In this document: positions 1 to 64,000 of the stretch, piece after piece
How positions within the stretch are numbered: the stretch's first letter is position 1
Layout: each line of letters begins with the position of its first letter
NCBI RefSeq assembly: GCF_000426625.1
Contig: NZ_KE384547.1
Span: forward strand, 2,223,159 to 2,287,158
DNA: 64,000 nt
From: Psychrilyobacter atlanticus DSM 19335
GTDB taxonomy: Bacteria > Fusobacteriota > Fusobacteriia > Fusobacteriales > Fusobacteriaceae
Direction of reading: 5' to 3'
Notes under the pieces: model-generated
Database searches by the model: none
The model's input: only the letters and a program-made list of their open reading frames with translations
What the model was told of the DNA's origin: nothing
Translations under genes and position numbers: made by a program

Positions 1-968
1 AAGTTCTTCATTACAAATTGGAACCATGTTGTTGCTGCTTCCTCATGTTCTCTCTTTAAAATACCTGTCAACTTCGCGAAAGCTACCGATAAGATCATAA
101 GTGCATAGGGATGCAGTGGTATATATTTTCCTAAAAGTCTCCCTAATACATAGAATGATGTCGCTATCAATAGACCTTTTCCTAGAGATGCATAGTCTAT
201 CTTTAACTCTTTTTCTTCTTCAATACCTACGTCATCCTGTCCCTTTAATAATTTACCGTCACCAGAAATTTTCTTATATTTTTTACCTAATTTATTCAAT
301 ATTCCTGCACAAACTATAGCTACTGCATTACCTAATGCTACTGCCGGAACCATTATAGATAAAAGCTTTGTAGGATCCTGTTCCATTGCTTTACCAAAGA
401 TTTGAGCTAGAGGTACTGCTCCTGCTCCCATTCCACCACCCATTATTGGGATAGCTATATAAAACACTGCATTGGTGAATCCATAACCCATCAATGCTCC
501 TACTGTTCCAGTCATTAAGATCGATACAAATACTCCACCTATTATTACTGGAAGATATTTTAACCCAGCCTTTATAAGCAGTTTTGTGTCCATTCCTAAT
601 ATACTACCTGTTATAAGGGCAGCTATATAAAAATTTAAAAATCCTCCACTTTTCATAAACGTTGCCGAAGAACTAACCACTGTTTCCGGTAAAACATTAT
701 ATGTAACCAATGCTGCCGCTGCAAATATAGCTACTATAGGTCCTCCACCAAAATAATCTTTTATAATAGGTGTCCTGTTACCTATCTCATTTAACAATAC
801 TCCCATTATAAGTAAAAAAGGTATCACGCCCTCCATCCCTTTTGGCAGTGCTCCTGTAAATGCTGCACCTAATACTACTGCTGTTATAGGTATAAAATAT
901 TTCATCTCCAAACCTAATAATTTAAATTTTTTCTGTACCTTATCCTTAGACAAAACTGCTGTTTTCAT
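1..968 (-). CDS. 2-hydroxycarboxylate transporter (CitS/MaeN family), partial
   Basis: Open reading frame running off the left edge of the window, so the C-terminus is missing; 322 codons are present. The translation is very hydrophobic and carries the glycine-rich re-entrant motif GGGMGAGAVPL at about residues 181-191 and an earlier FGGGPIVAI, both typical of the 2HCT family of Na+- or H+-coupled citrate/malate transporters. The ATG at 968-966 follows a strong AGGGGGGAAG Shine-Dalgarno sequence. It lies near a CitA/CitB-like two-component system (3151-5354), the usual regulator of this kind of carrier. The substrate (citrate, malate or another 2-hydroxycarboxylate) cannot be told from sequence alone. 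Confidence 0.9.
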   Translation of the reverse strand, partial: MKTAVLSKDKVQKKFKLLGLEMKYFIPITAVVLGAAFTGALPKGMEGVIPFLLIMGVLLNEIGNRTPIIKDYFGGGPIVAIFAAAALVTYNVLPETVVSSSATFMKSGGFLNFYIAALITGSILGMDTKLLIKAGLKYLPVIIGGVFVSILMTGTVGALMGYGFTNAVFYIAIPIMGGGMGAGAVPLAQIFGKAMEQDPTKLLSIMVPAVALGNAVAIVCAGILNKLGKKYKKISGDGKLLKGQDDVGIEEEKELKIDYASLGKGLLIATSFYVLGRLLGKYIPLHPYALMILSVAFAKLTGILKREHEEAATTWFQFVMKN

Positions 969-1075
969 CTTCTTCCCCCCTGTTTCATTTTTTATCTTTA
1001 TTATCTATATATTTAGTATATTCCTTATTTTTTCTTAAAGATATAAAACAAAACTAAAAAAATAATTATTAAATT

Positions 1076-1111
1076 AAAAAAAGATTGCTAATAAATTAGC
1101 AATCTTTTTCT
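1076..1111 (-). terminator. Intrinsic terminator, bidirectional
   Basis: Inverted repeat GATTGCTAAT / ATTAGCAATC (1083-1092 and 1095-1104) with A-run on the left and T-run on the right, so it can terminate on both strands. It lies directly after the lipoprotein gene read on the minus strand. Confidence 0.75.
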
Positions 1112-1117
1112 TAAAAA

Positions 1118-1651
1118 TTATTTAATCATTTTTACCCTTTCAAGTTCAGTTCTAAGCTCCTCATATATAGAGGTGTAATTGATGGCCTTCATTCTTTCTG
1201 TTTCAGTTCTAAGTTCATTGAATAAAGATGCATAAACTGCCGGTTCATCTATATCCTTGGCAGATTTAGATCCATATGCCCCCTGGACTATATCTGTATT
1301 TTCCCTTATATTAATTCTAACTCTACTGTTTACTTTAGATATTTCTGTAATAGTCGTACTGATATCATAGGTAATTACTCCACTTCTATCCAGCCAAAAT
1401 TTTTCTGCACCAGATGTTGCGTCTCTTACAGCTGTAGCTTTGATTAAACCGGTTTTATAATCAGTGTTTTCAACTGTATATCCTTGATTTTCTAAAACTA
1501 TCATAACAGAACGAAATGCAATATCATAATTAGCCTTTATTGTTTTGGTTCTCATCTGTGACCTTTGTAACGATGAAACTTTTGGTGTATTTGAAGAACA
1601 CCCAGTCATAAATATTGTGATTCCTATCAACATTAATATAAATTTTTTCAT
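1118..1651 (-). CDS. Predicted lipoprotein of unknown function
   Basis: 177 residues. The N-terminus is a lipoprotein signal: a basic start (MKK), a hydrophobic stretch and a lipobox ending FMTGC with the lipidated Cys at position 18. The mature part is polar, with mixed alpha/beta character, and ends in a near-repeat of the element ELRTE(T/L)ER around residues 147-172. No family was recognised. It follows the BamE-like lipoprotein gene by 22 bases on the same strand and ends in a terminator, so the two are probably one transcript. A role in the envelope is inferred only from the signal peptide and the neighbour. Confidence 0.75.
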   Translation of the reverse strand: MKKFILMLIGITIFMTGCSSNTPKVSSLQRSQMRTKTIKANYDIAFRSVMIVLENQGYTVENTDYKTGLIKATAVRDATSGAEKFWLDRSGVITYDISTTITEISKVNSRVRINIRENTDIVQGAYGSKSAKDIDEPAVYASLFNELRTETERMKAINYTSIYEELRTELERVKMIK

Positions 1652-1673
1652 TTCTTACAATCCTCCAATTTTT

Positions 1674-2048
1674 TTAGTAAACGCTTGATATTAAACTATA
1701 ATCTTCTACTATATCATTTTCATCAAATGTAATTATCCAGTCAAAACTACTGGTAGTAGAACTACTTAATGCTGAATTACTTCCTACGAATAAAAAATTT
1801 TCAAACCCACTTTTCTGAGCACTTTCTGAAGACATTTTATTATAGCTCCAAACTTCATTGTCGGCCCTATTCTTTGTGATCATATTAGGTGCACCAAATA
1901 TCCCTAATATTTCAGTTTGAGTAGTTGAACCCTTTACAACCTCTGATTTAATTACCCCCACTGTTAAATTAGATTTTTGTTGTGGAACCGTAGTAGAACT
2001 ACACCCTAATAAACTTAATAACAATAATAAACAAAATATTTTTTTCAA
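1674..2048 (-). CDS. SmpA/OmlA (BamE)-like small lipoprotein
   Basis: 124 residues with a lipoprotein signal ending SLLGC (Cys 16). The mature domain has the SmpA/OmlA pattern: VKGSTTQTEILGIFGAPN followed by VWSYNK, corresponding to the G-x-(S/T)-x-x-(E/D)-(V/I)-x-x-x-(L/F)-G-x-P segment and the W-x-Y strand of BamE-type folds. In proteobacteria BamE belongs to the outer-membrane beta-barrel assembly complex; whether this fusobacterial-type protein does the same is unproven, since many unrelated lipoproteins share the fold. It is probably co-transcribed with the following lipoprotein gene. Confidence 0.7.
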   Translation of the reverse strand: MKKIFCLLLLLSLLGCSSTTVPQQKSNLTVGVIKSEVVKGSTTQTEILGIFGAPNMITKNRADNEVWSYNKMSSESAQKSGFENFLFVGSNSALSSSTTSSFDWIITFDENDIVEDYSLISSVY

Positions 2049-2303
2049 AATTTTACCTCCTAATTTTTTTATCTATTTTAAACTTTAAAAACAACTTATT
2101 CTTTTTTTAGCCGATCTTTTTATTCCTTTAAGTTAATTTTAATTTATCTAAAATTTTATCATATTTAATAAAGAAAAACAAATGAAGAAAATTTAATGTA
2201 TTTTCATAATTGAGAAAAAATACCCTAAAATAGAATTAGACTTAAAGGAAAAATTATTTAAAATTGAATAATTTAAATAAGATCATTTAGGAGGTCGTTT
2301 TTT

Positions 2304-2519
2304 ATGATTAATAAATTAAAAGAAATCAGAGAATTAAGAAAGACAAGGAAGTTAGTCGCTGAAGAAGAATTAAAGAGATTAGAAAAAGACTATGAATCTA
2401 AAGATAAAAATGAAGAAATAGCCCAAAGAATAGAAAATATTAAAAGAAAAATAAATCAATTGGAGAAAGATTTAGAAGGTCTAACTGATCTCGAAGACAA
2501 ATTCAATCAAAAATCGTAA
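2304..2519 (+). CDS. Small coiled-coil protein, unknown
   Basis: 71 residues, almost entirely Lys/Glu-rich with heptad spacing of Leu and Ile from about residue 5 to 62, so it should form one long alpha-helical coiled coil. It has no signal peptide or membrane segment. The ATG is preceded by TTAGGAGGTCG at good spacing, and the gene ends in a clear terminator, so it looks like a real single-gene unit. No function can be assigned. Confidence 0.6.
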   Translation: MINKLKEIRELRKTRKLVAEEELKRLEKDYESKDKNEEIAQRIENIKRKINQLEKDLEGLTDLEDKFNQKS

Positions 2520-2542
2520 GTTATTTTTTTAGGCCCTAAAAT

Positions 2543-2575
2543 AAAAGGACACTAATTTTAGTGTCCTTTTTCTTG
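2543..2575 (+). terminator. Intrinsic terminator after the coiled-coil gene
   Basis: Stem AAAGGACACTA / TAGTGTCCTTT with a short loop and a T-run after it (about 2544-2570). Confidence 0.75.
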
Positions 2576-2637
2576 ATATTTTTAGGTTAAGTTTTGAAGT
2601 TTACGAAATACATATTACGGAATTTACATAACTGATA

Positions 2638-3087
2638 TTATATTATGATATTTCTAAACTTTTTTATAATAATATTATTTTTTTCTTCACGTGATCTATG
2701 GCTTAATTCTTCTAATTCGACCTTATATTTTTTAATATCACTTAAAATCCAAATTTCAAATTCCCAAGGGTTTCCTTCACTATCATCTACAAAAATATTT
2801 ATAATAAACCCCTTAGGTCTATTACGTCGTTGAAATTTAACAAAATCCCCATATTGAATCTTTTTAAAATTTTCATTTTCAATAAATTCATACAGAATTT
2901 TTTTAGAGGTATCCCTCAAGTTTTTAGTTTCTATAACAATATCAATATCTCTGTCACAAACAACTTCTTGAGCTACACTTCCTATAACAAGAGGAACTCC
3001 ATATTTTTTTAGAACTTCTAGAACTTTTATCTCTGAAATTAAATTTTTAGCAATCTGTAACCTTTTTATACTTTCTTTTATTTCCAT
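2638..3087 (-). CDS. Nucleotidyltransferase-fold protein, unknown substrate
   Basis: 149 residues. The segment VIGSVAQEVVCDRDIDIVIE (residues 34-53) matches the nucleotidyltransferase superfamily signature: GS at 36-37, then a D-x-D pair at 47-49 that would bind the metal. A later acidic strand (WEFEIWIL, about residues 109-116) could give the third carboxylate. It resembles stand-alone minimal or GrpB/AadA-like nucleotidyltransferase domains but is not clearly any named family, and no HEPN partner lies next to it. It is a single gene between the coiled-coil gene and the response regulator. Confidence 0.55.
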   Translation of the reverse strand: MEIKESIKRLQIAKNLISEIKVLEVLKKYGVPLVIGSVAQEVVCDRDIDIVIETKNLRDTSKKILYEFIENENFKKIQYGDFVKFQRRNRPKGFIINIFVDDSEGNPWEFEIWILSDIKKYKVELEELSHRSREEKNNIIIKKFRNIII

Positions 3088-3150
3088 GCTTTAACACCTT
3101 CTTTTAAAATAATTAAATTAATTCCAATGACACTTATATAAACATAATGT

Positions 3151-3819
3151 TTACAGTATTACCTTATACTTATATTCTGGACGACCTACACTTCCATAAT
3201 AGATAGAATTTTCTACCCTTCCCAATTCCATAAGATAATCTAGATATTTTTTTACTGTTACTGTACTTGTGTTTAAAATGTCAGAAATTTCCTTAGAGGA
3301 CCACTCCTTGGATGAATCTAATAATAATATATCCATTATTTTTTTCAAAGTTTTTTCACTGATTCCTTTGACACTGCTTCCCTTAGTTTTATTTCTTAAA
3401 AATAATTTATCTACCTCTCCTTGGCTTAAAACTTCCTTTCCTGAAATATTTGATTTTTTATTTAAATACCTTCCCAAAGAATCCTTTAATCTGTTAAAAT
3501 CAAAGGGTTTTATGAGGTAATCTATTGCTCCTAATTTAAATGCTCTTTCTATCTCCACAGTATTATTTGAAGCTGTCAGGAAAATAACTTCAACTCCTAC
3601 TTTTTTCTTTCTTATAGTTTCTAAAGTTACCAAACCATTGGTATCAGGTAAAAACATATCTAATATTATTAGTTCTACATGATGTTGTTCTAAATATTTA
3701 ATAGCTTTTTTTCCCTCTTTAAAAGTTTTGACTACACGAAATTCCCCTACAGAATTTATTATCTTCTCTGTTATCATACTTACCATGGGATCATCTTCTA
3801 TAATAACTACATCTATCAT
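3151..3819 (-). CDS. CitB/DcuR-family response regulator
   Basis: 222 residues from the start chosen here. The receiver domain (residues 1-120) has the acidic pair D9/D10, phospho-acceptor D54, T82 and K104. The C-terminal part carries a winged-helix segment (SSKEISDILNTSTVTVKKYL) and ends VGRPEYKYKVIL, as in CitB/DcuR/MalR regulators. A longer frame extends to 3849, but the ATG at 3819 follows AAGGAGGGCAAGTT, overlaps the kinase stop codon as ATGA, and matches the start of the paralogue at 9564. It probably activates carboxylate transport or fermentation genes, the nearby 2HCT carrier being an obvious candidate. Confidence 0.88.
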   Translation of the reverse strand: MIDVVIIEDDPMVSMITEKIINSVGEFRVVKTFKEGKKAIKYLEQHHVELIILDMFLPDTNGLVTLETIRKKKVGVEVIFLTASNNTVEIERAFKLGAIDYLIKPFDFNRLKDSLGRYLNKKSNISGKEVLSQGEVDKLFLRNKTKGSSVKGISEKTLKKIMDILLLDSSKEWSSKEISDILNTSTVTVKKYLDYLMELGRVENSIYYGSVGRPEYKYKVIL

Positions 3820-5354
3820 AACTTGCCCTCCTTGCTGAGTTCCACACAAAATGTTTTACTATTTTTACGACTTTTAATGTTCAAACTTCCTTTATATACC
3901 TCCACAAGATTTTTAATGAGTGCCAATCCAGAGCCACGTCCCTCACCCTTAGAGGAATAACCTACATTAAATATTTTTTCCATCTCATGGGTGTCTATAC
4001 TTCGGCCGCTGTCTGTAACCTCTATTCTCAATTTACTCTCATCTTCAAAGAACCCAACCTGTATCTTTTTCTCTATACTATTTTCACAGGCTTCCCTGGC
4101 ATTTTCCAATAAGTTGCCGATTATTACAACCAAATCATTGGTATCTATATTGTCGTGAGTTTTATCTAATTTAGTTTTTTCATCTACATTAAAATTTATT
4201 CTGGATTCCCTGGCTAAACTCATCTTCGCCAAGATAAGTGCTTCAATTATTGGATCTTTTACTCCTACCACATTATGTTTTTCATTTTCAACTTCATATT
4301 CTAAGTAGAGTATATAATCTTTAGCCTTCTCATATTCTTCTAGCTGCAATAGTCCCGAAACTACATGGATCTTATTCTTAAATTCATGGACATTGGCTCT
4401 CATAGAGTTGATTATCTGAGCAACTCCCGTTATCTCCTCAGCTACTCTTTTTACCTCTCCACCATCTCTCAATATAAAGATGACATCTAATATTTTTTTT
4501 GTTTTATTTAATTTTATCGCACTTACAAATAATTTTCCACTTTCTACAACTATCTCTCTGTCATTGAATCCCGACTGGGTACTTATCACTGTTTCAAATA
4601 ACCGTTTAAACACCTCATCATCTCTGGAAGTTAACATATTTTGAGCAGCTCTATTGGTTTTGGTAATTTCTCCCTTACCATTTATAGTTACTATCCCCTC
4701 ATGCATATTGTCGAATATAACTTTTTTTTCAGCATAAAACCTTCCTATTTCCACAGGTTCATATCCAAAAATTTCTTTTTTTATACTCTTTGCTAAAAAA
4801 TATGATAAAAGAGCTCCGAATGAAAGGATTAGTAAAAATAAAAACACTGATTCTAAAATAAAATTATTTTTCCACTTATCCCGCTCTACCTGGTATTTTC
4901 CCACACTTATAAATCCTATCTGTTTTCCTTTATAATTTATAGGTTCAAATTTTCTGAGAGATACTCCCTGAGTTCCCTTGGCCATTGAAAAATAGGATTT
5001 TCCCTCTTCTACAACCACCTTTTCATCCCCGCCCTTAAATATTTTGCCTATATATTGGGGATCTACATGGGAGTATCTTCTACTCTCCATATCTGCTACT
5101 GTTATAAAATCTATATCCTCTAATTTAGACCATATTTTATTGGTGTAAGCTTGTATGTTTTCAGGTTTTTTTTTATATAAATTTTCTATTATAAACGGGT
5201 CATGACTGAGAGTCAGTGCTATATTTCCAAGATTTTTTCGTTCATTCAAATTTTCTACTTGAACTTTATTTTTAAAAAAAATAAAGTGTGTTATAAGTAA
5301 TATAACCGTTATCAAAACCACTAAATATATATATATTTTCTTTTCTAACCTCAT
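3816..5354 (-). CDS. CitA/DcuS-family sensor histidine kinase
   Basis: 512 residues: TM1 at about 7-27, an extracytoplasmic sensor domain to about 163, TM2 at about 166-188, a cytoplasmic PAS domain (FDNMHEGIVTINGKGEI), an H-box (RANVHEFKNKIHVVSGLLQL) and an HATPase with IIGNLLENAREA and GEGRGSGLALIKNL. The sensor domain keeps the carboxylate-binding pattern of CitA: RRYSHVDPQYIG, then MAKGTQGVSLRKFEPI. It should therefore sense citrate, malate or another di/tricarboxylate. The stop codon overlaps the regulator start by four bases, so the two are translationally coupled. Confidence 0.9.
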   Translation of the reverse strand: MRLEKKIYIYLVVLITVILLITHFIFFKNKVQVENLNERKNLGNIALTLSHDPFIIENLYKKKPENIQAYTNKIWSKLEDIDFITVADMESRRYSHVDPQYIGKIFKGGDEKVVVEEGKSYFSMAKGTQGVSLRKFEPINYKGKQIGFISVGKYQVERDKWKNNFILESVFLFLLILSFGALLSYFLAKSIKKEIFGYEPVEIGRFYAEKKVIFDNMHEGIVTINGKGEITKTNRAAQNMLTSRDDEVFKRLFETVISTQSGFNDREIVVESGKLFVSAIKLNKTKKILDVIFILRDGGEVKRVAEEITGVAQIINSMRANVHEFKNKIHVVSGLLQLEEYEKAKDYILYLEYEVENEKHNVVGVKDPIIEALILAKMSLARESRINFNVDEKTKLDKTHDNIDTNDLVVIIGNLLENAREACENSIEKKIQVGFFEDESKLRIEVTDSGRSIDTHEMEKIFNVGYSSKGEGRGSGLALIKNLVEVYKGSLNIKSRKNSKTFCVELSKEGKL

Positions 5355-5526
5355 TTTATCCCCCTATTTTGGTTAAGCAAACTATTATGGTAAAAGTTTA
5401 GCATATTTTTTCTCTTTTCTTAAAGGATTTTTTCATCTATGGTAAATATATAATTAGAGAATAAATAAAAATTAGGACACTAGATATTCAATATAAGTTT
5501 CATATAGATGATAAGGGAGGGAAGAG

Positions 5527-6165
5527 ATGTCGGAAATATTCAATAAAGAAGTTTTAAATCAATTAAAACAAGGACTGAACAAAATAAAAAACCCAATTAA
5601 AATTATTACCTTCATAGAAAGTGGAAAACCTCTGTGTGATGAGGTAGTCACCATGATGATGCAGTTAGCTGCATTAAATAACAAGATAAAATTTGTCGAA
5701 TATGATCTTATTAAAAACGCTGATTTAGCTGAAAAATATGGAATTGACAAAGTCCCTGGAACTACTATTTTAGCATCAGATAAACCTACTGGAATTAAAT
5801 TCTACGGAATTCCCAGTGGACATGAAATCAATTCACTCCTATTTGCTGTCCTAGAAAGTTCTGGAATAGTTACTCCATTAGATGCTAAATTAGTAGATGC
5901 CATTAAACAGATCAATAAAAAAATCAATATCAAGGTATTTGTAAGTTTACAATGTCCACATTGTCCCAAGGCAGTTATGACAGCTTGTAAAATAGCTTTA
6001 TTAAATAAAAATATTGACGCTGAGATGATACAGACCAATTTATATAGTGATCTGGCCAACAAATTTAAAATAAATTCTGTTCCTAGGATTATTTTTAATG
6101 ACAGTGATGATCTGTTGGGTGTACAGCCTATAGAAATGTTTGTAGATAAATTAAAAAAATTATAA
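5527..6165 (+). CDS. Double thioredoxin-fold protein (PDO/glutaredoxin-like)
   Basis: 212 residues with two tandem thioredoxin-like units, the architecture of protein disulfide oxidoreductase (PDO) and the AhpF N-terminal domain. The C-terminal unit has the redox motif CPHC (FVSLQCPHCPKAV, about residues 139-151) and cis-Pro strand SVPRIIF. The N-terminal unit has the cis-Pro strand KVPGTTIL but only one Cys in its active-site loop (GKPLCDEV), so only the C-terminal site looks redox-active. It is cytoplasmic, with no signal peptide. The gene is a single unit divergent from the CitA-like kinase and ends in a shared terminator. Its partner is unknown; no AhpC or reductase gene is adjacent. Confidence 0.75.
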   Translation: MSEIFNKEVLNQLKQGLNKIKNPIKIITFIESGKPLCDEVVTMMMQLAALNNKIKFVEYDLIKNADLAEKYGIDKVPGTTILASDKPTGIKFYGIPSGHEINSLLFAVLESSGIVTPLDAKLVDAIKQINKKINIKVFVSLQCPHCPKAVMTACKIALLNKNIDAEMIQTNLYSDLANKFKINSVPRIIFNDSDDLLGVQPIEMFVDKLKKL

Positions 6166-6180
6166 ATTTTCATAGAAATT

Positions 6181-6211
6181 AAAAAAATCCCTGAAATTCA
6201 GGGATTTTTTT
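6181..6211. terminator. Bidirectional intrinsic terminator
   Basis: AAAAAAATCCCTGAA / TTCAGGGATTTTTTT lies between the convergent PDO-like gene and tyrS and can end both transcripts. Confidence 0.8.
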
Positions 6212-6229
6212 AGACCCTACTAAGGGCTC

Positions 6230-7447
6230 TTATTTAACTATCTTAACTATCTTCTTTTTTCCTGCTCTTACTATCATTCCAGCTTCAATTTTTACCATTG
6301 CTTTTACGTCTTTAATCGCTACATCATTTACTTTAAATCCACCTTGAGTGATCAATCTTCTAGCATCTGAAGTTCCTTTAAAGAAATTTAATTTTTTTAC
6401 CAATAGGTCTATTGCTCCCACTTCATCTTCATCTACCTTTACTTCTGGTAAGTCTACATCCATGTTTCTCTTAGAGAATACATTTTCAAACCAGTCGTAG
6501 GCCTTTCTTCCCTCTTCTTCATTGTGGTAGATAGTTACAATTTCTGCTCCTAATCTCTTTTTACAATCCATAGGATGGATACTTCCATCGGCTACTCCTG
6601 CCTTTAATTTTGCAATTTCTTCCATAGGAACATCTGTAGCTACCTCATAGTAGTTCCACATAAGGTCATCTGAGATAGACATTACCTTTCCAAACATATC
6701 GTTAGGAGCCTCTGTTATCCCGATATAGTTATTTAATGATTTAGACATCTTTTCTACTCCATCTAGTCCCTCTAAGATAGGCATCATCATACATATTTGT
6801 GGTTCTGTTCCTGCATTTCTTTGCAGATCTCTACCTCTCAATAAGTTAAATGTCTGCTCAGTTGCTCCTAATTCTACATCTGCATCGATAGCTACAGAGT
6901 CATATCCCTGTAAGATTGGGTACATAAATTCTACCAATGATACAGGTTTTCCTGCTGCTAACCTTTTAGAAAAATCATCTCTTTGAATCATCTGTGCTAC
7001 TGTAAATTGAGACAATAACTTCAATACATCTTCTAATTTTAATTTTTCCAGCCAGTCACCGTTATATACAACTTCTGTTTTTTCCATATCTAAGATCAGC
7101 TTTAACTGGTCTAAATATGTTTGGATATTCTTTGTGATATCTTCAGAAGATAACATTGGTCTAGTTTCAGATTTTCCTGTAGGATCTCCTATTCTAGCTG
7201 TAAATGTACCTATTAAAAATTTCACTCTATGTCCTAGATCTTGAAATTGCTTTAACTTTCTAAGGGGTACTGCATGACCTATGTGTAAGTCTGAACCAGT
7301 TGGATCTATCCCTAATTTTACGATTAACGGAGTGTTAGTCTCCAATGATTTCTTTAACTTTTTTTCTAATTCCTTTTCAGAAATTAATTCCTCTACTCCC
7401 CTTTTTAATATATTTAACTGTCTTTGAACCTCTACATTGATATCCAT
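6230..7447 (-). CDS. tyrS: Tyrosyl-tRNA synthetase
   Basis: 405 residues, the normal length for bacterial TyrRS. The class I signature HIGH is at 55-58 and KMSKS at 233-237; YPILQGYDSVAI and the C-terminal S4-like RNA-binding segment (RLITQGGFKVNDVAI) are present. The GDPTGKSETR segment fits the TyrZ-type branch. It charges tRNA-Tyr in the cytoplasm. A 345-base leader with a Tyr-rich peptide and a terminator lies upstream (see 7751-7792 and 7642-7675), so expression is probably set by Tyr-tRNA availability through transcription attenuation. Confidence 0.97.
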   Translation of the reverse strand: MDINVEVQRQLNILKRGVEELISEKELEKKLKKSLETNTPLIVKLGIDPTGSDLHIGHAVPLRKLKQFQDLGHRVKFLIGTFTARIGDPTGKSETRPMLSSEDITKNIQTYLDQLKLILDMEKTEVVYNGDWLEKLKLEDVLKLLSQFTVAQMIQRDDFSKRLAAGKPVSLVEFMYPILQGYDSVAIDADVELGATEQTFNLLRGRDLQRNAGTEPQICMMMPILEGLDGVEKMSKSLNNYIGITEAPNDMFGKVMSISDDLMWNYYEVATDVPMEEIAKLKAGVADGSIHPMDCKKRLGAEIVTIYHNEEEGRKAYDWFENVFSKRNMDVDLPEVKVDEDEVGAIDLLVKKLNFFKGTSDARRLITQGGFKVNDVAIKDVKAMVKIEAGMIVRAGKKKIVKIVK

Positions 7448-7492
7448 AGTTAATCTCCTTTTCTATATATAATTTTATTTTTTATTAAAAAA

Positions 7493-7507
7493 GCAACATG
7501 ACGTTGC
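7493..7507. repeat. Palindromic repeat GCAAC(G)TGACGTTGC, copy 1
   Basis: Near-palindrome GCAACATGACGTTGC, followed by CATCCAGACAAGCACA. The same unit (with one or two changes) recurs at 56993-57007, and variants occur at 43007-43021 and 48638-48647. It lies in the tyrS leader between the terminator and the tyrS start. Confidence 0.6.
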
Positions 7508-7603
7508 ATCCAGACAAGCACAATTCAACCTTTTATAACTTTTTATTTATTTCATAAATTTTATCTCAAAGTTCTTAACTTATATCGTAAATTTATAGAT
7601 ACT

Positions 7604-7624
7604 TTGGTGATGCCCCTTGCGGGT
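7604..7624 (-). repeat. GNRA-hairpin repeat, copy 1
   Basis: Read on the minus strand this is ACCCGCAAGGGGCATCACCA, with CCC-GCAA-GGG forming a short stem closed by a GNRA-type tetraloop. Related copies lie at 17348-17368, 17375-17395 and 57051-57071. Confidence 0.5.
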
Positions 7625-7641
7625 TTGATTTCCTATACTAT

Positions 7642-7675
7642 AAAAAAAAGCTCACAGATTATATCTGCAAGCTTT
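7642..7675 (-). terminator. Attenuator terminator in the tyrS leader
   Basis: On the minus strand the stem AAAGCT-TG-CAGAT / ATCTG-TG-AGCTTT is followed by a run of eight or nine T. It lies 195 bases upstream of the tyrS start and 76 bases after the Tyr-rich leader peptide. An alternative pairing of the 5' arm (CAGATATAA, 7659-7667) with the upstream segment TTGTATCTG (7689-7697) would prevent it. Confidence 0.8.
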
Positions 7676-7688
7676 AAAAAGTTTAATT

Positions 7689-7746
7689 CAGATACAACCC
7701 CTATTAGTATACTATAAAATGGGCTGTAATATCTCTACACAGTCCC
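7689..7746 (-). promoter_or_regulatory. Competing hairpins of the tyrS attenuator
   Basis: Segment 1 (GGGACTGT, 7746-7739) can pair with segment 2 (ACAGCCC, 7727-7721). Segment 2 with its 5' flank (AGATATTACAGCCC, 7734-7721) can instead pair with segment 3 (GGGGTTGTATCT, 7701-7690). Segment 3 can also pair with the terminator 5' arm. A ribosome at the leader stop codon would cover segment 1, favouring 2:3 and termination; a ribosome stalled on the first Tyr codons would leave 1:2 free, favouring 3:4 and read-through. The pairings are seen; the mechanism is inferred. Confidence 0.65.
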
Positions 7747-7750
7747 TCAA

Positions 7751-7792
7751 TTAATAATAGTAATAATAAGTTTGGTTGTCATTAAATTTCAT
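7751..7792 (-). CDS. Tyrosine-rich leader peptide of tyrS
   Basis: A 13-residue ORF reading MKFNDNQTYYYYY then TAA. Five consecutive Tyr codons (TAT TAT TAC TAT TAT) directly before the stop are the hallmark of an amino-acid-specific attenuation leader. The ATG follows a good Shine-Dalgarno sequence (AGGAGAAAGAT). A TATAAT box at 7833-7828 lies about 36 bases upstream. It is too short to be found by ordinary gene calling. Its likely job is to act as a sensor: scarce Tyr-tRNA stalls the ribosome on the Tyr run and changes leader folding so that tyrS is transcribed. Confidence 0.85.
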   Translation of the reverse strand: MKFNDNQTYYYYY

Positions 7793-7827
7793 ATCTTTCT
7801 CCTAATTTCTTAGTCTATATTTTCCTA

Positions 7828-7833
7828 ATTATA
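7828..7833 (-). promoter_or_regulatory. Probable -10 box of the tyrS leader transcript
   Basis: TATAAT on the minus strand, placed so that transcription would start about 30 bases before the leader peptide. The -35 region (about 7851-7857) is AT-rich with no clear TTGACA, so the assignment is tentative. Confidence 0.5.
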
Positions 7834-7946
7834 ACATAATAAGATTTTTTTTTAAAGAAATAAAATGATAACTAAGATTATTTTCAATATATAGTATATA
7901 CTAGTATAAGAAATATATCCCAAATTAATTCTAAGAGGTGGTGCCT

Positions 7947-9479
7947 GTGAAATTAGAAAAAAAAATGACTATATATATGTTGATATTAGTACTCCTAGCT
8001 ATGTTTCTTATGCAATTCATCTTTTTTCGAAATTCATATAAATTATTGGATTTAAATAAAAAACGTGTTCTAAACAGCTATGCCTATGTTCTCTCTAAGG
8101 ATCCAGTTATTAGAGACAATTTATCTAAACAAAATCAAGATACCCTTAATATATATATAGCATCTATATGGCCAAAACTAATAAATTTAAACTATGTTAT
8201 TATTATGGATCTAAAAGGAGAAGTTTTTTCCTATAAAAATAAAAATAATACTCCATTTCTAGAAGAAAATTATAAGAATATGTTAAAAAAAATAATCGAT
8301 AAACCGATTCAATATTATAATTTAGATCCCGTCAATAATTTTCTCCAGGAGTTTATACCAATAACCCATCGAGGTAAATTAATTGGAATGTTAGGAGTTC
8401 AGGAATATCATCATAAAAATGAAGACTTAAAAAATATATTCTTTATAGAAGTCTTGGTTGCTATTCTTATTGTTATTGTTATGTCTATACTGTTCTCTGT
8501 CTTTTTAGCCAAAAACATAAAAAAACAAATTTTTGGATATGAACCACTAGAATTCGCACATATCTATGCTGAAAGACAAATTCTATTTGATCATCTCAGC
8601 GATAAGATTGTAACTATCAATAATCATGGAAAACTAACTAAAGCTAATAAAGTTGCAAAAGAAAAGTTAGAACCTTCCGATGAAATTATTTTGAGAAAAT
8701 TATATGATGAAATTATTTCTAAAAACATTACCTTTGATAACCGAGAAATAATCTTAACTAATCGTAAAGTTTTTATTACCGCCATAAATATTATCCAGAA
8801 AAATAATGATTCTGAAGTTTTATTTATTATTAAACAGGGTAAAAAAATAAAAAAATTAGCCCGTGAAATTACAGGAGTTACCCAGATAATTAACTCCATG
8901 AGAGCCAATGTACATGAATTTAAAAATAAGATCCACGTAATATCCGGCTTATTACGTTTAGAAGAATATGAAGAGCTCAAAAAGTATGTTTCAACTATAA
9001 AAAATGAATTAGATAATGAAAATAAAGAGATCGAAGGAATCAATGATCCTGTTATCTCTGCGCTCCTACTGACTAAGATAAGTCTGGCCAAAGAAAAGAA
9101 GATCACCCTTACCATCAATGAAATGAGTAATCTCATGAAAACCCATGGTTTCATAGAATCAGACAACCTCATCGTTATAATTGGAAACCTCATTGAAAAT
9201 GCCACTGAATCCTTTGACCTAAAAGATATAGACAATAAAGAAATTATCCTTCAAATTTTAGAGGATAGTAAACAAATTCTTATCCAGATCAGTGATAATA
9301 GTGGTCTGATAGAAGATTCAGATCAAAAGAAAATTTTTGAGATAGGTTACTCCTCTAAAGGGGAGGGGCGGGGCTCCGGACTGGCACTTATTAAAAATCT
9401 TGTAAAATTATATAATGGGAATATTGAAATCATTAACAAAGAAAATTATAAAACTTTTTATATAAAATTAAACAAATAG
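7947..9479 (+). CDS. CitA-like sensor histidine kinase with diverged sensor
   Basis: 510 residues from a GTG at 7947, chosen because AAGAGGTGG lies just upstream and the start MKLEKKMTIY matches the paralogue at 5354. Architecture: TM1 (about 9-27), extracytoplasmic domain, TM2 (about 160-185), PAS-like region, H-box (RANVHEFKNKIHVISGLL) and HATPase (IIGNLIENATES, GEGRGSGLALIKNL). The cytoplasmic half is very close to the 3816-5354 kinase. The sensor half is not: the RYSH-x-DP and KG-x-x-G-x-S-x-R ligand motifs are replaced by FSYKNKNN and unrelated sequence, so it probably senses another ligand or none. Confidence 0.85.
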   Translation: MKLEKKMTIYMLILVLLAMFLMQFIFFRNSYKLLDLNKKRVLNSYAYVLSKDPVIRDNLSKQNQDTLNIYIASIWPKLINLNYVIIMDLKGEVFSYKNKNNTPFLEENYKNMLKKIIDKPIQYYNLDPVNNFLQEFIPITHRGKLIGMLGVQEYHHKNEDLKNIFFIEVLVAILIVIVMSILFSVFLAKNIKKQIFGYEPLEFAHIYAERQILFDHLSDKIVTINNHGKLTKANKVAKEKLEPSDEIILRKLYDEIISKNITFDNREIILTNRKVFITAINIIQKNNDSEVLFIIKQGKKIKKLAREITGVTQIINSMRANVHEFKNKIHVISGLLRLEEYEELKKYVSTIKNELDNENKEIEGINDPVISALLLTKISLAKEKKITLTINEMSNLMKTHGFIESDNLIVIIGNLIENATESFDLKDIDNKEIILQILEDSKQILIQISDNSGLIEDSDQKKIFEIGYSSKGEGRGSGLALIKNLVKLYNGNIEIINKENYKTFYIKLNK

Positions 9480-9563
9480 TAAGAAATAAAAAATTACTAA
9501 CTTTAAAATGTTAAAATAACACAAAAGTTTGATGTCACTGCAGGCAATCAAGGAGGAATACAA

Positions 9564-10262
9564 ATGATAGACGTAGTTATTATAGAAGACGATCCCATGG
9601 TGAGTATGATAACGGAGAAGATAATCAACACCGAAAAAGAGTTTAATGTCTCTAAAACTTTCTTTAAAGGAGAAGGGGTAGTAGATTATATAATAGAAAA
9701 CAATATAGAATTAATCATCTTGGATATGTATCTGCCTGATACTGAAGGTTTGAATATCTTAGAGGAATTGAGAAAAAGAGAAGTTAAAGAAAATCAGTAT
9801 ACCAACACCATTTTTGTTACCGCTTCTAATGACAAAGAGCATATAGAAAAAGCATTTAAGTTAGGAATAGTTGATTACCTCATAAAACCATTTGAATTTG
9901 AAAGGTTAGAGGAGGCATTAGGCAGATATCTTTCAAAAAAAATAGTTTCTTCTTCTAAAAAGAAAATTTTAACACAGGATGAATTAGATAAACTTTATCA
10001 TGGAAGAAATAACGAAATAAACACTTTAGAAAATGAGCTTCCAAAAGGAATAAGTGAAAAAACTTTAGAAAAAGTTATGAATGCCGTTGTCTCTGACCCA
10101 ATGAAAGAATGGTCCTCTAAAGAGATAGCTGATCTTTTGGAAAGCAGTGCTGTCACTGTAAAAAAATATTTAGACTATTTGACCGAAATAGGAAAGATAA
10201 AAAGTGATATTTCTTACGGAAGTGTAGGACGACCCGAAGTAAAATATAAGATCAAAATGTAA
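9564..10262 (+). CDS. CitB-like response regulator, paralogue of 3151-3819
   Basis: 232 residues. The receiver domain has D9/D10, D54, the T-A-S motif and LIKPF with the conserved Lys; the C-terminal winged-helix part (SSKEIADLLESSAVTVKKYL) is almost the same as in the first regulator, so the two may bind overlapping DNA sites. It starts 84 bases after its kinase, behind AAGGAGGAATACAA, and ends before a bidirectional terminator. It should be phosphorylated by the 7947-9479 kinase, with cross-talk possible. Confidence 0.87.
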   Translation: MIDVVIIEDDPMVSMITEKIINTEKEFNVSKTFFKGEGVVDYIIENNIELIILDMYLPDTEGLNILEELRKREVKENQYTNTIFVTASNDKEHIEKAFKLGIVDYLIKPFEFERLEEALGRYLSKKIVSSSKKKILTQDELDKLYHGRNNEINTLENELPKGISEKTLEKVMNAVVSDPMKEWSSKEIADLLESSAVTVKKYLDYLTEIGKIKSDISYGSVGRPEVKYKIKM

Positions 10263-10336
10263 ACATTAAAGAATAAAAATAACTTCACTCTAGGTATATT
10301 AGTTGAATTTAGAACTCTTTAATTTAAATACCCATA

Positions 10337-10377
10337 AAAAAAAGACCCCTAAAACTAAATTTTAGGAGTCTTTTTTT
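10337..10377. terminator. Bidirectional terminator between the response regulator and the EamA gene
   Basis: AAAAGACCCCTAAAA / TTTTAGGAGTCTTTTTTT with one mismatch; A- and T-runs flank it on both sides. Confidence 0.75.
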
Positions 10378-11281
10378 AATTCAAATTTCCTGTTACAAGT
10401 ATATTTTTTTTCTTCGGTAATTCTACCTTTGATACGACTGTTCCTAAGAGCAATACAATAATTCCTATTACATTCACAACAAATAAATATTCACTCAAGA
10501 AGAAGTGCCCTATAATGGCAGCTGTTGGAAGTTCCACCAGACTCATTATTCCAGCCTTTGTAGGAGTAGTATATTTAAGTGCCAAAGAATAAAAAGTACA
10601 AGATAAAACTGTTGGAATTAATCCTAATATCACAGATATTACAACCATTTTTAAACTAAATGCTTCTAATAATATTTTGATATCCACCATGGAAAATACA
10701 TATATAGCTCCCACTAAAAAGCTATACATAAGTATCCCTGTTAAATTACATTTTTCAGGTATTCTCTTAGTCAATATAGGAAAAAATCCATATGCCAATG
10801 CTGACACTAAACCTATCAAAAGTCCGATTCCATTAGCTTTTAAAGCTGATGCGTCTCCTCCAGTCACTACAAGAAATGCCCCATAAAATGCCAGTGTCAG
10901 AGCTAAACCTTTAAAAAGAGTGATCTTCTCTTTAAAAAATATTCTTGACAATATTGCTGTAAAAAGAGGCCCTAAACAAACCATCATTACTCCAACTGTG
11001 GTAGATGTCATAGAGATACATTTATAGATTGCCAAACTCATAGTTCCCTGTGTTATTATACCGATTAACAGAGAATGTTTTACCTCTTCTTTCTTTACTT
11101 TTAACTTTTCTCTATCTGTAATCAAATAAAATATAAACATCGATAAAAAAGCAAATAACAATCTTAAAAAAGCTATTTCAAATGGTCCAACTCCTGTTTT
11201 TCCTAGATAATACGAGATAATACCTAAAGTTCCCCATGTAACTCCTGCTAAAAATGCAAGTCCATACCCTTTATGTTCCAC
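10376..11281 (-). CDS. EamA/DMT-superfamily transporter
   Basis: 301 residues with about ten hydrophobic helices arranged as two EamA repeats (LAFLAGVTWGTLGIISYYLG in the first; IGLLIGLVSALAYGFFPILT in the second). Such proteins are inner-membrane exporters of amino acids or other metabolites. The sequence does not reveal a substrate. It is a single gene with its own Shine-Dalgarno sequence (AAAGGAGGATTGG). Confidence 0.85.
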   Translation of the reverse strand: MEHKGYGLAFLAGVTWGTLGIISYYLGKTGVGPFEIAFLRLLFAFLSMFIFYLITDREKLKVKKEEVKHSLLIGIITQGTMSLAIYKCISMTSTTVGVMMVCLGPLFTAILSRIFFKEKITLFKGLALTLAFYGAFLVVTGGDASALKANGIGLLIGLVSALAYGFFPILTKRIPEKCNLTGILMYSFLVGAIYVFSMVDIKILLEAFSLKMVVISVILGLIPTVLSCTFYSLALKYTTPTKAGIMSLVELPTAAIIGHFFLSEYLFVVNVIGIIVLLLGTVVSKVELPKKKNILVTGNLN

Positions 11282-11480
11282 ACCAATCCTCCTTTAATAA
11301 TTTAACATAACAATCTATTATAGAACATCTGCCACTTTCATTCAATATAATTCTCTCCCACTTTCATTCAAATTTATAACTACGTTCATCCAGTATATAT
11401 ATTTAATATATACTGAGTGTATATTAAACATCTATTAACTGTATATTTAATTTTTATCCCAGAATCTTCTAAAATATATA

Positions 11481-11514
11481 AAGAAAACCCCTGAAAATTC
11501 AGAGGTTTTCTTTA
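11481..11514. terminator. Intrinsic terminator after brnQ
   Basis: AAAGAAAACCCCTGAA / TTCAGAGGTTTTCTTT, one mismatch, 42 bases past the brnQ stop on the minus strand. Confidence 0.6.
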
Positions 11515-11555
11515 TATATATTTTTTATCCAATCGACTATAATTCCCCTTGATGT

Positions 11556-12845
11556 TTAATGTGCTTTTTTTTCTGTTTTAACTCCCAATTTAGGAAATAT
11601 ATCTATGGCTAACTTTGTTGACATAATTGCCAGTAGCGCCGGTATCACCCAACCAAAACCAAATGAACTAAGAGGTATAAGTTCAAAATAACCTCCAATT
11701 GCAGGCAGAATTTCATATTTATTGATCAACTCAAATATACTGCAAAATAAGGTTGTATAGGCACCTATTTTAAAAACCAAATTTTCCTTAACTCTAAAGA
11801 TATTTAGAGATATAAGTACTATGGTTACAGGATAGAGTAACGTCAAAATAGGAACCGCAATTTTCACTATGAATCCAACCCCTGTAGCCGCCAATATCGC
11901 TGACAACACACAAACCACTATGGCTGTTACCTTATACGATATTTTTAACCGATTGGAAAAAAAATCAGAAGTTATAGCAACCAAGGCTATAGAAGTTGTC
12001 AAACATGCCACCGTTACACAAACTCCAAGGGCAATCTTTCCAAATTTCCCTAGAGTAGCCACAGCAAGATACATCGTCAGCCCTGTTCTATTTAATGTCT
12101 GTCCGCTTCCATTTACCATAGACCCCAGGTATAAGAGTCCTCCATATACCAAAGCCATCCCCAATCCTGCTATCAACCCTGACTTCATAATCATAGATTT
12201 TTGAACCTTTATATCTGTATACCCGCTTTCCTTAAGTCCCTTTATAACTATTATTCCCAAAAGAACAGAACTAATGGCATCCATAGTCTGATATCCACCT
12301 AAAAAACCATAAGAAAATGCACTTTGCTCTATCATTTTTGCCCCTGGTGTTCCTATTTTAAATAAAATTCCCTTTATTATTATAATTGCCAATATACCAA
12401 GAATTATCGGAGTAAGATATTTTCCTATTGTATTTATTAATTTAGTAGGCTTTATAACCAACATAAGTACAATGGAAAAATATATAGAAGAAACCAGCAA
12501 TGAATTTATATTTCCGAAATTTGGTACTATTCCCATCTCATATACTGTAGCCCCAGTCCTTGGAATCCCTAACATTGGACCTATCGCTATAATCAAAAGC
12601 ATAAAATATACCGTATTAAATTTATCCGATACTTTCACTGCAAAATTATCTATATCACCAACCTGGCTAAAAGCCAGTAGACCACAGACAGGCAGACATA
12701 TCCCCGTTGCAAAAAAACCTATAGCAGCCTTTAACCACTCTTTTCCAGACACCATACCTATTTCTGGTGGAAATATCAAATTCCCCGCTCCAAAAAACAT
12801 GGCAAATATTGCTAAACCAAATATAAACACATCTTTATTTTTCAT
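11556..12845 (-). CDS. brnQ: Branched-chain amino acid transporter (LIVCS family)
   Basis: 429 residues, normal for BrnQ, with about twelve membrane segments. The N-terminal FGLAIFAMFFGAGNLIFPP is the family hallmark and GGYQTMDAISSVLLGIIV matches the conserved middle. It is a Na+- or H+-coupled importer of Leu, Ile and Val. The start at 12845 follows TTAGGAGGTTTT; a frame extension to 12872 has no such site. It is a single gene. The upstream region holds no leader peptide that I could find. Confidence 0.92.
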   Translation of the reverse strand: MKNKDVFIFGLAIFAMFFGAGNLIFPPEIGMVSGKEWLKAAIGFFATGICLPVCGLLAFSQVGDIDNFAVKVSDKFNTVYFMLLIIAIGPMLGIPRTGATVYEMGIVPNFGNINSLLVSSIYFSIVLMLVIKPTKLINTIGKYLTPIILGILAIIIIKGILFKIGTPGAKMIEQSAFSYGFLGGYQTMDAISSVLLGIIVIKGLKESGYTDIKVQKSMIMKSGLIAGLGMALVYGGLLYLGSMVNGSGQTLNRTGLTMYLAVATLGKFGKIALGVCVTVACLTTSIALVAITSDFFSNRLKISYKVTAIVVCVLSAILAATGVGFIVKIAVPILTLLYPVTIVLISLNIFRVKENLVFKIGAYTTLFCSIFELINKYEILPAIGGYFELIPLSSFGFGWVIPALLAIMSTKLAIDIFPKLGVKTEKKAH

Positions 12846-13332
12846 AAAACCTCCTAAAAAAATTTTACTCAAAATTTTATAAACATTATCACTTAAAAAA
12901 AATAAACATCTTGATGGTAATTCATTTTATAAATTATCATTCAAAATCCAAACCTGTCCATTTTTTTATAACAACATTACTAAAAAGTCAAGTTCAGTAA
13001 CACATTAGCTACATCACTTATATACAACTATATTTCGGTTAAATCAATAATTGATTATTTTTTAACAATGTTTTAGTTCATTTTTAATTCAAAACGTTTA
13101 TTTTTTTAACATTTTAAATAAAAATTATTTTTAGTTTGATATTTTTTTAACAATGTTTTAATAAAAATTATAAATTTTATCACCTAAAGTAAAATAAAAA
13201 CAATAAATATAAATTTTTCTTAATTATTTGTTATAATTAATATTTTAACTTTACTTTTATCTGATATAGTTGTACTTGATTTTTTCTTGATTTTGCTATA
13301 TTATATTAGTTATTAAAAATTATGGAGGTATT
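12846..13332. promoter_or_regulatory. Intergenic region with three AACA-type repeats
   Basis: 487 bases of very AT-rich DNA between divergent brnQ and the TauE/SafE gene, without a gene. Three similar units occur in the same orientation: TTTTTTAACAATGTTTTA at 13058, TTTTTTTAACATTTTAAATA at 13101 and TTTTTTTAACAATGTTTTA at 13142, spaced 44 and 41 bases, about four helical turns. Two contain AACA-A-TGTT, an odd-length palindrome. They may be operators for one of the flanking genes; this is inference. Confidence 0.45.
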
Positions 13333-14082
13333 ATGGAAATTTTATTGATTGGATTAGGTATGTTTATCGCTGGATTTATAGACTCTATTGCTGGAGGCGG
13401 AGGTCTGATCAGTACTCCTACACTGTTATTAGTTGGTCTTCCCCCACACCTTGCCTTAGGAACAAATAAATTGGCTGCTTCTGCTGGAACAATGGTCAGC
13501 AGTCATGAATTTTTTAAAAGTAATAAATTAAATTTTAAATTACTTAAACTTATGATTCCCTTTGCATTTGTAGGAGCAGTTATTGGTGTAACTGCTTTAC
13601 AATTTATTACGCCTGATATTTTAGAGATGATAATTCCATTTATGATTTTTGGAGTAGCTATCTATACTGTTGTTTCTAAAAAAGTAGGAATGACTAATTC
13701 CTTTAATGGATTTACTCCTAAAAATAAATTTTTAGGTAAGGTTTTAACTTCTATATTAGGTTTTTATGATGGATTTTTTGGTCCCGGAACAGGAACATTT
13801 TTTATGTTTGGTTTAGTCAAAATCTTTAAATTTGATTTCACCGTTGCTACTGCTAATACTAAGGTTTTAAATTTAACTACCGGTATTGCAGCTCTACTTA
13901 CTTTTTTATACAATGGACAAGTAGACCTTAGATATGGTCTTATCTCCACTGTATTTATGATCTTAGGTTCTAAATTAGGATCTAAGATGGCTGTAAAAAA
14001 TGGAGCTAAATTTATAAAACCGATCTTTATCGTTATGTCTTTAGTAATGGCCAGCAAGATGGTTTATGGCATGGTTATCTAA
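13333..14082 (+). CDS. TauE/SafE (TSUP) family anion exporter
   Basis: 249 residues with about eight membrane helices. The N-terminal segment GFIDSIAGGGGLISTPTLLL and the repeated GFYDGFFGPGTGTFFMF are the two family signatures. TSUP proteins carry sulfite, sulfoacetate, taurine-derived anions or similar organosulfur anions across the inner membrane; the substrate here is unknown. The start follows TTATGGAGGTATT. It converges on the probable selenoprotein gene, with a shared terminator between them. Confidence 0.88.
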   Translation: MEILLIGLGMFIAGFIDSIAGGGGLISTPTLLLVGLPPHLALGTNKLAASAGTMVSSHEFFKSNKLNFKLLKLMIPFAFVGAVIGVTALQFITPDILEMIIPFMIFGVAIYTVVSKKVGMTNSFNGFTPKNKFLGKVLTSILGFYDGFFGPGTGTFFMFGLVKIFKFDFTVATANTKVLNLTTGIAALLTFLYNGQVDLRYGLISTVFMILGSKLGSKMAVKNGAKFIKPIFIVMSLVMASKMVYGMVI

Positions 14083-14102
14083 TAAAAATTATAAAATATG
14101 TA

Positions 14103-14140
14103 AAAAAAAAGACCTTTGAAATCTTCAAAGGTCTTTTTTA
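14103..14140. terminator. Bidirectional terminator
   Basis: AAAAGACCTTTGAA / TTCAAAGGTCTTTT with A-run left and T-run right; serves the TauE/SafE gene on plus and the DUF1858-type gene on minus. Confidence 0.8.
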
Positions 14141-14159
14141 TATAAATCACTTGATAAAA

Positions 14160-14360
14160 TTACTTAGTCTCTTCGATTAATTTGTTCATTTCTTCGATTA
14201 CAACATCTGCATTTAATCCGTGTGACGCGATTCCTTCTCCTAAGCTCTCACCTGAGGCTACCATACAACCTACTCACCCAAGTCCGTATCTTTGGAATAC
14301 TTGAACGATTACTGGATACTGTTGTACAGCTTCTAATATGTTCATATCTTTATTTACCAT
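14160..14360 (-). CDS. DUF1858-type redox protein, probable selenoprotein (UxxC)
   Basis: Read through an in-frame TGA at 14276-14274, this is a 66-residue protein with a clean ATG, a strong Shine-Dalgarno sequence (AGGAGGAGTAAAA) and a TAA stop. Residues 1-28 (NILEAVQQYPVIVQVFQRYGLG) and 30-66 (VGCMVASGESLGEGIASHGL and onward) match the two halves of the DUF1858 / hybrid-cluster-associated redox-disulfide family, whose core motif is GLGCxGC. The TGA sits exactly on the first Cys, giving U29-V-G-C32. A SECIS-like hairpin follows at the right distance (see 14243-14259). Conventional gene calling would split or miss it. The alternative is a pseudogene with one nonsense mutation, which the intact downstream frame and hairpin argue against. 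Confidence 0.82.
14243..14259 (-). promoter_or_regulatory. Putative bacterial SECIS hairpin
   Basis: On the minus strand, AGCCTC-AGGT-GAGAGCT: a six-pair stem with one bulged A, closing an AGGT loop, beginning 14 bases after the UGA. The E. coli fdhF SECIS upper stem also starts about 11 bases after UGA, with a loop beginning AGGU and a bulge in the stem. SelB binding is inferred from this resemblance. Confidence 0.65.
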
Positions 14361-14435
14361 TTTTACTCCTCCTAAAATCAATATTATGTTCTCTTAATGT
14401 ATAAAGTATATATTATCATAGTAATCTTGTCAAGA

Positions 14436-15395
14436 TTAATTAACACTATTTAACAAATCATGAATCCTTACCATTCCTATTAATTTCTGCCCATCTAATA
14501 CAGGTAAAACTGAGATTTGACTTTCCCTATTTTCCATGAGCTCCAATGCATCTACAGCCATTTTTTCAGCTTCAATATAGGTGAATTTTGAGATCATAAT
14601 ATCCACAGCTTTATAGGTAAAAAACTCCTCTTTATTTCCCAATGCTCTCCTAATATCCCCTTCTGTTATTATTCCTGCCATCTTTTCATCTTCTAACACA
14701 CAGACAGCTCCTAATTTTTTCTTTGTCATAGTCACTAATATCTCATCTATATTGGTATCTTTTTCTACAACTGCAAGATCAGTTCCACTGTGCATTACAT
14801 CTTTTACCTTCATAAGGAGCCTTCTTCCTAAGCTTCCTCCCGGATGATACACAGCAAAGTTTTCTGGTTTAAAATTTCTGAGTTTAATAAGTACTGATGC
14901 TAAAGCATCTCCCATAACTATAGTCGCTGTAGTCGAACAAGTAGGAGCTATGTTCATAGGACAAGCTTCCCTCTCTACACCTATATCCAATATAGCATCA
15001 GATTGCACTCCTAATTTAGAATTTTTATTTCCAGTCATAGCTATTAATTTTGCACCTATTTTTTTTATAGACGGAATTATAGATACCACTTCATCACTGT
15101 TTCCTGAATTTGAGATAGCTATTACCACGTCTTCTCTATCTACCATCCCAAGGTCTCCATGAAGACCTTCAGCTGAATTCATAAACACTGTCAACGTTCC
15201 TGTAGAAGCCAGGGTTGCAGCTATTTTTTTCCCTACTATTCCAGATTTTCCGATTCCTGTAACAACAACCTTTCCTTTACAGTCCATGATCAGCTTAGCT
15301 GTTTTCTCTATCTCTTTTCCTATCTTATCTCTTACTTTTTTTAGTTCCTCTATTTCAATATCAAATATTTCCTGAGCATATTTTTTTATATCCAT
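14436..15395 (-). CDS. kdsD: D-arabinose-5-phosphate isomerase (SIS + two CBS)
   Basis: 319 residues: an N-terminal SIS domain (GKGKVVVTGIGKSGIVGKK type P-loop, ISNSGNSDEV, YHPGGSLGRRLL) and two C-terminal CBS domains from about residue 205. This is the KdsD/KpsF layout. It interconverts ribulose-5-phosphate and arabinose-5-phosphate, the first step to Kdo of lipopolysaccharide, which supports a Gram-negative envelope. It is a single gene. A capsule-specific KpsF role cannot be excluded, since no kds genes adjoin it. Confidence 0.93.
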   Translation of the reverse strand: MDIKKYAQEIFDIEIEELKKVRDKIGKEIEKTAKLIMDCKGKVVVTGIGKSGIVGKKIAATLASTGTLTVFMNSAEGLHGDLGMVDREDVVIAISNSGNSDEVVSIIPSIKKIGAKLIAMTGNKNSKLGVQSDAILDIGVEREACPMNIAPTCSTTATIVMGDALASVLIKLRNFKPENFAVYHPGGSLGRRLLMKVKDVMHSGTDLAVVEKDTNIDEILVTMTKKKLGAVCVLEDEKMAGIITEGDIRRALGNKEEFFTYKAVDIMISKFTYIEAEKMAVDALELMENRESQISVLPVLDGQKLIGMVRIHDLLNSVN

Positions 15396-15451
15396 TATTC
15401 CCCCTGTTGTTTTTGTTTATTATATCATTTTTTTTTAGTTTATTCATCTAT

Positions 15452-15494
15452 AAAAAAGAGGATTAAAATATTCATAGAATATTTTAACCCTCTA
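15452..15494 (-). terminator. Terminator after the ferredoxin gene
   Basis: Long stem AGAGG-A-TTAAAATATTC / GAATATTTTAA-C-CCTCT (15457-15494), with a T-run on the minus strand. Confidence 0.75.
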
Positions 15495-15500
15495 ATAATC

Positions 15501-15677
15501 TTATACTTGATCTATGCAAGCTACGGGACATACCCCTGCACATGCTCCACAATCGATACACGCATCCTCATCTATCAATCTCTTACCATCTTCTACCTCT
15601 GAAATACAAGTTACTGGGCATACATCTTCACATGCTCCACATGAAATACACTCATCTTTTCTTATTCTGTGTGACAT
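15501..15677 (-). CDS. 2[4Fe-4S] ferredoxin
   Basis: 58 residues with two classical cluster motifs: CISCGACEDVCPVTC and CIDCGACAGVCPVAC, each Cx2Cx2Cx3CP. This is a clostridial-type ferredoxin, a cytoplasmic low-potential carrier that could feed Rnf-type complexes or hydrogenase. The ATG follows AAGGAGGGAAAAA, and a strong terminator ends the gene. The gene is monocistronic, as usual for the abundant housekeeping ferredoxin. Confidence 0.96.
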   Translation of the reverse strand: MSHRIRKDECISCGACEDVCPVTCISEVEDGKRLIDEDACIDCGACAGVCPVACIDQV

Positions 15678-15767
15678 TTTTTCCCTCCTTGATTACTTAT
15701 TATTTCCATATAACTATTTTTAGTATACTCTATAAATTTAAAATATTAAAATAATAATTTATTTTAT

Positions 15768-16217
15768 TTATTTTATATAGATCTTTCCTGAGAGTTCCTC
15801 AACCTTAGTTTTTCTAGTCCCAAAATAACCTTTATCTGTAGCTTCGTAATCTACCTTATATTTCTTTCCATCTGGGCTTTCCATCTCCAAAGTTATATAG
15901 TATCCATATTTATCACTTCCAGCAGGTTCTATTTTTTTATCCCATTTTTTTTCATAGTCTATCCCATAGGTCACCGGTAATTTCGAAAGATTATATTTAT
16001 ATTCTTTCAATAAAGTTGCACTGACATCAGCCACATACAGGTCGTATCCCCATAATTTAAAAGTTATTTTTGAATCATTCCCAAGATCTAACTCTTCTAA
16101 ACTATCTATAGTAACCTGGATCATTTGTCTATTAAAAACTAATTTTTCAGTTTTTTTCTCCGCTCTGCTACACCCTATAAAGGTTAAAATTATTAATACT
16201 ATCAATATTTTTTTCAT
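15768..16217 (-). CDS. Predicted lipoprotein, unknown
   Basis: 149 residues with a lipoprotein signal ending TFIGC (Cys 16) and a mature, Lys-rich, mostly beta-strand domain. No family was recognised. Its start overlaps the mnmA stop by four bases (ATGA), so it is co-translated with mnmA, though no functional link is evident. Confidence 0.7.
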   Translation of the reverse strand: MKKILIVLIILTFIGCSRAEKKTEKLVFNRQMIQVTIDSLEELDLGNDSKITFKLWGYDLYVADVSATLLKEYKYNLSKLPVTYGIDYEKKWDKKIEPAGSDKYGYYITLEMESPDGKKYKVDYEATDKGYFGTRKTKVEELSGKIYIK

Positions 16218-17257
16218 CCTATAACTCCTCCTCCTATGAGGTATTTACCATAATATAACACCATATGCTGTCCCTTAGCATTTTGGGGATTTTTTTCTTC
16301 ATATTCAAAATATATCCTGTCTTCCTCACCAGGTTTAGCTACTCTTTTTAACCTTCCCATAAACCCATGACTTGAAAACCTCGGCCTCCCCATGAGTTCT
16401 ACCTCCAACAATTTATCTATCTCAACTACGAATTTATAGTCTATCAGCTCCACCTCTTTTATAAAGAGTTTTTCATAATCTCCCAAAAGGATCTCATTTT
16501 TAGAAGGTCTTATATCCAGTATGAAATAAGGTCTTGGTTTTTTTAGATTCAAACCTCTTCTCTGACCGATAGTATAGAGCTGATATCCATCATGAGTCCC
16601 CATTATATTCCCATCTTCATCTACAAAGTTCCCCTTTTCTATCTTATCTTTCAATTTTTCTTGCAGATACCCTTTATATCCTTCTGGAGCAAAACATATC
16701 CCCTGGCTGTCCTTTTTATTGTGAGTTACCAATCCTATTTTTTTAGCCATCTCCCTAACCTCTGTTTTTGTAAAGTTATACAATGGAAATTTCATCCTTT
16801 TTAGGGTATCTTCATCTAACCTGTAGAGCATATAGGTCTGATCTTTACGTATATCTGCTGCATTTTTTAGGAGATATTTGTCCATGTCTGGAGAATATTC
16901 CAAATTACAATAATGTCCTGTAGCTATATATTTGGCTCCTACTGAATCTGCATAATCTATTAGAGTTTTTATCTTTATTCTCTCATCACACACTACACAA
17001 GGAGATGGTGTTGTTCCCCCGCTATATCCATCTAAAAAATTCTTAATCACTATATTTTCAAAATCTTCCGACACATCTAAAACTACGTGTTTTATTTTTA
17101 ATGAATCCGCTACTTTTTTAGCTTCTGCTATCTCACCCTGGGATTTTTTATCTACCTGGAGAGTTACTGCTATTACCTCATATCCCTCTTCCCTCAAAAT
17201 ATATGAGGTTACTGAGGAATCAACTCCTCCACTTAATCCAACTATTACTTTTTCCAT
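16214..17257 (-). CDS. mnmA: tRNA-specific 2-thiouridylase
   Basis: 347 residues. The N-terminal PP-loop GLSGGVDSSV (residues 7-16), the active-site Cys in TPSPCVVCDERIK and the second catalytic Cys in SQGICFAPEGY identify MnmA, which makes the 2-thio group on U34 of Lys, Glu and Gln tRNAs. GTHDGYQLYTIGQRRGL is the conserved central motif. The upstream gap (17258-17436) carries two copies of a GNRA-hairpin repeat. It is followed directly by a lipoprotein gene. Confidence 0.96.
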   Translation of the reverse strand: MEKVIVGLSGGVDSSVTSYILREEGYEVIAVTLQVDKKSQGEIAEAKKVADSLKIKHVVLDVSEDFENIVIKNFLDGYSGGTTPSPCVVCDERIKIKTLIDYADSVGAKYIATGHYCNLEYSPDMDKYLLKNAADIRKDQTYMLYRLDEDTLKRMKFPLYNFTKTEVREMAKKIGLVTHNKKDSQGICFAPEGYKGYLQEKLKDKIEKGNFVDEDGNIMGTHDGYQLYTIGQRRGLNLKKPRPYFILDIRPSKNEILLGDYEKLFIKEVELIDYKFVVEIDKLLEVELMGRPRFSSHGFMGRLKRVAKPGEEDRIYFEYEEKNPQNAKGQHMVLYYGKYLIGGGVIG

Positions 17258-17347
17258 TTTTTATTCTCCTTTTTTCGCAATATCCTATGTTTACAAAGTA
17301 AACTAATATCTCAAGATTCTTAGATTATGCAATAATCTTTAGAAATC

Positions 17348-17395
17348 TTGGTGATACCCCTTGCGAGTAGTATATTGGTGATGTCCTTTACGGGT
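17348..17395 (-). repeat. GNRA-hairpin repeat, tandem copies 2 and 3
   Basis: Two adjacent units on the minus strand, ACTCGCAAGGGGTATCACCA (17368-17349) and ACCCGTAAAGGACATCACCA (17395-17376), spaced 27 bases, upstream of mnmA. The first is preceded on the plus strand by ATAATCTTTAGAAATCTT, which also precedes the copy at 57051. Confidence 0.55.
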
Positions 17396-17436
17396 ATTAT
17401 TTTGTCACAGATTTACATCATTTTTTTTACTCTAAT

Positions 17437-18330
17437 TTAATTTTGATCTTCTTCCTCAATATACCTTTCGATATTCCTATCCAAACTCTGTTCAAACTCT
17501 ACCATTAACTTTCTTTTCAATGCCTTATATTTTTCCGGAGAAATATCCTTATCTATATTTTTTTTCTCCAACTTTTCTTTTTTCTCCTGTTCCTCCTTTA
17601 TATTCAGGTTTGAACTAAATACAATTCCCAATGAAAAACTCAGGAGTAAAACACCCATTACACTCTCTAATATAGTCAGTGTCTGAGCAGCCAATGATAC
17701 TGGAACTATCTCTCCATAGCCTACACTGGTTAAGGTTATGAAACTAAAGTACATTCCTCTAAAGTAGAGACCTCCTGCTCCTAAACCTTTTGATACCATT
17801 CCATCTAAGGCGTTGGGGTTATTTTCTATCAACAATATATAGAAAAAACCAAAAATTATTCCAAGCGTTATATAAGTTAGAAGAACTATCCCAATATCAT
17901 CACTCTTAGCTCTCCTCTTACCAGATAAAATATCTACAAATACATATTTAATTATAAAAAATTGGGAGATCAATAAAAGTATTAAATTTAATATTATTAC
18001 CCATTTTAATGATGTTAAATTATCTCTTGTTAAACCAAATTTTCCTACCATTCCCTCTTCGAAGGAAAAGCTTATCCATATAGGTAAAATTATCAGATAG
18101 TAAAATGTAAACCCTATGAAGAACATCGGTCTTCTTTTAGCCATTCTAAATTTAAGTAAAAAATAGGCTATGGGGATTAAATTCATAAATATAGCTAAAC
18201 TATAATACATTCTAACTCTTAAATTTTCATTTATGTCTGCATCTATCCTCAGGGTAATTCCTAAAAGAATAGAGAGGATCATAAGAATTATTATATTTTT
18301 CAGTCCTTTTTTTACTTTTTTTCTCACCAA
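17437..18330 (-). CDS. Ion channel (K+ channel pore domain)
   Basis: 297 residues. Four or five hydrophobic helices are followed by a pore loop with the K+ selectivity filter TLTSVGYGE (about residues 203-211) and a last helix (LTILESVMGVLLLSFSLGIV), then a highly charged C-terminal tail. The filter makes K+ selectivity likely. There is no RCK/TrkA domain, so the gating signal is not evident. It follows birA by nine bases and is probably in the same operon. Confidence 0.82.
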   Translation of the reverse strand: MVRKKVKKGLKNIIILMILSILLGITLRIDADINENLRVRMYYSLAIFMNLIPIAYFLLKFRMAKRRPMFFIGFTFYYLIILPIWISFSFEEGMVGKFGLTRDNLTSLKWVIILNLILLLISQFFIIKYVFVDILSGKRRAKSDDIGIVLLTYITLGIIFGFFYILLIENNPNALDGMVSKGLGAGGLYFRGMYFSFITLTSVGYGEIVPVSLAAQTLTILESVMGVLLLSFSLGIVFSSNLNIKEEQEKKEKLEKKNIDKDISPEKYKALKRKLMVEFEQSLDRNIERYIEEEDQN

Positions 18331-18339
18331 CAGCCTCCT

Positions 18340-19044
18340 TTATAATTTTATATGAATCTCTCCTACCATAAATTCTTTTATTCCATCTGGAGTTTCTACC
18401 TCTAATCTTCCATTTGGTAATATTTTTCCTCCTATACCAGATATTTTAGACCCTAAAAATTCTATCTCTATATTTCTATTCAAAAGATAGTTTTTTTCAT
18501 TTATCTCGTATAAAATTTCCTTCCATTCTCCCCTTATATATCTGTTCCAATATTTTTCAAATGAATTTACAACTATTTTTATTGTATCCAGAACTTCATA
18601 TTTCTCACCAGTTGCACTTTTTAAGGAAATGCCATTTTTAGACTCTCCTAAAAATTCTAAATTATTTATATTTATTCCTATTCCTATAATAAAAAAATCT
18701 CCTACTTTCTCTACCAAGATTCCAGACAGTTTTTTATCGGAAAGATAGACATCATTGGTCCATTTAAATTTATAGTCTAATTCTACTATATTTTTTAATC
18801 CCTCTAACAATGCAATTCCTACAATCAAAGGTAGTTTGCTATACTCTTCCATACTTAGATTAGAGTCTTCCTTTAACGCAAAACTGAATAGTCCTGCTCC
18901 TGGGGGAGATACCCAAAGATTTCCTCTACGTCCCCGTCCAGAACTTTGAATATCTGCTATAACCAGATCCCATTGTTTTTTATTTTTTTTTTCCTTCAAA
19001 TAGTCACTGGTTGATCCCAGCTCATCAAAGTGAAATATTCTCAT
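18340..19044 (-). CDS. birA: Biotin--protein ligase
   Basis: 234 residues, catalytic and C-terminal domains only. The biotinyl-AMP loop is SSGRGRRGNLWVSPPGAGLF (about residues 34-53), and KWTNDVYLSDKKLSGILVE carries the catalytic Lys. It lacks the N-terminal DNA-binding domain of E. coli BirA, so it should attach biotin to carboxylase/decarboxylase carrier proteins without acting as repressor. Biotin-dependent Na+-pumping decarboxylases are common in Propionigenium-type fusobacteria, but none is in this window. Confidence 0.92.
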   Translation of the reverse strand: MRIFHFDELGSTSDYLKEKKNKKQWDLVIADIQSSGRGRRGNLWVSPPGAGLFSFALKEDSNLSMEEYSKLPLIVGIALLEGLKNIVELDYKFKWTNDVYLSDKKLSGILVEKVGDFFIIGIGININNLEFLGESKNGISLKSATGEKYEVLDTIKIVVNSFEKYWNRYIRGEWKEILYEINEKNYLLNRNIEIEFLGSKISGIGGKILPNGRLEVETPDGIKEFMVGEIHIKL

Positions 19045-19078
19045 CCTTTTCCTCCTATTTAGTGAGTAAAGCCAGTAT

Positions 19079-19109
19079 TAAAAAGGACACCGTGATCAGT
19101 GTCCTTTAA
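19079..19109 (-). terminator. Terminator after the SRA-like gene
   Basis: AAAGGACAC / GTGTCCTTT around an 8-base loop, six bases after the stop on the minus strand; the A-run on the left is a T-run on the transcript. Confidence 0.75.
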
Positions 19110-19114
19110 TTGTT

Positions 19115-19519
19115 TTACTTTACCTTTAGGGGGAACATAAATACATCCCTCTCCTCTTTATTATCGTCTAATTGTCTCTCTATTACAGGAGTTGAAATCA
19201 ATTCTACTTCCCCCTTATAGATATATTTTTTATCTTCATATAACTCTAAAAGGTGAAGGACAAATCCTTCTTCCTTGGCATTTAGGATAGATTTATTCTG
19301 TCTTTTCATCTCCTGGTCACCTTTTTTACCCATTCCGGTAAAATATAAGACATCTCCATCTTTCCTATGTTTATATGAACAATTATTAAATTTAGCCAAT
19401 AAGACTATCGTATTGGTTTTCTTGCTCTTTCTTACTCCCCCTTGATTAGAGCATAAAAAAGTTTCTGCTATCTCCTTATTTTCTAAAACTTGATCTACCT
19501 TTAAATCTTTTATTAACAT
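19115..19519 (-). CDS. Stand-alone SRA/YDG-like domain protein
   Basis: 134 residues. The pattern FLCSNQGGVRKSKKTNTIVL, then DGDVLYFTGMGKKGDQ, then EVELI and a final MFPLKVK, matches the SAD/SRA-like (YDG) module found in front of HNH nucleases such as ScoMcrA-type modification-dependent restriction enzymes. Here the nuclease is absent: the gene is only this domain and ends at a terminator. The start at 19519 follows AGAAGGAGATATAAG; an in-frame extension to 19555 has no such site. It may bind modified DNA or be a remnant of a restriction gene. No methylase or nuclease adjoins it. Confidence 0.6.
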   Translation of the reverse strand: MLIKDLKVDQVLENKEIAETFLCSNQGGVRKSKKTNTIVLLAKFNNCSYKHRKDGDVLYFTGMGKKGDQEMKRQNKSILNAKEEGFVLHLLELYEDKKYIYKGEVELISTPVIERQLDDNKEERDVFMFPLKVK

Positions 19520-19648
19520 CTTATATCTCCTTCTTTTATCCTCATCAGACCTCACCTTACTTCCCCTAAGTTAAGAGAAGTAAAAGCCCTTATTTTATTT
19601 AAATACCTCTAATCATAAATTCATGTCTATTATAACCCTTTAGGTTTT

Positions 19649-20095
19649 CTATTTTTTTAGTAAATTATCTAGTATTTCAGGGGTTACCTTATTATAGGTC
19701 TCATCGCCTATCTTTACATTAGGACCTTTTCCACATTGGCCAAAGCATCTCTGAGTCATTAATTTGTATTTCCCGTCAGAAGTGATTTCATCTGTCTCTA
19801 CTCCTAATATTTTTTTAGCTTCTTCCAGGACCTTCCCACTGCCATTATTTTTACAAGCTGTATGAGTGCAGACCTTCACTTCTATAATTTGCTTCCCCTC
19901 ACCCTTTAGGTGGGGATAAAACTTAATTGTATTCTCAACAGAAAAATCAAACTTATCCATCTTATCTGCAACAAATTTTATCATATCTTTAGATATATAA
20001 CCCTGAGAATTTTGAATAAATTCCAAAACCTCTAATTCATTATTTTTATCCTCTAAATTTTCTATAATTTTTTCTACCTCTTTATGTAGATCCAT
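19649..20095 (-). CDS. NuoE-like [2Fe-2S] thioredoxin-fold subunit
   Basis: 148 residues. An N-terminal helical part is followed by the NuoE/24-kDa thioredoxin-like domain with cluster ligands CTHTAC (C-x4-C, about residues 78-83) and CFGQCG (C-x3-C, about 117-121), plus ligand-adjacent GPNVKIGDETYNKVTPE. NuoE normally partners a flavoprotein (NuoF, HydB) in NADH oxidation. Here the only NuoF-like protein nearby is RnfC (21638-22918), so it may extend the electron path of this Rnf-like cluster. It starts 23 bases after the RnfD-RnfG fusion and is the last gene of the run. Confidence 0.88.
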   Translation of the reverse strand: MDLHKEVEKIIENLEDKNNELEVLEFIQNSQGYISKDMIKFVADKMDKFDFSVENTIKFYPHLKGEGKQIIEVKVCTHTACKNNGSGKVLEEAKKILGVETDEITSDGKYKLMTQRCFGQCGKGPNVKIGDETYNKVTPEILDNLLKK

Positions 20096-20118
20096 ATTTC
20101 CCCTCTCCTTTTATCTTT

Positions 20119-21645
20119 CTATTCTGTAGCTCCACCTTTTCCGTCTATATCTATTGTCTCTTCTGGATCTGTTGCTGCCTTTTCCATATAGGTAGCTCCT
20201 CCGTTTCCATCTATTTCAGAATAACCACTACCAAAGAGTCCCTCATGAGTTTTCAAGATTTTTTTAAAGGTTCTATGTAAATTTTTAGAAGTATATGTAG
20301 CTCCTAAAAATCCATCAACTTCTTTATTAAACTTATAGCTGCTATCTCTTCCTATCCACTGATCTTGCCAGTAAGAAGAAGAGATCTGATCCCCTAATCT
20401 CCATGTTTCCTTCTCATGAGTTATTGTCAGCCCTTTTATCCTGTGTTCTGTGTCTACAGCCAGATCAAAACCTATCCTTTCCTTTCCATATCCCTTGGAG
20501 TCCCCTACAACATAAGTTCCTACATTCAGATCATCTTTTTTTAAGGGATAATAGACAAATCCATTCTCAATTATTTTATCTTCAAACTCCACATCACTTC
20601 CGAAATATTTTCTTAAATTTATATAGTTTATCCCCTTAGGAATCATCTTCTCATCTTCATAGGTAATCACATAAAGTGCTCCCATTATAGCTAAACCACT
20701 GATCGAAATTAATTTTAAAAGTTTAATATATGGATAAGATTTGGCAAAGACTCTATTTGGAGTATATCTATTGACTATAGGAACCATTAAATTTGCTCCT
20801 AATACCCCCATGGTTATCCCTGTGGGCTGACTGGTAAACTCCGTTATCCCGAAAATCAATATTCCCATCAACATCAGATAAAAACCATATCCTACCCTGG
20901 TATACGGGCTGGTAACTGGATCTGTCGCTATAAATACCGAAGCAAACAATCCTCCACCTAGAATCATATTTACAAATGGATTAGGAGAAACAAAATTATT
21001 CAACATATATATTGTTCCCAGTAAAATTACAGGGCACTCCCACCTTATGGTTTTTTTATAGACCAGATAAACATACCCTAAAAAAACTGCTATCATAGAA
21101 CTTTCTCCGATACTTCCCAGCCTGTTCCCCAGGATTAAATCCCTATAAAATAAAGGTTCTCCTAAGTCACTTATAATTTTAGAAAGCCCTCCATATTTTA
21201 TCACAGGGTAGAGGGATACACCGGCGGTTCCATCAAAGTTATTTACCTGATAAAGATACATGGGAAATAATATCATTAAAAATAACCTTCCCAAGATTGC
21301 CGGATTAAATAAATTTTTTCCCAGCCCTCCGAATATATATTTACTTGAAATAGCTACAACTCCTCCTATTCCTGCTACATAAAATGGAGTTGTAGACGGG
21401 AGAGACAGCCCCAGAATCAATCCGGCTATTATCCCGCTCCCATCACGCATCCTGTCTTTTTTTATATTTTGCCAAAAAATTTCAGTAAAAAATGAAAATA
21501 TTACTGTCCCTAACAGGATCTTTACTGCTGCTATCCCATAGAAGTAGATGCTCACTGCCACACATGGAAGAAGAGCTATCCCGACTTCTATCATAATATT
21601 TTGAGTTGTATTCTCTGAACTGATATAAGGAGCTGTCTTAATCAT
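20119..21645 (-). CDS. RnfD-RnfG fusion protein
   Basis: 508 residues. Residues 1 to about 315 are RnfD/NqrB-like: many membrane helices, GGLGKNLFNPAILGRLFL and FIATDPVTSPYTRVGYG. The C-terminal part (about 330-485) is an exported FMN-binding (RnfG/NqrC) domain ending in DGFLGATYTSKNLHRTF, where the GAT Thr would carry FMN. A Gly/Asp/Glu-rich tail follows. The RnfD loop that normally has SGAT for covalent FMN reads TAGVSLYP here, so that site looks degenerate. It overlaps rnfC by eight bases. RnfD and RnfG are separate genes in standard rnf operons, so the fusion is notable. Confidence 0.85.
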   Translation of the reverse strand: MIKTAPYISSENTTQNIMIEVGIALLPCVAVSIYFYGIAAVKILLGTVIFSFFTEIFWQNIKKDRMRDGSGIIAGLILGLSLPSTTPFYVAGIGGVVAISSKYIFGGLGKNLFNPAILGRLFLMILFPMYLYQVNNFDGTAGVSLYPVIKYGGLSKIISDLGEPLFYRDLILGNRLGSIGESSMIAVFLGYVYLVYKKTIRWECPVILLGTIYMLNNFVSPNPFVNMILGGGLFASVFIATDPVTSPYTRVGYGFYLMLMGILIFGITEFTSQPTGITMGVLGANLMVPIVNRYTPNRVFAKSYPYIKLLKLISISGLAIMGALYVITYEDEKMIPKGINYINLRKYFGSDVEFEDKIIENGFVYYPLKKDDLNVGTYVVGDSKGYGKERIGFDLAVDTEHRIKGLTITHEKETWRLGDQISSSYWQDQWIGRDSSYKFNKEVDGFLGATYTSKNLHRTFKKILKTHEGLFGSGYSEIDGNGGATYMEKAATDPEETIDIDGKGGATE

Positions 21646-22918
21646 CGCTATCCCTTCCCTTTTCCAACCCTAAAAATATAGCCTCCATCAGAGGAACCTG
21701 ACTGGGGCATATGTATTCACAGCTGCCGCATTTTATACAGGAAGACAGGGAAAATTCTTTTTCCATCTGATGATACTTCCCTTTTTTTGCCAGTCTGTCA
21801 TATTCTAGTGGAAGCAGTCCCATAGGACACACATCTACACACCTGCCACACCTTATACAGGGTAATTTAGGAGGAAATTTTCCCTTCCCTAAGGCCAAAA
21901 TTCCATTCATTCCTTTAGAGGTAACATCTGTTTCCCCTATTTCATGACCCATCATAGGCCCACAGGCTATGATTTTATCCGCTGTATCCTCTTTAAGCCC
22001 TACATAATCTAAAATATTTTCTATTGGTGTTCCAATAGGAATCGATAAATTTTTAGGATCTCTTATCCCTTCTCCAGATACTGTAACTATACGTTCGACT
22101 ATTGGTGTTCCATGGGTTACCCCTCTGTAGATAGCCAGAATAGTCCCTACATTTAAAGTTATAGCCTCTAGCTCCCTTGGAAAAGATTTTATTTCCTTTT
22201 TCAGCAGAGCTTTTATAAGCTGTTTTTCTCCTCCCTGGGGATATATAGTTGGTAATTTTTGAACCCTTATCTCCTGATATTCCTTTACGCCTTCTTCCAT
22301 TTTTTCAATGGCCTCGGCTTTATTTTCCTCTATACCTATTATTCCTTCTTCCATCTCAAATGTTGTCATAAGAATTTTTATTCCCTCTAAGATTTCATTT
22401 GTATTTTCGATCATTATCCTGTTATCAGCATTTAAATATGGTTCACACTCAACGCCATTTATTATGATAGTTTTTAACTTGCCTTCCAGTTTGATATGAG
22501 TAGGAAAGGTAGCTCCTCCAAGACCTACTATCCCCAGATCATCCACCAATTCCTGTAATTTTTTAGGAGTAAAACTCTGTAGCTTTTTCCTCTTAAATTC
22601 TTCTCCTAAAAAATCATTTTCTATAGTTATCTCTTCTGCTTCCCGTCCCTTTATATGAATTTTTTTTATATGGGTAACTTTCCCTGAACAAGGAGAATGA
22701 ATAAAGGCAGAAAATTTCACCTCTGCTCTACCTATCTTTTGGTATTTTTTTACTTGATCTCCTACTTTAACCATGACAGTCGCAGGGACGCCTATATGCT
22801 GCAGGGTCGTTACTCTATACGTCCCGACCTCTGGCATCTGTTCAATTTTTTTATCGGAAGTTATCTCTTTCTCTCTGGGGTGGATTCCCCCTCTAAAAAA
22901 TGTAGGTTTTAAAAACAT
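21638..22918 (-). CDS. RnfC-like NADH:flavin/Fe-S subunit
   Basis: 426 residues. It has the RnfC N-terminus (GGIHPREKEITSDKKIEQMP), the NuoF-like Rossmann/FMN region with GIVGLGGATFPTHIKL and YPQGGEKQLIKALL, and two C-terminal [4Fe-4S] motifs: CIRCGRCVDVCP and CIKCGSCEYICP. It is a cytoplasmic subunit that would take electrons from NADH or ferredoxin and pass them to the RnfD-RnfG protein. It overlaps that gene by eight bases. rnfE, rnfA and rnfB, normally in the same operon, are absent here. Confidence 0.92.
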   Translation of the reverse strand: MFLKPTFFRGGIHPREKEITSDKKIEQMPEVGTYRVTTLQHIGVPATVMVKVGDQVKKYQKIGRAEVKFSAFIHSPCSGKVTHIKKIHIKGREAEEITIENDFLGEEFKRKKLQSFTPKKLQELVDDLGIVGLGGATFPTHIKLEGKLKTIIINGVECEPYLNADNRIMIENTNEILEGIKILMTTFEMEEGIIGIEENKAEAIEKMEEGVKEYQEIRVQKLPTIYPQGGEKQLIKALLKKEIKSFPRELEAITLNVGTILAIYRGVTHGTPIVERIVTVSGEGIRDPKNLSIPIGTPIENILDYVGLKEDTADKIIACGPMMGHEIGETDVTSKGMNGILALGKGKFPPKLPCIRCGRCVDVCPMGLLPLEYDRLAKKGKYHQMEKEFSLSSCIKCGSCEYICPSQVPLMEAIFLGLEKGRDSDD

Positions 22919-22934
22919 GACCTTCCCCCTAAAT

Positions 22935-23378
22935 CTATAGTTTCATCCTATGATCTCCAGTCTTTCCAGACTCTGCCTTCTCCACTAAAAATTCCATCAT
23001 TTTTTTAAATTTCTTACTCGAACTTGTAGCCCCTGCTACAATATCGATCTCCGGCATTTGAAAATCATCTTTTCCTATAGATTTTTTTTCCAAACCTTCC
23101 ATAAAATTTTCAGTCAGTACTACCGAATATTCCTTGGGATCAGTTCCTGATTTGGCCCTCATCTTCTCATTATATTTTACATCTTGGCTGACTAATTTCC
23201 CTGCTTTATTAACCTTATCAGTTGTAACTTCCACTATCTTTCCGTCTTCTACCCTAATACCTGCAGTTGAGGCCCATCCATGGGGATATTCATCCTGCTG
23301 TACAAAATACTCCCCGTCCATCAATTGTGCTCCTAAAATACTTGTTGCCATAATTAGATATAAAATTATTTTCTTCAT
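22935..23378 (-). CDS. Exported FMN-binding domain protein 1
   Basis: 147 residues: a cleavable-type signal peptide (MKKIILYLIMATSILGA) and one FMN_bind domain, with IDIVAGATSSSKKFKKMM near the C-terminus; the GAT Thr should carry FMN added by an ApbE flavin transferase. It is probably soluble or loosely attached outside the inner membrane. The first 22 codons are the same as in the next gene upstream (23393-23857), showing a recent tandem duplication. Placement directly before rnfC suggests it accepts electrons from the RnfD-RnfG protein. Confidence 0.85.
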   Translation of the reverse strand: MKKIILYLIMATSILGAQLMDGEYFVQQDEYPHGWASTAGIRVEDGKIVEVTTDKVNKAGKLVSQDVKYNEKMRAKSGTDPKEYSVVLTENFMEGLEKKSIGKDDFQMPEIDIVAGATSSSKKFKKMMEFLVEKAESGKTGDHRMKL

Positions 23379-23392
23379 AGTACCCCCTATTT

Positions 23393-23857
23393 TTATAATT
23401 TAATTTTATGTTTTCCTGTATCTCCAGACTCTGCCTTTTTCACCAAAAATTTCATCATCTTTTTAAATTTTTTGCTGGAACTTGTAGCTCCTGCCAGAGT
23501 ATCTATATATGGCATCTGAAAATCAACATTTTCCATAGATGCTCCTGCCACGGCATCTCTTTCTTTCAATGAATTCATAAATTTTTCAGGGACTCTCATT
23601 GAAAACTCTTTCATATCGGTTCCAGTTACAGCCAGCATCTCCTCATTATACTTTTTATCCTCACTGACAAAGTTTCCCTTTCTGTCTACCAGGTCTGCCA
23701 CTACTTCTACTATCTCACCATTTTTTACCCTAATACTGGTAATTGCCGCATATCCATCTGCATAATATTTGGCTTCCTGTGCTACATAATGTCCATCCAT
23801 CAATTGTGCTCCTAAAATACTCGTTGCCATAATTAGATATAAAATTATTTTCTTCAT
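23393..23857 (-). CDS. Exported FMN-binding domain protein 2
   Basis: 154 residues, with signal peptide MKKIILYLIMATSILGA and the flavinylation motif DTLAGATSSSKKFKKMM. It differs from protein 1 in the middle (an insert RDAVAGASMENV, which is itself AGAS-containing) but is otherwise its close paralogue. It lies 14 bases upstream of protein 1. Role as for protein 1: a small periplasmic flavoprotein electron carrier, by inference. Confidence 0.85.
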   Translation of the reverse strand: MKKIILYLIMATSILGAQLMDGHYVAQEAKYYADGYAAITSIRVKNGEIVEVVADLVDRKGNFVSEDKKYNEEMLAVTGTDMKEFSMRVPEKFMNSLKERDAVAGASMENVDFQMPYIDTLAGATSSSKKFKKMMKFLVKKAESGDTGKHKIKL

Positions 23858-23884
23858 AGCTTCCTCCTATTTTATAATTTACTC

Positions 23885-24316
23885 TTAATGAAACCAACCT
23901 TCAAACTTACCTATTTTCCCTTGTTCAGATTTTTTTATTAAAAACACAGTCATTTTATTAAACTTATTACACACGACTGTGGCTCCTGCTATGGTGTCTA
24001 CCCTGGACATCTTATAATTTCCAGCTTCTTTTAGTTTTTTCATATACTCTTTTTGGAGTTCTGCATATGGATCTATTCCCCCTGTATCTTTTAAAACTAC
24101 CTTCAAATCTTTTTCATCTTGACTAATTAACTTCCCGTCTTTAGTTACCATATCTACATTTACCCAGTCAATTTGATTATTTTTTACCCTCAAATCCACC
24201 TTGGTTCTCCACTTTTTTCCCCTTACCACATTTTCTACAACCGAATAATTCCCATCTGTCAATTTAGTGGCAAATACAGCCGTTATTAAAATGAAATATA
24301 CAATTATAACTTTCAA
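23885..24316 (-). CDS. Exported FMN-binding domain protein 3, diverged
   Basis: 143 residues with a signal peptide (MKVIIVYFILITAVFA) and a diverged FMN_bind domain. The flavinylation motif is DTIAGATVVCNKFNKM: the Thr is kept, but the usual Ser/Thr two places later is Val, and a Cys follows it. It is the first of the three FMN-binding genes and lies 25 bases downstream of acpS, so the cluster may start with acpS. Confidence 0.8.
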   Translation of the reverse strand: MKVIIVYFILITAVFATKLTDGNYSVVENVVRGKKWRTKVDLRVKNNQIDWVNVDMVTKDGKLISQDEKDLKVVLKDTGGIDPYAELQKEYMKKLKEAGNYKMSRVDTIAGATVVCNKFNKMTVFLIKKSEQGKIGKFEGWFH

Positions 24317-24341
24317 TTTTCCCCCTTATAGTTTTCTCTAA

Positions 24342-24701
24342 CTATCCTTCCAAAATAGCAGTTGCCGTTGCATATTCCTTAGAATGGGAGATGCTTAAAT
24401 TTAATTTCCCTTTATATTTTTTGACCAGTTTATCCGATAGATAAACTACAGGTTTTCCCAAATCATCATTTAAAACCTCTATATCCAGCAGTCCGAATTC
24501 CCTGACACCAGTTCCAAAGGCCTTTGAGATAGCTTCCTTGGCTGCAAATCTGCCTGCATAACTGGGATATGGATTTTTTTTCTGTGAAATATATTCTATC
24601 TCTTTTTTCGTATATACCTTCTCTAAAAAAGTAGAAGTCCTTTCAATAGCTTTTTTTATCCTGGAAATTTCTACTATATCCGTTCCTAATCCTATAATCA
24701 T
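24342..24701 (-). CDS. acpS: Holo-[acyl-carrier-protein] synthase
   Basis: 119 residues, the normal AcpS length. GLGTDIVEISRI with the metal-binding Asp, and FAAKEAISKAFGTG, are the two family motifs; LSISHSKEYATATAI ends the domain. It transfers 4'-phosphopantetheine from CoA to acyl carrier protein. It lies upstream of the FMN-binding genes on the same strand. Confidence 0.95.
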   Translation of the reverse strand: MIIGLGTDIVEISRIKKAIERTSTFLEKVYTKKEIEYISQKKNPYPSYAGRFAAKEAISKAFGTGVREFGLLDIEVLNDDLGKPVVYLSDKLVKKYKGKLNLSISHSKEYATATAILEG

Positions 24702-24724
24702 GGCAATCCACCCTTTCCCTTTAT

Positions 24725-24789
24725 GGTTTTCCCTTTAGGGAAAACCAACATATTATATAAGAGATAGATTACTTAGTAATCTATCTCTT
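24725..24789. repeat. Two adjacent perfect hairpins
   Basis: GGTTTTCCCTTTAGGGAAAACC (24725-24746) is followed by AAGAGATAGATTA / TAATCTATCTCTT (24759-24789). The second closely resembles the hairpin at 25752-25780, including the flank AACT-x-TTTTG on the plus strand. It sits downstream of rlmA and upstream of acpS; it may end the rlmA transcript, although no good T-run follows on the minus strand. Confidence 0.5.
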
Positions 24790-24814
24790 AACTTTTTTGA
24801 TTAAAAAATAAATT

Positions 24815-25648
24815 TTAGTTTTTTTCAAAAACATCTATATTTACATCTACCGTTATCTTTAATTCCGATAAATTTAATAGTCTTTCCACTCCATCCTTAG
24901 GACTTTTCCACCTATAGGGAGTCATATCAAATAAACTTTTTATATCTTTTCCTTCTTCTAATTCAGTTTCATATCTTACATTTATCAACTCTTCATGACT
25001 ATATCCATCTACAATATCCTGGGTAGGTCTATAATATTCCATCTTCAGCGTGTCATATACTACTTCTTTAATTTCTACCAAATGGTATTCTCCCGTACTG
25101 ACAGTTATTAATTTCCCGCCTTTTTTTAACACTCTTTTATATTCTACAGGATCTATATAACTAAACATACAGATCACATAATCCAATGATTCACTTGCAA
25201 TGGGAAGTTTTGATCCACTTGCCACGATCCATTCAATCCCCTTATAGGCTCTTGCAGCATGGATAATTCCTTCTTTGGATATATCTATTCCTACAATGTG
25301 AGAATCAATATTTTCCTCATCTAGGCTGTCTCTCAAAAGATTAGTATAATATCCCTCCCCGCAACCTATGTCTAAGATATTTATACCACTTTTATTACCT
25401 ATCTCCTTTTTTATCCTTTCATTCAAAGTTACTGATATTTTTTTATAATATCCCTTCTCCAAAAAGTTTTTTCTGGAGACTATCATCTCCTTATCATCCC
25501 CAGGGTTTTTACTCCTCTTCTCGTTAGACATATGAAGATTCACATACCCCTGCTTTCCCATATCAAAGGTATGATTATTTTTACATTTATAACTTTTCCC
25601 AATTCTATTTAATTCATCCTGACATACAGGACACTTTAATATACTCAT
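24815..25648 (-). CDS. rlmA: 23S rRNA (guanine-N1)-methyltransferase
   Basis: 277 residues. An N-terminal zinc ribbon (CPVCQDELNRIGKSYKCKNNH) is followed by FDMGKQGYVNLHMSN and a Rossmann SAM-binding motif NILDIGCGEGYYTNLL. This is the RlmA/TlrB architecture, methylating G745 or G748 of 23S rRNA. Which position is modified cannot be told here; the RlmAI/RlmAII distinction and hence any macrolide effect is open. Confidence 0.88.
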   Translation of the reverse strand: MSILKCPVCQDELNRIGKSYKCKNNHTFDMGKQGYVNLHMSNEKRSKNPGDDKEMIVSRKNFLEKGYYKKISVTLNERIKKEIGNKSGINILDIGCGEGYYTNLLRDSLDEENIDSHIVGIDISKEGIIHAARAYKGIEWIVASGSKLPIASESLDYVICMFSYIDPVEYKRVLKKGGKLITVSTGEYHLVEIKEVVYDTLKMEYYRPTQDIVDGYSHEELINVRYETELEEGKDIKSLFDMTPYRWKSPKDGVERLLNLSELKITVDVNIDVFEKN

Positions 25649-25943
25649 ATCTATTGCACCTCTTCCTTTAATGGTTTCTTCTCACATTTAAAATAAATTT
25701 TATAAACTAGAATTCATTTTAATAATCGTGAGACCTCACCTATTTTTATATAAGAGGTAGATGCTTCGCATCTACCTCTTAACTATTTTGTTAAATTCTT
25801 AAACCTTTCCTACTTCTTTTTGAATCAGACCTCATCCCTTCTCCTAACGACATTTAAAAATCACTTTTTGTCTATAATAGATTTCTAATAATCGTCGCCA
25901 TGCAAGGGTACCCATTAGGGCAAATAAGGTATAGATAGAAGGT
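25649..25943. other. Intergenic region between tatD and rlmA
   Basis: No gene. It holds the 29-base perfect hairpin AAGAGGTAGATGC-TTC-GCATCTACCTCTT (25752-25780), a sibling of 24759-24789 with paired differences in the stem. Nothing else was recognised. Confidence 0.5.
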
Positions 25944-26699
25944 CTAGATCCCATAAATTTTCTTGGCATTTTCCGTAGTCACTCTCACTACTTCTTCATA
26001 GGATACTTCCTTTATCTCAGCTATCTTTTTGGCTATATGTTCCACATACATAGGATGATTTCTCTTTCCTCTGAATGGTGTAGGAGTCAGATATGGAGAA
26101 TCTGTTTCCACTAGCAGCCTGTCTAAAGGTATCTTTGATACTGCTTCTACAAGTTTTTTGGCATTTTTAAAGGTAATCACTCCTCCTACTCCAAAATAAT
26201 AATTATCCATAAGTTCTACTGCACTCTCATAAGAACCTGGATAGCAATGAACTATCCCTTTTATTTCAGGATATTCCTTTAAAATTTCCAAAGTATCATG
26301 GGTAGCTTCTCTCGTATGGATAACTACCGGTTTATTTACTCTTTTAGCCATCTCTAGCTGTTTTCTAAATACAGCTTTCTGATCCTCTTTTTCATCCTTC
26401 ATCCAGTGATAGTCCAGTCCTATCTCACCTATTGCTACCACCTTGGGGTGATCAGCTAACTTCTCTAGTTGCCCTTCTAATTCATCATTATATCCATTTA
26501 TATCTGTAGGGTGAACTCCCACCACAGCATACATAAAATCGTATTTGTCTGCCAAATCTATCGACCTTTTAGAAGAATCTAGATCGTAGCCGATATTCAC
26601 CGCAAATTCTAAGTTCTCTTCTATATCCTTTAAAATATTATCCCTATCCTCATCATATCTATCGCTGTCTATATGACAGTGTGTATCTACTAATTTCAT
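25944..26699 (-). CDS. tatD: TatD-family metal-dependent nuclease
   Basis: 251 residues. MKLVDTHCHID supplies the HxH metal ligands, followed by AIGEIGLDYHW, VIHTREA, GIVHCYPGS and LVETDSPYLTP, all TatD hallmarks. The family are Mg2+-dependent 3'-5' DNases and related hydrolases. The ATG at 26699 is preferred because GGAGGTAAAT lies in front; a TTG-started extension of four codons would overlap that site. The gene is monocistronic. Confidence 0.93.
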   Translation of the reverse strand: MKLVDTHCHIDSDRYDEDRDNILKDIEENLEFAVNIGYDLDSSKRSIDLADKYDFMYAVVGVHPTDINGYNDELEGQLEKLADHPKVVAIGEIGLDYHWMKDEKEDQKAVFRKQLEMAKRVNKPVVIHTREATHDTLEILKEYPEIKGIVHCYPGSYESAVELMDNYYFGVGGVITFKNAKKLVEAVSKIPLDRLLVETDSPYLTPTPFRGKRNHPMYVEHIAKKIAEIKEVSYEEVVRVTTENAKKIYGI

Positions 26700-26849
26700 A
26701 TTTACCTCCAAATTATAAGCTTTTTTGAATACAGATTAATTTCTTTAATCATTAAAAATTCACCTCTAAATATATAAAATAAACCGAGTTAATTATATAT
26801 ATTTATATCAAAATTCTTTTATTTTTACTTTAATTTATTATATCATATA

Positions 26850-26881
26850 AAGAAAAGACTACTAAATTTAGTAGTCTTAAA
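26850..26881 (-). terminator. Terminator after hslO
   Basis: AGACTACTAA / TTAGTAGTCT stem three bases past the hslO stop on the minus strand, followed there by a T-rich stretch. Confidence 0.7.
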
Positions 26882-26883
26882 TT

Positions 26884-27762
26884 CTATCCTAATAATTCTT
26901 CTTTTACGAATGAATATTTTTTTCTACAGAAATGACACTCTACCTCTAATTCAGGTTTTTCTGTGAATATTTCCTCTAATTCTTCTCTTTTTATAGTAAT
27001 TAATCCCTTGTAAAACTTATCTTTATTACAATTACATCTATAAGAGACCTTATTTTCTTCATAGATACTATAATCTTCAATCAGTGCTAATTCATCCTGT
27101 GAATCCATATCGTCGTAGATTAATTTTGCTATCCTCTTTAAGCTCATACCACCTGCTAATAATTCAGTCATTGGTCTCATAGCTTTTATCTTAGCTTCTA
27201 ACTTTGTGATGAAGTTATCGCTGGCATCTGGTAACAGTTGAATCATATATCCACCAGCATTTTTTACCCTCATGTCAGGACCTAATGATACTCCTAATAC
27301 TACTACAGATGGTGTTTGTTCCGATGTATAGTAATAATAAGCGATATCTTCTCCGATCTCACCACTAGTTATTTGTGATACCCCTACATATGGCTCTTTC
27401 AACCCCATATCTTTTATCACAGTTAATGCTCCTCTTCCTACTAAGTCTCCGACTTTAGGAACTTCTCCTTCTTTTAACTCTAAGTCAACTTCTGGATCAC
27501 TCAAATACCCCTTTACATTTCCATTGGCATCAGTAGTAGCTAACATCTGTTTTAATAAACCATCTGTATTTGTTCTTATAGTTAATAAGTCATCTCCCTT
27601 TAGAGTCGCACCCATCATAACTGCTCCTGTCAAAAATCTTCCAAAAGCCTTTATTGCTGTAGGACTGCATTTGTGGATATCCAATGCTTCCTGCACTATA
27701 TCCTTTGTATCAACTATAAAAAATCTTGCATTTTTACTTGAACCTCTTAATAATTTCCCCAT
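26884..27762 (-). CDS. hslO: Hsp33 redox-regulated chaperone
   Basis: 292 residues, the usual length. The N-terminal domain has FGRFLTGAVMMGATLKGDD, and the C-terminal redox switch has its zinc Cys as CNC (SYRCNCNKDKF) and CHFC (VECHFCRKKYS). Hsp33 is a cytoplasmic holdase switched on by oxidative unfolding. Its presence fits the other oxygen-defence genes in the window. Confidence 0.95.
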   Translation of the reverse strand: MGKLLRGSSKNARFFIVDTKDIVQEALDIHKCSPTAIKAFGRFLTGAVMMGATLKGDDLLTIRTNTDGLLKQMLATTDANGNVKGYLSDPEVDLELKEGEVPKVGDLVGRGALTVIKDMGLKEPYVGVSQITSGEIGEDIAYYYYTSEQTPSVVVLGVSLGPDMRVKNAGGYMIQLLPDASDNFITKLEAKIKAMRPMTELLAGGMSLKRIAKLIYDDMDSQDELALIEDYSIYEENKVSYRCNCNKDKFYKGLITIKREELEEIFTEKPELEVECHFCRKKYSFVKEELLG

Positions 27763-28104
27763 ATTTATCTCCTTTTATTAAATCACTATTAAATCAAACT
27801 TTGTTCTTCATAGATGATTTTTTATCCTTTATTTTTCTATTTTATTTTATAATTTTCTAAAGGTAATTATATCAGATAATACACTTTTTTTCAATCTGAC
27901 AAATCTTTTGACCTAATATTTTATACGATCTGTTATGCCCCTAAAAAATAAATAATTTTTTTGTCTGTCTCAAAGCCTTTTAATCTTCCAATTCCTACCT
28001 TTTGGTAACTACACCACCAAAAAGTGCCTTCTTTTTTTTCTAAAAATTTTAATATATACTAGTCACATGTAAAAAATATTAAATAATTTCAGGAGGAAAC
28101 AAAC
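27763..28104. other. Intergenic region before the alcohol dehydrogenase
   Basis: 342 bases without a gene. I see an AT-rich promoter region with TATACT near 28054 and AGGAGGAAACAAAC in front of the plus-strand gene, and a weak inverted repeat around 28000-28025. No riboswitch or clear redox-repressor (Rex) site was recognised. Confidence 0.4.
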
Positions 28105-29277
28105 ATGCAAAGATTTACAATACCAAGAGACCTATATTTCGGAGAGGACGCATTATCACACTTAAACACAATTAAAGGAACTAAGGCCTTTATCGTTATA
28201 GGATCACAAAGATTAGTTAATGACGGGACAGTACCTGCTGCTGTTGAATATTTAAAAGCAGCTGGAATAGAGAGTGAATTATTCGTAGGTGTAGAAAATG
28301 ACCCTTCAGTAGCTACTGTTATGAAAGGTGTAGAAGCTATGAACAAATTTCAGCCAGATGTAATTATAGGAATAGGTGGAGGTTCCCCGATAGATGCTGC
28401 AAAAGCTATGTGGATCTTCTATGAGCACCCGACATTCACATTTGAAGAAGCTGCAAAACCATTTAACTTACCGGAATTAAGAAACAAAGCTAAGTTTATA
28501 GCAGTTCCTACAACAAGTGGTACAGCTACAGAAGTTACATCATTTGCTGTAATCACAGACAATGAAACTAATATCAAATATCCAATCGCAGACTACAACA
28601 TCACTCCAGATGTGGCTATTGTAGATACTAACTTAGTACAGACAATGCCTAAGGGATTAGTTGCTAACACAGGAATGGATGCATTAACTCATGCACTAGA
28701 AGCTTATGTTTCAAAAGCAAGAAACCCATTTACAGATGCACTTGCAATGAAATCTATTGAGATGATTGCAGATACTTTAATCAACTCTTACAATGGAGAA
28801 GATCAGTCTAGAAAAGATATGCATATTGCACAAAACTTAGCAGGAATGGCATTCTCAAACGCTATCCTTGGTATAGTTCATTCAATGGCTCATAAAACTG
28901 GTAAAGTTTTAAATATTGCCCATGGATTAGCTAATGCAATCTATCTTTCTTATGCTATTGAATTCAATGCAAAAGATAAAGTTGGAAAAGCACAATATGC
29001 CCATGCAGCTAAAACAATAGGATTAGCAGGGAATAATGAAACTGAATTAGTAGAATCATTGGTAAACTTAGTTAAAGAATTAAGAGAACAAATGAATATG
29101 CCTCATTCATTAAAAGAATTTGGAATAGAAGAGGAGTTCTTCTTAGCAAACTTAGATGAGATCGCTAGAACATCAGTAGCGGATCCATGTACAGGTACAA
29201 ACCCAAGAGAGATATCTGTAGAAGAGATGAAAAACTTATTCAAAGCTGTTTATTACGGTGAAAAAGTAACATTCTAA
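28105..29277 (+). CDS. Iron-containing alcohol dehydrogenase
   Basis: 390 residues. The NAD(P) motif GIGGGSPIDAAKAMWIFYE and the metal-binding region NTGMDALTHALEAYVS with HSMAHKTGKVLNIAHGLANA identify a group III Fe-dependent ADH, close to butanol/1,3-propanediol dehydrogenases or the ADH half of AdhE. It would reduce aldehydes to alcohols during fermentation. Codon use is strongly biased to the same few codons (for example TTA, GCT and GCA), which suggests high expression. It is monocistronic with its own terminator. Confidence 0.93.
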   Translation: MQRFTIPRDLYFGEDALSHLNTIKGTKAFIVIGSQRLVNDGTVPAAVEYLKAAGIESELFVGVENDPSVATVMKGVEAMNKFQPDVIIGIGGGSPIDAAKAMWIFYEHPTFTFEEAAKPFNLPELRNKAKFIAVPTTSGTATEVTSFAVITDNETNIKYPIADYNITPDVAIVDTNLVQTMPKGLVANTGMDALTHALEAYVSKARNPFTDALAMKSIEMIADTLINSYNGEDQSRKDMHIAQNLAGMAFSNAILGIVHSMAHKTGKVLNIAHGLANAIYLSYAIEFNAKDKVGKAQYAHAAKTIGLAGNNETELVESLVNLVKELREQMNMPHSLKEFGIEEEFFLANLDEIARTSVADPCTGTNPREISVEEMKNLFKAVYYGEKVTF

Positions 29278-29285
29278 AATTTTTT

Positions 29286-29320
29286 ATAGAAAAGGCTGAC
29301 TGTTCAGTTAGCCTTTTTTC
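29286..29320 (+). terminator. Terminator after the alcohol dehydrogenase gene
   Basis: AAAAGGCTGACTG / CAGTTAGCCTTTTTT, 10 bases past the stop. Confidence 0.8.
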
Positions 29321-29372
29321 TTTGTTCAATTTATAAAACTTTTTAAGGATCTACACTTTCAGGAGGAACAAA

Positions 29373-30620
29373 ATGAAAAATAACAAAACAACCAGGGAAG
29401 CTGACAGGTGTTTAACTTGTAAAAATGCAAGATGCAGCGGTGGATGCCCTATATCCACAGCTATCCCACAAATAATAGAACTATATCGTAATGGTGACTT
29501 AGATAAAGCAGGAGAGATACTTTTTGAAAATAACCCGCTTTCCCTCATATGTTCCATGGTATGTCCCCACGAGGATAATTGTATGGGTAACTGCATCCTA
29601 GGAATAAAAGGAGAACCTGTTGATTTTCCTTCCATAGAGAAAGAAATTTCTACAAAATACCTGAATGAAAATGTATTTTCTCAAGAAACTAAACTAGATG
29701 ACAGAATAGCTGTAATAGGATCTGGACCTTCAGGAGTTACCCTAGCTTTTATCCTTGCAAAAAAAGGTTATAAAGTTACCATATTTGAAAAGCACTCCAA
29801 ATTAGGGGGAGTTTTGAGGTATGGAATCCCTGAATTTAGGTTACCCAAAGATATATTAGATACCATAGAGAAAAGACTAGTAGAATTAGGAGTCAAGATA
29901 AGGTATAACGATCTTATCGGTCCCGTAAATAATGTTGAAAAATTATTAGAGGATGGGTATAGTGCTGTTTTTATTGGGACAGGAGTTTGGAATCCAAAAC
30001 CTCTAAGGATAAAAGGAGAAACTTTTGGACATGTTCATTATGCTATTAATTATTTGAAATCTCCAGAATCATTTGATTTAGGGGAAAAAGTAGCTGTAAT
30101 CGGTGCTGGAAATGTTGCCATGGACGCGGCTAGAACTGCCAAAAGATTAGGAGCTGACAAAGTAACTGTTCTTTATAGAAAAGGCATTAAAGATATGAAA
30201 GCAACTAAGACAGAGATTAGAGAAGCTGAAGAAGATGGTGTTCAATTCAGTTTATACACAACTCCCAAAGAAATAGTCGATGAAGGTATCATTGTTACCC
30301 AGACAAAACTTGTCGTAGATATAGATAACAATGAAAAATTAAGAAATATTGATGATTCTCAAACCTTCCTTCAATATGACTCTATAATCATAGCTGTAAG
30401 TCAAAACCCTGCAAACAATATTGTCTCAAACACTCAGGAAAATATCGAAACAAATAAATCAGGTCTTGTTTTAATTGATGCAGCAGGACACACTACAAAG
30501 AATGGGATATTTGCTTCTGGAGATATAGTTACAGGAGCAAGGACTGTAGTCGAAGCTGTTGTCAGTACTAAAAAAGTAGCTGCAGCAATTGAAGAATATA
30601 TTTTAAATTTAAAAAAATAG
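29373..30620 (+). CDS. GltD-like NAD(P)-dependent flavin oxidoreductase
   Basis: 415 residues. N-terminal Fe-S segment with CLTCKNARCSGGCP and CSMVCPHEDNCMGNC, then an FAD motif VIGSGPSGVTLAF and an NAD(P) motif VIGAGNVAMDAARTA. This is the glutamate synthase small-subunit/NfnB/SudA fold. No GltB or NfnA gene lies beside it, so it could be a stand-alone ferredoxin:NADP reductase-like enzyme rather than glutamate synthase. The start follows CAGGAGGAACAAA. Confidence 0.88.
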   Translation: MKNNKTTREADRCLTCKNARCSGGCPISTAIPQIIELYRNGDLDKAGEILFENNPLSLICSMVCPHEDNCMGNCILGIKGEPVDFPSIEKEISTKYLNENVFSQETKLDDRIAVIGSGPSGVTLAFILAKKGYKVTIFEKHSKLGGVLRYGIPEFRLPKDILDTIEKRLVELGVKIRYNDLIGPVNNVEKLLEDGYSAVFIGTGVWNPKPLRIKGETFGHVHYAINYLKSPESFDLGEKVAVIGAGNVAMDAARTAKRLGADKVTVLYRKGIKDMKATKTEIREAEEDGVQFSLYTTPKEIVDEGIIVTQTKLVVDIDNNEKLRNIDDSQTFLQYDSIIIAVSQNPANNIVSNTQENIETNKSGLVLIDAAGHTTKNGIFASGDIVTGARTVVEAVVSTKKVAAAIEEYILNLKK

Positions 30621-30673
30621 AACTAACAGTGTTCACTTCTATTTAATTTTTTCATAGTGTGCATAATCCAAAA

Positions 30674-30820
30674 AAGAAAAGACCTCCTAACTGTAATAGT
30701 CGTACAGTCAGGAGGTCTTTCATTTTATATTTTATTTAAGGAAAGAAAGAAATGAAAAAATTATTATTTTCATTTGCTTATACTAGTTAGTCGCAGAAAA
30801 GAAGAAAAAAGTTTAAATTT
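30674..30820 (+). repeat. 145-base dispersed repeat, copy 1
   Basis: A terminator-like hairpin (GACCTCCTAACTGT / ACAGTCAGGAGGTC, 30681-30717) is followed by a conserved block from AAGGAAAGAAAGAAATG to GTTTAAATTT. Copies 2 and 3 lie at 56840-56982 and 58641-58800. The conserved block includes a second hairpin, AAATGAAAA / TTTTCATTT. Like the others, this copy sits downstream of a plus-strand gene and before a convergent minus-strand gene. Confidence 0.85.
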
Positions 30821-30889
30821 AATTTTTAAAAAATTCATCCGATAAATAAAAGTTCTATTCATCGATCTCTTTTCTCCGATATCTGTTTT

Positions 30890-31234
30890 TTATCTTAAAT
30901 CGATATAGTCTTTCCCCCACTTATCCATCTCTTCTAAGATTGGCATAAGTCTTTCACCTAACTCTGTCAATGAGTATTCCACCATGGGAGGAACTTGTGG
31001 GTATACCTTTCTGCTCACTAACTTATTATTTTCAAGATCTCTCAGCTGCTGTGTCAGCATCTTTTGAGTTATCCCCGGAATACGTCTTTTAAACTCATTG
31101 AACCTTATGGTCCCGTAGTTTCCCAAATTCCATAAAATCAGTGCTTTCCATTTGCCACTTATTATTTCAAGGGTTAACTCAATTTCACACTTATAGTTAC
31201 TACAACTTATCTTATTCAGTCTGTCTTCTGGCAT
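30890..31234 (-). CDS. HxlR-family transcription regulator
   Basis: 114 residues, a single winged-helix domain: [20 protein letters not shown], then [20 protein letters not shown] (recognition helix region) and VEYSLTELG. HxlR-type regulators often respond to aldehydes or redox stress through the N-terminal Cys, which is present here (C17). The target is unknown; the nearest genes are the GltD-like enzyme (convergent) and a glycosyltransferase downstream. Confidence 0.9.
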
Positions 31235-31268
31235 ATTATAACTCCTTTAAATTTTAACCTTTATTTTT

Positions 31269-32288
31269 TTATCTTACCATTTGTTTTATCCTGACAGCAC
31301 TCTTTAACTTCATATACGTAAAGAAACTCTTAGGATTATAGTTGGCAAATTTACTATTTTTATAATCTACATAGGCTCCATTGTATACACAGACTCTAAA
31401 ATACTGTTCCGCTATCTCTCTGTTAAAAATTTCTGACTTAAATCTTCCAACAGAGTTGTTTGCATCTATTAATTTATTGAGCCATTTTTCAATACTTCTT
31501 TTCGTGTATTGAAAGTGTTTTAAAGTAGAAGAGAGGGCTATCTCTGCATGGATGTCTAGCTCATCTTCACTGTATTCAACTCCCAAATAATCCAGTCCTA
31601 GAATATATATTTTTTTCATTACCCTTATCCTGTCATTCATTCTTTTCAGTGCCTGGTTGGTTATACTGCTGGACACTATTCTGTATCTCAATAATTTTTG
31701 AGATATGTTTACAATCTTATGATCTTTGGCTATCTCCATCCACAATCCATAATCTTCTGTGGCCTTGTATTCATCCCTGTATCTATAATTATTTTCTAAT
31801 AACACACTCTTTCTAATTATTACAGCTGGATGCATTACTGGACTTTCAAAGAGAAGTTTACATCTGATCTCACTGTATCTTGTAGGAAAATCTGTTGGTT
31901 TTTTTATCATAGGTTTATTGGATAAAAACATCACCCCATTGGATCCGGCTACTGCAACATCAGAATTATTTTCCATAAAGTTTACTTGTGTTTCTATCCT
32001 GTTTTTTTCCGCTATATCATCAGCATCCATTCGGACAATATATTTTCCACTAGCTGTTTCTATTCCTTTATTCAATGTTTTTATTAGTCCTATATTCTCT
32101 GTATTATGAACTAACCTTATCCTTTCATCCTTATAGGATTCAATTATGTTTACACTTGAATCTGTAGACCCGTCATTTATTATCAAAAACTCAAACTCCT
32201 CATAAGTTTGATCTAAAATACTGTCCATTGTTTCCCTTAAAAATTCACTTGCATTATATACAGGCATTAATACTGTTACCATCATCAT
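31269..32288 (-). CDS. Family 2 glycosyltransferase
   Basis: 339 residues. GT-A fold: VLMPVYNASEFLRETMDSIL, IINDGSTDSSV and the metal motif VRMDADD, with a C-terminal helical part. It would transfer a sugar in surface polysaccharide or LPS synthesis. Three ATG codons stand in a row at the start, with GGGGGAG in front; the first is used here. It is the last of three co-directional glycan genes (33470-34855, 32301-33380 and this one), with gaps of 12-90 bases. Confidence 0.88.
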   Translation of the reverse strand: MMMVTVLMPVYNASEFLRETMDSILDQTYEEFEFLIINDGSTDSSVNIIESYKDERIRLVHNTENIGLIKTLNKGIETASGKYIVRMDADDIAEKNRIETQVNFMENNSDVAVAGSNGVMFLSNKPMIKKPTDFPTRYSEIRCKLLFESPVMHPAVIIRKSVLLENNYRYRDEYKATEDYGLWMEIAKDHKIVNISQKLLRYRIVSSSITNQALKRMNDRIRVMKKIYILGLDYLGVEYSEDELDIHAEIALSSTLKHFQYTKRSIEKWLNKLIDANNSVGRFKSEIFNREIAEQYFRVCVYNGAYVDYKNSKFANYNPKSFFTYMKLKSAVRIKQMVR

Positions 32289-32300
32289 AATCTCCCCCTT

Positions 32301-33380
32301 TTATAACCCATCAAATAATCCTTCGTATTTTTTCACTGACTCCTTTACACTAAATTTTTCTACAGTCTCATGTGATCCCTTTATTAACTCGGACTTTAAC
32401 TCTTTATTGTCTAGGAGGAGTTTCATCAATCTGGCCATCTCTCTATGATCTCCTACATCGCACAGTAATCCTGTCTTTCCATCTAAGATTACATCCTCAG
32501 GTTTAGCCATAGACCTTGTTGATATCACAGGGATCTTACAGGCCATAGCCTCTACCAATACCATCCCAAATCCTTCAGTTTTTGAAGACAATAAGAAACC
32601 GTCACACCTAGATATATATTTAAATGGATTTATTTGATGTCCTATAAAATCCACACGATCTTCTAATTTTAAATTTTTAACCAGTTCACGATGTTTTTCT
32701 TCCTCAGGTCCCTCCCCTATTATCAACAGCTTTACACTTTTGTCTTTTATTTCATTCAAGGCACGTATCATAACATCCTGTGTTTTCTCCCATGATAACC
32801 TCCCTATCGTGGTAAAAACTTTATGATTTCCATCCAGCCACTTGTGGGACACCTCTTCCTTTGACATCTTTATCATATTTTCATCCACTACAGGATTATT
32901 TATAATCTCGATTTTATCCTCTCTTAATTTTACCCCAGATATCTTCATAGTCAAGTCTATACTTCCACGATTTATTCCGACAACCTTATCTGCCATGGGA
33001 TAAAACCATTTAATTATTTTTTTTCTGACTGTAGTTCTATCTATAGCGTGGAGGGAAAATATGACTTTAGCTTTCATCCTGAATATTTTTTTAGCCAATA
33101 GGATAGTCAAATTATTTATACATCCTCCGGCTATAATAATGTCAGGATCCTCTCTCCTCATTACCTGTATCGATTCCAATACACCCTCCCGGGCTCTTTC
33201 TTTATCTAAATTTATCCTCCTAATCTCATCTTTCAGATGAAATGTAGATCTGTTGTTGGTATTCAAGAGTACCACTTCATACTTTTTTAAATCTAAGTTA
33301 TTTAATATATTTACAAAAACTCTCTCTATTCCTCCATTTAAAAATATGGAATAATAAAATAAGATCTTTTTCTTTTTCAT
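32301..33380 (-). CDS. Family 4 (GT1-type) glycosyltransferase
   Basis: 359 residues, GT-B fold. The N-terminal GGIERVFVNILNNL and the C-terminal nucleotide-sugar site (TIGRLSWEKTQDVMIRAL, then CDGFLLSSKTEGFGMVLVEAMACKIP, given here in two parts) are typical of family 4 retaining transferases. It belongs to the surface glycan block, with the flippase upstream and the GT2 gene downstream. Confidence 0.9.
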   Translation of the reverse strand: MKKKKILFYYSIFLNGGIERVFVNILNNLDLKKYEVVLLNTNNRSTFHLKDEIRRINLDKERAREGVLESIQVMRREDPDIIIAGGCINNLTILLAKKIFRMKAKVIFSLHAIDRTTVRKKIIKWFYPMADKVVGINRGSIDLTMKISGVKLREDKIEIINNPVVDENMIKMSKEEVSHKWLDGNHKVFTTIGRLSWEKTQDVMIRALNEIKDKSVKLLIIGEGPEEEKHRELVKNLKLEDRVDFIGHQINPFKYISRCDGFLLSSKTEGFGMVLVEAMACKIPVISTRSMAKPEDVILDGKTGLLCDVGDHREMARLMKLLLDNKELKSELIKGSHETVEKFSVKESVKKYEGLFDGL

Positions 33381-33469
33381 AACGTCTCCCTTTTAAATCC
33401 TTATATCTGTTTTTATTCACACTAATTCATGTAATTCGTGACCTTTCTAAAGCTATAAATAAAGAAGAG

Positions 33470-34855
33470 TTAACTTTTCCTAAAAGCCAAAACCTTTTTC
33501 CCGTAATATACTCCTAATATCCCCAGACTCACAAATAATGCTGTATAACTCTTTATATTCCCATCATTGAACGCCAGGTAGATCCCCATTACCAACAAAA
33601 ATCCCAGACCTAGAATGATCTTATTTCTGTCATATTCATAATAATAATATTTCATAGAAACCTTGAGCTTTACTATAAAGAAACCAATCCATGCTATGGC
33701 AGTGGCTATGGCAGCTCCTTTAGCCCCGTACCTCGGAACCAGGATAAAGTTTAATCCTATATTTACTAGACTTGCAACTAATCCTGCTATAAAGTGCCAC
33801 TTAGGTTTTTTAGCAAAATTTATTCCTTGAGAAAGGACTTCAGACATACAGTTTAATACTGGTGCCATAGTCAATATAGGTATCACATAGATAGCTTTTC
33901 TATAACTATCTCCCAGTACTATATGAGCCAAATCCCTGAATATCATAGTGGATACAGCTATGCCGAACATTACCCCTGTTATTACCATTGAGGTTTTAGT
34001 AAAATACGATCGGTCCTCTGGGTTTTCTTCATATCTTTTTAACTGTCTCGGTACTATAAAGGACGAGATGGTCCCCTGAAGTATCGTCAGAATAGCCATT
34101 AATTTCAATGCCGCACTATATACTCCTAACTCTCCATAGTCACTCCATAATTTTATAGCTATCTGATCAAAGGAAAAGAATAGCCAGATTACCATTTTAT
34201 TTAAAAGAAGCGGAAATGAATATTTCATAATTTCTGCCTGACTGTGTCTCGGAGTTCCACGGCCTTTTTTCCACGATTTCAAATTTAACCCAATCCCCAG
34301 TAAAACTGTAAGGACTATAGATAAAAATCCAGAATATATAACTATTTTATAGGTTTTTCCCATAAGATAATATAGAACAATCACTAATACAAACTCAAAA
34401 AACTTCCGGGAGAAAGTAAAAACTGAATACAGTTTATAAGATTCATTTAATCTCAATACATAGTCGGTAAACAACTGGAGATGATGAAAAAATAGAGCAA
34501 GTACCAAAACCAAAACCACAGAAAAATCAGGATCTTTGAATAAAAATTCCCCTATCCATCTATAGGAAAACAACCCGATTATTCCTACTATTCCTGTTAA
34601 GATCAATGGATATTTTATTGCGTTATGGAGGAGGTTCCCACGAAGCTCCGCAGTCTCCTCATAAAAAAAACGACTATAGGTGTCCACAGTCCCCAATAAC
34701 AGCATGGGACCTATGGTATTTATTACCAGTAAATACATAGCCGCCTGTCCGAATTCCTCTGGTGTCAGTATCCTTGTAAGGATAGGGGTGGTCATTATGC
34801 CGAAAAGTATTCCCAGCCAATTTCCTGCTGCAAATGTAAAAAATTTCTTTATCAT
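33470..34855 (-). CDS. Polysaccharide flippase (Wzx/MATE-like)
   Basis: 461 residues with about 12-14 membrane helices. The N-terminal FFTFAAGNWLGILFGIMTTP and LTRILTPEEFGQAAMY match the RfbX/Wzx polysaccharide-biosynthesis family. It would flip lipid-linked oligosaccharide across the inner membrane. First gene of the three-gene glycan run on the minus strand; no Wzy polymerase or Wzz is visible, so the pathway continues elsewhere. Confidence 0.88.
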   Translation of the reverse strand: MIKKFFTFAAGNWLGILFGIMTTPILTRILTPEEFGQAAMYLLVINTIGPMLLLGTVDTYSRFFYEETAELRGNLLHNAIKYPLILTGIVGIIGLFSYRWIGEFLFKDPDFSVVLVLVLALFFHHLQLFTDYVLRLNESYKLYSVFTFSRKFFEFVLVIVLYYLMGKTYKIVIYSGFLSIVLTVLLGIGLNLKSWKKGRGTPRHSQAEIMKYSFPLLLNKMVIWLFFSFDQIAIKLWSDYGELGVYSAALKLMAILTILQGTISSFIVPRQLKRYEENPEDRSYFTKTSMVITGVMFGIAVSTMIFRDLAHIVLGDSYRKAIYVIPILTMAPVLNCMSEVLSQGINFAKKPKWHFIAGLVASLVNIGLNFILVPRYGAKGAAIATAIAWIGFFIVKLKVSMKYYYYEYDRNKIILGLGFLLVMGIYLAFNDGNIKSYTALFVSLGILGVYYGKKVLAFRKS

Positions 34856-35002
34856 AAATTTATCTCCTTTTAAAAAGCACTCAATGATGCCAAAATTTAT
34901 TATTTACTCAATATTTCTCGATGATAAAAATTCTAATTAAGAACCAAATTTTCTCTTTATTTTAAATGTATAGACCTCAGATAAAACTCATTATTTAAAG
35001 TT

Positions 35003-35030
35003 TTGATTTTAAAAAAAATATTAGTATAAT
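35003..35030 (+). promoter_or_regulatory. Sigma-70-type promoter of the GT14 gene
   Basis: TTGATT at 35003-35008, 16 bases, TATAAT at 35025-35030, about 45 bases before the start codon. Confidence 0.6.
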
Positions 35031-35075
35031 ATACTATACTAACATTTATCTAATTTACCCTCAGGAGATTTTATT

Positions 35076-35930
35076 ATGAAATTAGCATACATTATCCAGG
35101 CCCATAAGGGCTTCAAACAACTAAGTCTTTTAATAGATATTCTATCAAAAAATTCAGATGTATATCTTCATATTGACTTAAAAAATAATTATTTATATAA
35201 ACAATTAAAAGATCATTATTTAACTCAAAACAATATTTTTATTATTTCAGATAGAGTTTCTGTCAACTGGTCTGGTTTTTCCCAGGTAAAAGCCACATTA
35301 AATTTACTCGAAGCTGTCAGAGATAAAAATTATGACTACGTTACTCTTCTAAGCGGACAGGACCTCCCTATCAAATCTCATTCAGAGATTATAAGGTTTT
35401 TATCGCAAGATGTCCACCGTGAATTTATCCATATCGCCCCTGACTATAAAAACTATAGCTGGAGACTCCTAAGATACAGCCCATGGAGTGAGAGTAAATC
35501 TATCCGTAACTTTCCTTTGAATAAACTAAACAGTGTCTCTATAAAATTGCAAAATTTATTAAATATAAAAAAATCTTTTTTTAAAAATCTGGATATCTAT
35601 ATGGGTTCCTCTTGGTTCACCATAACAAATCGCGCTGTAGAACATATCTTAAACAGCGTAGACAATAAATTAATAGAAGGATTCAAGTCTACCACCTGCT
35701 CCGATGAACATTTTATTCAGACATTACTTATGAACTCCCCCTTTAAAGAAAAGGTTGTAGGAGAAAATACAGTATATATAGACTGGTCAGAGGGAAACCC
35801 CAATCCTAAAATTTTAACCATGGATGATTATTCAAAATTAAAAAATTCTACTAAACTTTTTGCAAGAAAATTTGATATCGATATAGATTCGGATATCATT
35901 AATAAAATTATAAAAGATGAATTTATTTAA
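35076..35930 (+). CDS. Core-2/I-branching-type glycosyltransferase (GT14)
   Basis: 284 residues. MKLAYIIQAHKGFKQL, DVYLHIDLKN, YDYVTLLSGQDLPIKS and the later SSWFTITNRAVEHIL and SDEHFIQTLL follow the order of the bacterial branch family (beta-1,6-N-acetylglucosaminyltransferase-like). The acceptor and sugar are unknown. The start follows CTCAGGAGATTTT. It is divergent from the flippase, so it likely serves the same surface glycan. Confidence 0.88.
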   Translation: MKLAYIIQAHKGFKQLSLLIDILSKNSDVYLHIDLKNNYLYKQLKDHYLTQNNIFIISDRVSVNWSGFSQVKATLNLLEAVRDKNYDYVTLLSGQDLPIKSHSEIIRFLSQDVHREFIHIAPDYKNYSWRLLRYSPWSESKSIRNFPLNKLNSVSIKLQNLLNIKKSFFKNLDIYMGSSWFTITNRAVEHILNSVDNKLIEGFKSTTCSDEHFIQTLLMNSPFKEKVVGENTVYIDWSEGNPNPKILTMDDYSKLKNSTKLFARKFDIDIDSDIINKIIKDEFI

Positions 35931-35945
35931 ATTCATCTTTTTCTA
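35911..35945 (+). terminator. Terminator overlapping the GT14 stop codon
   Basis: AAAAGATGAAT / ATTCATCTTTT (35912-35922 and 35931-35941); the loop contains the last codons and the TAA. Confidence 0.7.
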
Positions 35946-36128
35946 TATATTTTCTATACTTTTTTTTATTGATATAAAATTTATTATTAATTAAAAAAGG
36001 ATTTTTATATCATTCTTTATATACTAATAATGAATATTTATTTTTATTCGATTAATGTCGCTTTGCTAATATAGTTATACTAGAACTGTTGTTATCAATC
36101 AATTTAATCTTAAAAAAAGGAGGTCTGT

Positions 36129-36734
36129 ATGTTTAATTTAAATTTTAAAAATCTAAAGATGAATGGGTTATTCATCATATTAATGATATTTTCTGTCCCT
36201 GCATATGCCAACGATATTGAGGAGTCTATGAAGGATGCATCTAAATATTATAACGACGGCGAATATAAAAATTCTGTGGAAAGTCTCAACTATGCCTCGC
36301 AACTAATTCAGCAAGAGGTGGCAGGCAAAATAGAACCTTTCCTTCCAAAACCTTTAAGTGGCTGGACTACTCCAAATACAAATTCTCAACCAATGAATGC
36401 ATCTTTATTTGGTGGTGCTATCACTACTAAACGTCAATACAATAAAAAATCCAGCTCCATCACTGTCCAGATTATCACCGATTCTCAGCTCATTCAGAGT
36501 ATGTCAACGGTGTTTACCAACCCTATGTTCACTACATCTAATGGTGGCAGACTTGAAAGGATTAACCGTCAAAAAGCTATTGTTAAATTCACCCCAGATA
36601 CCAAAAGTGGTAAAATTGAGATCATTGCTGCCAATAGATTTTTGGTATTAGTCGAAGGACAAGAAATCACAAAGAAAGAATTAAAAGATTACGCAGGTGC
36701 AATCGATTATGAAAAATTAATATCTCTGCCTTAG
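36129..36734 (+). CDS. Exported protein of unknown function
   Basis: 201 residues with a signal peptide (hydrophobic 13-24, cleavage near PAYA-ND). The mature start is helical and may hold a TPR-like pair (SMKDASKYYNDGEYKNSVES). The rest has strands and a GGAITTKRQY / SITVQIITDS pattern that resembles small periplasmic proteins found scattered in proteobacteria, with no known role. It is a single gene with its own Shine-Dalgarno sequence (AAAAAAGGAGGTCTGT) and terminator. It may be horizontally acquired, but composition gives no clear sign. Confidence 0.65.
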   Translation: MFNLNFKNLKMNGLFIILMIFSVPAYANDIEESMKDASKYYNDGEYKNSVESLNYASQLIQQEVAGKIEPFLPKPLSGWTTPNTNSQPMNASLFGGAITTKRQYNKKSSSITVQIITDSQLIQSMSTVFTNPMFTTSNGGRLERINRQKAIVKFTPDTKSGKIEIIAANRFLVLVEGQEITKKELKDYAGAIDYEKLISLP

Positions 36735-36768
36735 GCCATCTAAATCACAATTAAATAAATCATTTTTT

Positions 36769-36799
36769 ATCTATCCCTTCTTGAGGGATAGATTTTTTT
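36769..36799 (+). terminator. Terminator after the exported-protein gene
   Basis: ATCTATCCCT / AGGGATAGAT with a 5-base loop and a T7 run. Confidence 0.8.
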
Positions 36800-36823
36800 A
36801 TACATCTATGATCACTCCTATTT

Positions 36824-37417
36824 TTAAAGTTTGATCTTCTGTTTTTTTATCCTTCTAAGTCCCTGCAGTAGCTTATCTCCTACTTCTTTAGTGGCTTTTA
36901 TGTCAGCCAAACTATTATGAGCATTACTCAGTTCTACTCCCATAATTTTACATATAGTTTCCAGTTTATGATTCTCTAACTTAGGTACTACATCTGCTAT
37001 CTCCAATGCCGTGTATACACTGAGGGTATCAAATACCTGTTTATAGTTGAGAAAACTTCCCAGATAATTATCATTGTTTCTCTTAAAAAATCTATTCAGT
37101 ACATCTATATCAAATTTTACATTCTGCCCTGCAATGATAAATTTATCCTCTCTGTCGAATTTATCTATATATTTTGAAAAAATTTCTACTAACTCCTCAT
37201 AGGCTTTTTTAGGAGATTGAAAACCGTCTAATTCTTCACGACTCATCCCTGTCACTTCCAAGGCCTGCTCCGATATATCTGCTCCCTCATGGGGATGACA
37301 AAAGATATCAAACTCCTCCTTTAATTCGCCGTCTACCTCTATTACTCCAGATATTTGAAACATCGCACTATTTTCTGTTAATCCAGTTGTTTCCGTATCG
37401 TACCATAGTATTTTCAT
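36824..37417 (-). CDS. DEDDh 3'-5' exonuclease (DnaQ-like)
   Basis: 197 residues. The exonuclease motifs are in order: WYDTETTGL (ExoI, D and E), GQNVKFDIDVLNRF (ExoII) and AHNSLADIKATKEV (ExoIII, H and D). It is a stand-alone DnaQ/RNase T superfamily nuclease rather than the proofreading part of PolC. The substrate (DNA or RNA) is unknown. A long intergenic repeat follows upstream at 37490-37715. Confidence 0.88.
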   Translation of the reverse strand: MKILWYDTETTGLTENSAMFQISGVIEVDGELKEEFDIFCHPHEGADISEQALEVTGMSREELDGFQSPKKAYEELVEIFSKYIDKFDREDKFIIAGQNVKFDIDVLNRFFKRNNDNYLGSFLNYKQVFDTLSVYTALEIADVVPKLENHKLETICKIMGVELSNAHNSLADIKATKEVGDKLLQGLRRIKKQKIKL

Positions 37418-37489
37418 ATTTTTTCTCCTTTTTCAATTTGATCAACTTTCATTTTTATACTTTTATTTATAAATTTTTTTAACATAGTT

Positions 37490-37715
37490 TTCTCTTTCTT
37501 TTTTTACACGATGTACTCACACTAATTTTAAATAAGTCTTCCTGTTACTTTCTCTTGAAAAAAAGTAACCAAAGTTCAAGAGCTTATAAAAAATAAATAT
37601 TTCATAATCAAATCTCTACTAAAAAATCTAATCGTTTGCTACATCTTCGGGAAAGTCGCAGAATATTTTTAGAAGAGATTTTTCATATTCCATTTACATT
37701 ATTTTTTAAATGCTC
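37490..37715. repeat. Long intergenic repeat, copy 1
   Basis: In this 334-base gap (37418-37751, no gene), the block from TTTTTTACACGATGTACTCA to CATATTCCATTTACATTATT recurs at 39684-39936 with insertions and deletions. Shared pieces include CACACTAATTTTAAATAA, CTGTTACTTTCTC, GAAAAAAAGTAACCAAAGTT and TATTTCATAATC. The motif GTTACTTTCTC / GAAAAAAAGTAAC forms an inverted repeat. The two copies flank the MBL and AAC(3) genes in direct orientation. Confidence 0.85.
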
Positions 37716-37751
37716 AGTAATTTATTTCCACTCCTTTAATTCTAGTAAAAA

Positions 37752-38726
37752 TTAACAATTAGAAAATTCATAATATTTATTGTCAGAAAGCGATATCTTT
37801 TTCTGATTATACAGATAAACTAAGTGAGCCATAGCTTCTCCAGTAGCAAACCACCTTTGAACATGGGGAAGGTCATCCCAGTTTGTAAATTTAATATCCC
37901 ATTTCATTTGAGAAGCGACCTCATAGGGTGATTGTAAACTTTTTTTAGACAGAATTTCTTCTACCTCTATAAGTCTTTCATGGTGATGATCCATCAATTC
38001 ATCGATTCTTCTATGACAATGATCAAAGAGTTTTCTATGAGAGGGAAAAACCTTATCTACATTTAATTTTTTTATTTTTTCCAAGCTGTTCATATAGTCG
38101 CCAAGAGCATTATTTTCCATAGACCATACCGATATATTAGGAGTTATCCTCTCTAAGATGTGATCCCCGGAAAATAGTAACCTATGTTTTTTTTCATAGA
38201 GACACATTATTCCCTGGGTATGTCCTGGAGTAGATACACATTGGAGTGCATATTCTCCTATTTGAATTATCTCTTCGTCTTCTACGTAAGTAAACTCTAC
38301 ATCATAAGTATTATTAAATTTAAATCCGGGATGTCTGTCAAAATATTCATCTAAATTTTCTGGGAATCCTAACTTTTCAGCACCTGTAAATTTATTTTTC
38401 CAGCTGTTAAAATCCCGAAGAATATTTATATCCAAAGCGTCTTTTTTACTGCAGTAAACTCTTCTTCCTTTCTTTATAAAATCTGATACTAAACCAGAGT
38501 GATCACTGTGAAGGTGGGTGATAAAGATATCAGTTTTATCCATAGAGATCCCTATTTCCTCCAACCCTTGAGAGAGAGCATTTCTGCATTCCTGGCGGTT
38601 AAACCCAGTATCTATAAGAAGATTTCTTTCATCTCCTGTAATAACATAAGCATTTAAAAATTTTAAAGGACTTTTAGGAAGAGGTATCTCTATCTTCCAA
38701 ATATTTTGATAAATTTCTTCTACCAT
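37752..38726 (-). CDS. MBL-fold metallo-hydrolase
   Basis: 324 residues. The metallo-beta-lactamase fold motif THLHSDHSG (about residues 78-86), CVSTPGHTQGIMCL and FSGDHIL give the zinc ligands. The C-terminal helical extension with FATGEAMAHLVYL resembles RNase Z-unrelated, lactonase/thioesterase-like YobT/RoiA-type hydrolases; no specific substrate is evident. The ATG at 38726 follows CAGGAGGAAAAA; the upstream TTG codons in frame are not needed. It is paired with AAC(3) between two copies of a long repeat. Confidence 0.85.
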   Translation of the reverse strand: MVEEIYQNIWKIEIPLPKSPLKFLNAYVITGDERNLLIDTGFNRQECRNALSQGLEEIGISMDKTDIFITHLHSDHSGLVSDFIKKGRRVYCSKKDALDINILRDFNSWKNKFTGAEKLGFPENLDEYFDRHPGFKFNNTYDVEFTYVEDEEIIQIGEYALQCVSTPGHTQGIMCLYEKKHRLLFSGDHILERITPNISVWSMENNALGDYMNSLEKIKKLNVDKVFPSHRKLFDHCHRRIDELMDHHHERLIEVEEILSKKSLQSPYEVASQMKWDIKFTNWDDLPHVQRWFATGEAMAHLVYLYNQKKISLSDNKYYEFSNC

Positions 38727-38835
38727 TTTTTCCTCCTGTAAGTTCAACAATAAAATTCGTACTATTAGTGATAATTTGTGATAAAACTATAAAAAAGAAG
38801 AGGTCTAATAATGAACCCAGTGAAAAATAGAATCC

Positions 38836-39645
38836 TTACCTGTTCTTTAACAGCCACTCCTTAGAAAAATCCACCGCTTCCCTTAAAGAAAACAATCTAC
38901 TCTCTGCGTTACCTACAAGTTCTTTTGTTATTTTATATTTACCTTCAAACTCTTTCCCGAGTTCTGCAAAATCATCTGCATTATATTCATAATCATCAAA
39001 CCATTCCCAAGATCTTTTATTTTCTACCATCATTGCTGTTCCATTTTTTTTCTTTGGTACCTTATCTCCAACGAGAGTCTCTCCCAAATGAAAGCTAGTA
39101 CAAGAATCATAACCGACTCCTATCAATAAAACCTTCGTTTTTTCTAAATTATATAAAGTACCTAATGGTGATTCCATTCCAAATTGAGGAGTCAATGGAT
39201 GATTTTCTATAATTTTCTCCTTTAATTTCCCACTAGCACAAAATGATACTTGGGGATGACTTGAACGTATAACATTAGGAAAAGTTCTAAATAATTCCGG
39301 TATTCCTCCCATCCCCCTTGTAGGAGTAATACCAGGATCATAAGCCGGCATATTATCATAGATTATTTGATGCCATTCTTCAGGAACAGGTGGATTCCCC
39401 CATTCAATAGGATCACTCCAATCTCCACTGTGAGTTGGCATGACTAATGTTCCCTCTTCTCTTACAGCATCTATGAGAGCCATTATTACACTTTGTGCTC
39501 CACCACATACCCATCCTAAACTAGAGAGAGAAGAGTGAACTAATAATGTATCACCTTTTTCTATTCCTAAACCTTTTAAATCTTCTAATAAAGATTTTTT
39601 TGTAACAGGCATCTTGGTTTTATCTATTATATTTTTTTCACTCAT
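38836..39645 (-). CDS. Aminoglycoside N(3)-acetyltransferase family protein
   Basis: 269 residues. The AAC(3) family motifs are present: LLVHSSLSSLGWVCGGAQSV, LVMPTHSGDWSDPIEW, RTFPNVIRSSHPQVSFCASG, LLIGVGYDSCTSFHLGE. The start at 39645 follows AAAAGGAGACAGAGA, ten codons inside a longer frame. Related chromosomal YokD-type proteins may acetylate other amines, so resistance to aminoglycosides is possible but not shown. Placement between long repeats with the MBL gene is suggestive of a transferred unit. Confidence 0.85.
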   Translation of the reverse strand: MSEKNIIDKTKMPVTKKSLLEDLKGLGIEKGDTLLVHSSLSSLGWVCGGAQSVIMALIDAVREEGTLVMPTHSGDWSDPIEWGNPPVPEEWHQIIYDNMPAYDPGITPTRGMGGIPELFRTFPNVIRSSHPQVSFCASGKLKEKIIENHPLTPQFGMESPLGTLYNLEKTKVLLIGVGYDSCTSFHLGETLVGDKVPKKKNGTAMMVENKRSWEWFDDYEYNADDFAELGKEFEGKYKITKELVGNAESRLFSLREAVDFSKEWLLKNR

Positions 39646-39683
39646 TCTCTGTCTCCTTTTTTTTAATTTAGTCAACTTTCTTT

Positions 39684-39936
39684 TTTACACGATGTACTCA
39701 CACTAATTTTAAATAACTCTTTCTGTTACTTTCTCGATTCACGAGTACTTAATTTATTTCTATAACTAGAAAAAATTAAGATGTGAAAAAAAGTAACCAA
39801 AGTTCAAGATTATATAAAAATTATTATTTCATAATCTAAAAGATTATAAAAAATCGAATCGAAGCAATATTTTTTAGTAAGTCGTCGAATATTTTTATAA
39901 ACTTTTTTTCATATTCCATTTACATAATTTTTATAA
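39684..39936. repeat. Long intergenic repeat, copy 2
   Basis: Second copy of the 37490-37715 repeat, in a 353-base gap (39646-39998) with no gene. Relative to copy 1 it has about 50 extra bases inside the GTTACTTTCTC / GAAAAAAAGTAAC inverted repeat. Shared ends are TTTTTTACACGATGTACTCA and TTTTTCATATTCCATTTACA. Confidence 0.85.
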
Positions 39937-39998
39937 TATCAATTTAAAACTTTGATATATATTAAGATCTTTAAAAAAGGTCATAAGAGGGAAGAGGC

Positions 39999-41075
39999 CT
40001 ACTTCTTCTCTCTCTCTGCTATCTCCTTCAATACCTTTTTTATATCCTGAGCTCTCTCTTTTTTACACACTAAGAGGGCATCATCGGTTTCTACTACCAC
40101 CAAATCTTCTAACCCAATTGTAGCTACTATTTTTTTCGTTCCTATAATTATATTGTTCTTACTTCCGATCTCAATGAGTTCATTAGCTCTGTTTACAGTC
40201 CCGTTTTCATTGTGTTCCAATACCTCATCTAGTGCAGGGTAACTCCCCACATCATTCCAACCAAAATCTACAGGTATAACCTGGATATTTTGAGCTTTTT
40301 CCATTATTCCGAAATCGATGGAGATCTTTTCAAATTTCTCAAATAAAGTTTTAAGTTCCTCTATTTCAGCTTCTGCATCTATTTTTTTATCTTTTAATGC
40401 AGTGATCTTATTAAAAATTTTAAAATGTTTCGGCATATATTTTTCAAAAGATCCCATGATCATATCGAGTCCTATGACAAACATCCCACTATTCCATAGG
40501 TAGTTCCCGGCTTCTACATACTCCTCTGCTCTCTCTAAATTTGGTTTTTCCCAAAATCTTATTACCCTACTTGGTTCCCCTATATAGGCTTCCTTTACCT
40601 CTATATATCCATATCCTGTTTCAGGTTTATTAGGCTTTATCCCTAATGTAATGATGGAATTAGTTTCCATCGCTATCTCACTGGCTCCTACTATTCTCTT
40701 TCTGAAGTTATCCTCATTTTTTATGATATGATCCGAAGCCAACACCACCATGGTAATGTTTTCATCCTTTAATTTTTCCTTTATCTTAACTGCTCCATAT
40801 CCAATGGCAGCAGCAGTATCCTTGAATGCCGGTTCCACAATTATATTTTCATAGGGTAGGTCAGGAAGCTCCTTTCTTATGGCCTCTGCCTGGATAGCAT
40901 TGGTACCTATAAATATCTTATCTGCTGATATGATGGGCAGTATACGGTCTACTGTCATCCTGATTAAACTTCTTTCTTCATCTATTAATTTCAACAATTG
41001 CTTGGGTCTTTCCTTCGTTGATAGGGGCCAAAATCTTTCCCCAGATCCTCCTGCCATTATAAATGCTGCTAACAT
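39999..41075 (-). CDS. manC: Mannose-1-phosphate guanylyltransferase
   Basis: 358 residues. FIMAGGSGERFWPLSTKERP is the pyrophosphorylase signature; ETGYGYIEV, RFWEKPNLERAEEYV, LWNSGMFV and FGWNDVGSYPAL follow in the right order. It makes GDP-mannose from mannose-1-phosphate and GTP. The C-terminal isomerase domain of the bifunctional form is absent. The product would feed the surface-glycan genes nearby. Confidence 0.93.
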   Translation of the reverse strand: MLAAFIMAGGSGERFWPLSTKERPKQLLKLIDEERSLIRMTVDRILPIISADKIFIGTNAIQAEAIRKELPDLPYENIIVEPAFKDTAAAIGYGAVKIKEKLKDENITMVVLASDHIIKNEDNFRKRIVGASEIAMETNSIITLGIKPNKPETGYGYIEVKEAYIGEPSRVIRFWEKPNLERAEEYVEAGNYLWNSGMFVIGLDMIMGSFEKYMPKHFKIFNKITALKDKKIDAEAEIEELKTLFEKFEKISIDFGIMEKAQNIQVIPVDFGWNDVGSYPALDEVLEHNENGTVNRANELIEIGSKNNIIIGTKKIVATIGLEDLVVVETDDALLVCKKERAQDIKKVLKEIAEREKK

Positions 41076-41384
41076 ACACCACCACTCCTATTTTATCGAT
41101 TTAATTCTCATTTTTAATCTTAGATTTTTCCATTGAGAAGATAAGTTTTTAATATTTCCCTTTCATCTACAGATCTTATTTTGAGTTTATTTTTCCTATT
41201 CATTTTATTTTTTCATCCCTATTTTTTATCTTGGTAGAGCTTCAATACTTACTACTAATAGTATATACTAAATACTTGAAAAATATGATATAATGTTACG
41301 AATAAAAAAATTATTTTTTATAATTGGATATAGATATACAATCATAATTATCTATTAGACTTATAAAAATTTGGAGGTTAATAA
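41076..41384. other. Intergenic region upstream of the ABC-F gene
   Basis: 309 bases without a gene between divergent manC and the ABC-F gene. TATAAT at 41289-41294 is a plausible -10 for the plus strand, about 96 bases before the start, leaving a fairly long AU-rich leader. No leader peptide or strong terminator is visible, so antibiotic-type attenuation is not supported. Confidence 0.4.
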
Positions 41385-43004
41385 ATGATATCAACTAGTA
41401 GTATAGGGCTTATGTTCCCTGGAAAAAAATTATTTGAAGATGTAAATATTAAATTTACACCTGGTAACTGTTACGGACTTATCGGAGCTAACGGTGCTGG
41501 AAAATCTACATTCTTAAAAATCTTGGCTGGTGAAATCGACGCCACTGAAGGTGAAGTTATCTTAGGACCTAGAGAAAGATTATCTTTCCTACAACAAGAC
41601 CATTTCGCTCACGCAGATGAAGTAGTTTTAAATGTAGTAATGATGGGTCATAAAGAATTATTCGCTATAAAAAAAGAACAGGAAGAGCTTTATGCAAAAC
41701 CTGATGCAACAGATGAAGATTATGCAAAAGCTGGAGAATTAACTGATAGAATCGAAGAATTAGACGGTTGGTCTGCTGAAACTAATGCAGAAAAATTACT
41801 TACTGGATTAGGAGTAGATCCTTCAATTCACTATAAAGTTATGAACGAACTTACAGAGCCTGAGAGAGTTAAAATCCTTTTAGCACAAGCATTATTTGGT
41901 GATCCAGATGTTCTTTTATTAGACGAACCTACAAATGGTTTGGATATCCATGCTATCAACTGGTTAGAGAACTTTTTAGCAAACTTTAACGCAACTGTTA
42001 TCGTTGTATCACATGATAGACATTTCTTAAATAAAGTATGTACTCATATTGCTGATATCGATTTTGGTAAAGTTAAGATGTTCGTAGGAAACTATGATTT
42101 CTGGTACGAATCAAGTCAAGTTGTATTAGAATTAATGAGAAATAAAAATAAAAAATTAGAGCAAAAAAGAGAAGAATTACAAACCTTCATCGCTAGATTC
42201 AGTGCCAATGCTTCAAAGTCAAATCAAGCAACAGCAAGAAAAAAGATGTTAGATAACTTAAAATTTGAAGATATGCAAGTTTCAAATAGAAAATATCCAT
42301 TCATCGAATTCAAAGCTGAAAGAGATGCTGGAAACAACATGTTAAAAGTTGAAAACTTAACTAAAACTATCGATGGAGTAAAGGTATTAGATAATATCTC
42401 ATTCACTATCAATACTGGAGATAAAGTAGTACTTTTAGCTAAAAATGATATAGTTAAAACAACTCTTATCAAGATAATGGCTGGAGAGATAGAACCTGAT
42501 TCAGGTAGTATCACTTGGGGAGTAACAACTTCTTTAGGTTATATGCCTAGAGATAACTCTGAGTACTTCACAGCTAACAGTGGAACTGACCTTATTGACT
42601 GGTTAAGACCATATTCATCTGATCCTCACGAAAGTTTCATCAGAGGATTCTTAGGAAGAATGTTATTTGCTGGAGAAGATTCTCAAAAGAAACCTAGTGT
42701 TCTTTCTGGAGGAGAAAAAGTAAGATGTATGTTATCTAAAACAATGATGACAGGAGCTAACGTTTACTTATTCGATAACCCTACAGACCATTTAGATCTT
42801 GAATCTATTACATCATTAAATAAAGCGTTAATTAAATTTAACGGAACTATCATATTTGCAGCTCATGACCATGAGTTTATTCAAACTGTAGCCAATAGAA
42901 TTATTGAAATAACTCCTAATGGAGTTGTCGATAAATTAATGGACTTCGATGAATATATCAAAGACGAAGGTGTAGAAGCTAGACTTGCAGAGATGTATAA
43001 CTAA
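41385..43004 (+). CDS. ABC-F family ATPase (YkpA/YbiT type)
   Basis: 539 residues, two nucleotide-binding domains joined by a charged linker, no membrane part. NBD1 is canonical (GANGAGKST, LLLDEPTNGLD with E181). NBD2 has a degenerate Walker A (LLAKNDIVKTTL, K358; the Gly residues are lost, as in YkpA) and a Walker B FDNPTDHLD in which the catalytic Glu is Asn (N465). LSGGEKVRCML is intact. ABC-F proteins act on the ribosome in translation or antibiotic protection. The first domain's signature reads LTEPERVKILLAQ rather than LSGG. It is monocistronic and codon-biased. Confidence 0.9.
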   Translation: MISTSSIGLMFPGKKLFEDVNIKFTPGNCYGLIGANGAGKSTFLKILAGEIDATEGEVILGPRERLSFLQQDHFAHADEVVLNVVMMGHKELFAIKKEQEELYAKPDATDEDYAKAGELTDRIEELDGWSAETNAEKLLTGLGVDPSIHYKVMNELTEPERVKILLAQALFGDPDVLLLDEPTNGLDIHAINWLENFLANFNATVIVVSHDRHFLNKVCTHIADIDFGKVKMFVGNYDFWYESSQVVLELMRNKNKKLEQKREELQTFIARFSANASKSNQATARKKMLDNLKFEDMQVSNRKYPFIEFKAERDAGNNMLKVENLTKTIDGVKVLDNISFTINTGDKVVLLAKNDIVKTTLIKIMAGEIEPDSGSITWGVTTSLGYMPRDNSEYFTANSGTDLIDWLRPYSSDPHESFIRGFLGRMLFAGEDSQKKPSVLSGGEKVRCMLSKTMMTGANVYLFDNPTDHLDLESITSLNKALIKFNGTIIFAAHDHEFIQTVANRIIEITPNGVVDKLMDFDEYIKDEGVEARLAEMYN

Positions 43005-43006
43005 AA

Positions 43007-43021
43007 GGAACGTGACGTTCC
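43007..43021. repeat. Palindromic repeat variant GGAACGTGACGTTCC, copy 2
   Basis: Perfect odd-length palindrome, two bases after the ABC-F stop. Compared with GCAACGTGACGTTGC at 56993 it carries a paired C-to-G and G-to-C change that keeps the symmetry. Confidence 0.6.
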
Positions 43022-43035
43022 ATCTAGATAAAATA

Positions 43036-43067
43036 AAAAAGCTGAGGCTGGCCTCAGCTTTTTTTAT
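43036..43067 (+). terminator. Terminator after the ABC-F gene
   Basis: GCTGAGG / CCTCAGC stem (43041-43058), A-run before and T-run after it, usable on both strands. Confidence 0.85.
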
Positions 43068-43121
43068 TCCCCAATAAAATTATAATTTTATAATTTTTTG
43101 GATATTGTGTCCCGTTGTTTT

Positions 43122-44264
43122 TTATTCAAATACTCCTAATTTACGGCAGATACCTGTATATACCCTAAGTCCATTTCCCAATACTTTCTCATCAAAATTA
43201 AATTTGGAATTATGCAGTGATGCAGTATATCCAAGTTCTTTATTTTTAGTTCCTACAAAGAAAAAAAGTCCCCTTGTTACTTCCTGATAAAACCCAAAAT
43301 CCTCAGCTAACATCTCAGGATCTATCTCCTCAAATCCCAGTTTTTCATCTCCTCTGACAACATCTTCTAAAACATCGTAGTATTTCTTATCATTTATAAC
43401 AGGAGGATATCCTTCAGCCAACTCTATCTCTATTTCAACTCCATAACTGAGCTCCATTCCACGGGCTATACCCCTTATTTTATCTACAATAAAATTAAAG
43501 GTCTCTGTAGAAAAAGTCCTTATAGTTCCCTCCATCCGGGTAACTTCCGGAATGATATTTCTTATAGTTCCTCCCTCTATCTTACCTATGGCAATTATAC
43601 TAGGATCAAAAGGAGCTACAAATTTTGAGGTAATAAGATTAAACCCTTCGAACATCTTCCCTGCTACCTGGATGGAATCTATCCCCAACTGGGGCTGGCC
43701 CCCATGACCACTTTTCCCTTTGATAATTATATTTATCTCTGCCGCTTTGGCCATGAATCCCCCTGCTCTGCAGCCGATTATTCCCTCTTCTAACTTTGGA
43801 AAAAGATGTAACCCGAAGATCCCCATAACATTATATTTTTCCAAGATTCCACTTTTTACGATGTCCTTGGCTCCTCCCGGTCCCTCTTCAGCAGGCTGAA
43901 ATATTAGAAGGATATTTTTTTTCAATTTTTTCCCCTTTAAATAATCCATAAACCCCAGCAGAGTCGCCATATGACCATCATGTCCGCAGGCATGCATAAC
44001 TCCCTCGTGTTTAGAGGTATAAGAAACTCCTGTTTCTTCTACAATTGTCAGTGCATCCATATCTGTCCTGAACCCATAAGTTTCCTCTGAACCCCCATCC
44101 AGATAGATATAAATTCCTGTTTCACAAATTATTTCAGGCTCATATCCCATCTTTCTTATCTCTCCCAGTAAATAAGCCTGAGTCTTTTTTTCCACATACC
44201 CTAATTCCGGAATTTCATGTAAATTTCTTCTATATTTTTTCATATTTTCTATTATTTTTTCCAT
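43122..44264 (-). CDS. N-acetyldiaminopimelate deacetylase (M20 family)
   Basis: 380 residues. RRNLHEIPELGYVEKKTQAY, ACGHDGHMATLLGF, IFQPAEEGPGGAKDIV and GKSGHGGQPQLGIDSI are the M20D amidohydrolase motifs with their metal ligands. The divergent dap operon contains DapH (acetyltransferase) and an aminotransferase but no deacetylase, so this enzyme, equivalent to B. subtilis DapL/YkuR, fits the missing step. That assignment is by context; the family also has hippurate-like hydrolases. Confidence 0.82.
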   Translation of the reverse strand: MEKIIENMKKYRRNLHEIPELGYVEKKTQAYLLGEIRKMGYEPEIICETGIYIYLDGGSEETYGFRTDMDALTIVEETGVSYTSKHEGVMHACGHDGHMATLLGFMDYLKGKKLKKNILLIFQPAEEGPGGAKDIVKSGILEKYNVMGIFGLHLFPKLEEGIIGCRAGGFMAKAAEINIIIKGKSGHGGQPQLGIDSIQVAGKMFEGFNLITSKFVAPFDPSIIAIGKIEGGTIRNIIPEVTRMEGTIRTFSTETFNFIVDKIRGIARGMELSYGVEIEIELAEGYPPVINDKKYYDVLEDVVRGDEKLGFEEIDPEMLAEDFGFYQEVTRGLFFFVGTKNKELGYTASLHNSKFNFDEKVLGNGLRVYTGICRKLGVFE

Positions 44265-44329
44265 CCCTGCCTCCTTAAAAGAAATTTCTCATATTATCTT
44301 AGGTAAAAGTAAACCTTATTTTTTTAATT

Positions 44330-44440
44330 TTTAAAAATATATATTATATATACGAAACATATATAATACAAAAGTTAAAAAATAATATATTTCAAAATTA
44401 TATAACGTATATATTATATATATTTTATTTTATTTTATGT
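44330..44440. repeat. AT-rich inverted repeats between dap genes
   Basis: ATATATATTATATATACG near 44336 and CGTATATATTATATATAT near 44406 are nearly complementary inverted copies about 70 bases apart, between the divergent deacetylase gene and lysC promoters. They may be an operator pair or just a low-complexity stretch. Other sequence in 44265-44470 is AT-rich without a gene. Confidence 0.4.
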
Positions 44441-44447
44441 TTAATGC

Positions 44448-44453
44448 TATACT
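44448..44453 (+). promoter_or_regulatory. Probable -10 box of the lysine operon
   Basis: TATACT, about 18-20 bases before the riboswitch aptamer starts; the -35 region is AT-rich and not distinct. Confidence 0.5.
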
Positions 44454-44472
44454 TACTTCAAATCATAAGAAT

Positions 44473-44632
44473 AGAGGTTGCAAATACAAATAGTAAAGAC
44501 AGGGAGAAGGCATTTTAAGATCTGTTTTGAAAGGTGTAGTTGCCGAAATATAGATTTCGCAAAAATCTATGTTGGGGATATGGATAAGATCCATATAACT
44601 GTCATTATCATAATTAGGTAATGGGGTGCTAT
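44473..44632 (+). ncRNA. Lysine riboswitch (L box) aptamer
   Basis: The conserved core elements appear in order: AGAGGTTGC at the start, AGTAAAGACAGGGAGAAGG, TTTTGAAAGGTGTAGTTGCC then CGAAATATAG, TTGGGGATATGG, AACTGTCATTA and the closing GGGGTGCTAT. This is the L-box arrangement of five helices. It lies directly before lysC and is followed by a terminator, so lysine binding should stop transcription of the whole dap operon. Confidence 0.92.
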
Positions 44633-44682
44633 TTGAAGTCATAGATTATCTTTTATCTCATTTTTGATTAGATGTAATTTTG

Positions 44683-44718
44683 CTCTTCAGTAGTTCTCAC
44701 TACTGGAGAGTTTTTTTA
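44683..44718 (+). terminator. Terminator of the lysine riboswitch expression platform
   Basis: CTCTTCAGTAG / CTACTGGAGAG with a T8 run, 15 bases before the lysC start. Confidence 0.88.
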
Positions 44719-44732
44719 TTAGGAGGAAAGAT

Positions 44733-45935
44733 ATGATCATAGTACATAAATACGGAGGAAGCTCACTGGCTGACTTAGACAGAATTAAAAAGATTGCCTC
44801 CCACATCTCAAAATTAAGTGATGCAGGAGAGCAGATAGTTGTAGTCGCTTCTGCCATGGGTAAAACCACAAATAACTTAATAGAGATGGCTAAAAAAATA
44901 TCTAAAACACCAAATATAAGGGAATTGGATACCCTCATGGCTACAGGAGAACAGCAGACAGTCGCTTTGTTATCTATGGCACTGAACGAATTAGGTAAAG
45001 ACTCTATCTCACTTACAGGTCCCCAAGCAGGAATAACTACCGTAGGTCACCACACCAAAAGTCGTATTAAGAGTGTAGATCCAAAGATAATTAGATCTCA
45101 TCTAAATTCCGGGAAGATAGTTATCGTAGCAGGATTCCAGGGAATGAACCAAGATGGAGACATCACTACATTGGGCAGGGGTGGATCGGATACCAGTGCA
45201 GTAGCTCTGGCTGCCAGTTTAGGAGCACAATGTGAGATCTATACCGATGTAGATGGAATTTATGGTATAGATCCCAGAGTATATCCAAAGGCTAAAAAAA
45301 TACAAAATATATCTTACGAGGAGATGATGGAAATGGCAAATTTAGGAGCAGGTGTTATGGAAACAAGAGCTGTGGAACTGGGGAAAAAATATAATGTTCC
45401 CATCTATGTAGGCGAAAGTTTAAGAGATCATGATGGTACCTTGATATTAAATCAAAGTGAAATTATGGAGGATAAACCCATTACCGGCATCACCCTAAAT
45501 GAAGATATCTTTATGGTAAATATCCAGCACCTTCCTTATTCGGAAAACCTGGTCGCAAATATTTTTAATACTCTGGGTAAATACGAATTAAATATAGATA
45601 TGATCAGTCAAAACATCACCACTTCCGGTACCTTAGACCTTTCTTTCAGTTGTTTTAAAAGAGAAGAATCTCTTTTGAGAAAAGCTATCGATGAATTAAA
45701 TGGAAAATCACAGGAAATTTCCATAGAGATCAAACCAGATTTAATAATGCTTTCCCTGGTTGGGATCGGAATGGTTAGTTATTCAGGAGTTGCAGCCAAA
45801 GTGTTTAATACCCTGGCTGCTCATAAAATTCCTTTTTATCATATAACTACTTCTGAGATCAGTATCTCATGTACTATTTCTAAGGAGCACAAAACTATAG
45901 CAATTCAGATGCTAGCTAAAGAATTTGACCTGTAA
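44733..45935 (+). CDS. lysC: Aspartate kinase
   Basis: 400 residues, the length of monofunctional class II enzymes. HKYGGSSLADLDRI (with Tyr where most have Phe), SAMGKTTNNLI, TLGRGGSDTSAVALAA and GIYGIDPRVYPKAKKI are the kinase motifs; two ACT domains from about residue 260 would bind the feedback amino acid. It phosphorylates aspartate, the first step to DAP and lysine. First gene of the riboswitch-controlled operon. Confidence 0.96.
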   Translation: MIIVHKYGGSSLADLDRIKKIASHISKLSDAGEQIVVVASAMGKTTNNLIEMAKKISKTPNIRELDTLMATGEQQTVALLSMALNELGKDSISLTGPQAGITTVGHHTKSRIKSVDPKIIRSHLNSGKIVIVAGFQGMNQDGDITTLGRGGSDTSAVALAASLGAQCEIYTDVDGIYGIDPRVYPKAKKIQNISYEEMMEMANLGAGVMETRAVELGKKYNVPIYVGESLRDHDGTLILNQSEIMEDKPITGITLNEDIFMVNIQHLPYSENLVANIFNTLGKYELNIDMISQNITTSGTLDLSFSCFKREESLLRKAIDELNGKSQEISIEIKPDLIMLSLVGIGMVSYSGVAAKVFNTLAAHKIPFYHITTSEISISCTISKEHKTIAIQMLAKEFDL

Positions 45936-45972
45936 AAATCATATAATTAAAAAATTTATTTAGGAGGAGATC

Positions 45973-46959
45973 ATGAAAAAATATAACATCGCCATTGTAG
46001 GAGCTACCGGAATGGTCGGAAGAACCTTCCTTAAGGTATTAGAAGAAAGAAATTTCCCCATAGACAATCTTTATCTTTTAGCTTCTTCTAGATCTTGTGG
46101 AACAGAAATTAATTTTAGAAATAAAAAATATATAGTTGAGGAACTTACCTCAGAATCTTTTACTAAAGAAATAGATATCGCTCTATTCTCTGCCGGAGGA
46201 AGTATCAGTAAAGAAATGGCTCCTATAGCTGTTTCTCATGGAATCACAGTTATAGATAACAGCAGTGCATGGAGGATGGATCCTAATATTCCTTTAGTTG
46301 TTCCTGAAGTAAACCCAGAAGCAGCAGCAACAAATAAACTCATTGCCAATCCTAATTGTTCTACCATCCAGGTAGTAGTACCTCTAAAGGTATTAGATGA
46401 CCTCTATGGAATAAAAAGAGTTATCTACTCTACCTACCAGGCTGTATCTGGATCTGGAGTAGCCGGAATAAAAGATTTAAAAGATGGAATAGATGGAAAA
46501 GCCCCTTCTAATTACCCATATCCTATAGCCTTTAACTGCCTTCCTCACATAGATGAGTTCACAGAGAGCGGCTATACTAAGGAAGAGTTGAAGATGATCG
46601 ACGAAACGAGAAAAATTTTAAATAAACCCGATCTTCCTATTACTTCTACCTGTGTAAGAGTCCCTGTAGAAAATGGACATTCTGTATCTGTTAATTTAGA
46701 ATTTGAAAAAGAATTTGGTTTAGCAGAATTAAAAGAAGTACTTCAAAATAAAGAGGGAATTATCTTACAGGATGATGTACAAAATAATATCTATCCAATG
46801 CCTATAAATGCCAGTGGATCAGATGAGGTATTTGTAGGAAGAATTCGAAGAGATCATAGTATAAAAAATGGTGTAAACCTGTGGATAGTAGCCGATAACA
46901 TCAGAAAAGGTGCTGCTACAAATACCGTTCAAATTGCTGAATTATTGATAGAACAATAA
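45973..46959 (+). CDS. asd: Aspartate-semialdehyde dehydrogenase
   Basis: 328 residues. VGATGMVGRTFLKVLEER is the NADP motif, NPNCSTIQVVVPL holds the active-site Cys, and TSTCVRVPVENGHSVSVNLE contains the substrate-binding region and catalytic His. It reduces aspartyl phosphate to the semialdehyde. Second gene of the operon, 37 bases after lysC, with AGGAGGAGATC upstream. Confidence 0.97.
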   Translation: MKKYNIAIVGATGMVGRTFLKVLEERNFPIDNLYLLASSRSCGTEINFRNKKYIVEELTSESFTKEIDIALFSAGGSISKEMAPIAVSHGITVIDNSSAWRMDPNIPLVVPEVNPEAAATNKLIANPNCSTIQVVVPLKVLDDLYGIKRVIYSTYQAVSGSGVAGIKDLKDGIDGKAPSNYPYPIAFNCLPHIDEFTESGYTKEELKMIDETRKILNKPDLPITSTCVRVPVENGHSVSVNLEFEKEFGLAELKEVLQNKEGIILQDDVQNNIYPMPINASGSDEVFVGRIRRDHSIKNGVNLWIVADNIRKGAATNTVQIAELLIEQ

Positions 46960-47000
46960 TATTTATATATATTTTATTACAATTTTAAATAGGAGGATTT

Positions 47001-47882
47001 ATGGGAATTTTTAAAGGATCTGGAGTAGCTCTTATCACCCCGTTTAACGAAGATATGAGTATCAATTATACTAAATTAGAAGAGCTCATAGAATGGCATA
47101 TAGAGAACAAGACCGATGCCTTGGTAATCGCTGGAACCACCGGTGAAGCCTCTACCCTTCCAGATGAAGAACATATAGAATTAGTTAGAAGAAGTGTTGA
47201 GGTGGCTAATGCTAGAGTTCCTGTTATAGCAGGAACTGGTAGTAACGATACTCGTCACGGAGTTAGATTAAGCCTTGAATGTGAAAAAGTTGGAGCCGAT
47301 GGTCTTCTCATCGTTACACCTTACTACAACAAAACCAACAGACAAGGATTGATAAATCACTATACAACTATAGCTGACAAGGTAAATATACCTATTATTT
47401 TATACAATGTCCCAGGAAGAACCGGAATGAATATTCCTACTGATGTAGTAGTTGAATTGAGTAACCATAAAAATATAGTAGGACTTAAAGAAGCCAGTGG
47501 AGATATCTCCTACTTAGCTGAAGTAGCTAGAGTCTGTGACAAGGACTTTTCTATTTATTCAGGTAATGACGATATCATAGTTCCTGTTTTATCATTAGGA
47601 GGAGTTGGAGTTATATCAGTATTAGCCAACGTCATGCCCCTTGAAACTCATAATATTGTTATGTCTTATTTAGAGGGAGATGTGGCTCGATCTAGAGATT
47701 TACAACTTTCTCTAAATTCATTTGTTAATTCTTTATTTTTGGAAACTAATCCAATACCTGTAAAATCTGCAATGAACCTTATGAATATGAATGTTGGAGG
47801 ATTAAGACAACCCCTATGGGAGATTAGTTCTAATGCTCAAGAACTTTTAAAAATAGAAATGAAAAAAGTAAATTTAATCTAA
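47001..47882 (+). CDS. dapA: 4-hydroxy-tetrahydrodipicolinate synthase
   Basis: 293 residues. The TIM-barrel motifs AGTTGEASTLPDEEH, YNVPGRTGMN (Tyr and Arg of the active site) and GLKEASGD (Schiff-base Lys) identify DapA. It condenses aspartate semialdehyde with pyruvate. Third gene of the operon; ATAGGAGGATTT precedes the start. Confidence 0.97.
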   Translation: MGIFKGSGVALITPFNEDMSINYTKLEELIEWHIENKTDALVIAGTTGEASTLPDEEHIELVRRSVEVANARVPVIAGTGSNDTRHGVRLSLECEKVGADGLLIVTPYYNKTNRQGLINHYTTIADKVNIPIILYNVPGRTGMNIPTDVVVELSNHKNIVGLKEASGDISYLAEVARVCDKDFSIYSGNDDIIVPVLSLGGVGVISVLANVMPLETHNIVMSYLEGDVARSRDLQLSLNSFVNSLFLETNPIPVKSAMNLMNMNVGGLRQPLWEISSNAQELLKIEMKKVNLI

Positions 47883-47896
47883 AAGGAGGTAACATT

Positions 47897-48634
47897 TTGA
47901 ATATAGCCATATACGGATGGGGACAGATGGGTAAACTCCTAGTAGATACCATCGATAACAGTAAAAATTTAAATTTAGTTGGGATAATCGATTATTTTTC
48001 TCTGGGAAAGGAATCCCGAATTGTTGAAGCTTTAGAAGACCTTTCTATTGTTCCAGATGTTCTCATAGATTTTTCCCACTACAGTAATTCGATAAAAATT
48101 CTTCCATGGATTATGGCTAATAATGTTCCTACATTGATTGCTACTACAGGACATAGTGAAGAGGAACTAGAAAATATAAAAAAAGCATCCCAAACAGTTC
48201 CTATACTTAAGGCGACGAACACTTCCCTTGGAATAAATCTGATTACAGAATTATTGGAAACTCTGGTTTCATCTCTGGAAGACTGGGATATTGAATTGAT
48301 TGAAAAACATCATAAAAAAAAAATTGATGCCCCCAGTGGGACAGCTCAATCACTGCTAGAAAAAATAAATGATACCCTAACTTCTAAAAGGGAGTTGACC
48401 TATGGTAGAGAGGGAATCTCTCCTAGAAAGAAGGAGGAGATCGGTGTACATGTAGTTCGTGGAGGAAGTATCGTAGGAGAACATTCTATTATATTTGCCG
48501 GTGAAGACGAGATAATAGAGGTAAAACATGAGGCTCACTCAAAGATGATCTTCGTTAATGGAGCCCTCAAGGGAGCAGCTTGGCTTTCTAATCAACAACC
48601 GGGATTCTATACAATGAAAGATATTTTCAACTAA
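47897..48634 (+). CDS. dapB: 4-hydroxy-tetrahydrodipicolinate reductase
   Basis: 245 residues from a TTG start that follows AAAAGGAGGTAACAT. IAIYGWGQMGKLL is the NAD(P) motif; IEKHHKKKIDAPSGTA is the catalytic signature, and FAGEDEIIEVKHEAHS the C-terminal one. It is a little shorter than E. coli DapB (273), as in thermotogal and clostridial forms. Gap to dapA is 14 bases. Confidence 0.95.
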   Translation: MNIAIYGWGQMGKLLVDTIDNSKNLNLVGIIDYFSLGKESRIVEALEDLSIVPDVLIDFSHYSNSIKILPWIMANNVPTLIATTGHSEEELENIKKASQTVPILKATNTSLGINLITELLETLVSSLEDWDIELIEKHHKKKIDAPSGTAQSLLEKINDTLTSKRELTYGREGISPRKKEEIGVHVVRGGSIVGEHSIIFAGEDEIIEVKHEAHSKMIFVNGALKGAAWLSNQQPGFYTMKDIFN

Positions 48635-48637
48635 AAA

Positions 48638-48647
48638 GCAACGTGAC
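48638..48647. repeat. Half copy of the palindromic repeat
   Basis: GCAACGTGAC directly after the dapB stop; the right arm is lost (TAGACT follows). Same flank AAAAA as copies 1 and 4. Confidence 0.4.
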
Positions 48648-48685
48648 TAGACTATAAAAAATATATTTTAAAAGGAGAACACCTT

Positions 48686-49399
48686 ATGACAAAATTAAAT
48701 AATGCCCATGAAATAATTCAATATATTAAAAATTCTACTAAATCTACCCCTGTAAAAGCCTATATCAATGGGGAATTAGAAGGAATAGATTTCCTAAACT
48801 GTAAAGTTTTTGGATGCCAAAATAGTAAAACAATCTTTGGAGAATGGAGTGAAGTCAATGAAATTTTAACTACTAACTCTAATTTAATCAGTGATTCTCA
48901 TGTAGAAAGTGATAGAAGAAACTCAGCTATTCCAATGTTAGACACCAGAAATATCCATGCTAGAATCGAACCTGGAGCTGTCATCAGAGATATGGTAGAA
49001 ATTGGAGATAATGCCGTTATCATGATGGGTGTTGTTATAAATATTGGTTCCAAAATCGGTGCCGGTACCATGATAGATCTAAATGTAGTAATGGGAGGAA
49101 GAGCCACAGTAGGAGATAACTGTCATATTGGTGCCGGTGCTGTCCTAGCTGGAGTAATCGAGCCACCTAGTGCTGATCCTGTTGTTATAGAAGACGATGT
49201 AGTTGTCGGTGCTAATGCAGTAATTTTAGAAGGTATCAGAGTCGGAAAAGGAGCCGTTGTAGCCGCTGGAGCAATCGTTACAAAGAACGTCCCTGCTGGT
49301 GTTGTAGTAGCTGGAAATCCTGCTAGAATAATCAAAGATAAAGATGAAAAAACTGCCAGTAAAACTGAAATTATGGAAGACCTGAGAGTTATCAAATAA
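48686..49399 (+). CDS. dapH: Tetrahydrodipicolinate N-acetyltransferase
   Basis: 237 residues: an N-terminal alpha/beta cap (about 1-85), then left-handed beta-helix hexapeptide repeats ([40 protein letters not shown], and [20 protein letters not shown]). This is DapH, the acetyl-CoA-dependent enzyme, rather than succinyl DapD. It commits the pathway to the acetylated branch. The start follows AAAAGGAGAACACCTT. Confidence 0.95.
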
Positions 49400-49495
49400 T
49401 GTTCAGCACTTACAAAATCTACAATAATATTAAGATCTAATTTTTATTTTCTTTAAAATAAAGTATTTGGGTAATTTCAAAAAAAAATTATGGCT

Positions 49496-49520
49496 GTTTG
49501 CCCGCCGAAGGCGGGCAAAC
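49496..49520. repeat. GC-rich perfect hairpin after dapH
   Basis: GTTTGCCCGCC-GAA-GGCGGGCAAAC, far more GC-rich than its surroundings, without a T-run after it. It lies in the 196-base gap between dapH and the aminotransferase. It could be an mRNA stability element or a REP-like insertion. Confidence 0.55.
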
Positions 49521-49595
49521 TCTAAGGTTTTTAATGCGTGCACCATAGCAAAATTTTAATCATAAAATAATACCAAAGATTAATCGGAGGTCACT

Positions 49596-50741
49596 ATGAA
49601 CATAAATCCTAAAGTAATAAATAAAGAGATCTCCCTTATCAGACAAATCTCTATAAAGAGCAGGGAGTATGAAGATGTTATCAATCTTACTGTTGGGGAA
49701 CCTGACCTGCCTATCCCTGCTAAAATAATCGAAGAAACTACTATATATATGAAGAATAATCGGATGGGATACCCTATGTTAGGAGGATCTCTCGAAATAA
49801 GAGAAGAAATAGTAAATTTTTATAATACTAAGTATGGCTCCTCCTACAATACAGATGAAGTTATCGTCACAGCAGGTGCTACAGAGGCTATCTCTACTAC
49901 TTTGAGAGCCCTCTTAAATGAAGGGGATGAAGTCTTGATTCCCTTGCCATTTTATCCTGGATATCTTCCAAATATAGATTTAAATGGTGGTAAATCAGTA
50001 TTTATCGATACTACTTCCGATGAATTACAGCTCACAGTGGAAACATTAAAAAAACATCTTACTCCTAAAACCAAGGCTCTTATCTTAAACTATCCCAACA
50101 ATCCATCGGGAGTTATTTTATCTCAAAAAAACTTAGATGAAATCATGGATTTTTTAAAGGATAAAGATATATATATTATCTCCGATGAGATATATAGTGA
50201 AATTGTTTTTAATGACGATTTTATATCTGTAGGAAAGTATGATTTTCTTAAGGGCAAAGTAATATTGATCAATGGATTTTCAAAATCTCACTCTATGACT
50301 GGGTGGCGTTTGGGATACATTTTAACCTCTAAAGAACTGAGAGATCAGCTGATAAAGGTCCATCAATATACCATCACAGCTCCTTCTATCGTTTCAGAAT
50401 ATGGGGGATATATCGCACTTTCTAAGTGTTCAGACATGTCCTCTTATACAATGGAATACAAAAAAAGATGTGAATATGTATATAACCGACTAAACTCCAT
50501 GGGGATAGTAACCCTTCAGCCTAAGGGATCATTTTACATCTTTGGTTCTTTAGATAACTTCAATATAACTTCATCTTTGGATTTTGCCTTAGACCTGCTT
50601 GAAAACAAACATGTGGCTGTAGTTCCTGGAATAGCCTTTGGTGTAGAAGGGTATTTTAGAATTTCTTGCACCAAACCTGTAGAAACGTTAAAAATAGCTT
50701 TGGATAAGATAGAAGATCATATCAAAAACTATAAATTATAA
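49596..50741 (+). CDS. Class I/II aminotransferase, probably N-acetyl-DAP aminotransferase
   Basis: 381 residues. LTVGEPDLPIPAKI, VTAGATEAISTTLRALL, LNYPNNPSGVI, YIISDEIYSEIVF and FSKSHSMTGWRLGY (PLP Lys) are fold-type I motifs of the PatA-like class. Its place between dapH and dapF argues for N-acetyl-LL-2,6-diaminopimelate aminotransferase, the step after DapH. Sequence alone cannot exclude aspartate or another aminotransferase. AATCGGAGGTCACT precedes the start. Confidence 0.85.
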   Translation: MNINPKVINKEISLIRQISIKSREYEDVINLTVGEPDLPIPAKIIEETTIYMKNNRMGYPMLGGSLEIREEIVNFYNTKYGSSYNTDEVIVTAGATEAISTTLRALLNEGDEVLIPLPFYPGYLPNIDLNGGKSVFIDTTSDELQLTVETLKKHLTPKTKALILNYPNNPSGVILSQKNLDEIMDFLKDKDIYIISDEIYSEIVFNDDFISVGKYDFLKGKVILINGFSKSHSMTGWRLGYILTSKELRDQLIKVHQYTITAPSIVSEYGGYIALSKCSDMSSYTMEYKKRCEYVYNRLNSMGIVTLQPKGSFYIFGSLDNFNITSSLDFALDLLENKHVAVVPGIAFGVEGYFRISCTKPVETLKIALDKIEDHIKNYKL

Positions 50742-50841
50742 TAAACACTAGATATGGAATATTCTTTAGTTGAATATTATGTTTTCTCATACTATAATTT
50801 AAATATAAAACAACACAATCAAGAACAAGGGAGAATACGAT

Positions 50842-51678
50842 ATGATTAAATTTGAAAAATACCATGGTTTAGGAAATGATTTTATAATTTTTAACTATAA
50901 AGATTTGATGGCAAAAAATATAAAGAAAGAAAGTTTTTCTGATCTGGCTGTTAAAGTCTGTGACAGACACACTGGAATTGGTGCCGATGGTATGATGGTT
51001 TTGGTTGAAAAAGAAGAGTCGTGCCAAATGATATTTATTAATTCTGATGGAAGTATCGTATCTATGTGTGGGAATGGTATCAGATGTTTTTCTAACTATA
51101 TCTACAACAATAAAATCTTAGATGGAACTACCTACAAGGTGGAGACCCTGGCTGGATTACTCAGTCTGGATATCTCTCCAGATGAAAATTTCAATGTAAA
51201 AGTTGATATGGGAAAACCACTTTTAGCTCCTAAATTTATCCCTATGGATACCTCTAAAGAAAAATTCATCAACGAAGATATCGCTGTTAATGGAGAAGTT
51301 TATAAAGTGTCCGCAATTCTTATGGGTGTTCCCCATGCTGTAATTTTTGTAGATGATTTAGAAAAGGTCGATTTGGTAGGAGTTGGAAAAGCTATTGAAA
51401 ACAACCCACTTTTCCCTGAAAAAACCAATGTTAATTTTGTACAAATTTTAGATGTAGATGAAATTATTGTGGATACTTGGGAACGGGGAGCGGGACATAC
51501 CCTGGCCTGTGGAACAGGATCTTGTGCCAGTGTAGTTGTAGGTGAACTACTTGGATACTTGAGTTCTAAAGTTATTGTTCATCTGACTTTAGGAGATCTG
51601 ACTATCGAAGTAAAAGATGAGATCTACATGACTGGTCCAAGTGAATTAATAGCAAAAGGAAAGTATAGATATAATTAA
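50842..51678 (+). CDS. dapF: Diaminopimelate epimerase
   Basis: 278 residues. The two catalytic Cys motifs are present: SMCGNGIRCF (about residue 75) and LACGTGSCASV (about 223), and the start KYHGLGNDFIIFNY is typical. It converts LL-DAP to meso-DAP for peptidoglycan. Last gene of the group; a terminator follows 30 bases later. No lysA (DAP decarboxylase) is present, so the operon makes DAP, while its riboswitch senses lysine. Confidence 0.97.
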   Translation: MIKFEKYHGLGNDFIIFNYKDLMAKNIKKESFSDLAVKVCDRHTGIGADGMMVLVEKEESCQMIFINSDGSIVSMCGNGIRCFSNYIYNNKILDGTTYKVETLAGLLSLDISPDENFNVKVDMGKPLLAPKFIPMDTSKEKFINEDIAVNGEVYKVSAILMGVPHAVIFVDDLEKVDLVGVGKAIENNPLFPEKTNVNFVQILDVDEIIVDTWERGAGHTLACGTGSCASVVVGELLGYLSSKVIVHLTLGDLTIEVKDEIYMTGPSELIAKGKYRYN

Positions 51679-51703
51679 AGTCAAAATATAATTTATAAAA
51701 CTC

Positions 51704-51740
51704 AAAAAAAACCTCCTATAAACCAAATATAGGAGGTTAA
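51704..51740. terminator. Terminator between dapF and the PhoH-like gene
   Basis: AACCTCCTATA / TATAGGAGGTT (51710-51738) with an A8 run on its left, so it terminates well on the minus strand; no strong T-run on the plus strand. Confidence 0.7.
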
Positions 51741-51748
51741 AAGGGGGG

Positions 51749-53059
51749 CTATAGTAATGTAGCTGCCAATTCGGCTAACTCTGATCTTTCACCTTTTTTC
51801 AATATAATATGTCCTGATATACTGACATCTCTAAATCTTTCAGCTAAATAAGTAAGTCCATTACTTTCCGTATCGAGATACGGGTTGTCTATTTGATATG
51901 GATCACCTGTAAATACTATCTTTGTATTTTCTCCTGCCCTTGTAACTATAGTTTTTATCTCATGAGGTGTTAAATTCTGTGCCTCATCTATGATTAAAAA
52001 TCCTGCCGGGATACTTCTACCCCTTATATAAGACAGGGCTTCTATCTTTAATAATCCCAAAGCTTCTAATCCTGCTATTACCTTTTCTCCAGCTTTTTCC
52101 TCCTTATTACTTGCTAAGAAATCTATATTATCAAAAATAGGCTGCATCCATGGTTTTAACTTTTCTTTTTCACTTCCTGGAAGATATCCCAAATCTTTTC
52201 CCATTGAAATTATCGGTCTGGCTATAAATAATTTCTTATATTTACTCCTTTCCACAACCAATTCCAACCCTGAAGCTACTGCTAATAAAGTCTTCCCTGT
52301 TCCTGCTTTTCCGACTAAGGTAACCACTTTGATATCCTCATCCATTAAAAGATCCAATGCAAAATTTTGCTCCTCATTTCTGCCTCGAACTCCCCAAACG
52401 CTGACATCTCCAAAGGTCATCCTTTCTACCCTCTTTGTCTTCTTGTTATATCTACCAAATAAAGTTTTTTCCTTATTTTTTAAACTCACAAAACAGTTGT
52501 CCGAAGGTTCTTCCGGCATAATGTCTACATATTTAATCCTTCCGGATTTCTCATATTTTTTAAAGAACTCTTCCTCTACTTGTATGGTCATATTTCCGGT
52601 ATAAAGTTCCTCTATATCCATCTTATCACTCTTATAATCTTCTACATGAATCTCCATGGCATCTGCTTTTATCCTCATATTGATATCTTTTGAGACCAAC
52701 ACCACTTTTTTATCCTTATCTTTATTCTTGATATACAGTGCTATTGCCAGGATCCGGTTATCCACTATATCCCTCTTTAAAGAGTTTGGCAGCTCGGTAG
52801 TATCACCTTTGGTTTCTACTCTAAAAAATATATCATTATCCATTTCTACACCTTTAGCTAAACATCCCTTAGAACGGAGATCATCTATAAACCTGGCAGC
52901 TACCCTAGCCGAGGCTCCTCTATTTCCACTTTCTTTTTTTAACTTATCTATCTCTTCTATCACATAGATCGGTAAAACCACATCATTGTCTTCAAAGTTC
53001 GTCATAGCCTTAGGATCATGAATAAGTACGTTTGTGTCCAGTATATATATCTTTCTCAT
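51749..53059 (-). CDS. PIN domain + PhoH-like ATPase
   Basis: 436 residues. An N-terminal PIN nuclease domain (YILDTNVLIHDPKAM, then ALYIKNKDKDKKVVLVSKDI) is followed by a PhoH P-loop ATPase: GKAGTGKTLLAVASG and FLIIDEAQNLTPHEIKTIV. This is the YlaK/PhoH2 arrangement, linked to RNA cleavage coupled to ATP-driven unwinding. Start at 53059 chosen because AGGGGTGATTTCT lies in front. It follows the sigma-factor gene by 11 bases. Confidence 0.9.
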   Translation of the reverse strand: MRKIYILDTNVLIHDPKAMTNFEDNDVVLPIYVIEEIDKLKKESGNRGASARVAARFIDDLRSKGCLAKGVEMDNDIFFRVETKGDTTELPNSLKRDIVDNRILAIALYIKNKDKDKKVVLVSKDINMRIKADAMEIHVEDYKSDKMDIEELYTGNMTIQVEEEFFKKYEKSGRIKYVDIMPEEPSDNCFVSLKNKEKTLFGRYNKKTKRVERMTFGDVSVWGVRGRNEEQNFALDLLMDEDIKVVTLVGKAGTGKTLLAVASGLELVVERSKYKKLFIARPIISMGKDLGYLPGSEKEKLKPWMQPIFDNIDFLASNKEEKAGEKVIAGLEALGLLKIEALSYIRGRSIPAGFLIIDEAQNLTPHEIKTIVTRAGENTKIVFTGDPYQIDNPYLDTESNGLTYLAERFRDVSISGHIILKKGERSELAELAATLL

Positions 53060-53070
53060 AGAAATCACCC

Positions 53071-53865
53071 CTAATTATTATATTGTAAATGTATTTTTAG
53101 TTTATTCAAGGCACGAATCTGCAGCTGTCTTATTCTTTCTCTGGTTAGATGCAGTCTTTTTCCCAATATGTCCAAGGTTAATACTTCATTATTCAACAAA
53201 CCAAACCTATGTATTATTATCTCTCTTTCCTTAGCTCCTAATACATCCAAAGTTTTTAATAATTTTTCCCTGTCGCTTTCTAATATTAAATTCTCCTCTA
53301 TATAACCATTTTTATCTGCGATCATACTGTGAAGGTCCCCGGTTTCACCATAGGATTCATCTAAGGAATTAAAAGTCACATCATTTAATTTCAGATACCT
53401 TTTTATATCCTTTACCTTCAACTCTGTTTTTGCTGCAACATCTTCTAAACTAGGTTCACATCCATATTTTGATTTATATTTTGTCATATATTTTTTTATC
53501 TTAGCTAAATTGTCATATATATATACAGGATATCTGATAACCCCCTTGTTAGAGGATATATATCTCAAAATACTTTGTTTTATCCAAAAAGTAGCATAGG
53601 TAGAAAATTTTTTTCCCATGGTATAGTCAAATTTTTCAACGGCTTTCATCAATCCTATATTTCCCTCTTGAATCAAATCTTGAATAGGAATTCCTAACTT
53701 AGTATATTTTTTAGCTATACTCACTACTAATCTTAAATTAGCTGTTATCAACCGATCTTGTGCATCTATATCCCCCTCTAATATGTGCTTAGATATCTCA
53801 ATTTCCTCATCTTTAGTCAGGAGGGGATAGCGACCTATTTCTTTTAAATAGTTCGAAATATTCAT
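53071..53865 (-). CDS. Sigma-70 family sigma factor, group 2/3 like
   Basis: 264 residues. Region 1.2 ([20 protein letters not shown]), region 2 ([44 protein letters not shown]), region 3 and region 4 ([18 protein letters not shown]) are all present, but region 1.1 and the long spacer of RpoD are missing. It is therefore an alternative sigma of RpoS/SigA-like type with near-housekeeping promoter-recognition regions. No anti-sigma gene is beside it. It is co-transcribed with the PhoH-like gene. Confidence 0.9.
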
Positions 53866-54052
53866 TTTTACCTCCTTTTTATGTATTTTGTCTGTATCAA
53901 CAATATACTATTTGTTATTTAAACTTCCTTTTATAATTTATAGAATTTTATTATAATTTATGATAAGATTTAATATACAAAAATAAATATGAAAACAGAG
54001 ACATTTAATATTTTTTTGGCTCTATAATTTTATTTAAATACGAGGAGTAAAA

Positions 54053-54628
54053 ATGAGAGTAATTGGAATAGATCCCGGAACGGCAATTGTCGGTTTTGGA
54101 GTCATAGACTATATTGGAAGTAAATATAAAGTTGTAGATTATGGCTGTATATACACCTCCAAAGATCTTCCTATGGAAAAGAGGATTTCTGCTATCTACG
54201 ACGAATTAGATAATATCTTAAAAAAATATTCTCCTACCCATATGGCTGTAGAGGATCTTTTTTATTTTAAAAATGCTAAAACAGTTATCTCTGTTGGACA
54301 GGCTAGAGGTGTCATAGTCCTCTGCGGGGAAAAAAATAATATTCCACAAGTATCATTTACTCCACTACAGATAAAGATGGGAATAACAGGATACGGCCGA
54401 GCTGAAAAAAAACAAGTTCAATTGATGGTTCAGAGGATTTTAGGACTTTCTGAAATTCCCCAGCCAGATGATGCTGCTGATGCTTTGGCTATTGCTATCA
54501 CTCATATAAATTCATTGAATAGCGGATATATTTTAGCTTCTAAACCCAATCTTTCTAAGGTAGTTGGCATAAAAAACGGTAAAATAACTGCAGCAGAGTA
54601 TCGAAATCTATTAAACAAAAAGGATTGA
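54053..54628 (+). CDS. ruvC: Holliday junction resolvase RuvC
   Basis: 191 residues. The catalytic acids appear in VIGIDPGTAIVGFGV (D7), MAVEDLFYFKN (E) and PQPDDAADALAIAITH (two D). It cuts Holliday junctions with RuvAB, which are not in the window. It is the first gene of a run of four close plus-strand genes. Confidence 0.96.
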   Translation: MRVIGIDPGTAIVGFGVIDYIGSKYKVVDYGCIYTSKDLPMEKRISAIYDELDNILKKYSPTHMAVEDLFYFKNAKTVISVGQARGVIVLCGEKNNIPQVSFTPLQIKMGITGYGRAEKKQVQLMVQRILGLSEIPQPDDAADALAIAITHINSLNSGYILASKPNLSKVVGIKNGKITAAEYRNLLNKKD

Positions 54629-54633
54629 TTTTT

Positions 54634-55860
54634 ATGTTTAAAAACTTGGAAAACTCATCTATGGTTTCCTATTTAAATTCTTTAGAAACTATAGCTTCTA
54701 CAATTCATCAGGAAAAAAATACTGAAAAAGTTGTATTTTTTATCCTCTTAAATTTAATTGAAAAATTAGATCTAGGTTATTCAGAAGGGTACTTTTTTAA
54801 ATACGACAGATGGAATAGAAATTTAAAACATCTAAACTCGTATTTTGATCTAAAAAAATTAAAGAAAGATGAGGTAGAGTTTATCTCAACTAACCTTGAA
54901 AAAGAGATCAATTTTTATGGTACTCCCATAGAACAAATGTTGAAAAGTATAGAGATACAAACAAATTTGACTAAACTGGATTCCCATGAAAATTATGGAC
55001 TTTTAAACAGGTTTAAAAACTTTACCATCATCCCTATAAATTATGAAAATACATACTATGGATGTTTTATCTTAGATAGACAAGCGAAGACTCCCTATGA
55101 ACTCAATGTACAGGAGATGCATATTTTAGAATTGTTTAAATATAATTTTTCACTCTATATGCATTCTAGAGAATTAGAAGATTTTGAAGCTGAGGACATC
55201 AGGTTAAAAACTGTGGGTTCATTTGCAAATTCCATCATCCATGAACTGAGAACACCTATCTCATCTATCGTTGGTTTTGCATCTCTAGCTAAAAAAAAAT
55301 TGAATGATCCTAAAAAAATTGAGCTTTATTTAGATTATATTCTCAAGGAATCCGATAAAGTAATCAAACTTTGTGAAGATATCGGTGAATACTCCAGTGA
55401 AGATGAAAATATTAAAAATAAATCAACTACTTTTTACCTTTCCTACCTTATCAGGGAAGTTCTTCAAAAATTAAACCTGCATTTAAAGAAATCTAAGATC
55501 AAAACTTATATGATTATAGAAAATGATATTGAAATTACATTTAACAGGGAAAAAGTCGTTACAGCCTTCTATCACCTGTTTAAAAATGCTATTGAAAACT
55601 GTGATTACAGCAAAAATGAGCGTTTTATCAACATTAATCTTTCAGCGAACAATAAAAACAAGATAACTATAAAGGATAATGGAATTGGCATACAAAAACA
55701 CAGGATAGAAGAGGTTACCATTCCTTTTTATTCCTCTAAAATTTATGGAACTGGCTTAGGTCTCACTATAGCTAAAGAGGTCTTTACCAAATTAGGCTTT
55801 AAATTTTCTATAAAATCAGATTATTCAAAATGGACAAAAATAATATTAAAAGAGGAGTAA
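54634..55860 (+). CDS. Orphan sensor histidine kinase (GAF-like)
   Basis: 408 residues. A GAF-like N-terminal half (about 15-190: FFKYDRWNRNLKHL to LDRQAKTPYELNVQEMHILE) is followed by a HisKA H-box (SIIHELRTPISSIVGFASLA) and an HATPase with FKNAIENC, DNGIGIQ and GTGLGLTIAKE. No transmembrane segment, so it is a cytoplasmic sensor. No response regulator adjoins it. The ATG at 54634 is preferred to an upstream TTG, as AAAAAGGATTG lies in front. Confidence 0.82.
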   Translation: MFKNLENSSMVSYLNSLETIASTIHQEKNTEKVVFFILLNLIEKLDLGYSEGYFFKYDRWNRNLKHLNSYFDLKKLKKDEVEFISTNLEKEINFYGTPIEQMLKSIEIQTNLTKLDSHENYGLLNRFKNFTIIPINYENTYYGCFILDRQAKTPYELNVQEMHILELFKYNFSLYMHSRELEDFEAEDIRLKTVGSFANSIIHELRTPISSIVGFASLAKKKLNDPKKIELYLDYILKESDKVIKLCEDIGEYSSEDENIKNKSTTFYLSYLIREVLQKLNLHLKKSKIKTYMIIENDIEITFNREKVVTAFYHLFKNAIENCDYSKNERFININLSANNKNKITIKDNGIGIQKHRIEEVTIPFYSSKIYGTGLGLTIAKEVFTKLGFKFSIKSDYSKWTKIILKEE

Positions 55861-55864
55861 ATTT

Positions 55865-56323
55865 ATGAATATAGTTTTAATGGAACCAGAAATACCATAC
55901 AACACGGGAAATATAGGGAGAAGTTGTGTTCTTACAAATACATCGCTGCACCTTATCAAACCCCTTGGATTCTCACTGGATGAAAAACAAATCAAAAGAG
56001 CTGGTTTAGATTACTGGCAGCATATAGATCTGCATGAATGGGATAGTTTAGATGAGTTGATGGCAGCTTATCCTGAATCTAAATTTTATTTTGCTACAAC
56101 TAAAACTACTCAAAAATATTCAGATGTTTCATATAAAGAAAATGACTTTATTGTATTCGGCCCTGAATCTAGAGGAGTTCCAGTTGAGATCTTGGAAAAA
56201 AATAAAGAAACTTGTATCACTATTCCTATGATTAAGATGGGAAGATCCCTGAACCTTTCAAATTCAGCAGCTATTGTTTTATATGAATCTTTAAGGCAGA
56301 TTGATTTTAACTTCGGAGAGTAA
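55865..56323 (+). CDS. trmL: tRNA (cytidine(34)-2'-O)-methyltransferase
   Basis: 152 residues, a minimal SPOUT methyltransferase: EPEIPYNTGNIGRSCVLT, FGPESRGVP and IPMIKMGRSLNLSNSAAIV (the trefoil-knot SAM site). It 2'-O-methylates the wobble base of tRNA-Leu. It lies four bases after the kinase gene. Confidence 0.94.
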   Translation: MNIVLMEPEIPYNTGNIGRSCVLTNTSLHLIKPLGFSLDEKQIKRAGLDYWQHIDLHEWDSLDELMAAYPESKFYFATTKTTQKYSDVSYKENDFIVFGPESRGVPVEILEKNKETCITIPMIKMGRSLNLSNSAAIVLYESLRQIDFNFGE

Positions 56324-56324
56324 T

Positions 56325-56819
56325 ATGAAACGAATCTATATCTATATATTGATTTTTCTTATGTTTACAGGAATAATAGGAGTTGCCTCATTTTTCCCCT
56401 TAAATTATTATGGCGAAATAGATAAAATATCTAAAAAATATGAGGTGGACAGAGAGATTATCTATTCAGTTATTAAGATCGAAAGTAACTTCAGAGAAGG
56501 TGTAGTTTCCCATAAGGGAGCTATTGGTCTTATGCAGATCATGCCTCCTACTGGAGAGTGGATGGCACAAACCCATAACCTTCCTTATTCTGAAAAGATG
56601 TTATTAGATCCTGTGTATAATATTAAAATTGGTACCCTCTACCTTCATTATCTTATGAAGAGGTATGATGGAAACATTGAAAAAGTTTTAATAGCTTACA
56701 ATGCAGGTCCTTCCAGGTTAAAGGATGGATCATGGAAAAAATTTAAAGAAACGAGAAACTACCTTAGGAAATATAAGATAACGAACTTTTTTTATCGAAT
56801 AAGGTTATTTTTTAGATAA
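56325..56819 (+). CDS. Lytic transglycosylase (SLT domain)
   Basis: 164 residues. An N-terminal membrane anchor (about 4-24) precedes the SLT domain: VIKIESNFREGVVSHKGAIG with the catalytic Glu, LMQIMPPTGEWMA, and VLIAYNAGPSRLKDG. It cleaves peptidoglycan glycan strands with formation of 1,6-anhydro-MurNAc. The start at 56325 follows CGGAGAGTAAT just after the trmL stop. Confidence 0.9.
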   Translation: MKRIYIYILIFLMFTGIIGVASFFPLNYYGEIDKISKKYEVDREIIYSVIKIESNFREGVVSHKGAIGLMQIMPPTGEWMAQTHNLPYSEKMLLDPVYNIKIGTLYLHYLMKRYDGNIEKVLIAYNAGPSRLKDGSWKKFKETRNYLRKYKITNFFYRIRLFFR

Positions 56820-56839
56820 GATTAAAATATAGTCAACAA

Positions 56840-56982
56840 AATAAAAGACCTCCTAACTGTAATAGTCACACAGTTAGGAGGTCTTTATTTTATTATTTTA
56901 AGGAAAGAAAGAAACGAAAAAATTATTATTTTCATTTGCTTATACTTATCAGACGTCACTTAGATAAAAAAAGTTTAAATTT
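56840..56982 (+). repeat. 145-base dispersed repeat, copy 2
   Basis: Hairpin GACCTCCTAACTGT / ACAGTTAGGAGGTC (perfect, 56847-56883) and the conserved block. Here ATG of the block is ACG. It is followed at once by the palindromic repeat (56993) and the GNRA hairpin (57051), so three repeat types are stacked in 56820-57080. Confidence 0.85.
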
Positions 56983-56992
56983 TTATAAAAAA

Positions 56993-57071
56993 GCAACGTG
57001 ACGTTGCATCCAAACAAGCACATTCTAAGTTCTTATAATCTTTAGAAATCTTAAGATATCCCTTTGCAGGT
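56993..57071. repeat. Palindromic repeat copy 4 and GNRA hairpin copy 4
   Basis: GCAACGTGACGTTGC at 56993-57007 with the flank CATCCAAACAAGCACATT, then ATAATCTTTAGAAATCTTAA and ATATCCCTTTGCAGG (57051-57071). The same two elements, in the same order, occur in the tyrS leader at 7493-7624. In the hairpin CCT-GCAA-AGG replaces CCC-GCAA-GGG, a compensatory pair. Confidence 0.6.
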
Positions 57072-57081
57072 ATAAATTGCT

Positions 57082-57113
57082 AAAAAAAACTCTCAAGAAA
57101 TTCTTGAGAGTTT
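57082..57113 (-). terminator. Terminator after the rubredoxin gene
   Basis: AAACTCTCAAGAA / TTCTTGAGAGTTT with an A8 run on the left, giving a T-run on the minus-strand transcript. Confidence 0.85.
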
Positions 57114-57120
57114 AGAAATT

Positions 57121-57282
57121 TTAGTTTTCTTCTACGAATACATCTTTCCCCATGCTGCATGGAGGACAAACCCAATCTTCAGGGATATCTTCAAATTTAG
57201 TTCCAGCTTCAATTCCGTTATCTACATCTCCAACTTTTGGATCATAAACATACCCACATACTTCACAAACATAATTTTTCAT
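57121..57282 (-). CDS. Rubredoxin
   Basis: 53 residues. The iron ligands are [10 protein letters not shown] and [11 protein letters not shown] (one residue pair differs from the usual CPxCGxxK, with Ser after the last Cys in place of Gly). It carries electrons to rubrerythrin and to flavodiiron proteins, both encoded nearby (57332-57883 and 61365-62564). It is downstream of rubrerythrin by 49 bases and probably co-transcribed. The start follows AGAGGTGGAATAAT. Confidence 0.96.
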
Positions 57283-57331
57283 ATTATTCCACCTCTTTAT
57301 TTTTATAGTAATTTTTAGTTTTTAGTCTTAA

Positions 57332-57883
57332 TTATTTTCCTTCAAAATGTCTTTCTAATAAACCTTTGAAAGCTTTTCCATGTCTAGCTTCATCTTTAGC
57401 CATCTCATGTACTGTATCGTGAATTGCATCTAATCCTAATTTTTTAGCTCTTTTTGCAATTTCAAATTTACCAGATGTAGCTCCATATTCTGCTGCTACT
57501 CTTAATCTTAAGTTTTCTTCTGTTGAGTTAGTTACTACTTCTCCTAATAACTCAGCAAATTTAGCTGCATGTTCTGCCTCTTCAAATGCAATTCTCTTGT
57601 ATGCTTCTGCTACTTCAGGATATCCCTCTCTGTCTGCTACTCTTGACATTGCTAAGTACATACCAACTTCTGTACATTCTCCTGCAAAGTTAGCTTTTAA
57701 TCCTTCAATAATCTCTGCATCTCCACAAGCTAGCCCTTCTCCTAACTTATGTTCAGTTGCCCACTCTTCAGTTGCATTCTCATCATAAGCTACGAATTTA
57801 TCCTTTCCAGCCTTACATACTGGACAGACTTCAACATTTGCATCTAATATTTCCCCACATACTGTACATCTCATTTTTGCCAT
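57332..57883 (-). CDS. Rubrerythrin, rubredoxin domain first (reverse type)
   Basis: 183 residues. [18 protein letters not shown] forms an N-terminal rubredoxin-type iron site, and the ferritin-like diiron domain follows ([38 protein letters not shown]). The domain order is the reverse of classical rubrerythrin and matches the clostridial revRbr that reduces peroxide and oxygen. It should be supplied by the neighbouring rubredoxin. Confidence 0.93.
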
Positions 57884-58167
57884 TTCACTTCACTCCCTAT
57901 ATTTTGATTTACTTTTATTTCAACTTTGTATTGATTACAAAATTATAATAACAGTTTTTAAACTTTAAGTCAAGGATTTTTTTAATATATAATAATTTTT
58001 TTTAAGGGAATTTCTAACTTATAGAGTATGGTAAGGAAATAAGACTTAAAAAATAATTTGGAATTAACAAGTTTAGTTTTTTAATCTTGAAGCAAAATAA
58101 TTATAAATGCTATAATATTATTATATGTTAAACTATAAAACAATATGCTTTATTAGGAGGTAAGAAT

Positions 58168-58599
58168 ATGTTTAAACTAGATGATTGTGTTGGATTCATC
58201 ACAAACAACACCTCAAAAAGAATCGCTGATGTTTTTAATGCCAAATTAAACGAATATGATATGACCCGGGTACAGTGGATAGCTTTATATTTTTTAGGTA
58301 CATCTGAACATATTAATCAAAGTGAGTTAGCCGAAAAAATGAACATTAAAAGATCTACAATAGTAAGATTAATAGATAGGATGGAGAAGGAAGGGTATGT
58401 TCAGCGTAAAAAAGATCTAAAAGACAGAAGAAACACATATATATTCTTAACAGAATTGGGTGAAAAATTGAGAAAAAAATTATTACCTTTTGGGAAAGAA
58501 TTCAGTGATTTAATTTCTAAAGATATTTCCGATGAAGATATGAGAATTTTTAAAAATGTATTAAATAAATTAGTTGAAAATGCAGAACTTAACAAGTAA
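58168..58599 (+). CDS. MarR-family transcription regulator
   Basis: 143 residues. The winged helix is SELAEKMNIKRSTIVRLIDR, with wing VQRKKDLKDRRNTYIFLTE. It is divergent from the rubrerythrin gene with 284 bases between, so it may regulate that gene, but this is inferred only from position. TATAAT is found at 58111-58116 upstream. Confidence 0.9.
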   Translation: MFKLDDCVGFITNNTSKRIADVFNAKLNEYDMTRVQWIALYFLGTSEHINQSELAEKMNIKRSTIVRLIDRMEKEGYVQRKKDLKDRRNTYIFLTELGEKLRKKLLPFGKEFSDLISKDISDEDMRIFKNVLNKLVENAELNK

Positions 58600-58640
58600 G
58601 TTGATAATTCAATACTCTTATTAGGTCTAAATTTTTCTAT

Positions 58641-58800
58641 AAAATAAAAGACCTCCCAGCTGTAATAGTCACACAGTCAGGAGATCTTTTATTTTTATAT
58701 TTTATTTTAAGGAAAGAAAGAAATGAAAAAATTATTATTTTCATTTGCTTATAACTATCAGACGTCGCTTAGTCGAAAAAAGTTTAAATTTTTTTATTTT
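58641..58800 (+). repeat. 145-base dispersed repeat, copy 3
   Basis: Hairpin GACCTCCCAGCTGT / ACAGTCAGGAGATC (imperfect), then the block AAGGAAAGAAAGAAATG to GTTTAAATTT, with TCAGACGTCGCTTAG shared with copy 2. It is downstream of the MarR gene and convergent with the next minus-strand gene. Confidence 0.85.
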
Positions 58801-58812
58801 TAAAATAAATAT

Positions 58813-59268
58813 TTAGACATTGCATATCGCAGGCTTTAAATACCATCCGATATAGAAGTTTTCACCATCGCTTTCTATGCAGACAACACCACCATTTATA
58901 AACTTAACCACACCTGCATCTTCATTGCCAGTCGTCAAGTACGAAACAAGTTTTTCCATATGGGGTAGGTGTCCGACATACATTGTATGATTTGATTCCA
59001 AGAGGGTAGCGAATACTTTAACACTATCTTTAGGGTCCATCCCTAACAGTTTGTATATATTGCCATCGCCAATTTGGTCTGAAAAGATCTGAGCCGTTTC
59101 CATTGCTCTTGTTTTACCACTATGACAGATTCTACTCGCAGTAACTCCTGTCTTTTTTAGATAAGCTGCGACACATTCTACTTCTCTTCGTCCTTCTGCA
59201 GACAGTGGACGATTTGGATCTACATCTTTTGCCAGAGCTATACCATGTTGCACAAAATACATACTCAT
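58813..59268 (-). CDS. SixA-like histidine phosphatase
   Basis: 151 residues. The phosphatase motif reads YFVQHGIALAKDVDPNRPLS (Arg of RHG is Gln, as in many SixA-like forms), followed by RICHSGKTRAMETAQIF and TMYVGHLPHMEKLVSYLTTG with the second His. It would remove phosphate from phosphohistidine or a small phosphate ester. The start follows AAGGAGGTAAGTT. Base composition is a little higher in GC than the neighbours, so transfer is possible. Confidence 0.85.
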   Translation of the reverse strand: MSMYFVQHGIALAKDVDPNRPLSAEGRREVECVAAYLKKTGVTASRICHSGKTRAMETAQIFSDQIGDGNIYKLLGMDPKDSVKVFATLLESNHTMYVGHLPHMEKLVSYLTTGNEDAGVVKFINGGVVCIESDGENFYIGWYLKPAICNV

Positions 59269-59414
59269 TTTTTAACTTACCTCCTTGTTCAGATATTTTT
59301 TCAAATGTACTTTTTAGATTTAACTTTGTCAGATAAATTTATATTATTCTTCCTTGGGGAGTTTCAGAAAACAGTTTTCACGATACATCTCAAAATAATA
59401 ATCACAAAAATAAT

Positions 59415-59543
59415 TTACAAAAGGGAAGAATTCCAATCCATATGTTCTCCATACCATGTATCATCTACTCGCTTTAATATCTCTATCTCCTTTTCGGTAG
59501 GTTCCCTTTTAAAAGCTGCATTGAATCTTTCTCTAACCGTCAT
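59415..59543 (-). CDS. Small ORF, 42 residues, unknown
   Basis: MTVRERFNAAFKREPTEKEI and onward, ending EHMDWNSSLL. A strong Shine-Dalgarno sequence (GGGAGGAGAGACC) precedes the ATG and the reading frame has normal codon use. No family was recognised; it may be a real small protein or the start of a truncated gene. Confidence 0.4.
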   Translation of the reverse strand: MTVRERFNAAFKREPTEKEIEILKRVDDTWYGEHMDWNSSLL

Positions 59544-59970
59544 GGTCTCTCCTCCCTTTTTCCAGAATATAGTTATAAATAAAATTAAAAACATCTACTT
59601 TATAATTTTTTTAGATATTTATTATCCAAGATATTTAATTGTTTTTTACTAAAATAAAAAGAATAATCCTTTTTATTTCGTTTTGATTTTTTAAGGAATT
59701 TTTTTAATATTATAACGAAGAAATGGAAGGAATAGTCCCCAAGTTTAGTATTATTCATCTATTTTTTTAATACTCTAATTTTAATCGTATAAAAGATAAA
59801 AGAATATTTAAAATAACTAATAACTTCTAAAAAATTTATAAAGATCTATCAATATTAAAGGGAAAAAGTTAAATTTTAGTATATCTAAAATAGAATACAT
59901 TACAAATATAAGACGCTTTAAAATTAAGACCCTCTCAATCTGATAGGGTTTAAAGCAAGGAGGAATAGCT
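59544..59970. other. AT-rich gap upstream of ddl region
   Basis: 427 bases without a gene. The only structure is CCCTCTC-AATCT-GATAGGG near 59930-59948 (one mismatch), just before the next start site. No promoter is distinct. Confidence 0.35.
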
Positions 59971-60318
59971 TTGTATACAGACAAGAAATTTAACGATCTA
60001 TTGATAGGACAATATAGCCAATTATCCCAAGATATTTGGACTTTTCTTCAAACAAGAGAAAGTTTAATTAAAATGGAAACGGCTACGTATCTAAAAAAAC
60101 CTGCTGTCACTGGATTACAAAAAGATCTTATAAATAATTTTCCATTAAAAAATCATGTGAAATTAACCAGGTTTAAACAACTTATCGGTGCAATGGTGAG
60201 GGATATTTTGTTTGATCATGGCTATGTTATTCAACAACATGAAATAACTGTTAACCCTTCCGATCTATTTGTAAAAGCAACCAGATATAAAGAATCTGTA
60301 GAAGAGGATAAAAAATAA
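59971..60318 (+). CDS. Hypothetical protein, unknown
   Basis: 115 residues from a TTG start behind AAGGAGGAATAGCT. Mixed helical protein with no signal peptide or membrane segment and no motif that I recognise. It lies 18 bases before ddl and shares its strand, so it may be co-transcribed with it. Confidence 0.6.
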   Translation: MYTDKKFNDLLIGQYSQLSQDIWTFLQTRESLIKMETATYLKKPAVTGLQKDLINNFPLKNHVKLTRFKQLIGAMVRDILFDHGYVIQQHEITVNPSDLFVKATRYKESVEEDKK

Positions 60319-60336
60319 TTATTATAGGAGGAAAGG

Positions 60337-61206
60337 ATGAAAATTGCAGTTTTTATGGGTGGAACATCAACGGAGAGGGAAGTATCGCTGAAAACAGGAA
60401 GTGCAGTATTAAAAAGCTTAATGAGACAGGGATATGATGCATATGGAGTAGATTTAACAAGTAAAAATCTAGTTAAATCATTTATTGAAAATGAATATGA
60501 TATAGCATTTTTATCTCTGCATGGTGGATGTGGAGAAGACGGTAGAGTTCAAGGATTACTTGATCTTTTAGGAAAAAAATATACAGGGTCTAAAGCAGCT
60601 CCAAGTGCAATTGCAATGGATAAAATTATAACTAAAAAAATAGCAGGCGGCATAGGAATAAGAATCCCCAAGACTTATATAAACAAGGAAGATATAGATA
60701 AGTTTCCTATAGTAATAAAGCCATCAAAAGAAGGATCTAGTACAGGACTTTATATCTGTAAAAATATGGAAGATGCTGAAGTGGCTTTGGAAAAGCTATC
60801 AGATAGAAGTGTCATAATAGAAGAGTATATAAAGGGTGTGGAACTGACTGCAGGAGTTTTAAACGGAGAAGCTCTTGGAGTTTTAAAAGTAATTCCACAT
60901 GACGGAACATATGACTATGAGTCAAAATATACTGAAGGTAAGACAGATTATGAGTATCCTGCAAAGGTCTCAGAAAAGGTTTATAAAAATGCTATGAGAA
61001 ACGCCAAACTTATCCATGATGAACTTAAATTAAGTGGAGCTTCTAGAAGTGACTTTATCTTATCAGATGACAAAATCTATTTTTTAGAGGTTAATACTTG
61101 CCCTGGGATGACCGAGACAAGCCTTCTTCCTAAACTTGCAAGTCTTAAGAACTATACATTTGACGATGTGGTAAAAGGGTTATTATCCCAATCAGATACT
61201 AAATAA
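60337..61206 (+). CDS. ddl: D-alanine--D-alanine ligase
   Basis: 289 residues, slightly short for the family (about 300-320). FMGGTSTEREVSLKTGSAV is the N-terminal signature; the ATP-grasp motifs VIKPSKEGSSTGLYICKN and YFLEVNTCPGMTETSLLPK follow. It makes D-Ala-D-Ala for peptidoglycan. It starts 18 bases after the 115-residue hypothetical gene, with TATAGGAGGAAAGG in front. Confidence 0.95.
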   Translation: MKIAVFMGGTSTEREVSLKTGSAVLKSLMRQGYDAYGVDLTSKNLVKSFIENEYDIAFLSLHGGCGEDGRVQGLLDLLGKKYTGSKAAPSAIAMDKIITKKIAGGIGIRIPKTYINKEDIDKFPIVIKPSKEGSSTGLYICKNMEDAEVALEKLSDRSVIIEEYIKGVELTAGVLNGEALGVLKVIPHDGTYDYESKYTEGKTDYEYPAKVSEKVYKNAMRNAKLIHDELKLSGASRSDFILSDDKIYFLEVNTCPGMTETSLLPKLASLKNYTFDDVVKGLLSQSDTK

Positions 61207-61250
61207 AAAAACTTTATTCCAATACAACTAAGCTATTAGGTGGCTGAAAA

Positions 61251-61266
61251 AGGTGTTATAACACCT
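61251..61266. promoter_or_regulatory. 16-base perfect palindrome upstream of the flavodiiron gene
   Basis: AGGTGTTATAACACCT, 99 bases before the flavodiiron start, with no T-run after it, so it is not a terminator. A site for a dimeric regulator is likely by form; which one is unknown. Confidence 0.5.
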
Positions 61267-61364
61267 CAATACTAATCCTGAAATTTATTAGAAAAAAAGG
61301 AAAAAATACTAATTCAAGAACATATAAAAACATATTATCGTTTTGTATAAAAGGAGAAAATAAT

Positions 61365-62564
61365 ATGAAAAAATTTGTTGATGTCAGTAAAAGTGTCAAG
61401 TGGGTTGGAGTCGTTGATCAAGATATTACTAAGTTTCACGGGGAGGAATTAGATATCCCCCATGGAACCTCTTTTAATTCCTACCTAATAAGGGATGAAA
61501 AAATAGTTTTAGTAGATACTGTAATGGAAAAGTTTAGCACCCAATGGATCGAGCAGTTGAAAGAAGAGATTGATTTAAGTACCATTGATTATATAGTTAT
61601 GAATCATAATGAACCTGATCACAGTGGTTCTTTAAGTGCACTGATGAAAGAGATTCCTAATACACCTATCTATTGTACAGATAAGGGTGTAGAGATTATA
61701 AAGGCCTACCACAAGATAGATGCTGAATTCAGAACGGTTAAGACTGGGGACATTTTGGACTTAGGGGAGAAAAAATTAACATTTGTTGAGATGAAGATGT
61801 TACACTGGCCGGATTCAATGGCATCTTATCTAAGTGGAGATAATATACTTTTTAGTAATGATGCTTTCGGACAGCACTATGGAGCTAACGGATTATTTAA
61901 TGATGAGTGTGATCAGGATATCTTAAGCTATGAAGCATTAAAATATTATGCCTGCATCCTGACACCATTTAGTCCTTTAATCAAAAGAAAAATTGATGAA
62001 ATATTAAGCTTGAACTTAACAATTGATCAAATCTGTACTTCACACGGTGTAATTTGGAGAAAAGATCCCCTTCAAATCGTAGAAAAATATATGAAGTGGT
62101 GTGATAACTATAAAGAGGATCAGATATTAATTACCTATGATACCATGTGGGAAACCACTAAAAAGATGGCAGAATCTATAGCTGATGGGATTAGAAGTAT
62201 TTCCCCTTCTACAAATATTTTATTGATCAACAGTGCCAAACATACTGAAAGTGAGATCCTGACAGAAATATTCAAATCTAAAGCTGTCTTATTCGGATCA
62301 CCTACTATCAACAACAGAATACTGCCATCAATGGCTGCCTTATTAGAAGCTGTAAAAGGTCTGAACTTTAAGGATAAAAATGTCGCAGCCTTTGGAAGTT
62401 ACGGCTGGAATGCAAAAAACTTAGATATTATCAATGAAAATTTAAATTTCACCTCTTTAAAATTAGTCAATGAAGGAATAAAAGTTAATTGGAATTTAAA
62501 CCATGAAAGTAAGGAACTCTGCTATAAATTCGGACAGGAATTTGCTTCAAATTTAGCAGATTAA
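61365..62564 (+). CDS. Flavodiiron protein (A-type, oxygen or NO reductase)
   Basis: 399 residues: an N-terminal MBL-like diiron domain with NHNEPDHSGSL, MLHWPDSMASYL, FSNDAFGQHYG and CTSHGVIWR (His/Asp/Glu ligands), and a C-terminal flavodoxin domain (ITYDTMWETTKKMAESIADG, FGSYGWNAKNL). It reduces O2 or NO to harmless products using electrons from rubredoxin. It fits the nearby rubredoxin and rubrerythrin as an oxygen-defence set. Confidence 0.95.
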   Translation: MKKFVDVSKSVKWVGVVDQDITKFHGEELDIPHGTSFNSYLIRDEKIVLVDTVMEKFSTQWIEQLKEEIDLSTIDYIVMNHNEPDHSGSLSALMKEIPNTPIYCTDKGVEIIKAYHKIDAEFRTVKTGDILDLGEKKLTFVEMKMLHWPDSMASYLSGDNILFSNDAFGQHYGANGLFNDECDQDILSYEALKYYACILTPFSPLIKRKIDEILSLNLTIDQICTSHGVIWRKDPLQIVEKYMKWCDNYKEDQILITYDTMWETTKKMAESIADGIRSISPSTNILLINSAKHTESEILTEIFKSKAVLFGSPTINNRILPSMAALLEAVKGLNFKDKNVAAFGSYGWNAKNLDIINENLNFTSLKLVNEGIKVNWNLNHESKELCYKFGQEFASNLAD

Positions 62565-62628
62565 AAAAGAAAAAATCTTAGTTTTTTTCTAGAAATTCCT
62601 TTGAAAGAGTAGAGAGTTTTATCTTTTC

Positions 62629-62657
62629 TTGACAAACTTTTTTTTATGGAGTATTCT
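62629..62657 (+). promoter_or_regulatory. Sigma-70 promoter of the glyA leader
   Basis: TTGACA at 62629-62634, 17 bases, TATTCT at 62652-62657: the closest match to consensus in this window. Transcription should begin near 62664. Confidence 0.75.
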
Positions 62658-62692
62658 TTAGCAAATAAAAAATTTCAAAGGAGAACAAGGCC

Positions 62693-62770
62693 ATGACTAA
62701 AAGATTTATATCCTCCCAAAATTCTAAATGCCATAAAAAATATCATATGCTTTTTGAATTTTTGATGTAA
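62693..62770 (+). CDS. Putative leader ORF of glyA (25 residues)
   Basis: A short ORF starting about 29 bases after the predicted transcription start, with a strong Shine-Dalgarno sequence (AAAGGAGAACAAGGCC). It reads MTKRFISSQNSKC then HKKYHMLFEFLM. There are three Ser and three Met codons but no tight run of one amino acid. A terminator follows at 62809-62848. It may be an attenuation or small regulatory peptide of glyA, or only a fortuitous frame. Confidence 0.5.
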   Translation: MTKRFISSQNSKCHKKYHMLFEFLM

Positions 62771-62808
62771 ATCTATATCTGCAATACCACTTTAATTTTA
62801 TTGAATTT

Positions 62809-62848
62809 AAAGCCGTAGATGGAATATGTCTAGGGCTTTTTTTATTTA
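62809..62848 (+). terminator. Terminator in the glyA leader
   Basis: AAAGCC-G-TAGA / TCTA-G-GGCTTT with a T-run, 20-25 bases before the glyA start. The segment ATCTA near 62771-62775 could pair with TAGAT of the stem, an alternative that would prevent it. Confidence 0.75.
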
Positions 62849-62867
62849 CCCAAAAGGAGGATACACA

Positions 62868-64000
62868 ATGAAAGGATTAAAAATGAACGATGAAAAACTT
62901 TGGAAAGCAATCCAAAAAGAGGAAGAACGTCAGGAGTTTGGTTTGGAGTTAATAGCTTCTGAAAATTTTGTCTCAGAGGCTGTAATGGAGGCCGCAGGAA
63001 GTGTCATGACAAACAAATATGCTGAAGGTTATCCACGAAAAAGATATTATGGGGGCTGCCAGTTTGTAGATGTAGCAGAGGAACTTGCCATAGAAAGAGC
63101 AGGAGAACTATTCGAAGCAAAATATGTAAATGTCCAGCCTCATTCAGGTTCTCAGGCAAATATGGCAGTATACAGAGGATTAATAAACTCCGGTGATATC
63201 ATCCTGGGAATGAAATTAGACCACGGAGGACACTTAACCCACGGTAAAAATGTTAATTTTTCAGGGCAGGACTATGAGGTTTATTCTTATGGGGTAGACC
63301 GGGATACAGAGATGATAGATTATAAAAAAGTAGAAGAGATGGCTCTAGAGGTAAAACCTCGTATAATCGTAGCCGGAGCTAGTGCATATTCCCGTACTAT
63401 AGATTTTAAGAGGTTCAGGGAAATTGCAGACATGGTAGGAGCTTATCTTATGGTAGATATGGCACATATTGCAGGTCTTGTGGCTACAGGAGAACATTCA
63501 TCTCCTATGCCTCATGCTCATGTTGTTACTACTACTACCCACAAAACTTTGAGAGGTCCCAGGGGAGGAATGATCCTTACCAATGATGAGGAGATAATAA
63601 AAAAGGTCAACAAAGTTATCTTTCCGGGGATTCAAGGTGGTCCTCTCATGCACATAATTGCTGCAAAAGCGACAGCTTTCAACGAGGCCTTAGGTGTAGA
63701 ATTCAAAGGGTATCAGAAACAGGTAATAATAAATGCTCATACTCTGTCTGAGGAATTAAAAAAAGGAGGTTTAAGAATTGTCAGCGGAGGAACCGATAAC
63801 CATATGATCTTGGTAGACCTTACTAATAAAGATCTTACTGGGAAAGAAGCTGAGAAGATCCTTGAAGAGGCTAATATCACGGTAAATAAAAATGGTATTC
63901 CATACGATACTAAAAGTCCCTTTGTAACCAGCGGTATCAGGATAGGAACTCCTGCCCTTACAACCAGAGGTATGAAAGAAGGAGAGATGAAAGAAGTCGC
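62868..64000 (+). CDS. glyA: Serine hydroxymethyltransferase, partial
   Basis: 377 codons before the right edge of the window; the C-terminus is missing. The motifs are [68 protein letters not shown] and the PLP-binding [15 protein letters not shown]. It converts serine and tetrahydrofolate to glycine and 5,10-methylene-THF. The start follows AAAAGGAGGATACACA. Expression probably depends on the upstream leader and terminator. Confidence 0.96.

Follow-up and report, generated by a model that had tools for sequence, protein, structure and literature searches.

The 64,000-nucleotide stretch of DNA from the marine bacterium Psychrilyobacter analysed here (the window) carries on its minus strand a 66-codon gene for a small redox protein that contains a single in-frame TGA, raising the question of whether this codon ends translation or is read as selenocysteine (Sec). 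The earlier note had described an intact gene with a strong Shine-Dalgarno sequence, and both the translation and the sequence AGGAGGAG confirmed this description. With TGA read as U, the frame from 14360 to 14160 runs unbroken through MVNKDMNILEAVQQYPVIVQVFQRYGLGUVGCMVASGESLGEGIASHGLNADVVIEEMNKLIEETK, encloses the one TGA and stops at TAA; across the predicted Sec29 the peptide reads YGLG-U-VGCMVASGESLGEGIASHG. A gene caller taking TGA as a stop would end the protein at residue 28. A purine-rich Shine-Dalgarno sequence is found in the orthologues of the gene too. The gene has its own near-perfect promoter, called by consensus match alone in a region where chance would be expected to yield sites of lower score, and it is separated from the convergent neighbour by a terminator-like palindrome; together with the Shine-Dalgarno sequence, these signals suggest that the gene is monocistronic. 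We take the upstream neighbour to be of the KdsD/KpsF type from the features of the SIS-CBS family. In the whole window, three frames behind a Shine-Dalgarno sequence are interrupted by TGA, and the DUF1858 gene, the one of the three that was compared against family libraries, is the one shown to match a family. As judged from its sequence and those of its relatives, the 66-residue protein almost certainly carries a TGA-coded Sec at the first Cys position of its CxxC motif (Table 1).

Table 1. Features at the DUF1858 locus, in window positions
Feature	Position	Strand	Basis or remark
DUF1858/TIGR03980 (hybrid-cluster-protein-associated redox disulfide domain) gene, 66 codons	14160..14360	minus	predicted Sec at residue 29
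In-frame TGA, predicted Sec codon 29, first position of UxxC	14274..14276	minus	TGA in 8 genomes, Cys in other orthologues
Codon 32, TGT (Cys), second position of UxxC, presumed resolving residue	14265..14267	minus	translation
SECIS-like hairpin AGCCUC-AGGU-GAG(A)GCU	14243..14259	minus	starts 14 nt after TGA; apical loop 20 nt after UGA
Shine-Dalgarno sequence AGGAGGAG	14366..14373	minus	from sequence
Sigma-70-type promoter TTGACA-17-TATACT	14405..14433	minus	11/12 consensus matches
Terminator-like palindrome AAAGACCTTTGAA-GAT-TTCAAAGGTCTTT with T run	14108..14136		from sequence; absent from automatic scan
Sulfite-exporter-type gene, convergent with DUF1858 gene	13333-14082	plus	
KdsD/KpsF-type arabinose-5-phosphate isomerase homologue (presumed), 319 aa, upstream neighbour	14436..15395	minus	ORF

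The protein matched PF08984 (DUF1858) at E 9.4e-14, scoring 51.7 bits when U was treated as C and 46.1 bits when the genomic sequence was read through the stop (Pfam gathering cut-off 32.2). It also matched TIGR03980 (prismane_assoc) with 76.5 bits over positions 1-58, the full 58, against a curated cut-off of 44.95. Both alignments span the TGA, and the TGA recurs in seven other genomes, indicating that it is not a chance stop. Among proteins of solved structure, the sequence matched 2K53 (Clostridium thermocellum A3DK08; E 1.1e-8) and 2K5E (E 2e-13), NMR structures of DUF1858-type proteins that carry Cys. A weak resemblance to the RIC/ScdA_N iron-sulfur repair proteins (PF04405 and TIGR03652; E 0.004 and 0.092) lay below the curated cut-offs, and membership of that family was rejected. 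Two further DUF1858 proteins are encoded in the genome: L001, of about 405 aa, whose domain is without CxxC (GFKGLDN), and L003, of about 90 aa, whose CxxC motif reads GLKCSSC.

We searched for the DUF1858 gene in 61 genomes of the family and 98 of the Fusobacteriota. An internal TGA was present in seven of the eight genomes of Psychrilyobacter and, outside this genus, in G049 of genus g12, eight genomes in all; the remaining members listed from the 98 Fusobacteriota genomes were free of internal stops. In all eight the TGA falls on the first Cys column, giving GLGUVGC (GLGUIGC in G049), which bears out the earlier note's placement of the codon on the first Cys of GLGCxGC. The Cys forms carry TGT or TGC at this column; they include G056 within Psychrilyobacter, G047 and G048 within g12, and members of other genera. 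The Cys32 column is invariant across all orthologues read. In every Psychrilyobacter genome and in genera g5, g6, g9, g12 and g14, the DUF1858 gene adjoins one for a KdsD-type isomerase, and this common neighbour identifies the DUF1858 genes at those loci as orthologues, not paralogues. The other orthologues checked have Cys at the TGA column, and most adjoin kdsD. An in-frame UGA that is conserved across species and lies where homologues have Cys is the pattern by which bacterial selenoproteins are recognised, and the alternation of Cys and TGA that the earlier note had proposed to look for was seen among orthologues in precisely this column, for the most part where the locus is conserved.

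TGA ordinarily ends translation, and the codon could instead be a nonsense mutation, leaving a pseudogene or the gene of a truncated 28-residue peptide, which would be without the active site. However, the same TGA occurs in eight separate assemblies, within an intact frame behind a good Shine-Dalgarno sequence, and the codon of the relatives at this place is Cys rather than a random residue. Comparison with the gene of G057 gave 17 identical, 7 synonymous and 3 changed codons 5′ of the TGA, and 16 identical, 8 synonymous and 3 changed codons 3′ of it, the hairpin codons set apart. The mostly synonymous differences on both sides argue against decay of the frame, which the earlier note had named as a sign against its reading and of which we saw none in the relatives. 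A nonsense mutation thus has only a very slight chance of being the explanation.

The 3.54 Mb genome, whose contig C2 holds the window, encodes tRNA-Sec, SelA, SelB and SelD. The tRNA-Sec scored 65.7 bits, above the cut-off, and ARAGORN, too, called it a tRNA-SeC (anticodon tca). The three protein genes selA (590 bits), selB (369 bits) and selD (386 bits) form a cluster at C3:149198-153522. The selA, selB, selC and selD set expected of a genome that makes bacterial selenoproteins, on which the earlier note had made its reading depend, is hence complete. The selD gene is itself TGA-coded, with an in-frame TGA in GGGUTSK (L021, from about position 1435) and a hairpin, AUAGGAC-CGGGU-GUUCUAU, that begins 9 nt after this TGA. 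On the 3′ side of selB lie two ORFs (L012, positions 3530 and 4273) that we take to be YedF-like and DUF3343-like and that fit a selenium gene cluster. Both types have been listed as selenium-related (PMC9312934). The UGA might still be read as Trp or Cys, or be passed by leaky readthrough, without Sec, and the rarity of TGA as a stop in the AT-rich window, where 2 of 42 long ORFs end with it, would suit such a reading. However, the column in which the codon lies is one of redox Cys, not of Trp, the genome has the complete Sec machinery, a TGA is used in selD as well, and other genes do end in TGA, so that we regard decoding without Sec as highly improbable. The selA gene was found in all Psychrilyobacter genomes bar G057, a 76%-complete assembly. 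G056 has it as well, so that loss of the machinery does not account for the Cys form there. The selA of two genus g5 genomes is split, carries several stops and is apparently decayed (G018:C8:413482-414815 and G027:C1:615186-616513); the DUF1858 genes of these two genomes have no internal stop.

The hairpin that follows the TGA, likened to a SECIS element in the earlier note, has an AGGU loop and a 6-pair stem with one bulged A. The published bSECIS model calls for a loop of 3-9 nt with G in the first two positions, a stem of 4-16 pairs, a spacing of 16-37 nt and an MFE of at most -7.5 kcal/mol (PMC13188914). Loop, stem and the 20-nt spacing are all within these rules, whereas the energy of the hairpin alone, -4.3 to -5.7 kcal/mol, is short of the threshold. 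A 63-nt stretch including the UGA reached -11.9 kcal/mol with the hairpin contained, no better than shuffles, and whole-strand folding of the 50-79 nt that follow the UGA likewise gave no gain over shuffles. Random synonymous recodings gave a local fold at least as good about 10% of the time, and in some folds of the Psychrilyobacter sequence the hairpin competes with another stem. Since folding energy fails to beat shuffles, the case for a SECIS rests on conservation and fit to the model. All eight Sec forms, G049 included, share the same 15-nt hairpin core GCCTCAGGTGAGAGC, while 13 of the 35 other same-amino-acid codons of G049 differ from those of the window; a shuffle of invariant and variable codon columns gave P 0.026 for the invariance of the hairpin codons. 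In the Cys form of G056, three synonymous changes take the hairpin from -5.4 to -0.6 kcal/mol. The CGGGU loop of the selD hairpin in the same genome is of a type comparable to the AGGU loop. The hairpin of the earlier note is present in the sequence, conserved and in keeping with the loop and spacing rules, if thermodynamically weak; it is probably, though not provably, the SECIS, an assignment that its modest energy makes less certain than that of the Sec codon.

The protein could also be a selenoprotein in which SelB reads another structure, or an element longer than this hairpin. The weak energy, the competing folds and a shuffle P of only 0.026 leave room for such an element, and bacterial elements outside the consensus model are acknowledged (PMC13188914). 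Nevertheless, the AGGU loop and the spacing fit the consensus, the loop type resembles that of the selD hairpin, and the core is identical in the Sec form of another genus, so that we consider a different element unlikely, if well within reason, and keep the hairpin as the candidate SECIS.

The Sec and Cys forms could be placed relative to each other in a tree of the neighbouring KdsD, as the tree of the 66-codon gene itself resolves little. G056, with Cys, falls inside Psychrilyobacter as sister to the Sec-bearing G055 (support 91/94), and G057, with Sec, branches first, an arrangement that points to reversion from Sec to Cys in G056. The Sec-bearing G049 groups with G047 and G048, both of which have Cys. 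By a hand count, at least three changes between Sec and Cys would be needed, with moderate support. The Cys form of G047 (L061, genus g12, minus-strand motif near 3090), which uses TGC, retains the exact 15-nt core GCCTCAGGTGAGAGC, and its intact hairpin looks like a SECIS relic.

The AlphaFold2 model of the protein is a small helical bundle (pLDDT 92.9) with the same fold as 2K53 (TM 0.79). In the model, residue 29 lies just ahead of helix 3 (residues 30-35) and Cys32 in the first turn of this helix. The attacking and resolving residues of CxxC redox sites usually lie just before a helix and in its first turn, respectively. Sec29 would accordingly be placed as the attacking residue and Cys32 as the resolving one, and the protein most likely cycles between a selenol/thiol form and an intramolecular U29-C32 selenenylsulfide. 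In the anaerobic cytosol it would then most likely hand on electrons, perhaps to hybrid-cluster proteins or on their behalf. Consistently, the co-occurrence with a hybrid-cluster protein that the name of TIGR03980 implies was found here, with three hcp genes in the genome itself and hcp matches in all eight Psychrilyobacter genomes, seven of them over the cut-off. Neither an hcp nor a Sec gene adjoins the DUF1858 gene at this locus, so it is the family name and co-occurrence that suggest the link to Hcp. In G055, one of the hcp copies gives two separate matches (G055:C1:11798-13431), the second with several stops, probably through a frameshift or an assembly error.

The second small CxxC protein of the genome (L003) brings up another role for the UGA, as mainly a selenium-dependent switch that would restrict synthesis of the complete protein to times of selenium supply, with this Cys paralogue, at C3:68568, covering when selenium is absent. 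However, the paralogue scores 39.6 bits for TIGR03980, below 44.95, and seems to belong to another subfamily, which makes a switch quite improbable. We hold with high confidence to a small DUF1858/TIGR03980 selenoprotein, in which the UGA would be decoded as Sec by SelA, SelD, SelB and tRNA-Sec, the hairpin 20 nt downstream would assist this decoding, and U29 and C32 would form the redox pair.

The earlier note was unsure whether a Sec form of this family had been described. One has been predicted, the selenoprotein family "DUF1858 domain-containing protein" with the motif CxxU and the representative WP_012065717.1 (PMC9312934 Table 1; PMC13188914 Table 1), but its Sec position is opposite to that found here. 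The name DUF1858 is absent from the main text of the 2008 and 2016 papers that these reviews cite, and no fusobacterial DUF1858 selenoprotein is named in the literature searched, mostly without subscription papers. Among the matches listed by our own search of 391 Clostridia were at least three DUF1858 genes with a TGA (L112 in G241, L113 in G083 and L114 in G322); these three all read GMGCVGUPSAQAE, which is CxxU with Sec at the second Cys. The description of the known form as CxxU is based on the two reviews and these three loci. A pattern scan of the 391 Clostridia found no UxxC form in the clostridial branch, returning two chance hits. When we scanned the contigs of 84,980 species for GxGUxGC[MIL]xA, 28 loci were recovered, of which five are DUF1858 genes, all from Fusobacteriaceae; the remaining loci are chance frames, and the same scan of viral contigs gave chance hits alone. 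Within these searches, the predicted UxxC form is found in Fusobacteriaceae only.

By a published rule, proteins of one domain that carry Sec at different sites count as separate subfamilies (PMC9312934). The Psychrilyobacter protein does not have the Sec at the second Cys that defines the published CxxU subfamily, and the Fusobacteriaceae UxxC form adds a new Sec-site variant to a selenoprotein family that had been predicted before, but catalogued only as CxxU, and extends it into the Fusobacteriota. We lean towards a history in which Sec entered the CxxC domain independently, at the second Cys in Clostridia and at the first in Fusobacteriaceae, where repeated recent gain and loss would have left the decayed hairpin of the G056 Cys reversion and the intact SECIS relic of G047. 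Sec and Cys orthologues at one locus, with the Sec machinery mostly kept, offer a natural test of Sec at the attacking versus the resolving CxxC position and of the way in which a SECIS element arises and decays, and selenium provides a handle on the function of a widespread small redox domain. The only DUF1858 protein studied experimentally in the literature searched, DrpB of Thermus, is larger and is needed for the control and maturation of nitrate respiration (PMC6282519). The Cys forms of TIGR03980 share length and motif with the Psychrilyobacter protein and, in Fusobacteriaceae, often the same locus adjoining kdsD, but have Cys where it has Sec. The catalogued CxxU family shares with it the PF08984 domain and a single Sec in a CxxC redox motif, and the three clostridial proteins agree with the catalogued description as small stand-alone proteins with CxxU. 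However, Sec occupies the second Cys position in the catalogued family and the first in all eight Fusobacteriaceae proteins, and the motif context also differs, being GMGC.GCPSAQ in the clostridial proteins and GLGC.GCM[VI]A in Fusobacteriaceae. It is these mirror-image Sec positions, CxxU and UxxC, together with the recent switching between Sec and Cys, that set the Fusobacteriaceae proteins apart.
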